DNA from: a virus | Length of the DNA stretch: 38,245 nucleotides | Reading direction: 5' to 3' (one strand) | IMG/VR virus record: IMGVR_UViG_3300027980_000020 | Span: 1 to 38,245 of that record | Part shown: positions 1 to 38,245 of the stretch, in pieces | Layout of the letters: every line of letters begins with the position of its first letter | Numbering within the stretch: position 1 is the first letter of the stretch | Notes under the pieces: model-generated | What the model was told of the DNA's origin: nothing | The model's input: the letters and a program-made list of their open reading frames with translations, nothing else | Database searches by the model: none | Made by a program: the position numbers and the translations under genes

Positions 1-127
1 AAAAAAAAATATTGTGAAATTTGTAAATGCAAATTCACGCCAAGAAATAAATTACAAGTTTTGTGCGGGAAAACATCCTGCAAAAAGAAAAGGGCCAAGT
101 TGAAGGCAAAAGAGCTTTCAGACAGTG
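1..127. repeat. Terminal direct repeat, left copy
   Basis: Bases 1-127 are identical to bases 38119-38245. The copy starts with nine A residues and ends in CAGACAGTG. The reading frame of a zinc-finger gene continues exactly across the joined ends, so the contig closes into a circle. A length of 127 bp equals a common maximum assembler k-mer, so this is most simply an assembly overlap from a circular or circularly permuted molecule and not a biological terminal repeat. Confidence 0.95.
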
Positions 128-408
128 AATACCCGATGGAGAGGCGGTGTTCTATTTGTAATGAAAAGTTCATTTCAAAGGGACCCAAAAACCATATTTG
201 TAGCAATGAAGATTGCAAATACAAAAACGGGTTGCGTCTTAGAAGAGAGTCTGGTAGACGTAATAAGAACAAGGAGAAGAAAAAGCCGGGACAACACAAC
301 GAACCGGTTATGTGGGATTGGAAAAAATTTGGTGACCCATATAAAGAGATTACAGCCCCATTATCTGGGCTTCCAGGTCGTCACGCTCAGTTCCACCCAA
401 TGTCTTAA
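1..408 (+). CDS. Zinc-finger protein, C-terminal part (gene wraps the contig ends)
   Basis: Bases 1-408 continue, in frame, the gene that starts at 37975. Joined across the circle it encodes about 183 aa. The protein has three cysteine clusters with a similar layout: two Cys, a basic loop, then two more Cys or Cys/His. They begin near residues 6, 53 and 97. Two of them show a clear C-x2-C start (CEIC and CSIC). This suggests three tandem zinc-binding modules, probably for nucleic acid or protein contact. The tail is Lys/Arg-rich and then ends in an uncharged stretch. The enzyme class is unknown. It is the last gene of a stop/start-coupled run beginning at 37402. An isolated start at 61 would be an artefact of the cut. 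Confidence 0.85.
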   Translation, partial: KKKYCEICKCKFTPRNKLQVLCGKTSCKKKRAKLKAKELSDSEYPMERRCSICNEKFISKGPKNHICSNEDCKYKNGLRLRRESGRRNKNKEKKKPGQHNEPVMWDWKKFGDPYKEITAPLSGLPGRHAQFHPMS

Positions 409-461
409 AACTAGGAGTAGCCTGCGAGGCTATCAATCAGCAAAATCAAGAGGATACAGAT

Positions 462-644
462 ATGAAACCTAAGCACACTGAAAAAGACTCTCGTGGACAC
501 CTGATCGTTGCTTGCTGTGAATGTCAGCGTGGCGGCAATGGCGACCAATCCTGCTCGGCTGGAATGGATTCAAAACGATGGGACTATAAGTCCTGTTTCT
601 GCGGCCAGCTCCTCGACAAGTACGACGCCAACAAGGTGCAGTAA
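462..644 (+). CDS. Small cysteine-rich protein (60 aa)
   Basis: A 60-aa protein with AGAGGA upstream of its ATG. It contains six cysteines, in the patterns CCEC, a lone Cys about ten residues later, and CFCG near residue 46. This is consistent with a small zinc-binding fold. It has no membrane segment. It is one of many Cys-rich mini-proteins in this early-type operon, and I do not recognise a family. A longer reading frame over 508-738 on the same strand lacks a ribosome binding site and is treated as a shadow. Confidence 0.7.
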   Translation: MKPKHTEKDSRGHLIVACCECQRGGNGDQSCSAGMDSKRWDYKSCFCGQLLDKYDANKVQ

Positions 645-849
645 CAAATTTACAGACGCGGCGGCGCGGAAAGCAGACACGCAGTGGATCGGTAGCTCAC
701 GACCATACCTGAAAAATGTGAGGGCTTGCGATAATTAGGTGGATTCCCCCAAGCAAGCATGGACCACCATGAGAGAAAGGCATTGTCCGCCTTTGAGGAT
801 AGCCGGAGTAGCGACCGGCCCGCGTCAACAAATTAAAGGTAGGCAGACG

Positions 850-1029
850 ATGAGTAAAATTCACTACGAAATTCCAGCCATCGACGACAGGTTTATCCGC
901 GTTGCTTGCCGGAGCCGCGAGTTCCAGAAGTACACGAAAGACCTTGGACGTGTGACATGTGCGAGGTGCCTCAAGACGGAAGTTTTCCGCGAGGCGTGGG
1001 CTAAAATGAAAGCGAAGAGTGGAGCCTAG
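850..1029 (+). CDS. Small basic hypothetical protein (59 aa)
   Basis: A 59-aa protein starting at an ATG after AAAGGTAGGCAG. It carries one CARC cysteine pair near residue 40 and a basic C-terminus. The open frame extends upstream to a GTG at 739, but that start has no Shine-Dalgarno sequence, so the ATG is preferred. The stop lies 2 nt before the next start, which implies co-translation. The 205 bp upstream (645-849) show no convincing gene. Function unknown. Confidence 0.65.
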   Translation: MSKIHYEIPAIDDRFIRVACRSREFQKYTKDLGRVTCARCLKTEVFREAWAKMKAKSGA

Positions 1030-1031
1030 AT

Positions 1032-1577
1032 ATGAGCGATCAAAATTGCATCTACTGCGGAGAGTTAGTCAACTACTCGAGCGAACCGGAGTTCGGTGAA
1101 ACTGGCGATAAAACGCCAAACGGCCCCGCTCATCATCGGTGCATTGCCAAGGCGCGGATCGAAGAACTTGAAGCCGAAGTCAAACATTTCAGGACAAAGG
1201 CCACAAGGTTTGAAGCTGAGAACGCCGCATTGCGTGATGATGCTTGCAAGCTGTTCGTCAAGCAAATGAAGGCAGACGGAGACGGCTTTCGCTTTGTGTT
1301 CGATAGCAATCCCGCTCTCCGCGCAATGTCTGAATGGGCTGTAGGTTTTCTCGCCGCCAATGACGCCCCAAATTTCATAGCAACAGAGTTAAGAGGTGGG
1401 CCATTCCCTGTCTCCATTTCATTTGAACGCATGGATGGAGAGGACACCCCCGCCGCCAAGCTGACCCGCTTGGATAACGCTCTGCGCTCTGTTCGTGAGC
1501 AACTTATCGAAACGGGTCTTGAACCCGGGACGCGAGTGGTTCGCACTATTGATGAAGCAACAAAGATTGGAGGGTAG
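1032..1577 (+). CDS. Zinc-ribbon plus coiled-coil protein (181 aa)
   Basis: A 181-aa protein. Residues 6-9 form a CIYC knuckle, followed by HHRC near residue 37, giving a plausible N-terminal zinc-binding module. Residues about 40-75 are a charged heptad-like helix (EELEAEVKHFRTKATRFEAE) that probably forms a coiled coil. The C-terminal half is mixed alpha/beta and unrecognised. GGAG lies 8-10 nt before the ATG. The gene lies between a small protein and the ASCH-like gene in the same operon. Early phage proteins of this design often bind host proteins or nucleic acid, but no specific role can be claimed. Confidence 0.75.
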   Translation: MSDQNCIYCGELVNYSSEPEFGETGDKTPNGPAHHRCIAKARIEELEAEVKHFRTKATRFEAENAALRDDACKLFVKQMKADGDGFRFVFDSNPALRAMSEWAVGFLAANDAPNFIATELRGGPFPVSISFERMDGEDTPAAKLTRLDNALRSVREQLIETGLEPGTRVVRTIDEATKIGG

Positions 1578-1581
1578 GTTT

Positions 1582-2229
1582 ATGAAAGTAGGTTGCATGC
1601 CTTTTACTGCCCGACTTGTGCGCTCCATCTTGGAAGGCCGCAAGACGCAGACACGCCGAGTCATACCTACGCGGCTGACTTGTAATGCCGACATCGACAA
1701 GAACGACCCAACGTATTTCTTTGTCGAAGATCAGTACGGAGATTGGGAACCCGGCGAAGTGTACGCGCCTTATCAGGCTGGTGATATCCTTTGGATCCGT
1801 GAACCGGGACGTGTTGTTGATTTCAACTATTTCCCCTTACGTGTGGACGTTGAATACAACGCAGACCGTGACTTTCAAACGGTTCTCATGCCTGAACGCC
1901 TTCAGAAAGAAGATGGACTCGCGGGATTACCCCGGTGGGCATCGGAAACGAGGGGCATCCCTAACGGCATTTTTAAAGAAGCTGCTCGACTCTTCGTCAA
2001 GATCGTCAATGTTCGTGTCGAGCGCGTGGCCTGTATTTCCGAAGCGGATGCTCTCGCCGAGGGCATGGACACGCAAGACGAAGACAGGTTGCTCCCTACC
2101 CCAGTCGAACAATTCCAATACCTGTGGAACGACCTCGCGAAGAAAGGCTCCGAATGGTCCGACAACCCATGGGTGTGGGTCTACGAGTTCGAGCGCACCG
2201 ACAAGCCCGCCGATTGGCCGGAAAATTGA
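1582..2229 (+). CDS. ASCH/PUA-like phage protein
   Basis: A 215-aa protein of the phage family that opens with a 'MPFTARLVRSILEGRKTQT' type segment. It has GDILWIRE in the middle, an EAARLFVKIVNVRVERV segment, and a C-terminal NPWVWVYEFER strand. These are hallmarks of ASCH-like (PUA-superfamily) proteins, which are thought to bind RNA or modified nucleotides. No activity is established for the phage group. The start is the ATG 8 nt after GGAGG. An in-frame GTG further upstream (1495) lies inside the previous gene. It is followed by DUF4326 and PAPS-reductase-family genes, a combination that suggests nucleotide or nucleobase chemistry. Confidence 0.85.
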   Translation: MKVGCMPFTARLVRSILEGRKTQTRRVIPTRLTCNADIDKNDPTYFFVEDQYGDWEPGEVYAPYQAGDILWIREPGRVVDFNYFPLRVDVEYNADRDFQTVLMPERLQKEDGLAGLPRWASETRGIPNGIFKEAARLFVKIVNVRVERVACISEADALAEGMDTQDEDRLLPTPVEQFQYLWNDLAKKGSEWSDNPWVWVYEFERTDKPADWPEN

Positions 2230-2251
2230 TAGTAGTCTTGGAGGAATAATC

Positions 2252-2590
2252 ATGATCGAGATTTGCAATATCAGAAATGGACACCCGACAGAGGCATACG
2301 ATTTTTACATTGATCGTCGCTCACCAGTTGGCAATCCGTTCCCCATGAAGAAAGAGGCGCAACGCGACATTGTGTGTGACGCCTACGAGGAACACTTCGC
2401 CAGAATGGTCAAGCTCGGCAACCATGAATTTGTCGGCTACCTGACCACCATGAGCAAAGCCCTTGAGATTCACGGCAAGGTACGCCTGTTTTGCTGGTGC
2501 GCCCCCAAGCGTTGCCATGGCGAAATGATCAAGCAGTATCTTGAGTCAAATACGCCGTCTCATTCAAAAGAAGTGGGCAACAATGAGTAA
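2252..2590 (+). CDS. DUF4326 domain protein
   Basis: A 112-aa protein with the DUF4326 signature: an N-terminal NIRNGHPTEAYDFYIDR segment, then RSPVGNPFPMK, and a C-terminal LFCWCAPKRCHGEMIKQYLE with clustered Cys and His. The family is common in phages and plasmids and its chemistry is unknown. The Cys-His cluster could bind a metal or be catalytic. GGAGGAATAATC precedes the ATG. Its last 8 bp overlap the start of the PAPS-reductase-like gene, so the two are probably translated together. Confidence 0.88.
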   Translation: MIEICNIRNGHPTEAYDFYIDRRSPVGNPFPMKKEAQRDIVCDAYEEHFARMVKLGNHEFVGYLTTMSKALEIHGKVRLFCWCAPKRCHGEMIKQYLESNTPSHSKEVGNNE

Positions 2591-3347
2591 AACGCACGTA
2601 GTTATGTTTTCAGGGGGTAAGGATTCCCTCGCTCAACTCATCGTCATGATGCAGCGCAAAGAGCCTATCCACTCTGTTGTGAATGTTGATGTGGGGTGGG
2701 AGTTCCCGTGGATGTACGACCATATAAACAAGGTTGCTGCCATGTTGGAAAGCAAGGGGATCAAGTTCGTCCGCTTCAATATCGCTGACAAGATTCGATA
2801 CCTCATGTTTAAGCATGCCGTTTTTGGGCGTGACGAGCCATACAAAGGCAAGCTGCGTTACTTCGGCAAAGGATGGCCCGGCCCCGGTCGCCGCTGGTGT
2901 ACCCGCGAGAAAAACGAACTCAAGGACAAGTACATCAAATCCATTGATGGGGCTGTGTCCTGCATCGGCTTTGCCGCCGACGAAGCGCACCGCGCCGAAT
3001 CGAAGAACCTAAAAAAGCAGCCCTATGATGTGCGGTTCCCGCTCATTGAGGAGGGATTAACCGAAGTCGACGCCCTCGCGCTCTGTCGTGAGCATGGATA
3101 CTACCCCAAAGGCGGCTCCCCTTACGATCACTTCCGGCGGGTGTCCTGCTTTTGCTGCCCACTCCAACCGATCGAAGAATTGCGGGCCTTGCGCGTCAAC
3201 TATCCCAACGAATGGGCGATAATGCTCAAGTGGGACAAGCTCATGCCGAGCATCAATAAGCCTTTCAAGGCCGGGGAAACCGTCCATGATCTGGACGCAC
3301 GTTTTGAGTACGAAGCAAGCATGATGGGGCATTGCCATGTGGCGTAA
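2583..3347 (+). CDS. PAPS reductase / adenine nucleotide alpha-hydrolase family protein
   Basis: A 254-aa protein with a perfect PP-loop SGGKDS at residues 10-15, which binds the pyrophosphate of ATP or PAPS. Also visible are a GRRWCTREKNELK segment near residues 101-113 and a Cys-rich RRVSCFCCPLQP segment near 185-196 that may carry a metal or thiol centre. Family members reduce PAPS or activate sulfur or bases for modification (DndC is one relative). The phage members are mostly uncharacterised. The ATG at 2583 begins the PP-loop domain; the upstream in-frame extension lies within DUF4326. The substrate is unknown. Confidence 0.88.
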   Translation: MSKTHVVMFSGGKDSLAQLIVMMQRKEPIHSVVNVDVGWEFPWMYDHINKVAAMLESKGIKFVRFNIADKIRYLMFKHAVFGRDEPYKGKLRYFGKGWPGPGRRWCTREKNELKDKYIKSIDGAVSCIGFAADEAHRAESKNLKKQPYDVRFPLIEEGLTEVDALALCREHGYYPKGGSPYDHFRRVSCFCCPLQPIEELRALRVNYPNEWAIMLKWDKLMPSINKPFKAGETVHDLDARFEYEASMMGHCHVA

Positions 3348-3456
3348 GATCAAAGATTTTTTCATCCGTAACCTTTGGAACGGGTGCCACGGCTGCAAGC
3401 ATAGCGTTGACAACAAGCGCGGCCCTAATTGTTCCGCATGGTGCGGGTTTATCTAA
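3337..3456 (+). CDS. 39-aa cysteine knuckle protein
   Basis: A short gene of 39 aa that overlaps the end of the PAPS-reductase-like gene by 11 bp. GGGG lies 8 nt upstream of the ATG. The N-terminus is basic (MWRKIKDFF), followed by NGCHGCKHS and later NCSAWCGF. Two CxxC-type pairs about 11 residues apart suggest a single zinc knuckle. The layout resembles the N-terminus of the next gene (CHKC), so the two may be related. Function unknown. Confidence 0.6.
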   Translation: MWRKIKDFFIRNLWNGCHGCKHSVDNKRGPNCSAWCGFI

Positions 3457-3478
3457 ACTGTTCAGCAGGACTATGAAC

Positions 3479-3760
3479 ATGAAGAAAAAAGCACACCCCC
3501 GCTCTTGCCACAAGTGCCGTTATCTCGGTTCAGAGAGTGACGGGAACTATCCTGAGTTCGCGCAGAGTTGGCCGTCTTGCAACAAGGTGGAAAGCTACCA
3601 ATATCTCAGGTCGTTTCCATTCAAAAAGCGGATGCCGTGTTTTCGCAATCGACTGCGCATGTACTACGGACGTACCGGATGGTTTGAAGGCGGCGTGTAC
3701 ACGGGCCGGGACAACCAGGACAAGGGAAATAAGTGCATCCGTGGGTTGATCCACGAATAA
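3479..3760 (+). CDS. Small basic zinc-knuckle protein (93 aa)
   Basis: A 93-aa basic protein with CHKCRYLG at its N-terminus, then single cysteines near residues 33, 53 and 86. It is Tyr/Arg-rich in the middle. The chosen ATG (3479) lies 8 nt after AGGA; an ATG six bases earlier sits too close to the same site. It is part of the early run of Cys-rich mini-proteins. I do not recognise a family. Its stop codon begins a repeated 30-nt intergenic leader that also precedes genes at 4033 and 5889. Confidence 0.7.
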   Translation: MKKKAHPRSCHKCRYLGSESDGNYPEFAQSWPSCNKVESYQYLRSFPFKKRMPCFRNRLRMYYGRTGWFEGGVYTGRDNQDKGNKCIRGLIHE

Positions 3761-3789
3761 CCACTAATCCGCAATGAGGTGATGAAATG
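3758..3789 (+). repeat. Repeated intergenic leader, copy 1
   Basis: From a TAA stop to the next ATG the sequence reads TAACCACTAAT, a short variable part, then TGAGGTGATGAA before the start. Copies at 4003-4035 and 5862-5891 share both the TAACC(A/G)C opening and the GAGGTG core at the same spacing. The core is a strong Shine-Dalgarno sequence, but the similarity extends to the stop codon. This suggests duplication of a leader cassette, or a shared translation or processing signal. Confidence 0.7.
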
Positions 3790-4005
3790 AAAGGGATCAT
3801 GAGTGAAATTCTGGAGGCCACCGCCACGGGCGGTTCCGACAGTAGCTCGACGGCTGTTTATCTCGGCCACGTCCAGCACCTTGCTTTGATTGAAGCGCTG
3901 GCTAGAGGAGAAGACGATCATGTCTCAAAAGTCGATGATGCGTGTTTCTTCGATGGGATCGAAATAATCCCTGTCGAAAAAGACAATTATCTCCGAGTCA
4001 TTTAA
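3787..4005 (+). CDS. Small hypothetical protein (72 aa)
   Basis: A 72-aa acidic protein with no recognised domain. A Ser/Thr/Gly-rich stretch lies at residues 12-22, a predicted helix follows, and the C-terminus looks like beta strand (IEIIPVEKDNYLRV). Translation is well supported by GAGGTGATGAA directly before the ATG. It lies between two copies of the intergenic leader, so it looks like one module in a series of interchangeable early genes. Function unknown. Confidence 0.7.
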   Translation: MKGIMSEILEATATGGSDSSSTAVYLGHVQHLALIEALARGEDDHVSKVDDACFFDGIEIIPVEKDNYLRVI

Positions 4006-4035
4006 CCGCTTATTTGTAATGAGGTGATGAAGATG
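4003..4035 (+). repeat. Repeated intergenic leader, copy 2
   Basis: TAACCGCTTAT, a variable spacer, then AATGAGGTGATGAAG before the ATG. This is the closest match to copy 1 (3758-3789), differing by a few substitutions and one inserted G before the start codon. Confidence 0.7.
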
Positions 4036-4263
4036 GAATTAAGCGAATCTCAAAAGAAAAAGATGCGCCACGCATGTGGCGACAAGCCACAATCGGAGGC
4101 CCACCGGAACTATTACAACAGCTCCACCCCCGACCCTGATTGGGAAGAGTTGGTGGCGGCTGATCTGGCTATTAAATTCGACCGAGGAGAAGACTTAGGC
4201 GGGTTGTACTACCACCTGACCAATCCCGGATTTGAGGCCATAGCTCCTCTCCTGGGCAAATAG
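4033..4263 (+). CDS. Small hypothetical protein (76 aa)
   Basis: A 76-aa hydrophilic protein that begins with a Lys-rich helix (ESQKKKMRHACG). It then has an acidic middle and ends in a helical GFEAIAPLLGK. The ATG at 4033 is chosen by analogy with the identical GAGGTGATGAA leader of the previous gene; ATG 4027 and GTG 4024 fall inside that Shine-Dalgarno region. There are no membrane segments and no recognised domain. Function unknown. Confidence 0.65.
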   Translation: MELSESQKKKMRHACGDKPQSEAHRNYYNSSTPDPDWEELVAADLAIKFDRGEDLGGLYYHLTNPGFEAIAPLLGK

Positions 4264-4294
4264 CCCACTCACTCAGCATACCACGAGGTGGAAC

Positions 4295-4570
4295 ATGAAA
4301 GAAATAAACTGCAAATACGTTGGTGTGGATTGGGACCGTGGAGTCCTGACCTGCAATGTAAGACCGGAGTGGGACGGCGCTTACTGGGTGACACGCGAGG
4401 GCTGTTCGCTCGGTTTGCTGGACCGCCAGCCGCAAGGCACGAAACGCGGCCAGCTTTTTAAATTCGTCAAGATGCCCATGGAGCTTGATAACGGCCCAGT
4501 TGATGAGAATTGGGTTGGGTTCAGCGGCTGTTATTGGGAGTTGATCGAGGATTGCTCCTCTGAAATCTAA
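4295..4570 (+). CDS. Hypothetical early protein (91 aa)
   Basis: A 91-aa acidic protein with Trp-rich strands (VGVDWDRG, PEWDGAYWVT, NWVGFSGCYWELIED), probably a small beta-rich fold. GAGGTGGAAC precedes the ATG. It has four cysteines but no CxxC pair, so zinc binding is unlikely. It lies between the small early genes and the HNH nuclease on the same strand. No family recognised. Confidence 0.7.
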   Translation: MKEINCKYVGVDWDRGVLTCNVRPEWDGAYWVTREGCSLGLLDRQPQGTKRGQLFKFVKMPMELDNGPVDENWVGFSGCYWELIEDCSSEI

Positions 4571-4589
4571 ACGTACATGAGAAAACACG

Positions 4590-4991
4590 ATGACACGTAA
4601 AGAAGAACGAGAGTTCCTTTTCAATAAGACTAATGGCCGATGTGCCTATTGCGGTTGTGAATTACCGAAGCGATGGCATGCCGACCACATGGAACCCGTG
4701 GTACGAAAGTTGGTTTTTCATAATGACGGATCGGTCACTTCATCCAGTGACATGTGGTACCCGGAAAACGATACCATTGAGAACAAGGTGGCGTCTTGTC
4801 CGTCATGCAACATCAAGAAGGGCAATAGCTGCGTTGAAGGCTTTAGAAATGAAATAGCCTCACGACTTGAAATGCTGAATCAATATGCCCCTTACAAACT
4901 CGCCAAGAAATTCGGACAGGTCAAAGAAACACCCGATCCGGTGGTGTTCTACTTCGAGAAAATAACCACTGATACAACCAAGGAAGGCTGA
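4590..4991 (+). CDS. HNH endonuclease
   Basis: A 133-aa protein with a full HNH/McrA-type core. A first zinc pair lies at Cys18 and Cys21, the Asp-His motif is at residues 32-33 (WHADHMEP), Asn65 follows, and a second zinc pair lies at Cys70 and Cys73 (CPSCN). This beta-beta-alpha-metal fold nicks or cuts DNA. It is not next to the terminase, so it is more likely a stand-alone (homing-like or host-attacking) nuclease than the packaging-associated HNH. It has an intact length for a minimal HNH protein and no obvious DNA-binding extension. Confidence 0.9.
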   Translation: MTRKEEREFLFNKTNGRCAYCGCELPKRWHADHMEPVVRKLVFHNDGSVTSSSDMWYPENDTIENKVASCPSCNIKKGNSCVEGFRNEIASRLEMLNQYAPYKLAKKFGQVKETPDPVVFYFEKITTDTTKEG

Positions 4992-4992
4992 A

Positions 4993-5280
4993 ATGGCTCT
5001 CGGAGCTTTTGACCACTGCCGAAACTGTTTGTTTTGGGACCATGAGAATCAGGAAATACGATTCGTCGAGGCTGCCCAAGAGGACCGCAATTGCGCCCAG
5101 TGCAGCCATTGGAAAGATTGGTCCTCTGAAAAGGGCTGGTGCATCCACCATGAACGCCGCAATCCGATTGATACGAGCGACCCGGCTGTGCAGGTCGACA
5201 TCATCATTGAGCGCGAGATGCGTAAGGCCGCTTTGAATAAATCTGACTATATGAACAAGGACGGTGAACAGAATGTCTGA
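4993..5280 (+). CDS. Cysteine-rich early protein (95 aa)
   Basis: A 95-aa protein that starts 1 nt after the HNH stop. It contains CRNCLFWD near residue 10, CAQCSHWKDW near 36 and WCIHHERR near 52, a Cys/His set able to form one or two zinc sites. The C-terminal 35 residues look like an amphipathic helix. The final 8 bp overlap the next gene. No family recognised. Translational coupling to the nuclease gene is likely from the spacing. Confidence 0.75.
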   Translation: MALGAFDHCRNCLFWDHENQEIRFVEAAQEDRNCAQCSHWKDWSSEKGWCIHHERRNPIDTSDPAVQVDIIIEREMRKAALNKSDYMNKDGEQNV

Positions 5281-5479
5281 AATAAAGCAATGCGATGGAT
5301 GCGGAAAGCATAGTCCGGACGAAAAAGGGCTGCACGTTGCTAACAATTGGTATCACATTGAATACTCGTATCGGGGGCACTTTGGGATGAACCATGAGAA
5401 AAAAGATTTGTGCATAGCCTGTTTCGACAAGGCGCGTAACGCCCTGAAGTCCACGAATGAAGACGAGGAAGACAAGTGA
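5273..5479 (+). CDS. Small zinc-ribbon-like protein (68 aa)
   Basis: A 68-aa protein with CDGCGKHS at its start and CIACFDKAR near residue 50. Two CxxC pairs about 40 residues apart form a convincing zinc ribbon. The ATG lies inside the end of the previous gene, and its own TGA overlaps the next ATG (TGATG), so the three genes form a coupled set. The tail is acidic. Function unknown. Confidence 0.75.
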   Translation: MSEIKQCDGCGKHSPDEKGLHVANNWYHIEYSYRGHFGMNHEKKDLCIACFDKARNALKSTNEDEEDK

Positions 5480-5745
5480 TGTGGAGCCCTCTTGAAATAA
5501 AAATTCTCATGCACTCATACGGATGCCGCGCACCGTTTCCTGAGATGGGTCTAGAGGTCGTGGCAAACGCGCATGAGAAACTGGAAATGAATGATTTAAT
5601 CCTTTGCGAAGATAGAGGCGACAGCAAAATTTACCTGACCACCGAAAGGGGTAGAGCAATGGTTAATTTTATCCTTCGCATGCCAACCCCTGTCGAGGTT
5701 TTCTTGAATCCGCAGACAACTGAAACGTTCAATCCAAACGAATAG
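5479..5745 (+). CDS. Winged-helix-like small protein (88 aa)
   Basis: An 88-aa protein that begins at a TGATG overlap. The sequence reads like a winged helix: an N-terminal helix, a helical AHEKLEMNDLILCEDR segment, and a 'KIYLTTERGRAMVNFI' segment typical of the wing and last helix of small regulators. It ends in a Pro-rich tail. It could bind DNA and regulate phage or host genes, but no target is evident. The fold assignment is by pattern only. Confidence 0.65.
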   Translation: MWSPLEIKILMHSYGCRAPFPEMGLEVVANAHEKLEMNDLILCEDRGDSKIYLTTERGRAMVNFILRMPTPVEVFLNPQTTETFNPNE

Positions 5746-5756
5746 GGAATACCGCC

Positions 5757-5861
5757 ATGTGGACAAATGAATTTGTAGAAGCGCACTGGCGCACGGCTGG
5801 CTTAGTGATCCTTCTCCCCGGCCTTGGGGTTGTGGGCCTTCTGCTCTGGCTGTTCGGATAA
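5757..5861 (+). CDS. Single-pass membrane mini-protein (34 aa)
   Basis: A 34-aa protein. Residues 1-13 are polar (MWTNEFVEAHWRT), followed by one hydrophobic helix of about 20 residues (LVILLPGLGVVGLLLWLF). There is no charged tail. It lies in the early operon, far from the holin, so a lysis role is doubtful. It may alter the host membrane or block superinfection. Upstream there is only GGGAATACCGCC as a ribosome site, so the call is moderate. Confidence 0.55.
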   Translation: MWTNEFVEAHWRTAGLVILLPGLGVVGLLLWLFG

Positions 5862-5891
5862 TAACCACGAATACACTGAGGTGTGACCATG
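5862..5891 (+). repeat. Repeated intergenic leader, copy 3
   Basis: TAACCACGAATACACTGAGGTG then the ATG at 5889, aligned with the copies at 3758 and 4003. This copy is 1-2 nt shorter between the opening and the GAGGTG core. Confidence 0.6.
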
Positions 5892-6053
5892 AAGATATTT
5901 GTCTCAATTGAAGATGTGGCCGACTGCATACACTGCCAAGGTCAACCCAAATACCGGCTTGTTGAAATCAACCTCACGGAAGAGCAGGAAAAGAAACTGC
6001 GTAGGCGCAAGCACGAAAGCTATAGTCAGTGCTACGTCCAAACTGACAAGTAG
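5889..6053 (+). CDS. Small hypothetical protein (54 aa)
   Basis: A 54-aa protein with a CIHC pair at residues 13-16 and a third Cys near residue 48. A strand-like stretch (KYRLVEINLT) leads into a highly charged helix (EEQEKKLRRRKHES). GAGGTGTGACC gives a good ribosome site. It lies downstream of the third intergenic leader. The length is complete, with stop TAG. Function unknown. Confidence 0.65.
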   Translation: MKIFVSIEDVADCIHCQGQPKYRLVEINLTEEQEKKLRRRKHESYSQCYVQTDK

Positions 6054-6063
6054 GAGAGAGGCA

Positions 6064-6315
6064 ATGGTTACCGTGAAAGTCATTGAGTACACCGCCGAAA
6101 ACGATCTGGTTTGCCAGTTCCCAACAGGGACGATGCATCGAGTTGATCCTTTCGTTGGTGAGGTGATCCATCAAACCGAAGAGAACGCCTGCGAAGTTGG
6201 TGAAAGTCTTGTTGGAAAAACGTTTGAGATGGACACCGATTGCTTTTCCCATGGTGCATATCTCCCAGACGTGTTCCGTGAAATATCAACCTACGAACGA
6301 AACGCCCATGAGTAG
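6064..6315 (+). CDS. Small hypothetical protein (83 aa)
   Basis: An 83-aa acidic protein, probably beta-rich (VTVKVIEYTAENDLVCQF, then TGTMHRVDPFVGEVI). It has no CxxC motif. GGAGAGAGGCA lies before the ATG. It is the last well-supported gene of the rightward early operon. The region after it carries a long hairpin and then a short HTH gene. No family recognised. Confidence 0.7.
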   Translation: MVTVKVIEYTAENDLVCQFPTGTMHRVDPFVGEVIHQTEENACEVGESLVGKTFEMDTDCFSHGAYLPDVFREISTYERNAHE

Positions 6316-6394
6316 CAAATTTATCCCCTCCCCATCGGGTTCCCCGGTGCCTTGTCAAAATATGGGCAAGCATCGGGAACCCGGCCTCGCGTGA
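6308..6394 (+). CDS. Doubtful 28-aa ORF over a long hairpin
   Basis: A 28-aa frame overlapping the previous gene by 8 bp, rich in Pro, Ser and Gly. Most of it lies inside the long inverted repeat at 6336-6383. The base composition can be explained by the hairpin rather than by coding constraint, and there is no clear ribosome site. I keep it only as a possibility. Confidence 0.2.
   Translation: MSSKFIPSPSGSPVPCQNMGKHREPGLA
6336..6383 (+). terminator. Long hairpin at the end of the early operon
   Basis: CGGGTTCC at 6336-6343 pairs with GGAACCCG at 6376-6383, CGGTG (6345-6349) with CATCG (6371-6375), and CTTG (6351-6354) with CAAG (6367-6370). That is 17 pairs with two single-C bulges and a 12-nt loop. 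No T-tract follows on either strand, so it is not a classical intrinsic terminator. It lies where the two transcription arms converge and could pause polymerase or protect the 3' end. A second, GC-only hairpin (CCCCGG/CCGGGG) follows at 6486-6503. Confidence 0.55.
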
Positions 6395-6531
6395 GTTGTC
6401 GCCGGGACAATCCCGACAGAAAAAACATAAGCGAAACGAAAACTGAAGTATAGCCCTGAACCGCCGCGCCCTGGCTTTAAACTCCCCCCGGATTGGGCCG
6501 GGGTGCGGCAATAAACCAAATAGGACTGATA

Positions 6532-6633
6532 ATGCTACCGATCAAAGGACCATTTTTCACCCGCCAGAAAGCCGCGTCATATTGCGGCGTTTCTGCTCGT
6601 GAATTTGATCGGTGGCGCCTGCGGCGTGTTTGA
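6532..6633 (+). CDS. Short (possibly truncated) helix-turn-helix protein
   Basis: A 33-aa product with AGGA 7 nt before the ATG. The sequence IKGPFFTRQKAASYCGVSA then FDRW matches the first helix-turn-helix of AlpA/excisionase-like regulators (A-A-x-Y-C-G-V-S-x-x-x-F-x-R-W). Such proteins are usually 60-80 aa; here a TGA follows directly after the recognition helix, so the wing is missing. The 3' half lies on the opposite strand of the duplicated tail-fibre ORF (6557-6922). Truncation by insertion of that segment is the likely explanation. Confidence 0.55.
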   Translation: MLPIKGPFFTRQKAASYCGVSAREFDRWRLRRV

Positions 6634-6922
6634 GGGTGACCGCTCTTAATGCATTCTCACAGCGCAAAATAACAAGCCGCCCGTCTGGGTGGTTGGTCAC
6701 TTCAAGTGTGTTAAGCGTGTCGGCAGGGGTGTCGCTTTCCGTGTCAACAGAATGGAACGCACCCGTCGGCGTAATCACGCCAGAACTGATGGTCAACTCA
6801 GTTATTGGCGCACCGCCGACAGACTCAGTCAGGACAGCGAGAATCGGGCTAAAAAGCCCACTTTTCAGCGCGCCTTCGTTTCGGGGCGAGTCAAGATAAG
6901 ATTGAAATGGTATGCTTGTCAT
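6557..6922 (-). CDS. Tail-fibre domain paralogue (121 aa)
   Basis: A 121-aa protein. Residues 36-104 align with residues 57-124 of the tail-fibre protein at 7125-8633: both have GGAP, a TISSGxITP strand, a DTE..(A/S).DTL(N/D)T stretch, then DG.(L/I)(V/I)ILR and a final strand. The first 35 residues differ. It lies two genes downstream of the fibre on the same strand, so it is a duplicated or shuffled fibre domain, possibly a fibre subunit or an inactive remnant. The end of the ORF has a strong hairpin (CAGAAA/TTTCTG arms). It overlaps a short HTH gene on the other strand. Confidence 0.6.
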   Translation of the reverse strand: MTSIPFQSYLDSPRNEGALKSGLFSPILAVLTESVGGAPITELTISSGVITPTGAFHSVDTESDTPADTLNTLEVTNHPDGRLVILRCENALRAVTLKHAAGATDQIHEQKRRNMTRLSGG

Positions 6923-6924
6923 GG

Positions 6925-7113
6925 CTATTTACCGGTCTGTTCGGTTGCTTCTGGGTCAACATATTCTTCGACCGGTGTGCCGGCTTGAATGGCCTCTTCA
7001 ATTTCAGCAAACCAACGGTGTTCCTTGCTGGCTGACCGGAACTCTCCTGTCTCAGACACAATAGCTGATAAATCTGTTTTATCTTCGTTTTGCCATTTAA
7101 TTTCAGTATACAT
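6925..7113 (-). CDS. Small tail-fibre-associated protein (62 aa)
   Basis: A 62-aa acidic protein with a TEIKW strand at the N-terminus, a helical W-containing middle and a Gly-Thr-Pro-acidic tail (QAGTPVEEYVDPEA). Short proteins of this make-up commonly follow phage fibre genes and are thought to be fibre assembly or accessory proteins. A GGGGGGG run 3-5 nt before the ATG serves as ribosome site. It lies between the main fibre and its small paralogue. The assignment rests on position and composition only. Confidence 0.55.
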   Translation of the reverse strand: MYTEIKWQNEDKTDLSAIVSETGEFRSASKEHRWFAEIEEAIQAGTPVEEYVDPEATEQTGK

Positions 7114-7124
7114 ATCCCCCCCCT

Positions 7125-8633
7125 TTAGAGGTTACGATCAAATCTAATATATCCTGACGTGTTATTAAAAATCAGCCAAAGAGACTCCCCTGGAGTTAGT
7201 CCAGATGCTACTTGAGCTTGAACAACTCCCATCCCGTTGGTTGCATCCAACAAAGACAAAGAGGTTGGCGTAATGGCTGTTCCATTCGGCTTATAAATTG
7301 ATATGTCAGAAAGATTACTAACAGACATCGCCGTATCAATTCTGTTCATTGCCCTTGGCAAAACAACCGGAATTTCTGCCGCAGTAGAGACTAAAGCTCT
7401 TCCGAGGTGGAGCCCAAGACGATTTGAATAAGCCGATGGCCCAATTTGCCAGAACCAATTAGTAGCCTTTTCTGTCTCTGACACCTTGTCAGGCTTGACT
7501 GTTGCAGTTACAACAGTCCCTTCCGCAAGTTTCGGCAATGCAAGAGCGCCTATCCCCCATTCAACTGAGGCATTTGTGCCACCCGTCAAAGTTCCAGTTA
7601 TTCCGCTGTCACCATATGTGCCAGAATCGATCCTAGCCTGCGCTGTCCCTGTCCATGACAGGATATGTGTGCCGGACTTGAATTTATCACCGGGAACGAT
7701 CTGCAAAAGTGTTCCTGCTGTGATTGTGATAGTGTTGATCCCTTCCGACTTGGCGAAAGTATACGTACATCCAGACGCCCCTGCCTTAAACCTGTCATGG
7801 CCGTATTCCCCTGAAGATAGTGATACGGTGCCTGATACCGCCTGTTGATTTATGCCAAAATTAGCATTGTCTATTAGGTTCGCGCTAGTTGCAATTCCTT
7901 CTGGGGACCCCTCTATTGTCCCGACATAAAGGCTTTTCCAACCTTTTAATGCTGACCCCAAATCAGCCCCGTCATCAGAAATTGGAGTTGCGTTACTGTC
8001 AAAAGTATAGTCACCAGTACCAGTTGTTTCAAAATTAACGTCGACTCCATTGAATGTTTTTCTATGGTATGTCCCAGATGTTAACTCCGACAAGCGGTTA
8101 TAGGCGAATCCAGCCCCTACGGTGTTGACAGAGTCATTAAAGACTGGCTCCTGTTTGTTCTGTAAGTCGTCTCCAATGCCAACCCAAGAGCCCGAAACGA
8201 GTTGTAGGTGAACAGCGTTGACAAGGAGTTTCAAGCTTGTGTCTGGGTCTACTGAAACAGCCAAGTTCCCAGCGAGTGACAAATAGACGTCTCGGAACTT
8301 AGACGCCGGACGCAAAATAATAATAGACCCGTCTTGATAATTTGTCGTGACGATAGTATCGAGGGTATCGCTTGACGCCGCCCCCTCAGTATCAACAACT
8401 TGGGCGGAACTTCCAAGCGGCGTAATCGATCCGCTGGAAATGGTAATATTCTGTGGCGCCCCACCGCCCGGGACACCATGAGCATTGGGATTTTCAGTTG
8501 TTACTAGGTCTGCATTTACGTCTTCTATCAAGTCATCAATGGCGTCGCTGTTCTTAAATGCAGCTTCTTTTACAGTGTCGCCACCGGGGACAGAAGGGTC
8601 AAGTACTGTCGCTGTATTTCTTTCTATTGTCAT
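7125..8633 (-). CDS. Tail fibre / receptor-binding protein
   Basis: A 502-aa protein, the last large gene of the morphogenesis block. It has a short helical N-terminus (about 1-45), then a beta-rich region with repeated Gly/Ser/Thr strands, including a domain (57-124) duplicated in the 121-aa ORF. The C-terminal half is composed of short strands that resemble a carbohydrate-binding or fibre-tip fold. No enzymatic motif such as a tailspike active site is seen. GGAAGG precedes the ATG. Its position after the ejection proteins fits the host-recognition fibre of a podovirus. Receptor unknown. Confidence 0.75.
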   Translation of the reverse strand: MTIERNTATVLDPSVPGGDTVKEAAFKNSDAIDDLIEDVNADLVTTENPNAHGVPGGGAPQNITISSGSITPLGSSAQVVDTEGAASSDTLDTIVTTNYQDGSIIILRPASKFRDVYLSLAGNLAVSVDPDTSLKLLVNAVHLQLVSGSWVGIGDDLQNKQEPVFNDSVNTVGAGFAYNRLSELTSGTYHRKTFNGVDVNFETTGTGDYTFDSNATPISDDGADLGSALKGWKSLYVGTIEGSPEGIATSANLIDNANFGINQQAVSGTVSLSSGEYGHDRFKAGASGCTYTFAKSEGINTITITAGTLLQIVPGDKFKSGTHILSWTGTAQARIDSGTYGDSGITGTLTGGTNASVEWGIGALALPKLAEGTVVTATVKPDKVSETEKATNWFWQIGPSAYSNRLGLHLGRALVSTAAEIPVVLPRAMNRIDTAMSVSNLSDISIYKPNGTAITPTSLSLLDATNGMGVVQAQVASGLTPGESLWLIFNNTSGYIRFDRNL

Positions 8634-8636
8634 TGT

Positions 8637-9995
8637 CTACCTTCCGTACTCTTCACTTCTTTCTATGTTTGTAAGCAACGCACGAGTTGCAGCACCACCC
8701 GTTCCGATATTTGGCACTTTTCTCGCCCTCGCCAACGCTATGGCGAGTCTTGATTTCACCTGAGGGTGGCCCAATATTGACTTCCCAATCAGGGCAGAGG
8801 CCCCGGCGAAAGGACCACCAGCAATGCCAGCCCCGCCCATGAGGGCCGCCGTGTCGAGGCCTAAAAGGTTCCGATTCTCTATGCGGCCAACGGAATCTTC
8901 TATAGCCCTTTTTAAATTGATTAATTCTGCTTGGCCTTCATTGAGCTTCTTCAACTCAGGATGTAAATTTTCAAGCTCTTCTTTCAAGCCACGAACAATT
9001 GCTTTGTTTGCTTCAACTTGTGAAGACTTCAGTTCTCCATACTGCTTGTGCAGGGCCTTGCCTGTGGTTTGCTTTATTGCCTGAGCCCTTGATGGTGTAA
9101 TCTGTTCAGGGACTGACTCTATGAACTCAGAAACTACACCGGCAGCTTGTCTTGTCGGCCTGATTGGAGCGACCTGTTTTCCGGCCTCTTCCATGACGGG
9201 GATAGCTCTTTCAACGACTGACTTTCTAGAAATCCTTTCCCCTGCGGTTGTTGCATCTTCAACAACTTGTCTGGCCTGTTGTGCAAGTGGCTCAATACGC
9301 TCCCCGAGGAGTCCGGCACCTCTTGCCGTCGGCAACGCCTTTTCTCTGGCTGCCGTTTGCATCATTTGAGCACGTTGCTCTGGCGAAAACTGTTTCCCCG
9401 GCTTAATAACTCCCATATACATGCGTTCAGGAAGAGAGGTGCCACCGATTGCCCTAAGCGGGGCTGTAACGGTCTGTCTAGCTATATTCAACGGATCCGC
9501 AATCTCTCCGGCTCTCTGTATTGCTTGGCCGACCCTAGCAACCTTTGGCGTCATCCCAATCCCCTTTGTAAGGGCGCCGGCACCAGATACCAAACCAGAG
9601 GCATCCGCAAGGAAACCAACCGGATCTTCTACCATGGTCTTTTTCATCGCCTGAGGTGACCCGTAACGGTCTTTCATAACGTTGGCGAACCCCATAAACG
9701 CCGCTCTGTCCTCTTGCGTCCTTGGGATCATCGATAGCCCCCCAGGCAGAGGAACGCCGCTTCCCTTGACCATGTGGTATAGGCTCGACAAGGTTTCAAG
9801 CGGATTTGCCACGGCGGCACCAAGATTTTTCACATAGTCGATGGCGCTACCAGCTATGTTGCTTTTTACGTCTGCCCACTCTGGCTGCACATCCTCTTTT
9901 TGAACGCTCGTCACGCCACCCGCTTTGACAGCATGCTTTTCCCAAGGCATTTCTACGACGTCAGGTGTCTTATATTTTTCCCAAGGCTTCGACAT
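8637..9995 (-). CDS. Probable ejection (internal virion) protein (452 aa)
   Basis: A 452-aa helical protein, Ala/Gly/Lys-rich. The N-terminus has two PWEK motifs. A short hydrophobic Gly/Ala segment lies around residues 135-150, and a second Gly/Ala segment (ALMGGAGIAGGPFAGASALI) near residues 388-407. Between them are long amphipathic helices with coiled-coil character. This is typical of podovirus DNA-ejection proteins (P22 gp7/gp16/gp20 role), which leave the virion and help DNA cross the envelope. The ATG overlaps the upstream stop (TAATG). The specific P22 counterpart cannot be assigned. Confidence 0.65.
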   Translation of the reverse strand: MSKPWEKYKTPDVVEMPWEKHAVKAGGVTSVQKEDVQPEWADVKSNIAGSAIDYVKNLGAAVANPLETLSSLYHMVKGSGVPLPGGLSMIPRTQEDRAAFMGFANVMKDRYGSPQAMKKTMVEDPVGFLADASGLVSGAGALTKGIGMTPKVARVGQAIQRAGEIADPLNIARQTVTAPLRAIGGTSLPERMYMGVIKPGKQFSPEQRAQMMQTAAREKALPTARGAGLLGERIEPLAQQARQVVEDATTAGERISRKSVVERAIPVMEEAGKQVAPIRPTRQAAGVVSEFIESVPEQITPSRAQAIKQTTGKALHKQYGELKSSQVEANKAIVRGLKEELENLHPELKKLNEGQAELINLKRAIEDSVGRIENRNLLGLDTAALMGGAGIAGGPFAGASALIGKSILGHPQVKSRLAIALARARKVPNIGTGGAATRALLTNIERSEEYGR

Positions 9996-10978
9996 TATTT
10001 AGGCTCCCAAGATTCTTCTTTAGAAGGATCACCACCAATATACTTATATCCGTCTTCCTCTGTTCCAATTGGCATCGTTGCCCATGGCTTACCTGTTTTT
10101 TGGTCCCAATTACCCGGGCCGTGAATGGTGTCAAGATACAGGTTTTTTACCCTGTTCAAATTGTATTTAAACATTTCAGGAGACAAGGATTGATCAAGAG
10201 AGCCAAGGGCTGATTGCAAGAGAACGTTCTCTCTCTCAGAGACCTGTCCGAGCGCCCCTCCAGTCGGGGAAGAATCTCTCATTTGCTGTAGAGTGTCGAA
10301 GCCAACGCTTGCTTTCAGAGTCTCAAGCGTCCTTGCAATATTTGCAGCATCTGTTTGTGGGACAAAACTTAACATAGAGCCAAGCCCAACCGGTGGGACG
10401 TTAGCCTTATCCATGATACCAAAGATTCTATCAATATCCTCAACAACAATGCCTTTTTTTACTTCTGCCTGTTTCTTCCCGGCCGCTGTTTTTTCTTGTG
10501 CCGCTTCAATTTTAGCAGCCTGAGGCCCCCCAGGAATAGGCTGTAGGCCCGTCATTTGCCCTTGTGGCCCAAATGTTGGCTGGAAGCCTGAGGGAATAGA
10601 CATTTGATATTGACTAGAAACAGGGCGCTTGCTTTTAACAAACCCTATATATTCCTGAGGAGTTGGCTTGCGTCCATAAACATCAACAAATTCTTTCACA
10701 CCTGCTGCCATTTTAGGCTGTTTATATTGACTTGTTATTTCTTGCTGTTTCGCAAACAAATCAAGCGCTGCCTGCTGTTTTTGTGCAGGAGTTTGAAAGG
10801 CCTGTTCTTGCATCGCCATTTGACGCTTTGTTATGTCGTCAAGCATGGCCTGCCGTGCCGCTGTCCGCTGACTCTCTTCTTTCCTCATAGCCAATTCTTC
10901 CATTGGGAAGTATGCGCCCTTAAAACCCTGCGCGAGCGCACCGGCACCGACTCCGCCATAATCGCCAAGCAATCCCAT
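9995..10978 (-). CDS. Probable ejection / internal virion protein (327 aa)
   Basis: A 327-aa protein. The first 100 residues are Gln/Ala/Met-rich helix. A conserved block near residues 223-255 (a GFDTLQQMRDSSPTGGALG type motif followed by QVSERE) recurs in internal virion proteins of many short-tailed phages. The C-terminus ends in a Trp/Gly-rich tail. No membrane segment is seen. It lies between other helical virion genes with minimal spacing. The role is inferred as DNA ejection or as a tail-tube extension. Confidence 0.7.
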   Translation of the reverse strand: MGLLGDYGGVGAGALAQGFKGAYFPMEELAMRKEESQRTAARQAMLDDITKRQMAMQEQAFQTPAQKQQAALDLFAKQQEITSQYKQPKMAAGVKEFVDVYGRKPTPQEYIGFVKSKRPVSSQYQMSIPSGFQPTFGPQGQMTGLQPIPGGPQAAKIEAAQEKTAAGKKQAEVKKGIVVEDIDRIFGIMDKANVPPVGLGSMLSFVPQTDAANIARTLETLKASVGFDTLQQMRDSSPTGGALGQVSERENVLLQSALGSLDQSLSPEMFKYNLNRVKNLYLDTIHGPGNWDQKTGKPWATMPIGTEEDGYKYIGGDPSKEESWEPK

Positions 10979-10987
10979 AATTCCCCC

Positions 10988-11938
10988 TTACACGAACAGG
11001 TCGCCAATGTCGCTAAAAGTCCAACCACCATTGCCGTATGTACTGCCTAGAACGCCAAGTCCAGTGCCGGCCAGTCCCATCCAACCAGCCACATTCGCGG
11101 CCTCTGCTTGCGTTTTAGCTGCTTGTGCGGCCGTTTGTGCCGCAGTAGCAGATGTAGCCGCTGGCATTGCCCCAGTAGCCAACCCGAGATATTGCTGATA
11201 AGGCTCAAGGCGAGCTTGTTCCTGTATGGCCCTCTGCTGAAGGTCGTAGGCCTCGCGACGTGCGGCTTCCTGGTTAGCCCAGTCTGCCTGTTGCTGCTCT
11301 TGTCCGTATTCCCACCCGAACTGCTGCTCACCATATTGCTGTCTGCGCTGCGCTTCTGCAAGATCAGCGGAGTATCTTGCCTTCTCCTGCTCCTGTTGCA
11401 TTTCGATTGCGGTTGTGTCGGCACCAAGCAACCCGCGCCCATAAGCTTCACCGGCTCTTGTCAGCGTGTCGCCGTGCATGCCATATCCAACGCTTCCCAT
11501 CAAACCAGTCCCGCCCATTTGGGCCTGGATGTCTCTAAGGCTCTGTTCATAGGCTTGTGTGACGGGCTGTCTTAATTGTTCGCTGTATTCTCCCCAACTT
11601 GTGGCCCTCGGGACTTGAGCAAATGGTTGTCCCGTTGTCGGGTCTGTCCCTGGGAGTGGACCACCGGCCGGTCTAGGCTGTCCTGTTGTCGGATATGTTC
11701 CCAACAATGGACCGCCAGCCTGTGGTTGTGTGGCCGCAGTCTGGAATGACGTCTGATAAGGAGACACACCTTGATATTGGACGTCATAACCCATTTGTAC
11801 TGGGCCTGTTCTTTCTGTGTATGCCGGTAGCGGAGTTATAGGCGTGGCTCCTTCTACCTGCTCATATGCTTTTTCAAGAGCCGAACCAACGACCTGCTTA
11901 CCAACCGTTCCGTATGGAGTTGTTGTATAATCTGCCAT
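10988..11938 (-). CDS. Gln-rich internal virion protein (316 aa)
   Basis: A 316-aa protein. Residues 1-95 are Pro/Gly/Thr-rich with two similar PLxGTxPTTGQP segments. A Gln/Glu/Ala-rich helical region follows (about 105-235), which probably forms a coiled coil. Near the end is an Ala-rich TAAQTAAQAAKTQAEAANV helix, then a Gly-rich segment (GLAGTGLGVLG) that could insert in a membrane. This is the design of podovirus ejection proteins. The ATG at 11938 follows AGGGG; the frame extends to a TTG seven codons upstream but without a ribosome site. Confidence 0.65.
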   Translation of the reverse strand: MADYTTTPYGTVGKQVVGSALEKAYEQVEGATPITPLPAYTERTGPVQMGYDVQYQGVSPYQTSFQTAATQPQAGGPLLGTYPTTGQPRPAGGPLPGTDPTTGQPFAQVPRATSWGEYSEQLRQPVTQAYEQSLRDIQAQMGGTGLMGSVGYGMHGDTLTRAGEAYGRGLLGADTTAIEMQQEQEKARYSADLAEAQRRQQYGEQQFGWEYGQEQQQADWANQEAARREAYDLQQRAIQEQARLEPYQQYLGLATGAMPAATSATAAQTAAQAAKTQAEAANVAGWMGLAGTGLGVLGSTYGNGGWTFSDIGDLFV

Positions 11939-11946
11939 TTTTACCC

Positions 11947-13158
11947 CTAAAATCCCCAAGAGAATGGGATGTCATTTTCAAATCTTTGTGTAAATAGACG
12001 CCCAAACGGTGGGTATCCAAGCATGCCGGCCTGCTGTTGTGCTGCATTTATGTCGTCTCGTGTTATAGACTCCACTCGCTTTTCCGGCTCACTTCCAAAT
12101 ATATCGCGAAATCCTGCGCTCGGTGCCCGATCCCATCCCGGGACACCGCCATAGTCAAGGTCTGCGGCCCTGCCAATCATCCCGGATACCATCCCGATTG
12201 GTGTGCCAAGACCCGGAGCCGCAAGGTTGATAGCCATGGCCGGGGCCATACTCAACGCTTTTTCTGTCAACCTTTCTCCAAACCCTGCCAACTTCCCTTC
12301 GCCGTAATCGACATCAACGTCTATTCCAAAATCAGAGGGCTGATAATGTGACGCCACCCCAGAAAGAGCCGCTTTTGTCAGACCTCCGGCAACCACAGCC
12401 GGGCCAAGCCTGCTTATGTCTTCATCCATTACGGCTTCTGCCACCTTGGCCGGGGCTATTTTAGATGCGAAATAAGCACCCATTCCAGCTGGAACTGCTA
12501 CCCCAGTTGTCAGGGCGTCCCACAGGCTGCCAATGACTGGTTTTTCAAGCATCCCTGTATCAGGGTTTACGACGGCCAGGCCGCTAGATGTCAGTTCGTC
12601 GGCAACTTCAGACATTGTCTGAACATCATCACCGGCCTTTCCATAACCGAACATTCCACCAAGGATACCGCCTGCATGGTGATACTTTTCCATCGGTTCA
12701 GTGTTTATGTTGTATGACCGGAGCTTGTCTAGACGTCCGGCCTTGGCATAGTCCATGATTTTGTCTTTTGTCGGGGCGTCATATGGAGATTTTTCTATTT
12801 CAGCAGCAACAACCTGTTCACCGGCTATGCGACCTAGGGCCTCCATCTGGTTGGACCGTTGTCTTTTTTCATAGTCAAGCTGTTTGTAATATGCTTCAAC
12901 GTCACCGGCTGAGCTGCCCATCATCATTTCTCCAAGACCAGAGCCTAAAATGCCGCGCCTCTGTGACGGCGTGAATCTGGAGACCCTTGGATCTGATAAC
13001 GCACTACTCCCACGGGTTGTGCCGAATCCCCTGCCAAGGCTAGATTGTATCCCCATGCTTGATGGATCATACCCACTACGGCCCCATGAACCGGCAAGAC
13101 CATAGCCGCCACCGGGGCCGCCTCCGGTTCCTCCTGTTGTACTGCTTAGACTTGCCAT
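11947..13158 (-). CDS. Virion protein, Gly-rich N-terminus (403 aa)
   Basis: A 403-aa protein with a Gly/Ser-rich start (about residues 6-60), a charged helical middle and two Ala/Gly/Pro-rich stretches that are moderately hydrophobic (near 215-240 and 300-325). It lies directly after the gp10-like stabiliser, where P22 carries tail needle and ejection genes. No clear homologue is recognised. A GGGGGGG run before the ATG serves as ribosome site. I infer a structural or ejection role from context. Confidence 0.6.
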   Translation of the reverse strand: MASLSSTTGGTGGGPGGGYGLAGSWGRSGYDPSSMGIQSSLGRGFGTTRGSSALSDPRVSRFTPSQRRGILGSGLGEMMMGSSAGDVEAYYKQLDYEKRQRSNQMEALGRIAGEQVVAAEIEKSPYDAPTKDKIMDYAKAGRLDKLRSYNINTEPMEKYHHAGGILGGMFGYGKAGDDVQTMSEVADELTSSGLAVVNPDTGMLEKPVIGSLWDALTTGVAVPAGMGAYFASKIAPAKVAEAVMDEDISRLGPAVVAGGLTKAALSGVASHYQPSDFGIDVDVDYGEGKLAGFGERLTEKALSMAPAMAINLAAPGLGTPIGMVSGMIGRAADLDYGGVPGWDRAPSAGFRDIFGSEPEKRVESITRDDINAAQQQAGMLGYPPFGRLFTQRFENDIPFSWGF

Positions 13159-14709
13159 TTACCCCCCCAACGGGCCTTCGATTTCAGTTTGGATGTAATC
13201 CATTTCATAACTTGCTCCGTCAGCAGACCATTCAATCTGGATGCCCTTTGACCTCGGTCCACCCCAAATAGATGAAGTCTGTAGTTTCGCCCCGTCATCG
13301 CCAAGAAGTTCGTCGGCCTCTCCTAACAATCCATCAGCCAACCCGAGCAGACTAATCCCGCCCTCAAGGGCTATATTCCCGAGTGGGACGTCAGAGCCGT
13401 CTGAAATTATTGCTTTTAACGCTATAACCCCGGAGACCTTTGGCGTTGTATATATTGTTGACCTTCTAAGCCTTATGTCATATCCGCGATTGACAATTCT
13501 TTTTGTCCTGCCGTAGCTTTGAATGTTTATCTCTGTTCCGCCGGGCACGACCTCATCAGATGCAACATTTTTACTTGCATCGAGCTTCCATGTTATCCCG
13601 TTGTTGCCAAATAGATAAATTACCTCGTCGACCGTCGTTATGGAGTCAATTATGACTTCCCCCAAACGCCAAAAACACCACGCATTGTTTCGCGGAAAAT
13701 ATAAGTATTGTTGAGCATGATTTTTTATAAGGACGATGAAGGCTGTAAGACTCGGCAAGTATGTGATTTCTTGCACTTTGGCGTCAAATAAAGAAAATTG
13801 TTTATTAATTCTATCGCCAAATATTGGGCTACTCTGCAAATCACCATATTGGTCCGTCGGCTCAACGCGTTTGATTCCAGTCTCGTCAAAAAAGAACACG
13901 CTGTTTGATGTGTTCAAGATACCATGGGCGTTTTGTGCAGCCTCTTTATTCACAAACGGGTCAGAAACGCTCCAGTTTGCCGCTGTGTTGTCCGTAACGT
14001 CTATTAAGCGCAGTTGGTATTCACCTTGATCATTGTTTGCTTTAGAAACGACAACTGCGTTTCCGCCTGGAGCGATGGAAAGGGCGTTCACTGACAACCC
14101 ATCGCCAAATCCAGCCTTCAAAATGATAGACCCACTTCCCTGATCAAAGTCTATTCCTGTGAACTCGGCCGTAGAAAAATAAACACTGTCTGCGAATGAC
14201 GAGTTTGCAACGACTCTGTTTCTGGCCTCAAGTAGCGCCGTCGTTCCGCTGGGGCTGTTTGTTAGGACTCCATAAGTAGACCCATCCCAATACCTGATAT
14301 CTGAGCCGCCATCTGCAATCAACAATTGGCTATTGAAAGTCAGCATGCTAGGCTTGGTTGTAGAATCTGTTAGGGCACCAATAATAGTCCAGGTTGGCGT
14401 TGCCCCTTCAAAAATGGCTTTTGTCATCTGATACAGGTTTCCACCACTTGCACAAACAACGTATTGAGTTGTCCCATTATAATAGCTTGTGGCCTTCAAG
14501 ATTGGGTCGTTGAGGCTGTTCGCGACAGATGTAACAGCGGACATTGGCGGCCTTACTGTCCACAGCCTCGATTGGCGCGGATAATACCCGTTCATTGACC
14601 TTGAAAGCTCTTGGTCTGTCAAATTAATTGGCGAATCACCGATGTTCACACCAGCGACAGGGGCAAAGTCACTTATTGACACCTCGCCTTTTCTTCTTGC
14701 TCTACTCAT
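13159..14709 (-). CDS. Head-tail stabilisation protein, P22 gp10-like
   Basis: A 516-aa beta-rich protein, similar in length to P22 gp10 (about 470 aa). The start (VNIGDSPINLTDQELSRSMN, then YYPRQ) and repeated motifs such as LLIADGGSDIRYWDGS fit the beta-propeller DNA-stabilisation protein that closes the neck under the portal/gp4 ring and anchors the tailspike or fibre. It follows the adaptor gene, sharing one base (TAATG), the same relative order as P22 genes 4 and 10. The final 70 residues are less conserved in pattern and may contact the fibre. Confidence 0.8.
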   Translation of the reverse strand: MSRARRKGEVSISDFAPVAGVNIGDSPINLTDQELSRSMNGYYPRQSRLWTVRPPMSAVTSVANSLNDPILKATSYYNGTTQYVVCASGGNLYQMTKAIFEGATPTWTIIGALTDSTTKPSMLTFNSQLLIADGGSDIRYWDGSTYGVLTNSPSGTTALLEARNRVVANSSFADSVYFSTAEFTGIDFDQGSGSIILKAGFGDGLSVNALSIAPGGNAVVVSKANNDQGEYQLRLIDVTDNTAANWSVSDPFVNKEAAQNAHGILNTSNSVFFFDETGIKRVEPTDQYGDLQSSPIFGDRINKQFSLFDAKVQEITYLPSLTAFIVLIKNHAQQYLYFPRNNAWCFWRLGEVIIDSITTVDEVIYLFGNNGITWKLDASKNVASDEVVPGGTEINIQSYGRTKRIVNRGYDIRLRRSTIYTTPKVSGVIALKAIISDGSDVPLGNIALEGGISLLGLADGLLGEADELLGDDGAKLQTSSIWGGPRSKGIQIEWSADGASYEMDYIQTEIEGPLGG

Positions 14710-15365
14710 TAGTAGCTATTCCATTGGTTTTCGCTAGGGAAAAATCCTTGAGTTGTCGCTTGGGCCGGTTCGCTCGTCCCATATATATCGAGGTAATCGT
14801 CTGCAAGGTCAGAAAGTAAACGGATGTCCCATTGCAAATCTTTTTCATCAATGTTCTTACATCTAAGCGCAACGTATTCGGCTATAACCTCATCCATGCG
14901 TCCAGCCCATGGCATTATGCTATCAGTGGCCCATGCGCTTGTGTCAATTTGTGGCCAATAATAAAACCTGAGAGAGACAGCACTTTTGGGGATATCAAAC
15001 AACTCAATATTTCCGTTCCAAACTCGCCAGTTTGTTGTTTCTGTGGCGCTAATCATGCGTTCCCATTCGTCATCATTACGAAAGATAACCGTTTGCGCCC
15101 ATCCGGTCTTATCTTCCTTTCTGACACGGTAAAGGCTGTCAATTGCCATGTAATCAGATGGCAATGCGTATTGGTCTTGATCAGCCACTGTATCAAAATC
15201 ATAACTCGATTTTGCGAATTTGATACCGCTTTTCATCAGGACCTTATTCATGCGATCAACAGACTTTTTGATAAGCACCAAGAGCTTTGCGTCTGTCCAT
15301 CGTGCGTCCTGTGCGTCTTCAAGCTCTACGCGGATTTTTTCTATTGTGTCGTCTACTGTGCTCAT
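14709..15365 (-). CDS. Head-tail adaptor protein (P22 gp4-like role)
   Basis: A 218-aa protein. It opens with a helical IRVELEDAQDARWTDAKLL segment and has a QYALPSDYMAIDSLYRV segment, then Trp-rich strands (WRVWNGNIELFDIP) and a C-terminal helical bundle. This pattern is typical of podovirus/SU10-type adaptor proteins that ring the portal and connect to the neck. Its position between head and gp10-like genes supports this. AAGG lies before the ATG and the first codon overlaps the previous gene by 4 bp. Confidence 0.75.
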   Translation of the reverse strand: MSTVDDTIEKIRVELEDAQDARWTDAKLLVLIKKSVDRMNKVLMKSGIKFAKSSYDFDTVADQDQYALPSDYMAIDSLYRVRKEDKTGWAQTVIFRNDDEWERMISATETTNWRVWNGNIELFDIPKSAVSLRFYYWPQIDTSAWATDSIMPWAGRMDEVIAEYVALRCKNIDEKDLQWDIRLLSDLADDYLDIYGTSEPAQATTQGFFPSENQWNSY

Positions 15366-15901
15366 ACTTCAACCTTGCTGTATGGACTGTGATTATAAAA
15401 TTTTACACCGCACGACTTCATATCATTGATTGCCCTATTCATCGTCGAGAGCATTTGCGGCTCTTTCCTTTCCCTAAAATAATGCCCACTCTTATTTTTA
15501 TTATAAAAATAGATATATCCGTCAGGACTTGGAGAAAAATCTATTCCAATGAGGTGGATTTCAGAACAGCCCATTTGGAATGCAGCAGTTATGGCCGTCA
15601 AACCTATCGTGTTAATGCTCAAACAACCAGTCTTGAACATGTCGACCTTATTTGCTCGCCTGTTCCAGTCAAACCAGATACGTTTACCGGCGTGGCACAT
15701 ACTGTCTTGGATAGTGTAAATGTTGAAATAATATGTAGGATCATCAAACCAATATCTGATTCTGTTCACCCCGTATGTGGGGCCATCCCACCCGTAATAG
15801 AACCCTGGGTCCTTTTCGCGGATGGAATAGCCATTCCCACATACTAGGGCCTTTTCACCCTTGTGCAGGTCTACATAGCTGCCAAAGGTGACATTCTTCA
15901 T
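15362..15901 (-). CDS. DUF115 / sialyltransferase-like protein in the head operon
   Basis: A 179-aa protein with a nucleotide-binding-like start, KALVCGNGYSI, at residues 17-27. A later block (TGCLSINTIGLTAITAAF, then a GCSEIHLIGIDFS strand) matches the DUF115/MptE-like and CST-type sialyltransferase Rossmann pattern. Such proteins transfer sugars or pyrophosphate groups. It is shorter than most bacterial members. It lies between the head protein and the adaptor with a 3-nt gap and a 4-nt overlap, so it is coexpressed with virion genes. It could glycosylate a capsid protein or host surface. The activity is inferred. Confidence 0.65.
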   Translation of the reverse strand: MKNVTFGSYVDLHKGEKALVCGNGYSIREKDPGFYYGWDGPTYGVNRIRYWFDDPTYYFNIYTIQDSMCHAGKRIWFDWNRRANKVDMFKTGCLSINTIGLTAITAAFQMGCSEIHLIGIDFSPSPDGYIYFYNKNKSGHYFRERKEPQMLSTMNRAINDMKSCGVKFYNHSPYSKVEV

Positions 15902-15904
15902 GGT

Positions 15905-16336
15905 TTAGGAATAACGCTCAACGTGGACAGCCTCAGCCTCAACAATTACGACAGCGGTGTCGAGGGCTGCGGACACGACCAAGTCAATGGTATCTGCGGC
16001 GGTGTACAGCTTGCCTGCGGTTGCATAGGCGTCTGTGCCTGCCAAACCAGCCGTTACAGTCCCGGCCGTGGCGTTGAGATTGGTGGACGCATCCCAGGAA
16101 TTGGCGCCGTCTCCGTCTCCAACGGTTGCGGTGGCCGTTGCCCCCTCAGGGGTTACGACAATAACACGTACGTTGGTGACAAGCATGTCCTTTGCAACCT
16201 TAAGGCACTGGACGGTATCACCGGAACCAACATTGAACTCAGAGAAATCAATCTTTGCGCTCAGCTTTGTAACGCGGTGTCCAAGCTCCTGCTGGGCGGA
16301 AGCATAATCGACAAAATGGGTCTGGGTAGAAGCCAT
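15905..16336 (-). CDS. Head decoration or fibre-like protein (143 aa)
   Basis: A 143-aa protein with an Ala/Thr/Val-rich, strand-rich sequence and two low-complexity Thr/Ala/Gly stretches near residues 65-105. It lies immediately downstream of the coat gene with a perfect AAGGAGG ribosome site, which suggests high expression. This is the usual place for a capsid decoration or head-completion protein in N4-gp56-type heads. No specific motif confirms the role. Confidence 0.65.
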   Translation of the reverse strand: MASTQTHFVDYASAQQELGHRVTKLSAKIDFSEFNVGSGDTVQCLKVAKDMLVTNVRVIVVTPEGATATATVGDGDGANSWDASTNLNATAGTVTAGLAGTDAYATAGKLYTAADTIDLVVSAALDTAVVIVEAEAVHVERYS

Positions 16337-16350
16337 ATTACTCTACCTCC

Positions 16351-17400
16351 TTATGCCGCGTCGCTGATCTGGGTACGAGACACATACATGCCTACAGAAC
16401 CGTAATCGAGCGAGTCGAATTTAGGTTTAGCCACGCCACAAATGATTTCCCATGCGTGACCGATTTCATTTCCATAGTCGAAGTCTTCGGTTACGGTCTT
16501 TCCGCGTTTGCCTTCGGCCCACAAGAGGGACTGCTGACCCATCAAAACGCATTTGGTCCACGGGACATCGGAACCAGAACCGGCATCTGTCGCGATCAGA
16601 GATCCCCCAGGCTTTTCCGCGTAACCTTCATGTTCGTGGATGACCACACCGTCCCATACGCCGAGAGCGCCGGAGAATATCGGATTTTCCTTGGAACGTT
16701 CACGGGCCTCGCGCTGTGCCTGTGTCCATGTTGCGTCGGTCTTGAGGTCATAGCCGGAATCAGGATGAATCAGCAGGACGTAATACATCTTGCCGTTGAT
16801 CTTGATTGGGCGAATCGGGGTCTGGGAACGGTTACCGCCTGTCCGCGCCCATGCCTTTGCATAGGAAATCAGGGACGGAGTGAGCTTGGAGTCAGTAGCA
16901 GTCAAGGCACTCTTTGCTGTGGCCGCTGTTCCGGTTGTCGCGTTGCCGCCTGAAGTGCGATAAAAAACACGGGTCGGATCTTCCAAAATGGTCTGGAAAC
17001 ACAAAGAATCAATTTTCTCAGTGCCCCATTCCTTGATGGCATCACGGCTTTCCATGTTCAGATCCCAAGCGGGGCGCTGGCGGTCAAGTTCCCCGGCGTC
17101 ACGGACGGCGTGGCGATACTGTTCAAGGGATACGTTGTAGTTGGAGTGAGCAAGAGCTTCTTCGTTGCCCTCAAGGGTCGTCCCAGATGTAACTCCAGCA
17201 CCTTCAAGGCGCTTGCGGAGGGCAAAGGTAATGTTGTCGCCCTTGCTCTTGGCCAACTTGGTGTTTGTCTGACAGAGAGAATTAGCAGAAGTTCCCATGA
17301 ACTTAGAGAAATAACTCTCTTTGACGGTATCTCGATAGAGTTTCTCTTCCCACGCTTTTTTCGTGGTAGCATCGCTCGTGGTAATAGTAGTCTTAGCCAT
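16351..17400 (-). CDS. Major capsid protein, N4-gp56 (DUF4043) family
   Basis: A 349-aa protein with the hallmark start of the N4-gp56/DUF4043 coat family: TTKKAWEEKLYRDTVKESYF, then SKFMG, a basic GDNITFALRKRLEGAGV segment, and a Gly-rich middle. The fold is expected to be HK97-like, forming the icosahedral shell. The ATG at 17400 lies 8 nt after GGAGG; the earlier in-frame ATG at 17415 overlaps that Shine-Dalgarno sequence and is rejected. It lies between scaffold and head-decoration genes, as in other podoviruses. Confidence 0.9.
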   Translation of the reverse strand: MAKTTITTSDATTKKAWEEKLYRDTVKESYFSKFMGTSANSLCQTNTKLAKSKGDNITFALRKRLEGAGVTSGTTLEGNEEALAHSNYNVSLEQYRHAVRDAGELDRQRPAWDLNMESRDAIKEWGTEKIDSLCFQTILEDPTRVFYRTSGGNATTGTAATAKSALTATDSKLTPSLISYAKAWARTGGNRSQTPIRPIKINGKMYYVLLIHPDSGYDLKTDATWTQAQREARERSKENPIFSGALGVWDGVVIHEHEGYAEKPGGSLIATDAGSGSDVPWTKCVLMGQQSLLWAEGKRGKTVTEDFDYGNEIGHAWEIICGVAKPKFDSLDYGSVGMYVSRTQISDAA

Positions 17401-17432
17401 ATAGACGGCCTCCATGACCGTTTATTGTTGTT

Positions 17433-18308
17433 TTAGTTTCTGGCAGCTGCAAGGATTGCATCAAGGTCGGCGTCTGACAGCTTGCTGATGTCTTGGGTTG
17501 ACATGTTCTTAGGGAATGATCCCTCACCATTGGCCGTTGCGCCGGTCGCGGCGTTGGTCATCGGCTGATGTTGTGCGACCTGTTCTACCCTTTGAAGCTG
17601 TTCTGTCCCCCGAGTCTTGTACCGCTCAATCTGAGCTTGCAATTCAGCGTTTACTTTTTCCTTTCGGTACATTTCGTTGATTGCATGCACCTTGTCTGCC
17701 GGAAACATTGCCGGATTATTTCTAAATGCCTGAATGGCATCAGGGGTATCGCCAAGACCTTTTAGCATTTCGACGATCCCGTCCATATTGTCTTTGAGGT
17801 CTGGAGCTACTGAGTCAATCTGATAGGCGTTTCTCATCACTGCTTGACTGTGCTGATAAGCCTGCTCACGCTGGCCTATTTGTTCAGACTCCATTGCAAG
17901 CTTTGCGCGCTCTGCGGCCACGTCCATCATCTTCTGGGGATCATCAATAAACAGTTGAGTCGGGTCTAGTGATCGATTTGCCTCAATCCGTTTTTGCAAT
18001 TCCTCTTTGGCGGCGCGGATAGCGTTGGCATTTTGCTCCTGATCTGTCCGCACCTTTTGCCAGTGGTCGCGCTCACTTGTAACTTGTTCTGCGCGCTTAT
18101 TGGCCGCTTCAAGTTGGCTCTGCAACTCATCGATGGTCGGCGGTACTACGGCGGTCTCATCAGGTCTTTCCTGTTTGACTTGTTCGCCGGGTTCTGAATT
18201 TGCCGAGTTGTCTTCCGGTTCACTTGATGGGTTAACCATTTCTTCAAGCTGATCGTCTGACAAAGTTTCTATTTCAACTACCTGTCCGTTGGTGGCTTCT
18301 TCTGCCAT
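17433..18308 (-). CDS. Scaffolding protein
   Basis: A 291-aa, highly charged, almost entirely helical protein between portal and coat. The N-terminal 50 residues are acidic (ETLSDDQLEEMV), followed by long Gln/Glu/Ala-rich coiled coils (about 65-190) and a C-terminal segment ending in SDADLDAILAAARN. This composition and position fit the assembly scaffold, which is expelled or degraded before DNA packaging. AAGGAG lies 8 nt before the ATG. No protease is fused or adjacent. Confidence 0.85.
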   Translation of the reverse strand: MAEEATNGQVVEIETLSDDQLEEMVNPSSEPEDNSANSEPGEQVKQERPDETAVVPPTIDELQSQLEAANKRAEQVTSERDHWQKVRTDQEQNANAIRAAKEELQKRIEANRSLDPTQLFIDDPQKMMDVAAERAKLAMESEQIGQREQAYQHSQAVMRNAYQIDSVAPDLKDNMDGIVEMLKGLGDTPDAIQAFRNNPAMFPADKVHAINEMYRKEKVNAELQAQIERYKTRGTEQLQRVEQVAQHQPMTNAATGATANGEGSFPKNMSTQDISKLSDADLDAILAAARN

Positions 18309-18363
18309 TGTTCCAACTCCTTAATATGTTTGTGCCGCCACTGGATTGTGGTTAATCGGCGTT

Positions 18364-20493
18364 TTATCCAACCGGGGGCTGGCCTTGCGGTTGCATAGCC
18401 TGCCTCATTTTGATTTCATCAGGCTGAGACTTTTCAATCTCCGTACGCTGCTTCTCCTGTTCTGCTTGGGCGGCTGCCTGTTTTTGTTGTTCTATCGACT
18501 GCATTGCTTTTGCCTTTTGATCTTCACTCATCGGACTAGACGCAATCAGCATTTCTACTGGGATGGCGCCGCCTGTGACACGGGCCATTTCAAGATTCAT
18601 AGAGAAGTCTGCAAGCTGCTTGTTCGGGCTGTGAGAAGTCTCTCCGACGACCAGGTCGAGCTTGGTGAGTTCGTTGTTGTCAAGGGCCTGTTGGATACGT
18701 GATTCAATTGCTTGCCGCTGCTGAATGTCCTGCGGATTGACAGGCTGACCCCCAACCTCAAGCGGCCTACGCTGTGCGCTGCTCATCAAAATCCGCATAA
18801 TGCGCTCTGGAGTGTAAATTTTCTGGATGAGATGAACCAAGCGGACACCAAGACGTTTTTTACTCTGGGCCATGTTGTCATAAAGATATTCCGAGCCCAA
18901 AAGGGCCATCTTCTGCCCTTGGATCAAAGCCAATCCGCTAGTTGATTTGCTGTTCAAGACTTCCGGGGTGACATTCAGCACCTCTTTAATCTCTGCTCGG
19001 CTTGTCTCCATGGCGTTAATTAGGCCGCTGGGCAAAGGGCTTGTTTCGGCTCTGATTGGGGCCTTAGAAAGGTCATTGAGTTCAGCCATAAATCCACCAG
19101 CTGAAGACTCTTTCTCAAATTTCCTTTTTTCTTGCGGGGAAGAAAAAGTATTCCGGTCGTGGAACCAACCGTTAACCGTCATCTTGTTAACGATGTCGAT
19201 TTGCTGGCTCCTGAGCTTGTTAAGTTCTCTCTGCGGGTCTTTTGCGGCCTCTACCTTGCCATACCACGTATCTTTGCGCTTTTTGGCGTAGACTGGAGTT
19301 ATAGAGAAATCACGCTCGTCCTTGACATAGTCATCAAGCAAAACATTGCCCGCGAACTTGGTGACGCGAACCTTGTGAAATGGTCGACGGATAACACTAA
19401 AGCCAAGACTTTTAGCCCCTACGATGTCTTTAGAATCCCAATCTTTGGCATTAACTGGATCATCAACATCAATTCTTGTCAGAACAGGCACCCGCATATA
19501 CTGCTTCTGTTCTGTCTCAATAACGCGGTATTCCTTGCGCTTTAAATCAACGAAGTCCGGAACAAGGGTATTGCTTGATTCATTGTCTTCGTTGGCGAAT
19601 GCTCTGGCATATTGCCGACCAGGAACGCGGACATTTTCCTTGTCATCATTTTCATAAAGTTCAAAGTCTGCCTGAATGTCATCGGCCTTGTCAGGATATT
19701 CATTTTTAAGTTTTTCCTTTGAATACCACTTTGACTTGCTCATGTGTTCGGCGTCTGAAGCGTCAGCCTTATTATGTTGGCTGAAATAGCAATCATCCCA
19801 TTCATAGCGTTCAATTCTGATGTCGCCCTCTACGTTGTCGTCAAAATTGACATATGAGTGGAACAATCCGCGGCCGGGGACTACTTCGTCCTCGAAAACG
19901 CAAGTCTCAACGTGTGCGAATTCATTTCTTTCGCAGATGTTCCGCACAACCTCTGTGACAATGTCAGCGACCACGTTGTCGCTCTTTTCAACTCCGTAGA
20001 ATTTGAAATCTGTACGGTTTTGCCTAAAATATCCACTGAGTGTATCAACGGCGTTCTCAATATGATTGATAGTTAGGACCACCCGACCCTTACTTGACAG
20101 TGCATCTCTGTGCTTGCGCTCCCACTGATGGCCTTCATAAAAATTGACGCTCTCTTCTGCCTTGCGCCTTGCGTCTCGCTCGTATTTTCTGGCTGACTCA
20201 AACATTCTCCTGAGATCGGCCACCTTGTCTTCATCACTTTTCTTTGGCGGCTTTGTTTGTTTTAATTCAACTTCGCCACCTATTTCGTGCGTATGTTCAT
20301 CCTCTTCTGAAAAAACAACAACCGGCTCAGGAAGTTGGACCTCCATAAGAGATATAGGGTCAATCGTTGTCTTATTCACATCAACAATATGCGTATGGCC
20401 TTCTGCCTCTGCGCATTCTATGCCGCCGTTCGCTATGAAAAGCAGATGATAGTGGCCTTTGCCTTGGCCGTCTGTGGAGGATATGCGAAACAT
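18364..20493 (-). CDS. Portal protein, P22 type
   Basis: A 709-aa protein, close to P22 gp1 (725 aa). After about 75 residues comes the P22-portal body, with an ARKYERDARRKAEESVNFYE helix, a WERKHR motif and a NHIENAVDTLSGYFRQNR segment. The C-terminus is a Gln-rich helical barrel. The 12-subunit ring forms the DNA channel and docks the terminase. The ATG at 20493 follows AGGA; a longer frame to 20637 overlaps a plus-strand gene and lacks support. The first 70 residues hold three HxH pairs (14/16, 33/35, 67/69), which are unusual and may bind metal. Confidence 0.88.
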   Translation of the reverse strand: MFRISSTDGQGKGHYHLLFIANGGIECAEAEGHTHIVDVNKTTIDPISLMEVQLPEPVVVFSEEDEHTHEIGGEVELKQTKPPKKSDEDKVADLRRMFESARKYERDARRKAEESVNFYEGHQWERKHRDALSSKGRVVLTINHIENAVDTLSGYFRQNRTDFKFYGVEKSDNVVADIVTEVVRNICERNEFAHVETCVFEDEVVPGRGLFHSYVNFDDNVEGDIRIERYEWDDCYFSQHNKADASDAEHMSKSKWYSKEKLKNEYPDKADDIQADFELYENDDKENVRVPGRQYARAFANEDNESSNTLVPDFVDLKRKEYRVIETEQKQYMRVPVLTRIDVDDPVNAKDWDSKDIVGAKSLGFSVIRRPFHKVRVTKFAGNVLLDDYVKDERDFSITPVYAKKRKDTWYGKVEAAKDPQRELNKLRSQQIDIVNKMTVNGWFHDRNTFSSPQEKRKFEKESSAGGFMAELNDLSKAPIRAETSPLPSGLINAMETSRAEIKEVLNVTPEVLNSKSTSGLALIQGQKMALLGSEYLYDNMAQSKKRLGVRLVHLIQKIYTPERIMRILMSSAQRRPLEVGGQPVNPQDIQQRQAIESRIQQALDNNELTKLDLVVGETSHSPNKQLADFSMNLEMARVTGGAIPVEMLIASSPMSEDQKAKAMQSIEQQKQAAAQAEQEKQRTEIEKSQPDEIKMRQAMQPQGQPPVG

Positions 20494-20575
20494 AATTTTC
20501 CTATGAAAAAATTGTTGACTTATTGGCTTTGATTCTTTAAGTGAAAGGTATGCGAACCAAAAAAAAGGAGAAAAA

Positions 20576-20959
20576 ATGGAACTTGATGAATTGACAATCG
20601 GGCAGGCAAGGGAATTGGCTAAACTTTTTACTGGCACAAATGATAGAGAAAGTGGATGCGTTGATAATGGTATGATTGATCGATATGTAATTGTCAGGTG
20701 TCACGATGCTGGTGTTCATGCTGGCTTTTTGGACAGCTACAATGGTCGGTCTTGCGTCCTTAGCGAGTCCCGTCGGCTTTGGTACTGGAAGCCAAAAAAC
20801 AAGGCGTCGAACTTGTCAGGGGTAGCAACAGAGGGGCTGCATATTGACAGCAAGGTTGGCGCACCTGTCCTGATACACCTCACCGAAACTTGTGAAATTA
20901 TTCTTTGCACAGGTCGAGCAAAAACAAGCATCATGGAGAAAGAATCGCATGTCCAATAA
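20576..20959 (+). CDS. DUF6948-like protein
   Basis: A 127-aa protein on the strand opposite to all its neighbours. It has the pattern YVIVRCHDAGVHAGFL, a CVLSESRRLWYW segment, and a GAPVLIHLTETCEIILCTGRA strand pair ending in a helical ASI-type region, which I recognise as the DUF6948 family of phage and prophage proteins. The function is unknown. GGAG in an A-rich context gives a clear ribosome site. It overlaps the next gene by 11 bp and lies between terminase and portal, like a moron with its own expression. No strong promoter was found upstream. Confidence 0.75.
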   Translation: MELDELTIGQARELAKLFTGTNDRESGCVDNGMIDRYVIVRCHDAGVHAGFLDSYNGRSCVLSESRRLWYWKPKNKASNLSGVATEGLHIDSKVGAPVLIHLTETCEIILCTGRAKTSIMEKESHVQ

Positions 20960-21137
20960 CTCCGGCTCCGGCTACGGCTCCGGCTACGGCGACGGCTCCG
21001 GCTACGGCTACGGCGACGGCTACGGCGACGGCTCCGGCTACGGCTCCGGCTACGGCTCCGGCTACGGCTACGGCGACGGCGACGGCGACGGCTCCGGCTC
21101 CGGCGACGGCTCCGGCGACGGCGACGGCGACGGCTAG
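20949..21137 (+). CDS. Gly-Tyr/Asp/Ser repeat protein (62 aa)
   Basis: After MSNNS the whole 62-aa product is an alternating Gly-X string, where X is Ser, Tyr or Asp. It is built from 6-bp units (GGCTCC, GGCTAC, GGCGAC). Tyr occurs in the first two-thirds and Asp dominates the end, making it acidic. The protein is expected to be disordered, perhaps adhesive or Ca2+-binding. GGAG lies about 10 nt before the ATG. It overlaps the DUF6948 gene, and its stop and the terminase stop share the palindrome CTAG. The array would vary easily in length by slippage. Function unknown. Confidence 0.7.
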   Translation: MSNNSGSGYGSGYGDGSGYGYGDGYGDGSGYGSGYGSGYGYGDGDGDGSGSGDGSGDGDGDG

Positions 21138-22687
21138 AGCCCCATCCAACTCAAACCGTCAGGAACTTCAACGCGCTGCCTTTGATATTTATCAAGGGCA
21201 GCTTTTTTTCTATCTACTGCTGAAGTCCCACCATAAACGAATGTATGCATAAGAGAATCTGCTCTGTTTGGACTTTTCAAGCCTTTGGCCTTCATCTTCT
21301 TTTTGCTTAACACTTTTTTAGGATTGTCCCAAGAGTCCACCTTCAAAGAAGACAACTCAAGGGCCAATTCTTCATCGCCAGGCGGTATTGCAATTACACC
21401 ACGTTCAAACTCTGTGCGAACACGGAACCAAAGTTCATCACGAAGCCTGTGAAATTCTTGGTTGTTTGCGGCTCCTGTGCCAACATTCAACTCTGTTATG
21501 TCTGAGTAATAATGTTTCCTAAAGAAATTACAAAAAGAATGGCCCATACCATTCGAGTCTATAACAGTTAGGTCAGGTTCATACGTCTCGATGTCATCAT
21601 TTAGCCAGTCAGCTAAAATGGTAGTATCTCTTGTGGTCTTTGCCTTTGTATCAACTACCTTTCCACCAACACGTCGACATATCGAACTGTCATCAACCCC
21701 ACCCCCAACATCAACGCCAAGATATGTCGGATCGACTTCAACATCAACATCCATATCGTCCCAGCGGTCTTGCGCTGTAAGAATCCAAATCCACGGAATG
21801 AGAGCATCTTCCTCTTCAGCTGGGGGCAAGCCTAAAACGTTCATACGATATGCGTTTGACTCGATACCATATTTTGTTTTTATTCTTTCAATGGCAGCGT
21901 TCAAGCCAGGCTTGATAAGGTCAAGGTCACTTTCTTCTGCATTCCACCTGACTGGTTCCCACAATGTCCTGTCTAGTTTACCATAATGGGACTGGTAAAA
22001 ATATCCGTTGGAGCGCATTACGTTCCCAATCATAATGGCGAAGTTGCAAAGGCCAGTAAGGGTTGTCTCTAGCGGCTTGAAAACAGCGTCAGGGACACCG
22101 CTAGCCTCATCAACAACCATCATCATAAAGTCTTCATGATATCCCTGAAGCGTGTCGGCATTGTCTTCCGCGCTTGCCTTGACGTTGGCTGTGCGCTTAG
22201 ACATGAAATTGTTTCCTTTTTTTCCGTCTTCTCCTTTTTTGTAAATTCCACCCTTATCGACTATAAAACTTTCACGAATAATAGGATTTGCGTTCTTGAT
22301 GAGCTTTTTTACTTCGGTTGAGAGGACGTCTTCAAGCTGCTTGCTGCTATTGGCTGTACAAATCCCCTTAAATGGCTCAAAAAGGAACATGACGCAAATT
22401 ATTAGGCCTGCGACAGTAAAATCCTTTCCAAGTCCCTTCCCTGAATGGACTGAAATGCCAACCTTTGAGGCCAACCGCTTCTCGTCCTTTGTGAGGGCTT
22501 TCCCCTGGGCCTGATGGACCTTGGCCCATACCATGGCCTGGGTCGTCTCTAGCAACTCTCGTTGTTGGTTTGACAACACAATGCCAAGCCCCTGCTCAAA
22601 GAAAGCCGGAAAATCGTGGCGCCAGGAATATAGCAGGTTGGCTACCTGCTGATTTTGCGTCAATTCTTGTGTTTTTTTATTCGCCAT
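21134..22687 (-). CDS. terL: Terminase large subunit
   Basis: A 517-aa ATP-driven packaging motor and nuclease. Residue numbers start at ATG 22687: Walker A is SGKGLGKD at 82-89, Walker B is VVDE at 191-194, and the RNase-H-like nuclease acids are Asp326 (GVDVGGG), Asp377 (VIDSNG) and Asp477 (NRADSL). The Walker A motif ends in Asp instead of Ser/Thr, a variation I recall in this terminase group. The frame extends to a GTG at 22741 (18 more residues), and neither start has a strong ribosome site. It probably cuts DNA by a headful mechanism given the P22-like layout. Confidence 0.9.
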   Translation of the reverse strand: MANKKTQELTQNQQVANLLYSWRHDFPAFFEQGLGIVLSNQQRELLETTQAMVWAKVHQAQGKALTKDEKRLASKVGISVHSGKGLGKDFTVAGLIICVMFLFEPFKGICTANSSKQLEDVLSTEVKKLIKNANPIIRESFIVDKGGIYKKGEDGKKGNNFMSKRTANVKASAEDNADTLQGYHEDFMMMVVDEASGVPDAVFKPLETTLTGLCNFAIMIGNVMRSNGYFYQSHYGKLDRTLWEPVRWNAEESDLDLIKPGLNAAIERIKTKYGIESNAYRMNVLGLPPAEEEDALIPWIWILTAQDRWDDMDVDVEVDPTYLGVDVGGGVDDSSICRRVGGKVVDTKAKTTRDTTILADWLNDDIETYEPDLTVIDSNGMGHSFCNFFRKHYYSDITELNVGTGAANNQEFHRLRDELWFRVRTEFERGVIAIPPGDEELALELSSLKVDSWDNPKKVLSKKKMKAKGLKSPNRADSLMHTFVYGGTSAVDRKKAALDKYQRQRVEVPDGLSWMGL

Positions 22688-22767
22688 AGATAAATAACGG
22701 GGCCGGGAAAAGGAGAGTAACCCGTTTAACCAGATAGGCACCCCGTTGAGAGGAAGTTTTTTATAAA

Positions 22768-23115
22768 TTAAAGAGCTTTAGCAATCTCAATAAGCTTTTC
22801 ACGCTTATTCATGTGGTGGAAACTTCCACCCTTTAAGGTGATGTATCCTTTCAATTCCTCGTCGCCCATTTCTTCAATACTTTTGGACCACACATTTTCC
22901 GGCCCACCAGGAGTTTTGACGTCAAGAGTAATTTTTTCTTCTCCGGTCGTATTTCCAGCCTTAACAACTGGTTGTTTAAGACTGTCAACGTCTTCCATCA
23001 ACTGGTTCAAAACAAAAAACAACTTATCATTTGCAACCTGGGCCATCGAGTTGGGGCTGATCCCTGTTTTCTTGCACCACTTCTGATATTCGACACTGTT
23101 CGGGTCAAAATTCAT
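22768..23115 (-). CDS. Small protein upstream of terminase (115 aa)
   Basis: A 115-aa acidic protein. The C-terminal 35 residues (DEELKGYITLKGG, then NKREKLIEIAKAL) resemble a HeH/SAP-like helix-extended-loop-helix module found in phage DNA-associated and head proteins. The N-terminus includes a predicted helix at 25-45. A role as packaging accessory or capsid-linked protein is possible. The distinct HTH protein at 25391 is a better small-terminase candidate. AAGGAGAAAG precedes the ATG. Confidence 0.6.
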   Translation of the reverse strand: MNFDPNSVEYQKWCKKTGISPNSMAQVANDKLFFVLNQLMEDVDSLKQPVVKAGNTTGEEKITLDVKTPGGPENVWSKSIEEMGDEELKGYITLKGGSFHHMNKREKLIEIAKAL

Positions 23116-23125
23116 TGCTTTCTCC

Positions 23126-23338
23126 TTAAAAATATTCGTTTATGTTGTATGTTCCGTCATCGCGCTTGACACATTCAAGTAAGACGGTGTTTTTATAGAT
23201 ATATCGGTCAGTATTTTTTCCGTCTTCGCAATAAAAGTTTTTATCCTTGAGAGGCGAACTCCTAGCGAATCCAGCCGCCCATATTGCATCATGAAGGGCC
23301 GATAGAACCTCTTCCTGTACAAAACTAGGTACATCCAT
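23126..23338 (-). CDS. Small hypothetical protein (70 aa)
   Basis: A 70-aa protein. A helical N-terminus (QEEVLSALHDAIWAAGFARS) is followed by a strand-rich tail (YIYKNTVLLECVKRDDGTY). The ATG overlaps the previous stop (TAATG), so it is coupled to the beta-rich gene upstream. It has no membrane segment and no known domain. Function unknown. Confidence 0.65.
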   Translation of the reverse strand: MDVPSFVQEEVLSALHDAIWAAGFARSSPLKDKNFYCEDGKNTDRYIYKNTVLLECVKRDDGTYNINEYF

Positions 23339-23898
23339 TAACCGACCTCCTCCTCATAAAAATAAACCCAGAGAGAAGCCCCGAGAGCAACGTCGCCACT
23401 CAAGTTGGTAATTCTGAAAATGTAGGTTGTGTCCTGCTTCAAAACAATTTCAAGAGATGTATCTCTGCCGGTTCCGGCATTGCGCCCACCGTTTCCATTC
23501 CCGCCGCCAAAGAAATACGCGTCTACGACTGTCCCGCCGCTTATGCCGGTTGGGTTCGTCTTAACAACCGACTCAGCCGTGTTAGAAGATGGCCTAAGCC
23601 TATTAATTGGAACAAATGGCGTAACCCCAGTAGTAACAGTCGGAGCCTCAATGATCTCAAGAAGCCAAGGGGTCCTGTCTGCAAAAGCTTCGAATCTCTT
23701 CATGTGAACCCAGCAATCTGAACCGGTGATAAGCTCCAGAGCCAAAGAACCGTTATCTGCTATTCCCTCGGCGTAATTCCAAGCCGCATATGCAACGCCA
23801 TCATGGACCTGCATATGGTCGTCATTCATACTGACACCAAGGCCAGTAAGGCGATCCTGCTTCAATTGGGCCGCAGGCTTATCAAACGAATTAACCAT
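23338..23898 (-). CDS. Beta-rich, probable virion-associated protein (186 aa)
   Basis: A 186-aa protein with a GLGVSMNDDHMQVHDGVAY start, a long strand-rich middle, a Gly/Asn-rich loop (FFGGGNGNGGRNAGTG) near residue 130 and a C-terminal YIFRITNLSGDVALG strand set. It looks like a small jelly-roll or decoration fold. It sits upstream of the terminase beside a second beta-rich gene, an unusual place for virion proteins. No enzyme motif is seen. Confidence 0.6.
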   Translation of the reverse strand: MVNSFDKPAAQLKQDRLTGLGVSMNDDHMQVHDGVAYAAWNYAEGIADNGSLALELITGSDCWVHMKRFEAFADRTPWLLEIIEAPTVTTGVTPFVPINRLRPSSNTAESVVKTNPTGISGGTVVDAYFFGGGNGNGGRNAGTGRDTSLEIVLKQDTTYIFRITNLSGDVALGASLWVYFYEEEVG

Positions 23899-23900
23899 AT

Positions 23901-24428
23901 TTACACATCCACCTTGACCATGCCGACGCGCGAATAATGCGTGTTCACATAGCTAGTCATTTTATCGTTTATTTTTACGCAATATGAATACCCAGGATTC
24001 AAGACAATAGGGGCTCCGTCGCGGATAAAATCATATACAAACGTCAAGCTCTGATTGTCGTTTTTCAGGGTCAGCGGAAGAACGTCAAAACTATAAGCGC
24101 CCCAGTTGCTGTTGTCCTTGATCGGGAGTTGGAAAAGGGCGTTCCGCGTCACATCCCCATCCTTGTTCTTCTCATAGATACTCAAGCCATTAGGGAGGGC
24201 GGTGGCAGCAGCGCCATAACCAATATCAAGTTTTCCGGTCACAGCATAGTTGATCGTGAGAGAATTTACCACATAGGCGTATCCAGCTGGGGCAGTAACA
24301 CAAAATTCGACAGGCGTAATACTGCCGTCAACAGCCTGCTCAACTGTCCCGGAACCATCTCCAACCGTGTCCATGAAGCGGGAAAAATATACACCGCGCC
24401 GGTTTAATTCGTCGTATTTGTATCTCAC
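23901..24428 (-). CDS. Beta-rich, probable virion-associated protein (175 aa)
   Basis: A 175-aa protein composed of short strands: ITPVEFCVTAPAGYAYVVNS, later AYSFDVLPLTLKN and IVLNPGYSYCVKIND. There is no Cys pair or catalytic motif. Its style matches the next gene at 23338 with a 2-nt gap, so the two may form a complex, for example a head or neck decoration. The ATGA start overlaps the upstream gene's reading frame region by 4 bp. Function inferred from composition only. Confidence 0.6.
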   Translation of the reverse strand: MRYKYDELNRRGVYFSRFMDTVGDGSGTVEQAVDGSITPVEFCVTAPAGYAYVVNSLTINYAVTGKLDIGYGAAATALPNGLSIYEKNKDGDVTRNALFQLPIKDNSNWGAYSFDVLPLTLKNDNQSLTFVYDFIRDGAPIVLNPGYSYCVKINDKMTSYVNTHYSRVGMVKVDV

Positions 24429-24739
24429 TTGTTGAACGTCCTCTCGGCTAGCATGCTAACAAGATTCTTTGTAGACTGGTCGGCCCCATACTTTTCACAA
24501 TGATAAAAGCCACAGATAGGAACACATCCGCAGTCATCAATAATATGTTGAATGGCTATTTTCTTAGCGGCATCGCCCCACTTTTTGAAAACAAAATCAA
24601 CACCAGAAGCATTGTGTCTTACGTCCCGATGGAAGACGTTGTGGAAGTCTTCAAAACAAGCGTCAAGCCACTTGTGGACATGCAAGCATTCGTCCCCGTA
24701 CTCTTGGCGGCTCCTGTTGGCGTGTTCTGATACGTGCAT
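24425..24739 (-). CDS. DUF6915-like His-rich protein (104 aa)
   Basis: A 104-aa protein with regularly placed His: HVSEHANRS, HVHKWLDAC, HNVFHRDVRHNASG, then IQHIIDDCGCVP and FYHCEKYG. This follows the DUF6915 pattern (H-x-H-A, I/V-H-x-W-x-D, R-H-x-A, H-I-x-x-D-x-G-x-x-P), which suggests a metal-binding helical fold, possibly hydrolase-like. The family has no proven function. It overlaps the following gene by 4 bp. Confidence 0.7.
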   Translation of the reverse strand: MHVSEHANRSRQEYGDECLHVHKWLDACFEDFHNVFHRDVRHNASGVDFVFKKWGDAAKKIAIQHIIDDCGCVPICGFYHCEKYGADQSTKNLVSMLAERTFNK

Positions 24740-24791
24740 TCGGTTACCCTACTTAAATCCTTCGTTTTCATATCGCAGGTGGCGAACTCAG

Positions 24792-25016
24792 TTATAAAAG
24801 ATGGGTGGACATTAAGCCAGAGTCGTGTGACATCGAACCTGGAAAAAAGGCCTTGGCGCAAACCTCAAGTGATTCAGCCATATTGCTAGATCCAATATCC
24901 TCAAGGTGAGAATGTAACACACGAAGCTGCTCTAAAAATAACCGACAGCTAGGCCCTGAAAAGGAACAATACGCCTCGCCTGTGGATTCGATGAAATGTG
25001 TGGGAATTTCTGACAT
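24792..25016 (-). CDS. Small hypothetical protein (74 aa)
   Basis: A 74-aa protein with three Cys, a helical centre (SCRLFLEQLRVLHSHLEDIG) and no membrane segment. AAAAGGCCCCC before the ATG is a weak ribosome site. Another frame over 24619-24861 overlaps both neighbours and is treated as a shadow. Function unknown. Confidence 0.5.
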   Translation of the reverse strand: MSEIPTHFIESTGEAYCSFSGPSCRLFLEQLRVLHSHLEDIGSSNMAESLEVCAKAFFPGSMSHDSGLMSTHLL

Positions 25017-25120
25017 GGGGGCCTTTTATTTTTTTACCCGAATAAAATGGGGGGTGTATAAAAAATGCCATCCGGGCGCCAGGAGTCCCCCCTCCCCTCC
25101 CCCCTTGTCCTGAGCAGTCA

Positions 25121-25195
25121 TCAGGCTCGGCGGCCGATCAGGATGCCAAGGATCATCGCCACTCCGACAACCAGGAACAATATTGTTGGGTCCAT
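25121..25195 (-). CDS. 24-aa single-pass membrane peptide
   Basis: A 24-aa frame on the minus strand: a short acidic start, then one hydrophobic segment (ILFLVVGVAMILGILIG) ending in RRA. AAGGA lies 8-9 nt before the ATG. It sits in an otherwise gene-free stretch between 25017 and 25390. The rest of that stretch contains only a C-rich run near 25087-25105 and AT-rich DNA with no strong promoter match. Very small membrane peptides of this kind occur in phages and can be regulators or lysis accessories. Confidence 0.45.
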   Translation of the reverse strand: MDPTILFLVVGVAMILGILIGRRA

Positions 25196-25390
25196 ACTCG
25201 TCAGTCCTTCCCAGCGTGTTACCGCTGATAATCAAAGTTTACACAATCACCATTACGGGACAACGCCATGTTGCTTAATCCATCGTAATTACTAACAATT
25301 CACGATATGCCAAATATTATCCATTCTCAACTAGGCGTTTGTGCTACCGCAGTTACACGTTAACGCCAATAAGTATGCACTGACAGTATA

Positions 25391-25825
25391 CTAAATGCCG
25401 TCCTTCTCGTTCGCCAAATTCATGGCCGACTGTAGCAGGGTCTGCACGTTTTCGGTGGATTTCCCCTCGGCTAGGCGGGACTTGTCAAACATGATGCCGT
25501 GCATGCCAACCAGCTGATACGCCGATGAGTCTTGAAGCTTTTGGTCAGTGATGCTGGTTAAGATGCGGCTCTTCAAAGCTGCAATCAGGTCAGCCTCATT
25601 ATCTTTGTAAACCTTGACGTCTAGCGCATCTGGGCACCACTTCTTAATTTTCTGGTATACTGCGGATTTTGATACGTCGAACTGGTTCCCGATCTCCTCA
25701 AGAGTCAAGCCTCTAAGCCTCATCTGCACGGCCTTTGCAATGTCGATTTTCGAGTTGCTGGCCGGTTTTGGCTCGTTAAGCGTGACGGTAATCTGTTTCG
25801 GAGTTGTTTTTTTAGGCAGTCCCAT
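25391..25825 (-). CDS. Probable small terminase subunit (HTH protein, 144 aa)
   Basis: A 144-aa protein. A clear helix-turn-helix lies at about residues 26-58 (DIAKAVQMRLRGLTLEEIGN, followed by FDVSKSAVYQKIKKW). A predicted helical region at about 80-140 could form the oligomer ring. Small terminases recognise the packaging site with such an N-terminal HTH, and this gene is the best candidate upstream of terL. The separation from terL by six genes (about 2.6 kb) is unusual. A general regulator is the alternative. No strong ribosome site was seen. Confidence 0.6.
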   Translation of the reverse strand: MGLPKKTTPKQITVTLNEPKPASNSKIDIAKAVQMRLRGLTLEEIGNQFDVSKSAVYQKIKKWCPDALDVKVYKDNEADLIAALKSRILTSITDQKLQDSSAYQLVGMHGIMFDKSRLAEGKSTENVQTLLQSAMNLANEKDGI

Positions 25826-25867
25826 GGCGTGTAGAGTGTATTTATTGGTTAGGGTGTCAATCTGACA

Positions 25868-26302
25868 CTACTGGATATCCTCTTTCGACAACCCAGTAGA
25901 TTCAAGCAACTCTAGTTTCCGTTGGGCATATAGTTTGTCGTTCCACTCTGGGTGATCTAAAACGTCTGCCCTGTTATATATTGGTTTGGGTGTCAGCCTG
26001 ACACCGGTATGCTTGTGGTGTCTCTGTGACACTACCCCGTCGATGATTGTATAGTGGTTTGCTTTCCCGAGTTCCTTACGAGAATCAAGTAGCCCCTTAT
26101 CTCTCAAGGACTTGGCTGTGCGGATAACGGTTGATCTCGAAAGAGACATCAGCCTTGACAAGGTGTCATATGATGGGAAACAAAGGGCTGTCTGATTATT
26201 CCGAAATTGCAAAAGCGTTATGAGAAAGAATTTCTCGTTTGCACTGAGTCCCTCTTGCCCATAGACCCAGTCTTTGAGACGAGCATTGTCTGTCCTTCCC
26301 AT
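25868..26302 (-). CDS. Helix-turn-helix protein, replication-initiator-like (144 aa)
   Basis: A 144-aa protein with a winged HTH pattern: ANEKFFLITLLQFRNN, then PSYDTLSRLMSLSRSTVIRT, then LRDKGLLDS. This is the HTH_36-type domain common in Rep/DnaD-like proteins. The C-terminal half is basic and lacks a known catalytic domain. A second replisome-organiser-like protein is at 33569. AAGGGG before the ATG. It could bind an origin or act as a late regulator because it stands just before the structural genes. Confidence 0.65.
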   Translation of the reverse strand: MGRTDNARLKDWVYGQEGLSANEKFFLITLLQFRNNQTALCFPSYDTLSRLMSLSRSTVIRTAKSLRDKGLLDSRKELGKANHYTIIDGVVSQRHHKHTGVRLTPKPIYNRADVLDHPEWNDKLYAQRKLELLESTGLSKEDIQ

Positions 26303-26415
26303 GTTCGCCCCTTAAACACATACACCGGTTGTCGCGTTGAACAACAGTCGCCACCGTTCAGTGTTCCCGGCGATGGAACTGGAGCAATCAGACTTGTCTG
26401 CGTTGCGTCCTAAAT

Positions 26416-26491
26416 TGGAGCCAGCGGGACGACTTGAACGCCCTGCCTGGTGGTTACAAAGCACCGGCTCTACCTGATGAGCTACACTGGC
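26416..26491 (-). tRNA. tRNA-Thr (anticodon UGU)
   Basis: A 76-nt cloverleaf with encoded CCA. Acceptor GCCAGTG pairs with CGCTGGC (one T-G), the D-stem is GCTC/GAGC, and the loop has GG. The anticodon stem is GGTGC/CCACC with a C-C mismatch at the closing pair and loop TTTGTAA (anticodon TGT). The T-stem is GGGCG/CGTCC with a TTCAAGT loop. The discriminator is T. It reads ACA codons. It begins directly after a T-tract of a hairpin on the same strand. The mismatch is slightly unusual but the rest is canonical. Confidence 0.93.
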
Positions 26492-26549
26492 AAAAAAATA
26501 ACCAACCCAGCCCTTACGAATTACGGGCCCATGTCCCGGCCGGGTTGGT
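26492..26549 (-). terminator. Hairpin plus T7 tract directly before the tRNA
   Basis: On the minus strand ACCAACCC (26549-26542) pairs with GGGTTGGT (26508-26501). Extra inner pairing is possible (CGGG/CCCG and GCCC/GGGC). Then TTA and seven T follow, and the tRNA starts at the next base. The preceding gene stops 7 nt upstream of the stem. It fits an intrinsic terminator of the lysis operon, or a hairpin that is cut to release the tRNA 5' end. Confidence 0.65.
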
Positions 26550-26555
26550 GTTGTG

Positions 26556-26819
26556 TTAAAACGAAAACTCATCAAGCCTTGTGATAAGCCTATTATTGTG
26601 TTTGATTCGGTCCTCCATGATTTCGGAGTCTGCCGAGACCTCAGCAACAAGCTCAGCGTTCTCTTCAATCTTTTCGACCATCAACTCATTTGCGTCAGCC
26701 AAGCGGTTAGAGGCATCATTAAACATGCTCACAGCGTCGGTTGACATCTTCTCAGCTTTTTCCATACGCCCCAAGCGCATACCGAACAAACCACAAAGCC
26801 ACTCAGTAAAAAAGTTCAT
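26556..26819 (-). CDS. Small coiled-coil protein in the lysis block (87 aa)
   Basis: An 87-aa protein. The N-terminus is mildly hydrophobic (NFFTEWLCGLFGMRLG) with a Cys at residue 9. The rest is a charged helix from about 22 to 80 (MEKAEKMSTDAVSMFNDASN and on) that is probably a coiled coil. AAGGAGAGCAAG before the ATG is strong. It follows holin and a membrane coiled-coil gene. It could be a lipoprotein-like outer spanin, but the lipobox is not convincing. A structural role is equally possible. Confidence 0.6.
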   Translation of the reverse strand: MNFFTEWLCGLFGMRLGRMEKAEKMSTDAVSMFNDASNRLADANELMVEKIEENAELVAEVSADSEIMEDRIKHNNRLITRLDEFSF

Positions 26820-26909
26820 CTTGCTCTCCTTGCTTTAATGAACGTTGATAAATTTAAGCTCGCCCTTCAACAGGGTAAACCTCAAACCAAAAATTTCTTA
26901 CGATGAACA

Positions 26910-27140
26910 TCACTTCAGCGCTCCCTTAATCCATTTGACGTCTGTTTCGATCCTTGTCACCGCTTCCATCATGTGCTCGTATCTGGCCTGCTCAGCCTCT
27001 ACGGAAAGCATCCTCGCCGACAAATCAGACGCCCACCAAATAGACCCGGCGAATTGTAAAAGGAATACGAGGACGACCGCCGTTGATATCTTGCGGTCTA
27101 ACTGCCAGCATGAGCGTGTGTGTTCATTTGGTTTGGTCAT
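26910..27140 (-). CDS. Membrane-anchored coiled-coil protein (inner spanin-like, 76 aa)
   Basis: A 76-aa protein: a polar start to residue 17, one TM helix at about 19-37 (STAVVLVFLLQFAGSIWWA), then a charged helix (RMLSVEAEQARYEHMMEAVT, ending KWIKGALK). This N-in/C-out plan fits an inner-membrane spanin or a lysis accessory that follows a holin. It is shorter than typical inner spanins. It starts a few bases after the holin stop. No separate outer-spanin lipoprotein is certain. Confidence 0.65.
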   Translation of the reverse strand: MTKPNEHTRSCWQLDRKISTAVVLVFLLQFAGSIWWASDLSARMLSVEAEQARYEHMMEAVTRIETDVKWIKGALK

Positions 27141-27144
27141 ATAG

Positions 27145-27588
27145 TTATTTGATGGAGTTTGTTGCTACACCCTTGCCCCTCTCATAAGAGCGGGAAGCAC
27201 CAAGGCCGAGCATGCCTGTAACCAGCGTCACGATAACGCCAAGGCTCAATTCTGGGGGGTATGTTGCGGTTGATGGGATAACTTCGAACGCGATAAGCAA
27301 AGACCAGCTCCAAGTAAGTAGAGGATAAACCAAAAATTGATATGCAAGTCCAGCCCCGCAAACCCAGCCGATAAAAGGTCTCCACCCGGCAACAAAAATA
27401 GACTTGTGGTTTGCTTCTGCCTTATTTACTTCAAGCTGCCCAACTATAACCTGTATGTGGGCTGTCAACTCGGCCATGAACTGATTATACTTACGCTTCT
27501 CTGTCTCATCAGCGTCCGGCCAGATCTTGTCGATTATAGTAGTGCCGACACTCGCTATGCTACTTATGGCATCATCGAACCCGAACAT
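27145..27588 (-). CDS. Holin (3-TM family)
   Basis: A 147-aa protein of the three-TM holin superfamily (PF11351-like). It has a helical, soluble N-terminus with EKRKYNQFMAELTAHIQVIV, the signature SIFVAGWRPFIGWVCGAGLA, then further TM segments, and a LVTGMLGLGASRSYERGKG end. It forms the membrane lesion that releases or triggers the endolysin. The ATG overlaps the upstream stop (TAATG). The endolysin gene lies about 2.5 kb upstream on the same strand, so the lysis genes are split by other small genes. Confidence 0.88.
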   Translation of the reverse strand: MFGFDDAISSIASVGTTIIDKIWPDADETEKRKYNQFMAELTAHIQVIVGQLEVNKAEANHKSIFVAGWRPFIGWVCGAGLAYQFLVYPLLTWSWSLLIAFEVIPSTATYPPELSLGVIVTLVTGMLGLGASRSYERGKGVATNSIK

Positions 27589-27749
27589 TACGACAGCCCC
27601 AATTTCTCACGCCACGGTTTGCGCACCCAGCCCCAAAACCTTGACCACTCAAAAGCCAAAGACTTGGCCCTCTTGTCAGAAAGACCAAGCCATTTGAGGC
27701 GGCAGTAGACGTGCAACGGGTTGCAGTGGTGTTGTAAAAAGGGATGCAT
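27588..27749 (-). CDS. Small protein upstream of holin (53 aa)
   Basis: A 53-aa basic protein with HPFLQHHCNPLHVYCRLKWL at the start and a Trp/Arg-rich helix at the end. The HCNPLHVYCR motif is common in small phage proteins beside holins. It starts at a TGATG overlap and ends in TAATG with the holin, so it is tightly coupled on both sides. The two Cys and His could bind metal. Function unknown. Confidence 0.7.
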   Translation of the reverse strand: MHPFLQHHCNPLHVYCRLKWLGLSDKRAKSLAFEWSRFWGWVRKPWREKLGLS

Positions 27750-27907
27750 CACGGAACTTCCGTCACGTTGTAGCCGTGGCAGTCATCGCCAAGCCCATGG
27801 TCGCGAAGTTCGTCTTCGTCAAACCACTCACGAGCGGCGGCTGAATTAAACCCGCGATCCGGGTCAAGCGCCTCATCAAGAGGGACATTAAACAGTTCGT
27901 CATTCAT
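27749..27907 (-). CDS. Small acidic protein (52 aa)
   Basis: A 52-aa, strongly acidic protein (DEALDPDRG, EWFDEDELRDHGLGDDCHGY). AGGA lies before the ATG and the stop overlaps the next start (TGATG). No membrane or cysteine motif beyond one Cys. It belongs to the short coupled set that leads into the holin. Function unknown. Confidence 0.65.
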   Translation of the reverse strand: MNDELFNVPLDEALDPDRGFNSAAAREWFDEDELRDHGLGDDCHGYNVTEVP

Positions 27908-27923
27908 AATAATCCTGTTATAG

Positions 27924-27942
27924 CCTAGTTCAGTGAACCAGG
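27924..27942. promoter_or_regulatory. Small palindrome (possible operator)
   Basis: CCTAGTTC (27924-27931) and GAACCAGG (27935-27942) form an 8-pair inverted repeat with one G-T and a 3-base centre, core GTTCA-G-TGAAC. It lies between two genes and 17 nt upstream of the 52-aa gene's ATG on the minus strand. No T-tract follows, so an operator or RNA hairpin is more likely than a terminator. Confidence 0.4.
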
Positions 27943-27962
27943 TTAGACAAAAAACGTCACCA

Positions 27963-28175
27963 TTATTGCTTCACAACCCGACAAACCCAACTTTTTGAAC
28001 AACCAACCCGCTCAGCTATTAAATCAATTGTAGACCCAGCGCCCCACATCGATAAAATTTTTCCTCTTGTTGACGCCTTGTTCACCGGGATATACACGGT
28101 ATCGCCTCCAAGCTCGTCGCATATCTTTTTTGCCACATCATGTCCAAATGAGTCTTCTAATTCTGTAAATTTCAT
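27963..28175 (-). CDS. Mor-like helix-turn-helix protein (70 aa)
   Basis: A 70-aa protein. The order is a GGDTVYIPVN strand, then an AsTRGKILSMWGAG helix, then a classical HTH (IDLIAERVGCSKSWVCRVVK). This layout is that of the C-terminal half of Mor/C transcription activators of Mu-like phages. Mor proteins activate middle or late genes. It is shorter than Mor (about 120 aa) and lacks most of the dimerisation part. GGAGG precedes the ATG. It could switch on the lysis and late genes downstream. Confidence 0.7.
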   Translation of the reverse strand: MKFTELEDSFGHDVAKKICDELGGDTVYIPVNKASTRGKILSMWGAGSTIDLIAERVGCSKSWVCRVVKQ

Positions 28176-28180
28176 TTTTT

Positions 28181-28459
28181 TTAAACCTCCTCGGCTTGCT
28201 TGTAGAGGGCGGCGGCTTTTGTTCTGAGTCTTAAGGCCACTTTATTATAGCGATATTTTACATCTTCATCTAACGCGACGCTTGCCACACACTGCCACGT
28301 GTAAAATATACACTTATCAAAGCATTTGTACGCCTTATCAAGCAATAACACGCGCTTGGCTTGCTTCTGTATCGGGTGGTCACCTTCTGGGTAGTGTTCG
28401 CAATACCACTCATCAGGATCATTAACGTGGTACTCAGCCTCGTCCCTGATCTTACTCAT
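28181..28459 (-). CDS. Small helical protein (92 aa)
   Basis: A 92-aa charged protein, mostly helical (KQAKRVLLLDKAYKCFDKCI and a C-terminal RTKAAALYKQAEEV). It has three Cys but no paired knuckle. The start overlaps the previous gene by 8 bp. AAGG before the ATG. No family recognised; it is one of a coupled series of small middle genes. Confidence 0.65.
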   Translation of the reverse strand: MSKIRDEAEYHVNDPDEWYCEHYPEGDHPIQKQAKRVLLLDKAYKCFDKCIFYTWQCVASVALDEDVKYRYNKVALRLRTKAAALYKQAEEV

Positions 28460-28778
28460 CTCCTTGTGCCTCCTTGTATTCCTTGTACTCGGCTAGCACC
28501 TTGCCTATCGAGCATTCATCGCTGTGACCGTCACTTGCGTCACAAAGGCACTCAGAGCAATATGGATCACCCCATACACCGTCATTATTAAATTCAAGTG
28601 ATTTCAAATTGTCAGCCAGCCTATCGCACAACCCCTCAAGCTTGGTGTAATCGTCATGGGTGAATGGAACATAAAAGTACTTACATTCCTCTCTCCCGAC
28701 CTTTGGGCAAATAGAACACCTGTTAGCAAAGCAATCTACAACATTCATTTCATCGTAGTGACACATACGCTTAATCAT
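28452..28778 (-). CDS. Cysteine-rich small protein (108 aa)
   Basis: A 108-aa protein with many cysteines: MCHYDEMN, then CFANRCSICPKVGREECKYF, and later YCSECLCD and a DECSIG end. At least two zinc sites seem likely. It is acidic in the second half. It overlaps both neighbours by 8 bp, showing translational coupling. No known family, and a DNA/RNA or protein binding role is only inferred. Confidence 0.65.
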   Translation of the reverse strand: MIKRMCHYDEMNVVDCFANRCSICPKVGREECKYFYVPFTHDDYTKLEGLCDRLADNLKSLEFNNDGVWGDPYCSECLCDASDGHSDECSIGKVLAEYKEYKEAQGDE

Positions 28779-28989
28779 CGTTCACCTCAACCAACTTAAA
28801 CTCTTTCCGACATTCATCGCACACTAGCCGTTTAACGCACTCAACAGTTCCGTTAGGAAGACCCACACCACCAGCCTCACGAATGATATCTCCGCCGCAA
28901 CTTGGACACTTTGAGACGAACGTTCCTGCTAGTACCGGATCAGGTCCACCACTACCACCTTCGTTTGTGTATATGATTGTATAATCCAC
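28771..28989 (-). CDS. Zinc-ribbon protein (72 aa)
   Basis: A 72-aa protein with CPSCGGDI at about residue 28 and CDECRKEF at about 58. These two pairs, spaced about 30 residues apart, form a standard zinc ribbon. The first 25 residues are a disordered Gly/Asp-rich region. The ATG overlaps the previous stop by one base. Similar ribbons occur in phage inhibitors of host proteins and in nucleic-acid-binding proteins. No target evident. Confidence 0.7.
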   Translation of the reverse strand: MDYTIIYTNEGGSGGPDPVLAGTFVSKCPSCGGDIIREAGGVGLPNGTVECVKRLVCDECRKEFKLVEVNDD

Positions 28990-30092
28990 TACTTCTCCTC
29001 CTCCTCAGCGTGTGGGCAACCGGGCATGCCGTAGGTGGGATAGAACGAACGACAAGAATAGCAAACCGAAGCCGCCTGTACTTTATCGTAATGCTCGCAC
29101 CACTCGCCGCATTCCTTGGGCTTATCCCACGCATCCATACAATGCTTGTACATGTAGTTCATTGTAACATTGCTAATACGTGCATCGTTATCTGCCTTAT
29201 CAATAACTCGGTCCCAAAAATCTTGAAAAGTCTCGGCTGGCTTGGAGTTGTTGACCGAATCGCGTAAATCAGCACAGGAGCAACCGAGCGAAGTAATCGG
29301 GCAACCTTTCTGTTCCCATTCGTAGACGACTTCCTTCGCCGCCTCGTACAGCCCCGCGTCCACGATAGCAGGCTTCTCCACCTCAGCTCGCAGGTCCGCA
29401 CTCATGGTGTTAAACGGCGGCATACATCGTGCCTGACTGTTGTCGATGTAGTCACACAGGGCCAAAGCGGCCTTGCGGAGGCTGGCATCGGCGGTGGGCT
29501 TGGTGCCAGTGGAGTGGTCTTCGACCTTGTGCCACCAGTAGCCGTTCCAGAATTCATATTCATGAGAATCAACTTCAAACAATTCACAAAAAGTAGGCTT
29601 AACAAGCTCCCACAACTGACCGGGCTTTAGGAAGGCGGGGGGATCGGTGATCACGCTGTTTAACAGGTCCCAAACACATTTTTTGGGGTCCCAATCCGGT
29701 TTCTTAAAACTGGTGGTCGCTCCACGTTTTTCACTCATCGCCAGCCACTTATACTCCACAACATCCTCATCCGACCGGCCCTTGATCGTCTCGACGTCTG
29801 TATTGGGCTGGACTCCTAAACTTGAATAACAGTCAAGAGCAAGAGAAAGGCTCAGCATACGATCATCTAGAGCACATTCACATAGGAAGCCTGAATATAC
29901 TTGCCTAGCCGCCTCAATCACCGGCGCGGGGTCGCGGTACGGTCGGCAGTCTTCTGAGTACCACGTTGTGAGATAATTCAAATTTTCATCACCTACATCG
30001 ATTAACTCTTTATATTCATTGCCGTATTTAATAAATGACAGCACATACCCACGCGGCCCTTGCACCAAATCACCTTTCTTGAAATCACTCAC
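28989..30092 (-). CDS. Large hypothetical protein (367 aa)
   Basis: A 367-aa protein. It begins with an SH3-like strand set (KKGDLVQGPRGYVLSFI), followed by several helical units that each contain an A-A-x-x-V/L-x-x-(W/Y/L) motif (PVIEAARQVYSGFL, SLRKAALALCDYID, GLYEAAKEVVYEWE), which suggests weak internal repeats. The C-terminus holds CGEWCEHYD and CYSCRSFYP zinc-like pairs. The GTG at 30092 overlaps the lysozyme stop and has GGAG about 9 nt upstream; a longer frame to 30158 lies inside lysozyme. No family recognised. Confidence 0.65.
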   Translation of the reverse strand: MSDFKKGDLVQGPRGYVLSFIKYGNEYKELIDVGDENLNYLTTWYSEDCRPYRDPAPVIEAARQVYSGFLCECALDDRMLSLSLALDCYSSLGVQPNTDVETIKGRSDEDVVEYKWLAMSEKRGATTSFKKPDWDPKKCVWDLLNSVITDPPAFLKPGQLWELVKPTFCELFEVDSHEYEFWNGYWWHKVEDHSTGTKPTADASLRKAALALCDYIDNSQARCMPPFNTMSADLRAEVEKPAIVDAGLYEAAKEVVYEWEQKGCPITSLGCSCADLRDSVNNSKPAETFQDFWDRVIDKADNDARISNVTMNYMYKHCMDAWDKPKECGEWCEHYDKVQAASVCYSCRSFYPTYGMPGCPHAEEEEK

Positions 30093-30496
30093 AGCCACTC
30101 TCCTGTCTTCATTTGTTCGGCTAGCTCTGTAGCCCGGGCCCCGACTTGCTTTGCCCATTTGCTATCAAGCATTTCTTCCGCTGCCTTGTCAAAATCGCCA
30201 TACGCCAATGCTTCCCACATCCTTTTAAACTGCATGAGCTTACTCACACCCATAAAACCCATGTTTACCAAAACGCTCTTTCTAATCTCGTCCAAATTTG
30301 GATAAACAGGTTGTTTCTCTAGTAGGCGTCTGACTTCTGCAACGTCGGCCCAGAGCATTGACTCGGCCTCGCCTTCACTGATCCCCTTGTCTTCAATATT
30401 ACGGCCATAACCAATCGTCAATTTGCCAGCCGTACACCGGTAAGGCTTTAGCCGCAGTCCTTCATGTCTCTTGAGTTGGTCTATAAGCTGTTTCAC
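30089..30496 (-). CDS. Endolysin, GH24 (T4-type) lysozyme
   Basis: A 135-aa muramidase that cleaves the MurNAc-GlcNAc bond of peptidoglycan. The catalytic block is RHEGLRLKPYRCTAGKLTIG, with Glu12, Cys21 and Thr27. These are at the positions of T4 Glu11, Asp20 and Thr26. Cys replaces Asp, a variation known in some phage lysozymes and compatible with activity in engineered T4 lysozyme. There is no signal peptide or SAR helix, so export depends on holin. The rest matches the family (LVNMGFMGVS). It lies 2.5 kb from the holin. Confidence 0.9.
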   Translation of the reverse strand: MKQLIDQLKRHEGLRLKPYRCTAGKLTIGYGRNIEDKGISEGEAESMLWADVAEVRRLLEKQPVYPNLDEIRKSVLVNMGFMGVSKLMQFKRMWEALAYGDFDKAAEEMLDSKWAKQVGARATELAEQMKTGEWL

Positions 30497-30499
30497 GAC

Positions 30500-30859
30500 T
30501 TACTCCATCATAGCCGCGCGCGGCATTATATGTTCAAGCCCATTCAGCCCAGCCCTATCATCGGTCCCAATGCCACGAGCCTCGAACGTTACAAGAAATG
30601 CGGCATTACATAAAACGTGAGCCAAGTGGGGAAGGCCACTTTCAGGATCTTTATCTTCTCCGGCCTCCCACGCTGTTAAATGACGCTTTAACGCGGCAAC
30701 GGATCGTCCCCAGTCAAAGCCCTTTTCCCAGTTGCGAGAATCATATTTTTTTGCTCCCATTGTAAGGACTTGACCAAGCAGCCAAGTTGCCTCTGGTGGT
30801 ATCAGGTCTAAGCGCACCTTTCCACCATCAAACTTAGCACCTTCAATATTATTTTTCAT
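30500..30859 (-). CDS. dATP/dGTP diphosphohydrolase-like protein (DUF5664)
   Basis: A 119-aa protein with the DUF5664/MazG-related pattern: FDGGKVRLDLIPPEATWLLG, a GAKKYDSRNWEKG motif and a HLTAWEAGEDKDPESGLPHL segment with His and acidic residues for metal. These enzymes hydrolyse dATP or dGTP to the monophosphate and occur in phages, in some cases with 2-aminoadenine synthesis (MazZ). No PurZ-like gene is seen here, so the likely role is nucleotide-pool control. GGGAGG lies before the ATG; the frame further upstream lies in the metallophosphoesterase. Confidence 0.8.
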   Translation of the reverse strand: MKNNIEGAKFDGGKVRLDLIPPEATWLLGQVLTMGAKKYDSRNWEKGFDWGRSVAALKRHLTAWEAGEDKDPESGLPHLAHVLCNAAFLVTFEARGIGTDDRAGLNGLEHIMPRAAMME

Positions 30860-30860
30860 T

Positions 30861-31856
30861 TTAAATAAACCTCCCGCATTTAACAACTTTCGGCTTGATT
30901 GCCTGTAATTTCTTGATATGAGAGTACCAAACAACTTTTTGAATGTCACCATCAAAATCGTTCGGCACATCAAAATGAACCAAGCCAAAATTTACAGTGC
31001 CGCTACAACGCTGAGCGCCGAACTTTGTGGCCGGACCCTGAAGAGGTGGTAGAGTCATTGCGAGATAATTAAGAGAATCGCCGACGTGAATGTGATAATG
31101 GACGTGTGAACGGATAAAAATATTCCCTTTTGGTGCCCCGTCGATTTCTTCCCACAGTCGGTTCCAAACGTACTCTTTTGCAAGCTGGGTTGCCCGACCG
31201 TGCGGAATAGACGATGACCCAAGGTGATGTTTTACATCAAAAACGCAACCGTTGATATCAAGCCAAACATGGTCGCCTATCGTCGCCTTTGCCTCTCTGG
31301 CTATCCAGTCCTCGCACTCTTCCCCATCGGTGGTAACATGATATCCTGTCCCGTGGGTCATGTGTACCTCAGACGCGCCAACAAACTTGATGCACTCAGA
31401 AGCCATTTCCGCTTGCTCCGTTGTCGAGGTCGTAATTAACTCAACACCGCCGCTACGCTTCCCCTTACCATCAACAGAATCACCGTTTACTATCATGACG
31501 TCAATATGCCCAAGGGACTTGACAACACTTTCAAAGTGGTCCCAAGCCTCTCGCTGCATGATGGATCTCTGTTTAAATCTTACGGGGGCGTTGTGGGCAT
31601 ATTGTACCTGCCAAGGTGGCGGTGTAAGACCGGCGAAATGTCCACAGTGCATATCCCCGATTGCAAGCACTCGTTTAAAATCCCTCACCACGTTTTTTGC
31701 AACTGGCCTGCGCAACTTTTCACGAGACGGCTCGACAACTTTGTCAGGAGTAGCGTCTAGCCACCGCGTAAACGTTGTCCTTGGCATGCCCAAAAGCTTA
31801 GCCGCCTCGCGTTTGCTGCCAGCTTTTTTATACCAACCTGCAACTGTATTACCCAC
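30861..31856 (-). CDS. HTH-metallophosphoesterase fusion protein
   Basis: A 331-aa protein. Residues about 1-35 form an HTH (KREAAKLLGMPRTTFTRWLD), then a linker, then a calcineurin-like metallophosphoesterase. The metal motifs are IGDMHCGH (about 66-73), NGDSVDG, THGTGYH, VKHHLG and RSHVHYHIH. The usual G-N-H motif is changed to G-T-G-Y-H, which may alter the metal site. Family members are nucleases or phosphatases in DNA repair. The HTH suggests it acts on phage DNA. It lies in the replication operon. Confidence 0.85.
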   Translation of the reverse strand: MGNTVAGWYKKAGSKREAAKLLGMPRTTFTRWLDATPDKVVEPSREKLRRPVAKNVVRDFKRVLAIGDMHCGHFAGLTPPPWQVQYAHNAPVRFKQRSIMQREAWDHFESVVKSLGHIDVMIVNGDSVDGKGKRSGGVELITTSTTEQAEMASECIKFVGASEVHMTHGTGYHVTTDGEECEDWIAREAKATIGDHVWLDINGCVFDVKHHLGSSSIPHGRATQLAKEYVWNRLWEEIDGAPKGNIFIRSHVHYHIHVGDSLNYLAMTLPPLQGPATKFGAQRCSGTVNFGLVHFDVPNDFDGDIQKVVWYSHIKKLQAIKPKVVKCGRFI

Positions 31857-31986
31857 GCTTACGCTCCTCGTTTATGTGGTCAGCATACGCTTGATCAACT
31901 TCGTCCAGAGTAAACCCCTCACGCAATTTCTTATTCCGCCACTCCCTGAGGGACATCGCCAATCTGTGTTCACGGGTAATTTTCAT
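31849..31986 (-). CDS. Small basic protein (45 aa)
   Basis: A 45-aa charged helical protein (REHRLAMSLREWRNKKLREG, then DEVDQAYADHINEERKRG). GGAG lies 8 nt upstream of this ATG. The frame is open to 32073 with another ATG that lacks a ribosome site. It overlaps the metallophosphoesterase gene by 8 bp. No known domain. The 100 bp upstream (31987-32088) hold no other convincing gene. Confidence 0.55.
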   Translation of the reverse strand: MKITREHRLAMSLREWRNKKLREGFTLDEVDQAYADHINEERKRG

Positions 31987-32088
31987 TTTTTTCTCCGTTT
32001 TAAATTTTGCGCCTAACGCATTTTTATCTTTCCGGCGGCACGACGGTGCAACTTTACCCTTAACTTGCCTCATATCGGACGCTACGTG

Positions 32089-32289
32089 CTAAATATGGCC
32101 CTTTAGAATCAACTTCTCACGTTTGATTGCAGCCTCAACCGTCAAATGACATTCTCCACCGTTCGTAATTCGCGAATTGCAAGCCATCTGAAAACCATTC
32201 CAAGCACAGCAACCTTTGTATTGCCCTTTGCGTCCTTGCCCCTCACATATCAACGGGAAGCGCGAGTGTATGATTTCCCAATCTGTCAT
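32089..32289 (-). CDS. Small cysteine-containing protein (66 aa)
   Basis: A 66-aa basic protein with CCAWNGFQMACNS and a later ECHLT, a Cys/His set that may bind zinc. The ATG overlaps the stop of the ATPase gene (TAATG), so it is coupled to it. Its ribosome site may be GGGA upstream. Function unknown. Confidence 0.6.
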   Translation of the reverse strand: MTDWEIIHSRFPLICEGQGRKGQYKGCCAWNGFQMACNSRITNGGECHLTVEAAIKREKLILKGHI

Positions 32290-33266
32290 TATAGTCCCAA
32301 AGCAGATCTCGTTTTTGCCGCGGAGGCCTCTGACTCATACAGCGACCACAAATCTGATCTCTCCTTCTCGGTAAGATATCTCCAGTCTGAGCGGCTAACG
32401 ATCTTGCGCCCCCTGTCAACAAAAAAATCACGCTCCATGCCCTGCGGGTTGATTCCACCAACAGGCAGTTTACACTTTATTATTTTACACGAATTTACGC
32501 CATGGTTGTAAAACAGACTGACTGCGAGCCTAGACTTTTCTAGCGTAAAATCTCCACCCCTTGGAGTCTCTCGGCCCTTGTCTTTTTGGATACAAATAAC
32601 GGCTATACCATCGTTAAGTCGCTCGTGTATCTTCTGAATCCAGCCGGCCACTAAAAAAAACTTATCCGAAACTTCAAGATAATCGATCACGTTAAAACCG
32701 TCAGGGTCGATTACTTGGTGAAAATCTCGCGTTCTTTCGTACGCGTTTAGACCATACCAACCCTCTTTCCTGTTGTCAACGTTCATAAGCCTTTGGCGCA
32801 ATTCACCGTCTCCCATCTCGGAGTTAAACAGGTTTATTTTTTCGTGTGCGCCACCATTAACCTTTAAATTTCTGTGTATTATTTCAATCACCGTTGCTGT
32901 TTTTCCGGCGTTTGTTTCTCCAGCAAGGACAACAACATTCTTTTTCTGGACACCGCAAATTGAATGAAGTTCCAGCGGAAACCAAACCGGATAATATTCT
33001 ACATCGGCGTTCTCCCAATCCATTTTACGGCAATCTTTAACGACTGACCTGTATTGTCCACGACGATCACCACACGGCTCAATTTTCCCCATGGTTACAA
33101 GATCACGCAAAACCATATCTCGAATTTCTGGATTTTCTCCAAGCATAAGCTCTTTCCCAAAAACAAATGCTGAAAACTCTCCAGCGGGCTGAGCATCGAC
33201 CCAATCCTTTGCCTTCATGGTGAGATTCATCAACCCTTTTTCTCTCGCGTCATTATGCGGCACCAT
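32289..33266 (-). CDS. RecA/DnaB-like ATPase with N-terminal winged helix
   Basis: A 325-aa protein. Residues about 18-80 look like a winged helix (IRDMVLRDLVTMGKIEP). Walker A is GETNAGKT at 116-123. A Walker B/hydrophobic strand follows near residues 213-224 and 234-243 (FFLVAGWIQ, IAVICIQKDKG), then a GGDFTLEKSRLAVSLF segment like the DNA-loop region of DnaB-type helicases. It is smaller than DnaB (about 470 aa). It probably acts as the replicative helicase or as an AAA-like loader. It lies between recombination and nucleotide genes. Confidence 0.8.
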   Translation of the reverse strand: MVPHNDAREKGLMNLTMKAKDWVDAQPAGEFSAFVFGKELMLGENPEIRDMVLRDLVTMGKIEPCGDRRGQYRSVVKDCRKMDWENADVEYYPVWFPLELHSICGVQKKNVVVLAGETNAGKTATVIEIIHRNLKVNGGAHEKINLFNSEMGDGELRQRLMNVDNRKEGWYGLNAYERTRDFHQVIDPDGFNVIDYLEVSDKFFLVAGWIQKIHERLNDGIAVICIQKDKGRETPRGGDFTLEKSRLAVSLFYNHGVNSCKIIKCKLPVGGINPQGMERDFFVDRGRKIVSRSDWRYLTEKERSDLWSLYESEASAAKTRSALGL

Positions 33267-33576
33267 ATCTCTCCTTGTGTTTTTCTGTGATTACGCTTGT
33301 CAAAATACGTATTTGTGTTTCTGCCCAGCGTTTTCTAGGGACGGACGCCGCATTTTCTATCACAGCAATTAACGCCAGGAACGTATCGTCTCCATATTTT
33401 AGCACCATGCCACGAAGTAAATCGTATTCTTTCACCTTGCCAGAGTGATACGCCTCAAGAGCGCGCCGAATAGTCATCCACGGCTCTTGGCCTGTTATGT
33501 ATACGGGTGTGCTTTGAAACAACTCTGGATACATGTGCATACCTGACAATGCCCTGAGTTGTAGTTCATCAAGCAC
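33253..33576 (-). CDS. Small helical replication-operon protein (107 aa)
   Basis: A 107-aa, all-helical protein (LDELQLRALSGMHMYPELF, WMTIRRALEAYHSGK, then a long C-terminal helix). It overlaps the ATPase gene by 14 bp and the replisome-organiser gene by 8 bp, so it lies in a tightly coupled three-gene unit. The position suggests a helicase-loader or an adaptor between organiser and helicase. No motif proves this. Confidence 0.55.
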   Translation of the reverse strand: MLDELQLRALSGMHMYPELFQSTPVYITGQEPWMTIRRALEAYHSGKVKEYDLLRGMVLKYGDDTFLALIAVIENAASVPRKRWAETQIRILTSVITEKHKERYGAA

Positions 33577-34345
33577 TGTTTATCTCCTTCGCCCTGGATG
33601 CAAGTATATTTGTAAACTTGATCTCACCGTTTCGGCCTTTCTTCGTCAGAGCGGCAAGCGATAAAATATTCACAGCCCAAAAATTATTATTTCTGGCCCA
33701 CTCAATCGTTTCATAAACAGTCTGCCTGTTGAACCCTTGGACCCTGATGAGGTTGTCTATGGCCTTTGCCCCGTTCACGGCCTTTGAGTGTGTTGGTTTG
33801 CACATGGCCCCCCAGCGTTCATTTTGTTTTTTTAAGAACTCCTGTGAGAAGGAAAAATACTCTTTCCAGTCTTCCTCTTTGCACCTCTTTGGACGGGGTC
33901 CGGGGAGAGCGTTAGCGTCGACCCTATTCTTATTCTTTTCATTCTTATCATTCTTGTTAGTGTCTTTCTGTGGTACTTCTGTGGGCACGTCTGTGGTACT
34001 TTCTGTGGTACTTTTTGATTGATACTTTTCGTAATTGTTCAATGTTATTAGGCTGGTGGTCTTGTTTTTCTGTTGTACTATCTGTTGTTCTTTTTTTTCG
34101 AGTTCGTTCAAAAAATTACGAACCTTAGTTCTAGACCATTTCCACCTGTCAGAAAGCTTGTGTTGGGACCATCCGACTTGTCCACGCTTCACCTCAATGC
34201 GGTTGCCTCTGACCCTAATATATCCGTCCTTGTGGTTGGCAAGCATGACGAGGTCAACCCATGCTTGTCCACGGGTAAATGGCTCCGCTGTCCAGAGTTC
34301 ATTTTCGCTTATTTGGCGGAATATTTTAACGTACCCACGGTGCAT
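33569..34345 (-). CDS. Replisome organiser / initiator-like protein
   Basis: A 258-aa protein with the N-terminal pattern of phage replisome organisers: GYVKIFRQISENELWTAEPF, TRGQAWVDLVMLANH, then HKLSDRWKWSRTKVRNFLNE, a winged HTH. A Lys/Asn/Thr-rich linker (about 110-150) leads to a C-terminal helical domain. Such proteins bind the origin and recruit the helicase. With no phage DNA polymerase visible, replication would use the host replisome. It starts 1 nt after the ERCC4 gene region. Confidence 0.82.
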   Translation of the reverse strand: MHRGYVKIFRQISENELWTAEPFTRGQAWVDLVMLANHKDGYIRVRGNRIEVKRGQVGWSQHKLSDRWKWSRTKVRNFLNELEKKEQQIVQQKNKTTSLITLNNYEKYQSKSTTESTTDVPTEVPQKDTNKNDKNEKNKNRVDANALPGPRPKRCKEEDWKEYFSFSQEFLKKQNERWGAMCKPTHSKAVNGAKAIDNLIRVQGFNRQTVYETIEWARNNNFWAVNILSLAALTKKGRNGEIKFTNILASRAKEINSA

Positions 34346-34346
34346 C

Positions 34347-34826
34347 TTACCCGCCTATCGCTTTTTGTAATGTCTTCATGGTTTTTATCTCTCTTTCCCA
34401 CGTCAAACGCATTTGTTGGTACATTTCGGCTTCCGCTTCTGCTCTAGCGTTCTTTTCAGTCCTAGCGAACCAGAACTGAATGCCGTTTTTTTGTGCCCAG
34501 GATCGGCAGGAATTGACGAAAGCCTTTGGGTTGCCCTTACGCCTAGGCAAAGGGTGAAAAAGCGCGTCATAAGGGGCCTCGACGATAACCGCGAAATATT
34601 CGTATCCTCTTGCTCTGTGCATTTCGCGAGAAAAGCGGTCCCGGCCCTGAAACATTGAGCCATACAGGTCTATTAAGCTTTTACGCTCCCACCCGAACCG
34701 ATGCTCAAAGTGTTTAATGGCATAGTCTCCAGTTGTGAGCGTCCCCACCTCCACGGAGACGGGGAAACGCTCAAACGTAAATGGTGACTGCTCTCGACTG
34801 TCTATTATTATTGTGAATTTTTTCAT
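34347..34826 (-). CDS. ERCC4-domain nuclease
   Basis: A 159-aa protein with a full ERCC4/XPF-type nuclease core: IIIDSREQSPFTF (about 6-18), LTTGDYAIKHF, then GWERKSLIDLYGSM and RDRFSREMHRA. The E-R-K and G-D acids bind metal. It cuts branched or forked DNA. No helix-hairpin-helix domain is present, so it may need a partner. The ATG at 34826 is chosen because it begins the strand; an upstream in-frame ATG (34868) has GGAG too close to the start. It lies between SSB and the replisome organiser. Confidence 0.85.
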   Translation of the reverse strand: MKKFTIIIDSREQSPFTFERFPVSVEVGTLTTGDYAIKHFEHRFGWERKSLIDLYGSMFQGRDRFSREMHRARGYEYFAVIVEAPYDALFHPLPRRKGNPKAFVNSCRSWAQKNGIQFWFARTEKNARAEAEAEMYQQMRLTWEREIKTMKTLQKAIGG

Positions 34827-34839
34827 ATTTAATTTAATG

Positions 34840-34893
34840 TCAGTTGGTGTAGTCGCTCTCCAGTTCATCTCCGCTGTCTATATTCATTGGCAT
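34840..34893 (-). CDS. 17-aa acidic mini-ORF after SSB (doubtful)
   Basis: A 17-aa frame starting at a TAATG overlap with the SSB stop and ending 13 nt before the ERCC4 start. The product is MPMNIDSGDELESDYTN. It may simply be a coupling peptide that carries ribosomes from SSB to the nuclease gene, which has no strong ribosome site of its own. It could also be chance. Confidence 0.3.
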   Translation of the reverse strand: MPMNIDSGDELESDYTN

Positions 34894-35405
34894 TAAAACG
34901 GAGCGTCGTCCATTCCACTGGCCTCAGACGGGAAAGCTGGACCAAGATCATCTTTTTGTTGCTGTGGCTGTTGTGGGGCTTGCTGAGTAGTCTGTTGCTG
35001 TTGATATCCTCCCTGCTGCTGTTGATATCCTCCCTGCTGCTGCGGCTGTCCCTGTTGCTGTTCTGGTGCGCGGTCAAGTCCCTGCGCGTTGAACGCCTTG
35101 ATTTCAGTCATGTATCTATCTTGGCCGGTGTTTTGATCCTGCCACTTGCGAGTTTCAAGGCTGCCCTCGATCATTACAAGTCGACCCTTGCCGAGATAAT
35201 TCCCGCAAAACTCTGCCGTCCGGTTCCAGGCAACAACGTTATGCCATTCGGTCTTGTCAACCTTCTGGCCTGTTTGCTTGTCCTTGTATCCTTCGTCGGT
35301 TGCCACGGAGAACTTGCAACGTGCTGCCCCGTTTGGCGTGTATGACAACTCCGGGTCGCGCCCAAGCCGACCAATCAAAATTACTTTGTTCATGCTGCCT
35401 GCCAT
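34893..35405 (-). CDS. ssb: Single-stranded DNA-binding protein
   Basis: A 170-aa SSB. The OB fold covers residues 5-110 (NKVILIGRLGRDPELSYTPN, WHNVVAWNRTAEF, LGKGRLVMIEGSLETRKW). A Gln/Gly-rich linker follows, including two tandem GGYQQQQ units coded by a direct DNA repeat near 34998-35042. The end is MDDAPF, close to the MDDDIPF tip that contacts host repair proteins. AAGGAG precedes the ATG. It works with the exonuclease and ERF protein upstream. Confidence 0.93.
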   Translation of the reverse strand: MAGSMNKVILIGRLGRDPELSYTPNGAARCKFSVATDEGYKDKQTGQKVDKTEWHNVVAWNRTAEFCGNYLGKGRLVMIEGSLETRKWQDQNTGQDRYMTEIKAFNAQGLDRAPEQQQGQPQQQGGYQQQQGGYQQQQTTQQAPQQPQQQKDDLGPAFPSEASGMDDAPF

Positions 35406-36019
35406 TACTGTAACTCCTTAATACGTTTTATTGTTTCCGCCAAATCTACGGCGAAGCGTTCAAGTTCATTGCTCAACTTTTCAATAAAGGTTTCGTCTCT
35501 AGTAACACGAACAATGAGCGCAGGCAATCCCGGGTTGAAAAACGACACAAAATCCCACCACTCACGGCCAGTGATAAACATTGACCCTTGGACCTGTTGA
35601 TAATATTTAGTCGGCAATACTCCTTTGAAAAGATATTCAAGATGAGTGTGGATTTTAGGGCATTTAATTTCAACTCCGCCTTCATCACCCACAAGTCCGT
35701 CGGGAGAACATGAAAACAGCTTTCTCGCGTCGTGATAACAAAGCGCTACCTCTTTAACGTCAACGTCGTTCATAAACTCGTAATAACGCCGCGCTTCTGC
35801 TTCCATTTCCACCCCACGCTCCATGGCCGCGTTACTGTATCCTTCTGTCTTTTCGCCAATGATAGCTTCACCAGCAAGCTGATAGAGATACGCTTTGCGC
35901 TGTTTAGACGGCAGGCCCTTGCTTGTTACTATTTTATCGAAGCATGAGGCCGAAGGTATCCCGGATCGAGCCGCAAACCATTCTGGCGAACCCTGCTCAA
36001 AGTCTTCAATCGTTATCAT
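35405..36019 (-). CDS. YqaJ/lambda-type exonuclease
   Basis: A 204-aa 5'-3' exonuclease of the YqaJ/lambda Exo fold. Visible motifs are GSPEWFAARSGIPSAS, a Y-S-N-A-A-M-E-R-G-x-E-M-E segment, then SPDGLVGDEGGVEIKCPK (the D-x-n-E-x-K catalytic core), and YYQQVQGSMFITG. It resects DNA ends so that the annealing protein can pair strands. It lies between SSB and ERF genes with 1-bp overlaps, forming a compact recombination operon. Confidence 0.9.
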   Translation of the reverse strand: MITIEDFEQGSPEWFAARSGIPSASCFDKIVTSKGLPSKQRKAYLYQLAGEAIIGEKTEGYSNAAMERGVEMEAEARRYYEFMNDVDVKEVALCYHDARKLFSCSPDGLVGDEGGVEIKCPKIHTHLEYLFKGVLPTKYYQQVQGSMFITGREWWDFVSFFNPGLPALIVRVTRDETFIEKLSNELERFAVDLAETIKRIKELQ

Positions 36020-36594
36020 TACGCCCCCTTCTTAACCTTGGCCTTGATTGCCTTCCTGGCAGACTTGTAATCGTCGGCGGCAATGTTCTCAACACTGGTA
36101 GAGCCAAACAAGGCGCAAAATTTGGAAATGTCTGAGCCTGTTTCCTTCAAGGCGGCATTAAGGTTTTCGGCCTGTTCCTTTGAAATAGAAACAAGCCCGA
36201 TTGAATCGGCATCACGGTTGTCGTCAATCAGGAAAAGAGCATTGAGAGCGTATTTCCTTGCGTAGCTCGACGCCGCACCGGTCACTTGGCTTTCGTCCAT
36301 CCCCTTTTTAGAAAGAGGCTCACGCGCCCATCCATAGCAACTCTTAGTCTCTCCGGTTGAGCATGACACGGTTGCCGTAGCCTTTAAATAATAGCGTTCA
36401 CCGACAACAATAATTTCGTCTGTGAGTGTCAGCAGCAATCCAGAGGCCAGCAAGCTAGGCTTGAGTGCCTGGAGGATATCCTCACAAGTTCGATATGCGA
36501 ACCCGCCAAATTTGTTGTCTCTCATCTTTGGGGCTTTCAAGTCGTGTTGGACTTTGAGAAGCTTTTCATCAAGGGTGTGCGTGTTTTTTTCCAT
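36019..36594 (-). CDS. ERF-family single-strand annealing protein
   Basis: A 191-aa protein of the ERF superfamily (P22 Erf type). Signature parts are FGGFAYRTCEDILQALKPSL, a beta segment (YLKATATVSCSTGE), and a GAASSYARKYALNALFLI motif, followed by DDNRDADS. It binds single-stranded ends made by the exonuclease and anneals them, helping genome circularisation or concatemer formation. The N-terminal part is intact. It is the first gene of the leftward operon and follows a clear promoter. AAAGGAG lies before the ATG. Confidence 0.92.
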   Translation of the reverse strand: MEKNTHTLDEKLLKVQHDLKAPKMRDNKFGGFAYRTCEDILQALKPSLLASGLLLTLTDEIIVVGERYYLKATATVSCSTGETKSCYGWAREPLSKKGMDESQVTGAASSYARKYALNALFLIDDNRDADSIGLVSISKEQAENLNAALKETGSDISKFCALFGSTSVENIAADDYKSARKAIKAKVKKGA

Positions 36595-36619
36595 TTCTAC
36601 TCCTTTTGTTTTGTGCCAA

Positions 36620-36640
36620 GTTTATATATCCATTATAAAC
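36620..36640. promoter_or_regulatory. Palindromic operator candidate
   Basis: GTTTATA (36620-36626) and TATAAAC (36634-36640) form a perfect 7-bp inverted repeat with a 7-bp centre. It covers the -10 and spacer of the leftward promoter. A direct repeat (C)CAAGTTTA lies nearby at about 36617 and 36647. This is well placed for repression, though no repressor gene was identified. Confidence 0.55.
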
Positions 36641-36649
36641 AAAAATCAA
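36621..36649 (-). promoter_or_regulatory. Leftward promoter of the replication operon
   Basis: On the minus strand TTGATT (36649-36644), a 17-nt spacer, then TATAAA (36626-36621). The spacing is ideal for a sigma70-type promoter. The start site would be about 36612-36614, only about 15 nt before the AAGGAG and ATG of the ERF gene. An inverted repeat overlaps the -10 and spacer. Confidence 0.7.
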
Positions 36650-36673
36650 GTTTAAAATATTTCCAAAAAAAGG

Positions 36674-36703
36674 TTGACAGTATTGCGACGCTTATGATTA
36701 GAT
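36674..36703 (+). promoter_or_regulatory. Rightward promoter (extended -10)
   Basis: TTGACA (36674-36679), an 18-nt spacer, then TTAGAT (36698-36703), with TGA directly before it (extended -10). It faces away from the leftward promoter and would start transcription near 36710. Downstream on this strand are structured RNA elements and then the early genes from 37402. Confidence 0.65.
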
Positions 36704-36708
36704 CTATT

Positions 36709-36906
36709 CAACACGACAGCAAAACATCTACCACTGAAAGTGGATGTGTAAAAACTTGCTATTCATTTGACCGGCACCGTGTCGGTGGCAATCTACGGAC
36801 AGCCACAGCGGGCAACCGCAGGCAAAACGGGCAAGGTTCACATTTGGAACCTTTGATCCTCCTAGTCTCCTGCCTGGAGAGGTTAAACCCAGGCAACATT
36901 TTTTTG
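36709..36906 (+). ncRNA. Candidate structured RNA, first segment
   Basis: Between the rightward promoter and a terminator-like hairpin, about 200 nt hold consecutive stem-loops and no gene. The stems are ACAT..CCACT/AGTGG..ATGT (36724-36747), ACCGGCA/TGTCGGT (36770-36786), GTGGC/GCCAC (36785-36806, an alternative to the previous stem), GCGG-GCAA-CCGC with a GNRA loop (36808-36819), AAGGTTC/GAACCTT (36833-36853) and TGCCTGG/CCAGGCA (36871-36895). Their density is far above what coding DNA would show. Family unknown; a leader or a discrete sRNA are both possible. Confidence 0.55.
36871..36905 (+). terminator. Intrinsic terminator candidate
   Basis: A 7-bp stem TGCCTGG/CCAGGCA with an 11-nt loop, then ACA and seven T (36899-36905). 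It would end the first RNA segment. If active, it would separate the promoter from the downstream tRNA-like element and early genes, unless antitermination occurs. Confidence 0.6.
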
Positions 36907-36916
36907 ATCTTTGAAA
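36903..36916 (+). repeat. 14-bp direct repeat, left copy
   Basis: TTTGATCTTTGAAA, identical to 37131-37144. The two copies bracket the tRNA-like element and one hairpin. A related but shorter TTTGATC occurs at 36852-36858. Confidence 0.75.
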
Positions 36917-36920
36917 ATAT

Positions 36921-37056
36921 GGTGGGGACTCGCGGCTAGAGGCAATTCGAGAAAGGTTTGCAAACCTTGATAGGGAGTAGAAAACACACCTATTGGCGGC
37001 CTTTTTCTAGTGAGGGCTGACGGTGTGCGGAGGTTCAAATCCTCCCCCGACCACCA
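36921..37056 (+). ncRNA. tRNA-like element with encoded CCA (136 nt)
   Basis: GGTGGGG (36921-36927) pairs with CCCGACC (37046-37052) in six of seven positions, with a G-G mismatch at the fourth, followed by A and CCA (to 37056). A perfect T-arm GGAGG-TTCAAAT-CCTCC (37029-37045) and a D-like stem CTCG/CGAG (36929-36951) are present. A 16-nt perfect palindrome (36953-36968) stands at the anticodon arm with no normal 7-nt loop. A long extra arm CACACC/GGTGTG (36985-37027) joins the T-arm. It is not a canonical tRNA and lacks tmRNA hallmarks. It could be a tRNA mimic or remnant. Confidence 0.6.
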
Positions 37057-37062
37057 AATTTT

Positions 37063-37130
37063 GAGCGGTTGTGAAATGAAAGGCAGGACAGCAAGTCTGA
37101 TAGTCAGACTAACGTAAAAATCCACCGCTC
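37063..37130 (+). ncRNA. Structured RNA segment with nested hairpin
   Basis: GAGCGGT (37063-37069) pairs with ACCGCTC (37124-37130). Inside is a perfect AGTCTGA-TAG-TCAGACT hairpin (37094-37110). The outer stem ends directly before the second 14-bp direct repeat, making CCGCTCTTTGATC, which resembles boxA-type antitermination sequences of rRNA leaders. Confidence 0.5.
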
Positions 37131-37144
37131 TTTGATCTTTGAAA
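37131..37144 (+). repeat. 14-bp direct repeat, right copy
   Basis: TTTGATCTTTGAAA, identical to 36903-36916, 228 bp downstream. It directly follows the CCGCTC arm of a stem. Confidence 0.75.
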
Positions 37145-37190
37145 TTCGATTTCTCATGTGATCACACCAACCATTTGAGGTCTGTACATG

Positions 37191-37301
37191 CTCATCTTGA
37201 TTTCTGATTGGCTCCCCACAAAGAGCCAACGCAGAATGGATGAGGTTATCGCCGGACAGCCGCTGAGAACCGAAGGCGTTTGGAGCCTTTAAGGTCCGGC
37301 G
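37191..37301 (+). ncRNA. Structured RNA segment: two large stem-loops
   Basis: First structure: CTCATC (37191-37196) pairs with GATGAG (37239-37244), TTCTG (37202-37206) with CAGAA (37232-37236), and TTGGCTC (37208-37214) with GAGCCAA (37223-37229). That makes 18 pairs in three coaxial blocks. Second structure: CGCCGGAC (37250-37257) pairs with GTCCGGCG (37294-37301), enclosing AAGGC/GCCTT (37273-37289). No reading frame with a ribosome site runs through it. A perfect GGAGGTGATC lies just after (37311-37320). Confidence 0.55.
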
Positions 37302-37331
37302 GTTGGGCCGGGAGGTGATCTAATAGAAAAG

Positions 37332-37359
37332 GCGGGTGCCGCTTGGATTCGGCACCCGC
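37332..37359 (+). terminator. Strong GC hairpin before the early genes
   Basis: A perfect 10-bp stem GCGGGTGCCG/CGGCACCCGC with an 8-nt loop. It is not directly followed by a T-tract; seven T come 19 nt later (37379-37385). It may be the 3' end of the structured RNA, an RNA-processing site, or a weak terminator in front of the first early gene. Confidence 0.5.
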
Positions 37360-37401
37360 TATCACATGAGACATCGAGTTTTTTTAAAAAAAAAGGTAAA
37401 T

Positions 37402-37551
37402 ATGCCAAATGATGGACGTAAAGATAGGTCAACCGGAGAGGTTTTCTACCACGGACAGTGGTGGGATGCAGAAGCCTCTTACCGGGAGGAAGCTGAAAAA
37501 GTAGCGTGTGAGCGCAATCATTTTAACCGAGAAAATGAGGAGGAGTCATGA
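37402..37551 (+). CDS. Small acidic protein, first early gene (49 aa)
   Basis: A 49-aa protein (NDGRKDRSTGEVFYHGQWWD, then a Glu-rich helix). An A-rich leader with AAGG precedes the ATG; the in-frame extension to 37336 runs through the GC hairpin and is rejected. It overlaps the next gene by 4 bp (ATGA). No domain recognised. It is the first gene of the rightward early operon. Confidence 0.7.
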   Translation: MPNDGRKDRSTGEVFYHGQWWDAEASYREEAEKVACERNHFNRENEEES

Positions 37552-37757
37552 AAAAAACGATCAAGATGTATATTCTTTGGTCAAAAGGCGTTGGCGGCTG
37601 GCATCCTGAAATATTTGACAACGAACGCTCCATGGAAGACCAGGCGGAAAGCAACGAGCGTCTTGGTGTTGAGTGTAAGCGCACTGTTGGGGTTCGCCCT
37701 CGCCATCGTGATAATTTTTCTGACTCTGCGACTGTTCCTGGTCCTCTTGGGGGATAG
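37548..37757 (+). CDS. Small early protein (69 aa)
   Basis: A 69-aa protein. The first 40 residues look natural (KMYILWSKGVGGWHPEIFDN, then an acidic helix). The last 28 are Arg/Pro/Gly-rich and of odd composition, because a hydrophobic membrane segment is coded in another frame over the same bases (37669-37779). GGAGG precedes the ATG. Function unknown. Confidence 0.65.
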   Translation: MKKTIKMYILWSKGVGGWHPEIFDNERSMEDQAESNERLGVECKRTVGVRPRHRDNFSDSATVPGPLGG

Positions 37758-37779
37758 CCATGAAAATAAACCTCGATAA
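37669..37779 (+). CDS. Overlapping membrane mini-ORF (36 aa)
   Basis: A 36-aa frame with a GTG start inside the previous gene. Residues about 2-30 are a strong membrane helix (LSVSALLGFALAIVIIFLTL and on), ending in a polar SHENKPR tail. It overlaps the 69-aa gene by 89 bp and the next gene by 20 bp. No clear ribosome site exists, so expression by reinitiation or frameshifting from the upper gene is possible. It resembles the 34-aa membrane protein at 5757. Confidence 0.4.
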   Translation: MSVSALLGFALAIVIIFLTLRLFLVLLGDSHENKPR

Positions 37780-37975
37780 TCGTGTTAGCATGTGCCCTGA
37801 GTGCCTGTGTGAAAAACTTCAATGCGTGTGCGGATCAGATAGACCGGCTATAATGATGAGCCGCAGAATGTTTGATATATTTCAAGCCATGGAAGATCAT
37901 AACGTTCCGGTTGAGACAATCGATTTCGGCTCGTTTATAGACACAGAGCTTATTAAAATTGCCGGAGTCGCGTAA
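37760..37975 (+). CDS. Zinc-knuckle early protein (71 aa)
   Basis: A 71-aa protein with CPECLCEKLQCVCG at about residues 12-25, four or five Cys that can bind one zinc, followed by a helical acidic C-terminus. GGGGGAT precedes the ATG. Its TAA overlaps the next ATG (TAATG). No family recognised. Confidence 0.7.
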   Translation: MKINLDNRVSMCPECLCEKLQCVCGSDRPAIMMSRRMFDIFQAMEDHNVPVETIDFGSFIDTELIKIAGVA

Positions 37976-38245
37976 TGGGCTATGCACAGTGTGCCCTTGA
38001 AGGGTGCGAAGTAACCTTCAGGAGGGAAAAGGGCAAGCGCATGAAGTATTGTTGTCATGAGCATGCAAAAGAAGGCAGAAAACAATCGTGGGCAAAGGCT
38101 GCAAAAAAATCAGACAGCAAAAAAAAATATTGTGAAATTTGTAAATGCAAATTCACGCCAAGAAATAAATTACAAGTTTTGTGCGGGAAAACATCCTGCA
38201 AAAAGAAAAGGGCCAAGTTGAAGGCAAAAGAGCTTTCAGACAGTG
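37975..38245 (+). CDS. Zinc-finger protein, N-terminal part (continues at base 1)
   Basis: The gene starts at a TAATG overlap and has no stop before the contig ends. After circular joining it continues in frame at base 1 and ends at 408 (about 183 aa). This part holds the first Cys/His cluster (CALEGC, then YCCHEHAKEG) and a Lys-rich linker. From 38119 on it lies within the terminal repeat, so these bases are counted twice in the linear contig. Confidence 0.85.
   Translation, partial: MGYAQCALEGCEVTFRREKGKRMKYCCHEHAKEGRKQSWAKAAKKSDSKKKYCEICKCKFTPRNKLQVLCGKTSCKKKRAKLKAKELSDS
38119..38245. repeat. Terminal direct repeat, right copy
   Basis: Identical to bases 1-127; see the left copy. The coding frame of the zinc-finger gene passes through unchanged. 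Confidence 0.95.

Follow-up and report, generated by a model that had tools for sequence, protein, structure and literature searches.

The noncoding RNA island of about 680 nt that opens one gene block of this phage is real, gene-free and structured. Along it, a boxA, a tRNA-like element, a second boxA, a long helix, a structured RNA and a U-tract follow one another in an order that resembles the spacer of an rRNA operon, which supports the reading that the island would be a boxA-protected, processed noncoding RNA or leader unit borrowing the control logic of the host's rRNA operons. We give this reading a probability of roughly 45%.

The window, i.e., the whole stretch of DNA analysed (38,245 nt), carries a 127-bp direct repeat at both ends, and it is therefore a complete circular phage genome. 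The island sits between two divergent blocks of genes. The leftward block starts with the gene of an Erf-like ssDNA annealing protein (36019 to 36594, minus strand; PHROG 155, E = 7e-39) and includes an exonuclease, an SSB and a DnaD-like loader. The rightward block is composed of small genes from 37402 onward, the first of which encodes 49 aa (37402 to 37551, plus strand; codon log-odds of 0.29). The sign of the GC skew flips at the island, hence a replication origin may lie nearby. The hosts are probably sulfate-reducing bacteria, and the boxA and tRNA-Tyr matches presented below point to the class Desulfobacteria. A protein with a PAPS-reductase domain (2541 to 3347, plus strand, in the rightward block; Pfam PF01507) possibly has a role in host sulfur metabolism or in DNA modification. 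Where the two blocks converge (6320 to 6540 and 6501 to 7000), strong structure and several GC-rich inverted repeats are found (z of -4.5 and MFE of -77 for 6501 to 6700 on the plus strand); these are probably terminators.

The original prediction held that the island contains no credible gene, and this is firmly borne out. The mean codon log-odds are near zero for the open reading frames at 36544 to 36939 (0.06) and 36883 to 37125 on the minus strand (0.08), compared with 0.23 to 0.37 for the adjoining real genes, and neither frame has a PHROG match. Dense structure on the rightward strand had also been claimed. Positions 36710 to 37387 have an MFE of -250.3 kcal/mol and, against dinucleotide shuffles, a z of -8.5 on the plus strand and -5.5 on the minus strand, so the rightward strand is indeed more structured than shuffled sequence, yet unevenly, with almost all of the excess in the last third (37141 to 37382: -112 kcal/mol, z of -8.4; 37142 to 37381 likewise yields -8.4). 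The 5' domain (z of -2.2) and the middle (z of -1.9) come close to what ordinary genes show, such as the Erf gene with -2.2. A genome-wide scan in 200-nt segments agrees, as the only outliers in the island are those starting at 37201 and 37301. Strong structure is also predicted in two coding stretches, 15701 to 15900 (minus strand, z of -5.0) and 101 to 300 (plus strand, z of -4.8). At least ten stems had been predicted, and this is true, since the fold has 15 helices that reach 5 bp or more with P above 0.8; given that shuffles present a mean of 9.0 and a maximum of 16, the stem count by itself is only modestly unusual.

Among the most telling parts of the island, which the original prediction missed, are two exact copies of an rRNA antitermination signal. 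The string TTTGATCTTTGAAA is a 14-nt perfect repeat with exactly two copies in the 38-kb genome, both on the plus strand and both in the island (boxA 1 at 36903 to 36916, boxA 2 at 37131 to 37144). Since a first phylum-wide boxA scan counted many matches outside rRNA operons, the counts given here were taken directly from 16S leaders in the class Desulfobacteria. Of 16 distinct rRNA loci, 15 carry GATCTTTGAAA about 90 to 120 nt upstream of 16S, and nine of those 15 have the full 14-mer; the lone exception, with the enterobacterial form of boxA, is a probable contaminant. The 14-mer occurs three times in a Desulfamplus genome, each time directly before 16S rRNA. Given this identity with Desulfobacteria 16S leaders at a conserved distance, the phage strings are firmly assigned as the rrn boxA of the host group. 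The island had been proposed to be a functional noncoding RNA, an elaborate leader, or both. That proposal is supported, because an rrn-type boxA is sensible only in a rightward RNA that is transcribed and for the most part left untranslated, and it is sharpened by the two boxA copies together with the tRNA-Tyr-derived element.

That element (36921 to 37056, plus strand), identified by comparison with host tRNA-Tyr and by folding, starts directly after boxA 1 with the acceptor 5' strand GGTGGGG (36921 to 36927), the same as the start of the host tRNA-Tyr. Its 3' part, 37029 to 37056, reads GGAGG-TTCAAAT-CCTCC-CCCGACC-ACCA, comprising a T-arm that matches tRNA-Tyr (37029 to 37045), the acceptor 3' strand (37046 to 37052), which is one change from the host's CCCCACC, and ACCA (37053 to 37056). 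This C-to-G change produces a G4.G69 mismatch. The acceptor stem, T-arm and CCA of a tRNA-Tyr gene are thus all found, with one acceptor mismatch, whereas the D, anticodon and variable parts have been swapped for 101 nt. In an unconstrained fold, the acceptor closes in the tRNA register with an ACCA overhang, and the replaced 101 nt form other hairpins. Only the acceptor/T-arm minihelix has been kept from tRNA-Tyr, and it is this minihelix that RNase P and tRNA 3'-end enzymes recognise.

The identity of the kept parts is equally firm. A T-arm followed by CCA occurs twice in the genome, in this element and in the real tRNA-Thr, and in none of 200 random genomes. Of 117 Desulfobacteria genomes, 94 carry a 25-mer from the element's tRNA 3' half with one or two mismatches, and each of the 12 loci inspected proved to be a tRNA-Tyr(GTA) 3' end. 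The match to the tRNA-Tyr 3' end extends over 29 nt with one mismatch and could also be taken for an attP-type site. Such a reading is highly improbable, given that neither PHROGs nor Pfam found an integrase among the scanned proteins of the complete genome, all long ones included, and that the 5' acceptor strand is there as well, unlike in an attP.

Because everything between the acceptor and the T-arm has been rewritten, no tRNA finder calls the element: neither ARAGORN nor RF00005 detected a GUA anticodon arm with a tRNA-sized body in the island. The rewritten middle has no significant similarity to tRNA-Tyr (283 of 2000 shuffles were as good). It includes a hairpin with the 7-nt loop UUCUAGU (36997 to 37019; helix P of 0.94), which ARAGORN reads as a CUA anticodon arm at a low threshold; the resulting model (88 nt, CUA anticodon, weak D-arm) is poor and we do not believe it. 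A role in amber suppression or recoding was rejected, as 10 of 40 genes use TAG as their normal stop, and so was an ordinary, intron-containing or tmRNA gene, for which ARAGORN finds nothing with introns or in its default tmRNA mode. Between the element and boxA 2 there is a further hairpin of 7 bp (37094 to 37110; helix P of 0.96).

With a middle that lacks tRNA-Tyr similarity and a G.G mismatch in the acceptor, the element is possibly a decayed gene. It would then be the remains of a captured host tRNA-Tyr gene beside an unrelated terminator or structured spacer, and the tRNA-like part would have no function. A fold z of only -1.9 agrees with this, as does the absence of the expanded form from the rest of IMG/VR, one near-identical contig aside: a pattern search for the element yielded 31 matches, 30 of which are ordinary tRNAs or chance and one of which is that contig. 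Neutral decay, however, is not expected to leave the acceptor 5' strand, the full T-arm and the CCA intact while changing the rest fully, nor does it fit the two perfect boxA copies that flank the element. We therefore consider a functionless relic unlikely.

An anti-defence role was also considered, in which the element would be a tRNA-Tyr decoy that Septu/PtuAB or retron-Eco7 nucleases bind or cut in place of the host tRNA, sparing translation. According to passages of PMC11555353 and PMC13096335, Septu and retron-Eco7 cut the variable loop of tRNA-Tyr, and phage tRNA-Tyr counteracts this. The acceptor and T-arm are specific to tRNA-Tyr, and Microbacterium phages repeatedly carry tRNA-like elements with a defective anticodon, both of which are in line with a decoy. 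Such a role is nevertheless quite unlikely, since the known counter-defence elements are functional tRNAs, complete where the island element has no recognisable anticodon arm in place, and the loop that is cleaved is missing here; what the two share is their derivation from tRNA-Tyr.

The 3' domain accounts for most of the structure. It is closed by a predicted long-range helix of 21 bp, firm in the fold (10 and 11 bp, P of 0.96 to 0.98), whose 5' arm (37141 to 37162) begins within boxA 2, so that the last 4 nt of the boxA double as the start of the helix. The 3' arm (37361 to 37382) runs into a T7 tract (37379 to 37385), which gives 37361 to 37385 the look of a terminator; the tract ends 16 nt before the first rightward start codon. 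The structured core between the arms comprises 198 nt (37163 to 37360; MFE of -87.1, z of -4.65), with branches at 37191 to 37244, 37245 to 37319 and 37331 to 37360 and helix P of 0.88 to 1.00. A single-sequence covariance model of the core recovered no sequence but its own from 64 sources, and 395 Desulfobacterota genomes gave no match. The Rfam search proposed along with the original prediction was run and no family fits the island, neither at gathering thresholds nor at E ≤ 5. A known RNA family was hence rejected, the lead towards GOLLD or ROOL is dropped, and the 3' domain is, as far as sequence comparison can tell, unlike any known RNA family. The associated lead, proximity to tRNA genes, fares no better, as the sole standard tRNA gene (tRNA-Thr, 26416 to 26491) is 10 kb from the island.

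The same arrangement could be that of a cis-acting attenuator or antiterminator leader only, whose RNA would have no role of its own. Polymerase modified at boxA, or NusB-S10 bound to boxA 2, would then set termination at the closing helix and U-tract. The T7 tract comes directly after the closing helix and a short distance ahead of the first start codon, and a second terminator-like hairpin stands ahead of boxA 1. Given the 4-nt overlap, and given that the AAA of boxA can pair with the U-tract, occupancy of boxA 2 and formation of the helix base would be mutually exclusive. Such a leader, however, needs neither the 198-nt structured loop nor the tRNA-Tyr acceptor and T-arm. Moreover, a passage of PMC10250234 describes rrn-type boxA as acting mainly against Rho, and nut-type resistance to intrinsic terminators as involving N. 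No compact boxB-like hairpin was found in the sequence after either boxA copy, and no N-like gene was identified in the genome, where many small ORFs lack an assignment. On balance, a purely cis-acting leader is doubtful.

The 5' end of the island is less convincing. Regarding the rightward promoter that had been predicted, a perfect -35 box TTGACA is present at 36674 to 36679, but there is no good -10 box at 16 to 18 nt, and the site is absent from a consensus scan. The -10 candidates are TATGAT at 13 nt and the weak TTAGAT at 18 nt (36698 to 36703, preceded by TGn); with the latter, the candidate promoter spans 36674 to 36703. It is followed by a 5' structured domain (36710 to 36895, plus strand; z of -2.2 to -2.7) with hairpins at 36724 to 36747, 36835 to 36851 and 36871 to 36895 (helix P of 0.94 to 0.98). 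The last of these is the terminator-like hairpin mentioned above, TGCCTGG/CCAGGCA with a T7 tract 3 nt later (36871 to 36905; helix P of 0.97). The poor -10 box is thus a caveat to our reading, and so is the near-chance level of structure outside the 3' domain.

Under the preferred reading of a boxA-protected, processed unit, RNA polymerase would start near 36710 and produce an untranslated RNA of about 680 nt. By analogy with rRNA operons, the two host-type boxA copies would recruit the host NusB-S10 (Nus) complex, which would shield this RNA from Rho. The tRNA-Tyr minihelix would offer a substrate-like signal to RNase P and to tRNA 3' processing, and it would therefore be excised, parting the 5' RNA from the 3' domain. 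Spacer tRNAs of rrn operons are likewise cut out, separating the RNAs on either side. The complex on boxA 2 may hold the 5' arm of the closing helix until the 3' arm emerges, as in rRNA leader-trailer helices, whose formation boxA tethering is proposed to promote in a passage of PMC10250234. The 3' domain would then persist as a compact RNA whose end is set by the closing helix and U-tract, acting as terminator or processing site, and read-through would feed the rightward genes. A role for the released RNA is more speculative. With two boxA copies, altered tRNA-Tyr ends and a folded domain that resembles no known RNA family, the island may imitate, on a small scale, the apparatus of rRNA production: the phage would use host boxA and the tRNA-Tyr minihelix for the transcription, folding and release of a new compact RNA when infection begins, and might also titrate host Nus or tRNA-Tyr machinery. 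We regard this extension as rather unlikely.

The evidence comes from one phage species, and the searches found no homologue of the island beyond one near-identical contig. This contig, IMGVR_UViG_3300006467_000221, is a partial copy with about 99.8 to 99.9% identity and one substitution across 840 nt around the island, an A/G SNP at 37371 in the internal loop of the closing helix. When relatives were sought through the Erf, portal and rightward proteins, the candidates were either 99.9% identical or lacked the island.

A scan for double boxA yielded ten matches: eight in coding or repeat sequence, the near-identical contig, and one informative case, phage IMGVR_UViG_3300028840_006907 (469,617 bp). 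At 3240 to 3880 (plus strand), this phage has three tandem units that resemble circularly permuted tRNA genes, in the order T-arm and 3' acceptor, hairpin, then 5' acceptor, D-arm and anticodon arm, and the boxA of our window precedes two of the three. Their conserved flanks are TYCTAAC.....GGGCTTACAA and ACGCTCTTTTAACTT; elsewhere in IMG/VR, the flank motif was found solely in coding sequence. ARAGORN calls none of the three units as encoded and, after rotation, only the third, with an intron. A T-arm match in Microbacterium phages was also followed up, and chance convergence was rejected, as it is a further tRNA-like element with an aberrant anticodon arm. It lies between the gene of an ssDNA-binding protein and the next small gene (L083, 918 to 1029; L191; L223; L187 and L188, near 358 to 433; L189, near 357 to 440). 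The acceptor and T-arm are intact, the anticodon arm has a 6-nt loop, no loop or a 43-nt insert, and the depositors' labels are tRNA-Tyr(ata), tRNA-OTHER or none.

In comparison with known systems, the island is like a bacterial rRNA operon leader or spacer: the exact boxA of the host is present in two copies, the second of them preceded by a tRNA-derived element, and a boxA stands immediately 5' of a long-range helix around a structured RNA. In E. coli, as described in part of PMC10250234, rrn operons have a further boxA ahead of 23S, and NusB and S10 are recruited by boxA. Unlike an rRNA operon, the island has no rRNA, retains only the acceptor and T-arm of a tRNA, and is carried by a phage, where it opens a block of genes. 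Lambdoid nut sites also have a boxA in an untranslated phage leader, but the island's boxA is of the rrn type, no boxB follows it directly and an N gene was not identified. Like the island, the GOLLD and ROOL families are large ornate phage RNAs associated with tRNAs, but the island does not match their Rfam models. Viral tRNA-like structures and the tRNA-like domain of tmRNA share the minihelix with CCA and a replaced remainder, although the former stand at a genome 3' end and the island element is inside a phage leader; for tmRNA, there was no ARAGORN call, and the 3'-end match reaches only 9.6 bits against an 84-bit cut-off. RtT RNA (RF00391, from the E. coli tyrT operon) is a noncoding RNA with a tRNA-Tyr 3' end, and its model scores 13.9 bits over 37013 to 37056 against a 45-bit cut-off, the similarity being limited to the tRNA end. 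HDV-like theta ribozymes adjoin phage tRNAs, according to part of PMC10879173, and no Rfam ribozyme family matched in the island. By analogy, the closest working likeness would be rrn antitermination and processing and, for the element, tRNA-like structures that keep only the acceptor and T-arm.

These results indicate that parts of stable RNAs escape annotation, given that ARAGORN and Rfam are blind to the element and to the anticodon-defective elements of the Microbacterium phages. Phage boxA is known mainly from lambdoid nut sites, which need a phage protein. Two exact host rrn boxA copies around a tRNA-derived minihelix suggest that phages may plug a noncoding RNA directly into the pathway of rRNA production.
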